DNA from: Verrucomicrobiota bacterium
GTDB lineage: Bacteria; Verrucomicrobiota; Verrucomicrobiae; Chthoniobacterales; UBA10450
Assembly: GCA_005887855.1 (NCBI GenBank)
Contig: VBQB01000239.1
Span: 1 to 7,213, forward strand
Length of the DNA stretch: 7,213 nucleotides
Reading direction: 5' to 3'
The notes under the pieces were generated by a model, which worked only from the letters and a program-made list of their open reading frames with translations, did not search any database and was not told the origin of the DNA. Below, piece after piece: positions 1 to 7,213 of the stretch. The number at the start of each line of letters is the position of its first letter. Position 1 is the first letter of the stretch. The translations under genes and the position numbers were made by a program.

Positions 1-390
1 AAGGCCCCGCGATTCAGAAGATGCGCAGCGGTCTCGCCATTCCATTTCTGCATTGGTAACGGAACCAGCACGCTGATTTTCACGCCCGTAATGTTCGAGG
101 CGCCGGAGGGCCGAAGACAGATAGACGCCGCCGAATGTTTTCGTCGGACTAAATCCTACGCATGCCCGGCGATACGTGACAGGCGCATCGACAGTCGGCG
201 TTTGGCTGGTCATCGACGCGCCACGTTGACGAATCCGCAGGCTCGCTCAATTCGCACAATGCTAGATTAGTTTGAACAGCGCGGTGGCGGGTCGGTCAAA
301 GTGTGGAATCCGCAACGGTCTGGCCGCTGTCCGTCGAATCGCGAACCACGAAGCTTGGGGTGAACATCAAGATAAAAAGGGGAGGCATTC
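1..390. other. Leading stretch without a convincing gene
   Basis: No reading frame here looks like a real protein. Frame 1 on the + strand is open from base 1 to a TAG near 270, but its translation is arginine-rich, low in hydrophobic patterning and matches no family I know. The frame starting at base 3 gives 18 codons ending in TAA at 57-59 and could be the tail of a gene that begins before the window, but that is too short to judge. The stretch probably holds the promoter of the gene at 391. A TTGACG hexamer lies at 226-231, but no good -10 sits at the right distance, so no promoter is called. Confidence 0.4.
381..385 (+). promoter_or_regulatory. Ribosome binding site of the 391 gene
   Basis: GGAGG lies five bases before the ATG at 391, inside a longer purine run (AAAAAGGGGAGG). 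It fixes this start codon and supports translation of the small exported protein. Confidence 0.7.
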
Positions 391-756
391 ATGGTCAAGA
401 AAACAATCAACGCTCTCGCCTGCGCACTGATCGCGCCTTTGGCGTTTGCGCAAACCAGCATGACGACTAAAGGGCAAACGACACCTGGCTCCGGCACTGT
501 CACCACGTATGAGCCTGGAAAAATAATCGTAGTCGGCTCTGAAAACGCGCAGGATACTTTTAGTTACGCGCTCGACGATGCGGTTCGTTACGTGAACAAA
601 GCCGGCAGGCAGATCGACGAGCACCTAATCAAACCCGGCACTCGCATTCATGTCTATTATGACGGCACGGGCGAAACCCCCGTGGTCAACCGTGTGGTGG
701 TCGACGAGAAGATTAAACGAAAAATGATCCGGAGACTTAAAGCCGCAAGGTCTTGA
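391..756 (+). CDS. Small exported protein of unknown function (121 aa)
   Basis: The protein begins with a Sec signal peptide: basic MVKK, a hydrophobic core from about residue 6 to 18, and a probable cut after LAFA at residue 20. A Thr/Gly-rich linker (21-38) leads into a compact domain (about 39-105) that alternates hydrophobic and polar residues (KIIVVG, IHVYY, VVNRVVVD), as expected of a small beta-rich fold. The tail (106-121) is very basic (KIKRKMIRRLK). A GGAGG site five bases upstream supports the start. I do not recognise a named family. Proteins of similar style, with a repeated 'pGt.ivV.se....ytl...v.YVd..G..i....ikPGt.v.VyY', occur as hypothetical periplasmic proteins in Verrucomicrobia and relatives; that is a recollection of style, not a search result. 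It is probably periplasmic. It converges on the LuxR-type gene and appears to be transcribed alone. Confidence 0.75.
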   Translation: MVKKTINALACALIAPLAFAQTSMTTKGQTTPGSGTVTTYEPGKIIVVGSENAQDTFSYALDDAVRYVNKAGRQIDEHLIKPGTRIHVYYDGTGETPVVNRVVVDEKIKRKMIRRLKAARS

Positions 757-905
757 ATCCTCCCGAGCCGTCGTTGATCTTGTTCTCGCGAGGCCGAAAA
801 TTTGTGCCACCTAGCGGGGCAACTACGGGGACATTTCAGAAATCAGATTGCAGATGACGATTCTTACAGCAAGATACGAGACGAGTAAATCTTGCGCCGC
901 GCGAT

Positions 906-1034
906 TCATCGCATCAGCGCCATAAGCCGGCTGCGGCTGGTGACTTCGAGCTTGCGGAAGATCGCGTGAACGTGCTTTTTCACCGTGGGCAAACTCAAGC
1001 CAGTGTCATCGGCAGTCTCCTGGTTACTCCGGCC
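906..1034 (-). pseudogene. In-frame remainder of the LuxR HTH after the UAG
   Basis: Reading on from the UAG at 1035-1037 in the same frame gives 42 sense codons and then TGA at 906-908. The translation begins GRSNQETADDTG, continues LSLPTVKKHVHAIFRKLEV and ends TSRSRLMALMR. This is the rest of a LuxR/GerE helix-turn-helix: the scaffold helix (SNQETADDTG), the recognition helix (LPTVKKHVHAIFRKL) and the last helix (SRSRLMAL). The turn residues and the TVKxHV signature are intact, so the segment was under selection until recently or still is. Without readthrough it has no start and would not be translated. Confidence 0.85.
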
Positions 1035-2045
1035 CTAGCAGACAAGTCGGACAACTTCCTGTTCGCGGCGCGTAAGCCGGACGAAATGGGGCAAACTGGA
1101 GCTCGCCGGCCCGGAACGCGGAGCAGCCTGACGGCGCAAGTCTTCGCACTCGATAAGAAAATGCGGCCGCGCCACGCCGGCTGAGGTGAGCGGTTTCAGA
1201 TGGAGCGTCGCTCGCAAATGCGGCGAGCACGGATGATGCACCTGTTCTTCTTGGGCGCTTGTTTGCGGCGCATTGAGGCGTTGCGCGTGGGCCCATTGTT
1301 GTTTGAGCAGGCGGCATCGGTCGAGGATCTCGGACGGAATCGGGGAACTCGCTTTCATTAGTCGCGCCGCCTCCGGTCCTTTTTCCCACAGCGCGCAGAA
1401 ATCACGCGCGGCCCGGTTTTGATAAATCGACTTAAGATTCCATCGCAGAAGGATCGTCGGCATTGGCAGCCGGTTCAGGAATTCTTCGAAGGCCATCCGC
1501 GCTGAGTGTTCGCGCTCGAGCGAGCCAAGCCGCTGAAGCGCGGCCAGAACCTGCGGGTAAAGCTGCCGGAGCAATTTCATCTCCGCCGACGACAGATCGC
1601 CCTGCGTTGCCGTGCGCATGATTGCAATCACACAAATGAGCCTCTGGCCCTTCCAAAAAAAGAGACCCACGCCGTGCTGGCAGCGTTGAGGCGCCATGTA
1701 TCGGCGATAGAAGGCCGATTTTATCAAACTGTTTCGATTCGAAAAGACGTCGTTAATCCGCACAAACCTGTTATGCGGCCGCCCGGCGATATAATCCTTG
1801 AGCGGCGCGGCGTTGAAAAAACCGTCAGGCATGGGCAATGTCCACCTCGTGATCATTGGCAAAATTGGATTGTGCTGAAGCGTCATCCCCATCAAGCGAT
1901 TTGGGATCGCGGCGGAGAGCAACCGCTGGACGGCTTTCCAAAACGAATCGATGTTCATTGCTCGGTGCAGGCCAAGCAAAGGCCTTTCCAGTACCGGATC
2001 GATCACCGGCTCGCGCTTCGTGCCAACCCCTGCGATTCGCGTCAT
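1035..2045 (-). CDS. LuxR-family transcriptional regulator, cut short by an in-frame amber stop in the HTH
   Basis: As read, this is a 336-residue protein. The N-terminal part (about 20-170) resembles a GAF-type sensor region (WKGQRLICVIAIMR; LSSAEMKLLRQLYPQVLAAL). Residues about 185-300 resemble a PAS-like domain (FEEFLNRLPMPTILLRWNLKSIYQNRAA). Residues 323-336 (RLTRREQEVVRLVC) are the first helix of a LuxR/GerE DNA-binding domain. The frame then hits UAG, exactly where family members have Gln or a similar residue followed by G.SN.EIA. The rest of the HTH follows in frame to 906; the intact protein would be 379 residues. I chose ATG 2045 because GAGGAG (2052-2057 on +) lies six bases before it; a TTG at 2066 lies upstream of that site. 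Without its recognition helix the short product should not bind DNA. It could be a recent pseudogene, a readthrough gene or a sequencing error (one base, A at 1037). It is divergent from the small-gene/Hsp20 cluster. Confidence 0.85.
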   Translation of the reverse strand: MTRIAGVGTKREPVIDPVLERPLLGLHRAMNIDSFWKAVQRLLSAAIPNRLMGMTLQHNPILPMITRWTLPMPDGFFNAAPLKDYIAGRPHNRFVRINDVFSNRNSLIKSAFYRRYMAPQRCQHGVGLFFWKGQRLICVIAIMRTATQGDLSSAEMKLLRQLYPQVLAALQRLGSLEREHSARMAFEEFLNRLPMPTILLRWNLKSIYQNRAARDFCALWEKGPEAARLMKASSPIPSEILDRCRLLKQQWAHAQRLNAPQTSAQEEQVHHPCSPHLRATLHLKPLTSAGVARPHFLIECEDLRRQAAPRSGPASSSLPHFVRLTRREQEVVRLVC

Positions 2046-2051
2046 TCGCGG

Positions 2052-2057
2052 CTCCTC
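2052..2057 (-). promoter_or_regulatory. Ribosome binding site deciding the LuxR-type start
   Basis: On the minus strand GAGGAG sits six bases before the ATG at 2045. It lies downstream of the alternative TTG start at 2066, so the ATG is the better start. Confidence 0.7.
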
Positions 2058-2131
2058 TTTGCGCAACCACTGGTCTCTTGCCCAATCGAAAGCCGCGCCC
2101 CATTCCTGAAGCGTTCGACAATCGGGAGATT

Positions 2132-2153
2132 AAAAAGGCAACCTAAGTTACCT
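2132..2153 (+). promoter_or_regulatory. Conserved 22-nt upstream element, copy 1
   Basis: Five A's are followed by GGCAACCTAAGTTACCT. The same 22 bases recur without change at 2628-2649 and 3122-3143. The core GGCAACCTAAGTTACC is an imperfect inverted repeat (GGCAAC, four bases, GTTACC; 12 of 16 positions symmetric), which suits a dimeric regulator. Alternatively GCAACC with its AAC motif could be the -35 of an ECF-type sigma promoter. The core ends 64 bases before the ATG at 2217 and lies 91 bases from the divergent LuxR-type start, so it could serve both genes. Confidence 0.75.
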
Positions 2154-2216
2154 GGCGATCATCAAGCGGTGCGCGAAAGTTGAGGTTAACCTTAAACAAG
2201 AAAGGAAACACAGCAA

Positions 2217-2486
2217 ATGAAACTCCAAATCAATGTGCCGGTAAGCGGCCTGGACTTGGCAAGCTTGCTCCAGGGTGAAGAAGGGTTTTTCCTCTGCCAA
2301 AACAGGGGGCAGAACTTCATTACTGTGGCAAAGGCTGGTCACTCGATCGCATTTGGGCCGACGCCAATCGGCCGAGGCGTCCAAGAACAGCAGTCCGCTA
2401 CGCTTGGGCCGGAACCTTGGGTCGTCACGAAGATAAGCAACTCGACCGAGTTCGCCGAATTCCACGGGACGATGTCCGGCAGATAG
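2217..2486 (+). CDS. Small conserved protein of unknown function, copy 1 (89 aa)
   Basis: I do not recognise the family. The protein starts MKLQINVPVSGLDLASLLQG and has no signal peptide or membrane helix, so it is probably cytoplasmic. It has alternating hydrophobic stretches (LQINVPV, GFFLCQ, NFITVAK, SIAFGP, WVVTKI), a Gly/Pro-rich middle (FGPTPIGRG) and a single Cys at residue 27, suggesting a small beta-rich fold. AAAGGA lies ten bases before the ATG. Its neighbour at 2716-2991 is 85 of 89 residues identical; changes are V55I, Q59P, T85A, M86I and a two-residue extension. About ten of fourteen codon differences are silent, including third-position changes spread along the gene, which argues that the protein is real and selected. 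It has its own upstream element and terminator, so it is a monocistronic unit. Sharing its element with Hsp20 suggests a stress role by inference. Confidence 0.8.
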   Translation: MKLQINVPVSGLDLASLLQGEEGFFLCQNRGQNFITVAKAGHSIAFGPTPIGRGVQEQQSATLGPEPWVVTKISNSTEFAEFHGTMSGR

Positions 2487-2521
2487 ATGCGCTAAGCCAA
2501 GATAACAAAAGCGCGAAGAAA

Positions 2522-2566
2522 AAATCAAAAGCCTCGGTGGGGAAACTCGCCGGGGCTTTTTGATTT
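2522..2566 (+). terminator. Rho-independent terminator of small gene copy 1
   Basis: The arms AAAGCCTCGGTGGG and CTCGCCGGGGCTTT pair around a GAAA tetraloop (2542-2545), with a few G-U pairs. The stem extends outward through AAATCAAAA and TTTTGATTT with one extra T, and a T run follows the GC-rich part. The flanking A and T runs would let it work in both directions. Confidence 0.9.
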
Positions 2567-2627
2567 AGTCAGCTGCGTGCAGGCTGAGCAAACGCGTTTC
2601 CTGAAGCGTTCAACAATCGGGCGATTT

Positions 2628-2649
2628 AAAAAGGCAACCTAAGTTACCT
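2628..2649 (+). promoter_or_regulatory. Conserved 22-nt upstream element, copy 2
   Basis: The sequence is identical to copies 1 and 3; the symmetric core is 2633-2648, 496 bases after copy 1. Bases further downstream (GGCGGTCGTCAA) differ slightly from copy 1 (GGCGATCATCAA). The core ends 67 bases before the ATG at 2716. Confidence 0.75.
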
Positions 2650-2715
2650 GGCGGTCGTCAATCGGCGCGCGAAACTTCACATCAACGCTAAAAAAGAAAG
2701 GAGAAAAGGCAAACG

Positions 2716-2991
2716 ATGAAGCTCCAAATCAATGTGCCGGTTAGCGGCCTGGACTTGGCAAGCTTGCTCCAGGGTGAAGAAGGGTTTTTCCTCTGCCAAA
2801 ACAGAGGGCAGAACTTCATTACTGTGGCAAAGGCTGGTCACTCGATCGCCTTTGGGCCGACGCCAATCGGCCGCGGCATCCAAGAACAGCCGTCAGCTAC
2901 TCTTGGACCGGAGCCTTGGGTCGTCACGAAGATAAGCAACTCGACCGAGTTCGCCGAATTCCACGGGGCGATCTCCGGTAGAGAGCGCTAA
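2716..2991 (+). CDS. Small conserved protein of unknown function, copy 2 (91 aa)
   Basis: This is a near-identical paralogue of the protein at 2217-2486. It differs at four residues (I55, P59, A85, I86) and ends SGRER instead of SGR. The ending differs because copy 1 has TAG plus ATG where this copy has GAG, and both then run into CGCTAA. AAGGAG lies twelve bases before the start, somewhat far but usable. As for copy 1, there is no signal peptide, membrane segment or known motif, and I name no function. The unit is monocistronic, with the 22-nt element upstream and a GAAA-loop terminator at 3022-3062. Two retained copies suggest either a dosage benefit or a recent duplication. Confidence 0.8.
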   Translation: MKLQINVPVSGLDLASLLQGEEGFFLCQNRGQNFITVAKAGHSIAFGPTPIGRGIQEQPSATLGPEPWVVTKISNSTEFAEFHGAISGRER

Positions 2992-3021
2992 GGCAAGCAG
3001 CAAAACGCGAACGAAAAAATC

Positions 3022-3062
3022 AAAAGCCCCGGTGGGGAAACTCACCGGGGCGTTTTGTTTTT
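3022..3062 (+). terminator. Rho-independent terminator of small gene copy 2
   Basis: The arms GCCCCGGTGGG (3026-3036) and CTCACCGGGGC (3041-3051) form an 11-bp stem around GAAA, followed by GTTTTGTTTTT. Relative to copy 1, two G-U pairs have become C-G and U-A pairs, so base changes have kept or improved pairing. Confidence 0.9.
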
Positions 3063-3121
3063 CGCCAGCTGCGCGCAAGCTGAGGAAAGACTTTTTCTGA
3101 GCGTACCACAATCGAGCGATA

Positions 3122-3143
3122 AAAAAGGCAACCTAAGTTACCT
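3122..3143 (+). promoter_or_regulatory. Conserved 22-nt upstream element, copy 3, before Hsp20
   Basis: The 22 bases are identical to the two elements before the small genes, with the symmetric core at 3127-3142, 494 bases after copy 2. Flanking similarity covers ACAATCG.GCGAT upstream and CGCGGTGC.CGA downstream, then stops near 3167. The core ends 117 bases before the Hsp20 ATG, a longer leader than for the small genes. Confidence 0.75.
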
Positions 3144-3151
3144 CGCAATCA

Positions 3152-3253
3152 CCTCGCGGTGCCCGAGGCTTATATACGCCGGTTTTTATGTTCGGAACAA
3201 CTGGCGGCCGAACACGGCGATAGATACAATCCTGCCGGTAAAGAAAGGATATC
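3152..3253 (+). promoter_or_regulatory. Hsp20 leader with hairpins; candidate RNA thermometer
   Basis: Three hairpins can be drawn in the leader. CCTCG (3152-3156) pairs with CGAGG (3164-3168). TGTTCGG (3189-3195) pairs perfectly with CCGAACA (3208-3214). The last has GATA (3223-3226) with TATC (3250-3253) and TCCT (3230-3233) with AGGA (3246-3249), separated by a CAA bulge. AGGA is the core of the Shine-Dalgarno sequence. A weak, bulged hairpin over the ribosome site at the end of a multi-hairpin leader is the design of ROSE-type RNA thermometers, which are common before small heat shock genes. This is a hand fold; no energy was computed. Confidence 0.45.
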
Positions 3254-3259
3254 ATTAAG

Positions 3260-3715
3260 ATGATGAACACACTCACTCGCTGGGAACCATTCAGAGAAAT
3301 GGAGGACCTGCAGAGCCGGCTCTCGACCCTTTTTGGCCGGACGCCAATGCGCCGGGGGAATGGGAAAGAGAGTATCACGTTGCCCGAATGGACACCCCTC
3401 GCGGACATTACCGAGGACGACAGGGAATACGTCATTAAGGCTGAATTGCCTGAGTTAAAAAAAGAAGACGTAAAAGTCACTGTCGAGAGCGGGGTTCTTA
3501 CCATCTCGGGCGAGCGCAAGTTCGAAAAAGAGGAGAAAAACAAGAAGTATCACCGCGTAGAGCGCGGCTACGGCAGTTTCGTGCGGACTTTCGCGCTGCC
3601 GGACGACGCGGACGCAGACAAAGTAAAGGCCGCGTTCAAGCACGGCATCCTTGAGGTGCATTTGCCGAAGAACGAAAAAGCCAAACCCAAACAGATCGAA
3701 GTCAACGTCGTCTGA
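3260..3715 (+). CDS. Hsp20 family small heat shock protein (151 aa)
   Basis: This is an ATP-independent holdase chaperone that binds unfolding proteins in the cytoplasm as oligomers and passes them to DnaK-type chaperones. The N-terminal arm (1-43) has the usual amphipathic TRWEPFREMEDLQSRLSTLFG. The alpha-crystallin domain spans about 44-138, with ADITEDDREYVIKAELPELKKEDVKV, GVLTISGER (79-86), the HRVERGYGSFVRTFALP strand pair (98-114) and the signature AAFKHGILEVHLPK (124-137). The tail has an I-X-V motif (IEV, 146-148) that docks on neighbouring subunits. Length and layout are typical. ATG 3260 is followed at once by a second ATG; AAGGA is ten bases from the first. Control by the shared 22-nt element and possibly by a leader thermometer fits a heat-stress gene. 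Confidence 0.97.
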   Translation: MMNTLTRWEPFREMEDLQSRLSTLFGRTPMRRGNGKESITLPEWTPLADITEDDREYVIKAELPELKKEDVKVTVESGVLTISGERKFEKEEKNKKYHRVERGYGSFVRTFALPDDADADKVKAAFKHGILEVHLPKNEKAKPKQIEVNVV

Positions 3716-3739
3716 AAGCGACGGGCTTGATTGAAGGCT

Positions 3740-3766
3740 GGTGGGGCTTCGCTGAGAAGCCTCACC
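3740..3766 (+). terminator. Hairpin after Hsp20, possible terminator
   Basis: GGTGGGGCTTC (3740-3750) and GAAGCCTCACC (3756-3766) form an 11-bp stem with one G-U pair and a five-base loop, 25 bases after the Hsp20 stop. No T tract follows, so it may be an mRNA-stabilising stem or a weak terminator. Confidence 0.5.
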
Positions 3767-3801
3767 ACGCCATGGGCGCAGCCAAGATTGTGACCCGAAA
3801 C

Positions 3802-3836
3802 TAGCGATCGGGACACCGCGATCGCTATTTAGCGAT
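3802..3836 (+). repeat. Alternating inverted repeats with two exclusive hairpins
   Basis: TAGCGATCG (3802-3810) pairs perfectly with CGATCGCTA (3819-3827). The same second arm can instead pair through ATCGCTA (3821-3827) with TAGCGAT (3830-3836) across a two-base turn. The two folds exclude each other. A short TTT follows the last arm, so it may act as a back-up Hsp20 terminator. Confidence 0.55.
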
Positions 3837-3840
3837 TTTC

Positions 3841-3938
3841 ATGTTCAGCATTTCGACGAGAAGGGAAAACAACAAACTCAAATGCTGACGAATCCTCAGC
3901 TTCCGCAGCGCGCCCAGTAATGGGCGCGCTTTTTTTTT
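3841..3938 (+). ncRNA. Candidate small RNA or 3' UTR RNA ending in a strong terminator
   Basis: The stretch has TCAGCATTT (3845-3853) pairing perfectly with AAATGCTGA (3880-3888) around a 26-base, purine-rich, single-stranded loop, and it ends in the perfect terminator at 3907-3938. GCTGA (3884-3888) can also pair with TCAGC (3896-3900), giving an alternative fold. No protein gene on this strand lies between Hsp20 and the terminator, and the gene after it runs the other way. A 12-codon frame (ATG 3882, TAA 3918-3920 in the terminator loop) exists but is probably chance. The RNA could be an independent sRNA or be cut from the Hsp20 3' UTR. No clear promoter is seen. Confidence 0.35.
3907..3938 (+). 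terminator. Perfect rho-independent terminator on the + strand
   Basis: AGCGCGCCCA (3907-3916), loop GTAA, then TGGGCGCGCT (3921-3930) form a perfect 10-bp stem followed at once by a run of nine T's (3930-3938). The T run shows it serves + strand transcription, so it does not end the minus-strand gene at 4000-5043. Confidence 0.92.
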
Positions 3939-3950
3939 GCAAAATGAGAT

Positions 3951-3981
3951 CATCGTCGTCCGCAATCGGCAGACGACGACG
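3951..3981 (-). terminator. Weak hairpin after the TIGR03118 gene
   Basis: CATCGTCGTC (3951-3960) and GACGACGACG (3972-3981) pair at nine of ten positions around an 11-base loop, 18 bases after the minus-strand stop. On that strand it is followed by ATGATCTCATTTT, a poor T tract. It is the only terminator candidate for the gene. Confidence 0.35.
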
Positions 3982-3999
3982 TTCGATCTTAGAAGTGGC

Positions 4000-5043
4000 T
4001 TAATCTTCGGTAATGATGCCGAATAGCCCGTGTTCTTCGTCGGCGATTCCAGCGGTAAAATAGACTCCATCGCCGAGAGGAAGAAGATCCCACAGGCCCT
4101 CGAACTCGAGTGGCGTCCCATCGGCGGTCATAAGCGTCTCGATAAAGGCGCCCGTGACCGGATCGTAATTGTTGATGCGACCATCACCGAAATTGCCGAC
4201 CCAAAGCTCGTCCCCCTCAACCAGAGCGAGTCCCCATGGGGCGTTGAGCTCGCCGTTTGAGATCAGGCGCCTGAGGAAATTGCCGCTGGTATCGAACACA
4301 TTGACGAAGCCAAAGCCGGGACCCGCAACGTCATCCTCTCTATGCTGATCCTGTTTGGCGTAGGTCACAAAAATCTCGCCATTGATATTTCGGATGCCAA
4401 ACGGGCCGTAACCTGCCGGAAGGTTTGGGTCGACAAAGCCGTTGGGATTAACCTGATGAAAATTCTCGTCGAAGGTGTGGACCTTGCCCGTATGAAAATC
4501 TGTCGCATACAGGAAATTGTGACCGTTGGCCACGCCCAGTGTTGCACCTTTATAAATTGCGCGATTAACGCCACGGTTCGTGCCGTTATCAACGGCGATG
4601 ATGGCGTTTGTCTGATCCAGCGTCGGGTTCCAACCTGAGATGGAACCGTCTTCACTGACAAAAATGAAAAAGGCGGGCGCCGAGTTTCCATTCTTTGTCA
4701 CCTGGAAGAACGGTGTGCCGTTGAAGACTTGCCCAGTGGGATTTCCAACTCCTCGGTTCCGCGCAGCGGTGGGGATCGTTACGACGAGCGAAACAGCTGT
4801 GCCATCCTGATGGTAGAGGGTCGAAACACCGGTGCCGTTGTCGCTGACCCAAATCGTCCCAGATGGCGAGACCGACATGCCCCATGGATTGACAAGGTTT
4901 TCATCGACGTGCTGCGCTACACCGGGGATGTCAGATTGGAAGTTTGTCCATGAATAGGTATCCGCGCGCGCAAACGCGGCGGTAAACGACATAGCTATTA
5001 AGACAAGCAGAGTTGTTTTGATTGAAGTGTGAATTGTTTTCAT
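4000..5043 (-). CDS. TIGR03118 family exported beta-propeller-like protein (347 aa)
   Basis: This exported protein has a repeated NHL/SMP-30-like strand pattern. A signal peptide covers residues 1-27 (MKTIHTSIKTTLLVLIAMSF, cut after FARA). The mature part carries repeated blocks: LVNPWGMSVSPSGTIWVSDNGTG (about 50-72), PAFFIFVSEDGSISGWNP (123-140), NFLYATDFHTGKVHTFD (176-192), YGPFGIRNINGEIFVTYAK (212-230), LNAPWGLALVEGDELWVGNFGDG (266-288) and a closing GVYFTAGIADEEHGLFGII. This order and the NPWG/SDNGTG opening are those of TIGR03118 proteins, whose function is unknown. Many members end in a PEP-CTERM sorting signal; this one stops at FGIITED without one, so it is probably free in the periplasm or secreted. 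AAAGGAAG six bases before the ATG supports the start. It stands alone, divergent from the hemoglobin gene. Confidence 0.88.
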   Translation of the reverse strand: MKTIHTSIKTTLLVLIAMSFTAAFARADTYSWTNFQSDIPGVAQHVDENLVNPWGMSVSPSGTIWVSDNGTGVSTLYHQDGTAVSLVVTIPTAARNRGVGNPTGQVFNGTPFFQVTKNGNSAPAFFIFVSEDGSISGWNPTLDQTNAIIAVDNGTNRGVNRAIYKGATLGVANGHNFLYATDFHTGKVHTFDENFHQVNPNGFVDPNLPAGYGPFGIRNINGEIFVTYAKQDQHREDDVAGPGFGFVNVFDTSGNFLRRLISNGELNAPWGLALVEGDELWVGNFGDGRINNYDPVTGAFIETLMTADGTPLEFEGLWDLLPLGDGVYFTAGIADEEHGLFGIITED

Positions 5044-5246
5044 TTTTTGCTTCCTTTCATTTGTTAACGCGGGCCGATGTTGGCTCGACTGTGTGAAGTT
5101 TCTTTCTCCGTATTTTTGTCGAGTTGATTTTGGGATTGATGTCGAAGTAAATGAATAACGACGCTGTAGGTCTACTCATCGGCTTCATACCCGTAGAATC
5201 GCAGCGATCTGGGCCGCGCGCCGCACCAACCTAGACGCAAATTGTG

Positions 5247-5252
5247 TATGAT
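5247..5252 (+). promoter_or_regulatory. Candidate -10 box for a leaderless hemoglobin mRNA
   Basis: TATGAT ends eight bases before the ATG at 5261, so a transcript using it would begin at or near the start codon. This fits the absence of any Shine-Dalgarno sequence. No good -35 is seen at the expected distance (CACCAA near 5224). Confidence 0.35.
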
Positions 5253-5260
5253 TTAGTTCT

Positions 5261-5665
5261 ATGCCACAGCCTCCCACACTCTATGAGCGACTGGGCGGCG
5301 TTTACCCCATCGCCACGGTCGTCGATGACCTTATTGACCGCGTCATGGTCGACTCGAGGTTGAACGCGAATCCCCGGGTGGATGAAGCGCATCATCGGGT
5401 TGCGCCGGCGGGATTCAAATACCTGGTCACGGAAATGGTCTGCTGGGCTGCTGGCGGACCGCAAAAATACACCGGACGCTCGATGTACGAGTCGCACAAA
5501 GAAATGAAGATCACCGCAGGCGAATGGGAGGCCTTCATGGATGATCTTCGGCAGACGCTGGACAAGTTCGGAGTACCTGCGCCGGAGCAGGCTGAGCTAA
5601 AGGCGATTGTCGAGAGCACGCGCGCCGACATCGTCGTAGAACCTGAAGCGACCACAACTTCGTAG
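5261..5665 (+). CDS. Group 1 truncated hemoglobin-like protein (134 aa)
   Basis: This small cytoplasmic heme protein is of the 2-on-2 globin type, a family that binds O2, NO or related ligands. It opens with TLYERLGGVYPIATVVDDLI (6-25), the group 1 A/B helix signature. The E-helix region (about 44-63) leads to GGPQKYTGRSMYESHKEM (65-82), in which His79 is the proximal heme ligand. The G/H helices follow (ITAGEWEAFMDDLRQTLDKFGVP). The usual Phe-Tyr at B9-B10 is Leu24-Ile25, and the usual Phe-Phe near CD1 aligns with Asn37-Pro38, so the distal pocket is not canonical. I recall related globins with a LNANP motif as a distinct subgroup. A C-terminal extension (about 106-134) goes beyond the minimal globin. 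TGA at 5249-5251 in frame rules out an earlier start; there is no Shine-Dalgarno sequence. It is a single gene. Confidence 0.9.
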   Translation: MPQPPTLYERLGGVYPIATVVDDLIDRVMVDSRLNANPRVDEAHHRVAPAGFKYLVTEMVCWAAGGPQKYTGRSMYESHKEMKITAGEWEAFMDDLRQTLDKFGVPAPEQAELKAIVESTRADIVVEPEATTTS

Positions 5666-5685
5666 CGCCTCAAACTTTGAGGCGC
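5665..5685 (+). terminator. Hairpin at the end of the hemoglobin gene
   Basis: GCGCCTCAA (5665-5673) and TTGAGGCGC (5677-5685) pair perfectly across a three-base turn, and the stem begins on the last base of the TAG stop. No T tract follows. A later CGCTTCTCAAGCTTTTTT (about 5774-5791) has a short four-pair stem and a T run and may complete termination. Confidence 0.45.
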
Positions 5686-5830
5686 GCGTCATGGCAGATG
5701 CTTGGTAAAAATTAAAAATCTGCGGCTGACATAGCCACCGCTACAACGGCCGGTCCAGGGGGCGGGTCCCTACGCTTCTCAAGCTTTTTTGCCTACGGTA
5801 TCCTGCACCTGCGACCAAGTCCTGGCTCGG

Positions 5831-7213
5831 TCACTCGCTTTTCCAACCATTGCCATTGCCGTCTGGAGTGAGAGCGGCCGCGTATTCCGGCGCAAGATCG
5901 ACATCTTCGGTAGCGCCCTCCAATTCCGGGTCCATCAGAGATTTCTCGTGATGTTCCTTCGCGATGAGCATGTAAAGCGATGGCACGATGAACAAAGTGA
6001 AAATGGTTCCGATAGTCATCCCGCCGACGAGCACGAGACCGATTGAGTTTCGCGCTGCAGCTCCAGCGCCGCTCACCAGCGTAAGAGGAAAGTGACCGGC
6101 GACCGTCGCGACGCTCGTCATCATGATGGGACGCAATCGAATTCGGGCCGCTTTGGCAACCGCGGCGAGTTTGTCGAGGCCTTCGCGCTGCAGCTCATTC
6201 GCAAACTGCACGATCAGAATTCCATTTTTCGAAACGAGACCGACGAGCGTGACGAGACCGACCTGCGAGTAGATGTTGAAGGAAGTCGTCCAACTATCGG
6301 TGAAGAATTGTCCGAACGGCATTTTCAAAAACATGAAGAGACCCGCGCCGAACATGGCGAGCGGAACCGATCCCAACAGAATAATGAATGGGTCGCGGAA
6401 GCTGTTAAACTGCGCCGCTAGGACGAGAAAGATCAGCACGAGCGAAAGCACAAACACTCCGAGAAATTTGCTGCCTTCTGTGCGCAACTGGCGCGACTCG
6501 CCCGTGTAATCGAGCACGTAACCTTTCGGAAGAATGTTACGCGCCTCGTTCTCCAAAAATTTCAGAGCAGCATCGAGGGAAACTGCCGGTACCCCGCTGA
6601 TGGTGACCGCGTTGAGTTGTTGCATGCGATTGAGCGAACGCGCGACGGTTTTGTGTTTAATCGAAGCGACTGTGCTCAATGGAATGAGCTGATTGTTCGG
6701 CCCGCTCACGTAAATATTTTCCAACTGCTCCGGATTCAATCGATCGACGCGCTTGATCTGTGGAATCACTTTGTAACTGCGTCCTTCGATGTTGAACCGG
6801 TTGACGTAATTGCCGCCGATGCTGGCCGAGAGATCGGCGCCCACTTGCTGCATGTCGAGGCCGAGCGCCGCGACTTTGTCGTGATCGAAAACGATCGCCG
6901 ATTGGGGCTGGTCGATCTTCGTATCGATGTCGCCGAATTGGAAAATGTGCGCCTGCATCGCTTTCCCGAAAATTTGCTTCGCGAATTCGAGAATGCGTTC
7001 CTGATCGGCGGTGGATGTGATCACGAAACTGACCGGAAAATTATCCGCGCCGGGAAGGGCCGAGGGCATGATCGGAAACATTTGTATACCTGGAATGGCA
7101 CCAAGTTTGGCCTCCACCTGCGGCAGGTAGGCCTTCGTCGGCGTTTTGCGGACGCCCCACGGCTTCAAAACCATTCCTCCGAATCCGTTGTCCGGAAACG
7201 TAAGTTGAAACGT
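5831..7213 (-). CDS. RND (AcrB/HAE1-type) efflux transporter, C-terminal part
   Basis: This is the inner-membrane, proton-driven pump subunit of a tripartite efflux system. The frame is open to the window edge and enters as TFQLTFPDNGFGGMVLKPW, so ATG 7174 is internal and the start lies beyond 7213. About 460 residues are visible, roughly the last 40-45 percent of a full pump of about 1050. Numbering from the Met at 7174, a porter/docking region (1-235; SASIGGNYVNRFNIEGRSYKV) is followed by TM8 (about 237-257, then AAQFNSF), TM9 (262-283), TM10 (301-323, VGLVSKNGILIVQFAN), TM11 (348-367, RLRPIMMTSVATVAGHFPL) and TM12 (377-404). The TM9-TM10 link carries extra residues (KMPFGQFFTDSWTTS). The tail is acidic and then Gly/Asn-rich. 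The proton-relay aspartates of TM4 are outside the window. The substrate cannot be told. The membrane-fusion partner is presumably upstream, off the edge. Confidence 0.95.
   Translation of the reverse strand, partial: TFQLTFPDNGFGGMVLKPWGVRKTPTKAYLPQVEAKLGAIPGIQMFPIMPSALPGADNFPVSFVITSTADQERILEFAKQIFGKAMQAHIFQFGDIDTKIDQPQSAIVFDHDKVAALGLDMQQVGADLSASIGGNYVNRFNIEGRSYKVIPQIKRVDRLNPEQLENIYVSGPNNQLIPLSTVASIKHKTVARSLNRMQQLNAVTISGVPAVSLDAALKFLENEARNILPKGYVLDYTGESRQLRTEGSKFLGVFVLSLVLIFLVLAAQFNSFRDPFIILLGSVPLAMFGAGLFMFLKMPFGQFFTDSWTTSFNIYSQVGLVTLVGLVSKNGILIVQFANELQREGLDKLAAVAKAARIRLRPIMMTSVATVAGHFPLTLVSGAGAAARNSIGLVLVGGMTIGTIFTLFIVPSLYMLIAKEHHEKSLMDPELEGATEDVDLAPEYAAALTPDGNGNGWKSE

Follow-up and report, generated by a model that had tools for sequence, protein, structure and literature searches.

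Why should a short stretch of DNA recur letter for letter before three genes, two of them encoding small proteins and the third a heat-shock chaperone? The question arises from a 7,213-nucleotide stretch of a Verrucomicrobiota contig (VBQB01000239.1, assembly GCA_005887855.1), hereafter the window, in which an exact 22-mer, AAAAAGGCAACCTAAGTTACCT, is present in three copies (Table 1). A first-pass annotation had described these copies as unchanged and on one strand, within surroundings that have diverged, most of all at copy 3. Both observations hold: over some 60 nt downstream of the element, aligned identity is 44/60 between copies 1 and 2, but only 33/61 and 31/61 when copy 3 is compared with copies 1 and 2, respectively, although its 22 nt are identical. 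The upstream flanks align at 43/65 (copies 1-2), 36/64 (1-3) and 46/62 (2-3), with weaker paralogous similarity reaching approximately 22-25 nt upstream of the element. A 17-nt part of the 22-mer has three matches in the window at up to 3 mismatches vs 0.01 expected, and 0 of 200 shuffled controls gave three. A random repeat was considered and rejected.

The spacing between copies (496 and 494 bp) is explained by tandem duplication of a unit that comprises promoter, small gene and terminator. Identity is 91% over a 293-nt repeat surrounding the small gene and 92% between the hairpins 3' of the small genes. The three copies in the window are therefore not independent. Further downstream, positions 4000-7213 encode a TIGR03118 protein, a bacterial globin and an AcrB-type efflux pump; in 9 of the 19 loci compared, the efflux pump gene lies on the contig after the small gene.

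Table 1. Features of the window, numbered from its first nucleotide.
Feature	Position	Strand	Remarks
LuxR/GerE-family regulator frame	906..2045	-	Divergent from small gene 1; start codon by comparison with relatives
Putative operator, copy 1, A5-GGCAACCTAAGTTACCT	2132..2153	+	Between regulator and small gene 1; exact repeat, regulator linkage in relatives
Predicted -10, GAAAGT (xAnnnT)	2175..2180	+	22 nt after copy 1; predicted start near 2187
Small protein A, copy 1	2217..2486	+	89 aa; without Pfam or NCBIfam family
Terminator-like hairpin after small gene 1	2518..2566	+	Repeat; terminator reading by eye
Putative operator, copy 2	2628..2649	+	Exact repeat
Predicted -10, GAAACT	2671..2676	+	After copy 2; predicted start near 2683
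Small protein A, copy 2	2716..2991	+	91 aa
Terminator-like hairpin after small gene 2	3013..3061	+	Repeat; terminator reading by eye
Putative operator, copy 3	3122..3143	+	Before Hsp20; exact repeat
Predicted -10, GAGGCT	3165..3170	+	After copy 3; alternative TATATA at 3171-3176; predicted start near 3177
Hsp20 small heat-shock protein	3260..3715	+	PF00011, 5.5e-29

Comparison with relatives resolves the element into an A-tract followed by a partly dyad-symmetric 16-bp site, the conserved core being A(4-5)-N3-AACYTAAGWTACC; at some regulator-linked sites the dyad matches at only 4-5 of 8 pairs. The distribution of this core was assessed in 83 genomes of one family, that of the genome with a Candidatus Udaeobacter locus (L016 in G007), and in 130 other genomes of the order. 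Allowing at most one mismatch, the pattern AAAANNNAACYTAAGWTACC gave 38 matches vs 1 for the reversed control within the family, spread over 27 of the 83 genomes, and 1 match vs 11 for the reversed control outside it. Since the pattern was refined on the very genomes scanned, the contrast between inside and outside is the safer part of this result. The matches recur before the same groups of target genes, in agreement with the earlier proposal that the element is conserved as a functional, operator-like site. That annotation had also suggested searching relatives for the 16-bp core and listing the genes downstream. Near-exact sites did prove specific to the family; the 16-mer at two mismatches was rarer than its reversed control (26 vs 41 in 12 genomes), and for this reason only near-exact sites are counted here. 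As judged from these scans, the element is family-specific.

An exact 18-mer scan of one genome per species (84,980 species) returned 26 loci. Eleven lie in Verrucomicrobia bins, one of them named Candidatus Udaeobacter, and one in a Nitrospirae-labelled bin, where a small B gene is present. The remaining 14, from Psychrobacter (including L001, L002 and L005), were set aside as mutually alike terminator-like hairpins with the 18-mer at their apex. Viral matches (L027-L029) were likewise set aside; on L027 and L028 the 18-mer lies inside a longer hairpin. The Psychrobacter hairpins, together with the ability of AGGCAAC-CTAA-GTTACCT to form one, would suit an element acting in RNA, as a hairpin in the 5' leader or as a terminator. 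We find this scarcely credible: dyad pairs are broken in several sites, the window has 0 Rfam matches at gathering thresholds, and in small-gene family B the position of the start codon, discussed below, places the site upstream of the predicted transcript.

A more informative lead comes from a gene that the first-pass annotation did not mention. The minus-strand reading frame leaving copy 1 terminates as a LuxR-type helix-turn-helix (HTH), and, by tblastn, relatives of its product adjoin the element in many of the loci fetched, including Hsp20 loci without a small-gene match (L089, L088, L157, L093, L064). In the window the frame is interrupted by an in-frame TAG (1035-1037) inside the HTH. 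Relatives are intact at this point, and the stop codon may reflect an assembly error or a real loss; the regulator of G004 (L009) also lacks the end of the HTH, ending differently within it. In the intact relative L004, the C-terminus matches GerE (PF00196; 5.2e-13, 48.9 bits vs a cut-off of 23.5). For L004 and L174, the Pfam matches up to E 1 include neither an autoinducer-binding nor a receiver domain. The N-terminal part has a predicted GAF-like fold, the fold comparison spanning residues 6-301 only.

The regulator is present in 26/83 family genomes at E 1e-25, in G048 only as a 31% homologue. At E 1e-30, considering the best nine or fewer candidates per genome, it occurs in 26/83 family genomes vs 1/130 others of the order. 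At E 1e-40, with the best five or fewer candidates per genome, homologues were found in at least 23 of 384 genomes drawn from the class, 19 of these lying outside the four family genomes matched and being much weaker (E 1e-44 to 1e-79). The nearest row to the window in the regulator tree is G002 (82% identical); together with sequence matches and synteny, the tree suggests that the window belongs with soil Verrucomicrobia akin to Candidatus Udaeobacter. Regulators linked to Hsp20 and HspR branch outside the small-gene clade, with modest support (86/75), from which we infer that a heat-shock gene was targeted first, small genes being inserted later between regulator and hsp20. The order regulator, operator, small gene(s), operator, hsp20 is common to the window and G010.

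How closely do regulator and element go together? Of 24 regulators whose N-terminus is present and whose flank spans at least 90 nt, 23 have the element approximately 72-132 nt before the regulator start, as measured to the position aligned with the query's first residue. The exception, L188, is a homologue of only 30% identity. Two of the 24 (L087, L157) came from Hsp20 or pattern searches, and without both the count is 21/22; L171 (flank of 76 nt) and seven fragments lacking the regulator's N-terminus are not counted. Letter-shuffled 450-nt stretches reached the linkage score in 2 of 2000 cases. Across the 83 genomes, 21 carry both, 6 the element only, 5 the regulator only and 51 neither (Fisher p 5e-10), counts in which element and regulator lie at one locus. 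The element without a regulator match was noted in G025, G063, G066, G069 and G080, genomes of unstated completeness. The annotation's notion of a local regulon needs amending: a shared site is borne out, whereas "local" is too narrow for a site found in 27/83 family genomes, usually beside the LuxR-type regulator.

Site and protein also vary together. All five linked regulators with the recognition helix SLETVK face TAC-AACTTAAG sites. Among the remaining linked members of the clade, 13 have a readable helix, and none of these has TAC at that place. In the tree, regulators with SLETVK fall into a single supported clade (98/100), so this pairing may represent a single change. A TAC-type site in G023 (L068) falls outside these counts, its regulator being fragmented on another contig. 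The exact core AACCTAAGTT was additionally found upstream of 3/25 distant regulator homologues from outside the family (L202, L210, L211; approximately 29-33% identical) and is absent in 22; L210 and L211 are near-identical, and the regulator start of L202 is uncertain. These sites are suggestive only; regulator and site may have been paired before the family arose. In L210 and L211 the core faces a gene which, by eye, resembles a TonB-dependent receptor.

Identified with the help of Pfam, the genes downstream of pattern matches in family genomes include small protein A, small protein B and Hsp20, as well as PRC-barrel proteins (G021, G038), an NmrA-like NAD-binding protein (G080, G082), a polyglycine-hydrolase-like repeat protein (G064), a small protein beginning MSISDEQ (G005, G066) and further genes. 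Searching from the regulator instead added cupin genes at L190 and L191 as predicted targets, along with an HspR-like gene at L178 (NF047375, 7.9e-11, 41.8 bits, below the NCBI cut-off of 105); the predicted targets divergent from the regulator comprise two related small-protein families, one Hsp20 group, cupin and the HspR-like gene. The reading frame after the HspR-like gene resembles a membrane protein by eye. At L043, L060, L053 and L061, near-exact sites lead into a common GATCGGTGCGCGATAG-like stretch, after which comes either the MSISDEQ small protein or DNA with no clear gene, possibly a non-coding RNA.

The claim that the element joins a small-protein family of no known function to Hsp20 is supported. 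At 68% identity or more to the window protein, 11 of the 12 fetched Hsp20 loci have it upstream; among more distant Hsp20 loci with enough flank the count is 0/17 (a second L094 hit with an unsure start and the short flanks of L096 and L109 being omitted). A recognisable site precedes 8/8 small A genes found: six are near-exact, and those of G023 and G082 differ from the 21-nt consensus at 4 and 6 positions. Small B genes with a readable start, whose products are 41-48% identical to small protein A, have the element in 6/11 cases and are without it in 5/11. Small protein A (~90 aa) has 361 homologues at E 1e-3 and returned no Pfam or NCBIfam family. Its structure model is weak (pLDDT 62.6) and gave no fold match at E 0.001, and so we claim no function for it.

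The position of the element relative to the promoter bears on how it might act. We aligned 39 sites on the element, after dropping sites with two mismatches, the match in L140, which lies outside the family, and that in L159 of G077, which has no related target; in the grouping, the first small-A promoter of L022 was labelled hsp20 and the contig-end site L004 was labelled other. A sigma70-like -10 (xAnnnT) lies 22 nt past the element in 28/39 sites, 23 nt past it in 9/39, and at either distance in 33/39. At other offsets the motif occurs in 0-8 of 39, except for 14/39 at offset 4, a peak deriving from a GATCAT-like word of small-gene-type promoters. The six sites without it at 22-23 nt (L063, L136, L057, L062, L093, L143) mostly have no regulator alongside. 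TTGACA-like words at -35 spacing were not above shuffles (at least 4/6 letters in 8/39 sites vs 15% in shuffles).

An alternative reading, in line with the AAC-type -35 look-alike noted in the first-pass annotation, is an ECF sigma-factor promoter with GGCAAC as -35 and CRTC, 16 nt on, as -10. GGCAACC-N16-CRTC does fit most small-gene-type promoters, and the A-tract keeps to one side at nearly every site, as in promoters. The promoters bearing CRTC at that spacing are, however, mutually paralogous, and most Hsp20 and other sites lack it, sharing xAnnnT instead. GGC itself is variable (TAC, GAT, AGG, TGG), and the conserved core exceeds a -35 in length. The linked regulator, moreover, is of the GerE type; its matches to sigma-70 region 4 models all fall short of the models' cut-offs, and no region 2 model is among its listed matches. 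We consider an ECF promoter very improbable.

Small-gene family B also bears on the spacing. The gap between hexamer and ATG is 6 nt in 6/7 promoters and 7 nt in 1/7, placing the ATG 35-36 nt after the element and just past the predicted -10; none of the seven has an SD-like word at usable distance, and in two GGAAAG abuts the ATG. Transcription from a sigma70 promoter would accordingly begin at the ATG or beside it, predicting a leaderless mRNA and a site centred at -42.5. Seven family A promoters have predicted leaders of 23-45 nt with an AAAGG-type ribosome site. For comparison, the lux box is described as a 20-bp inverted repeat centred at -42.5 (PMC3376562).

Repression would also be compatible with a site next to the -35 region, and in all 23 linked cases the distance to the regulator's own start is such that the LuxR-type protein might use the site mainly for its own gene. 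Against repression or autoregulation stand the nearly fixed spacing to the target -10, the lack of -35 enrichment and the recurrence of the site before genes without an adjacent regulator, and we regard both as unlikely. That the regulator activates rather than represses is what we infer from position alone.

Small-gene promoters are paralogous and L179 and L192 are two contigs of one genome, so our counts overstate independence, which draft genomes and linkage at one locus limit further. With this in mind, we think it probable, on comparative sequence evidence, that the element is an activator operator of a GAF-containing LuxR/GerE one-component regulator encoded divergently alongside, repeated by tandem duplication. 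A signal would reach the regulator's N-terminal GAF-fold domain, and a regulator dimer would bind the site at about -42.5, replacing the -35 box, and then recruit sigma70 RNA polymerase as a class II activator. Predicted targets are of a stress type: one Hsp20 group, the HspR-like gene, PRC-barrel proteins, cupin and small proteins A and B. Three promoters in the window would have come under one regulator by tandem duplication of operator and small gene. A wider reading, which we hold tentatively and at slightly less than even confidence, is that, in this soil lineage of Verrucomicrobia, a GAF-LuxR one-component activator runs a stress regulon by way of a class II operator-promoter cassette, movable and spread before unrelated genes, with some leaderless mRNAs and with recognition helix and site changing together.

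Relatives of Candidatus Udaeobacter are very abundant in soils. Among the open papers listed by our searches, as judged from titles and the opening lines of abstracts, there was no description of this regulator-element pair, nor of any transcription factor with its site and targets for these relatives. Given so short and exact a proposed operator and a named regulator, chaperone control becomes accessible to a binding assay in a group that has been little studied, and an unannotated small-protein family gains a handle.

The nearest parallels are LuxR-type activators at lux boxes (PMC3376562), with which the system proposed here has in common the GerE HTH, an inverted-repeat site of approximately 16-20 bp and a centre predicted near -42.5. 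The model of its N-terminal domain also resembles the ligand domains of LasR and VqsR, both among the fold matches. It differs in having no autoinducer-binding domain among the Pfam matches listed, another site sequence, stress-type targets and a longer protein with an apparently PAS-like middle region. The closest solved HTH sequences are those of response regulators of the NarL/FixJ type such as VraR (7.9e-12), whereas the protein described here has no receiver domain among the Pfam matches listed. Known heat-shock control includes CIRCE/HrcA, HAIR/HspR, sigma32 and ROSE. The control of Hsp20 is shared with these systems, while site and regulator family are different; in G038, the HspR-like gene would itself be a target of the regulator.
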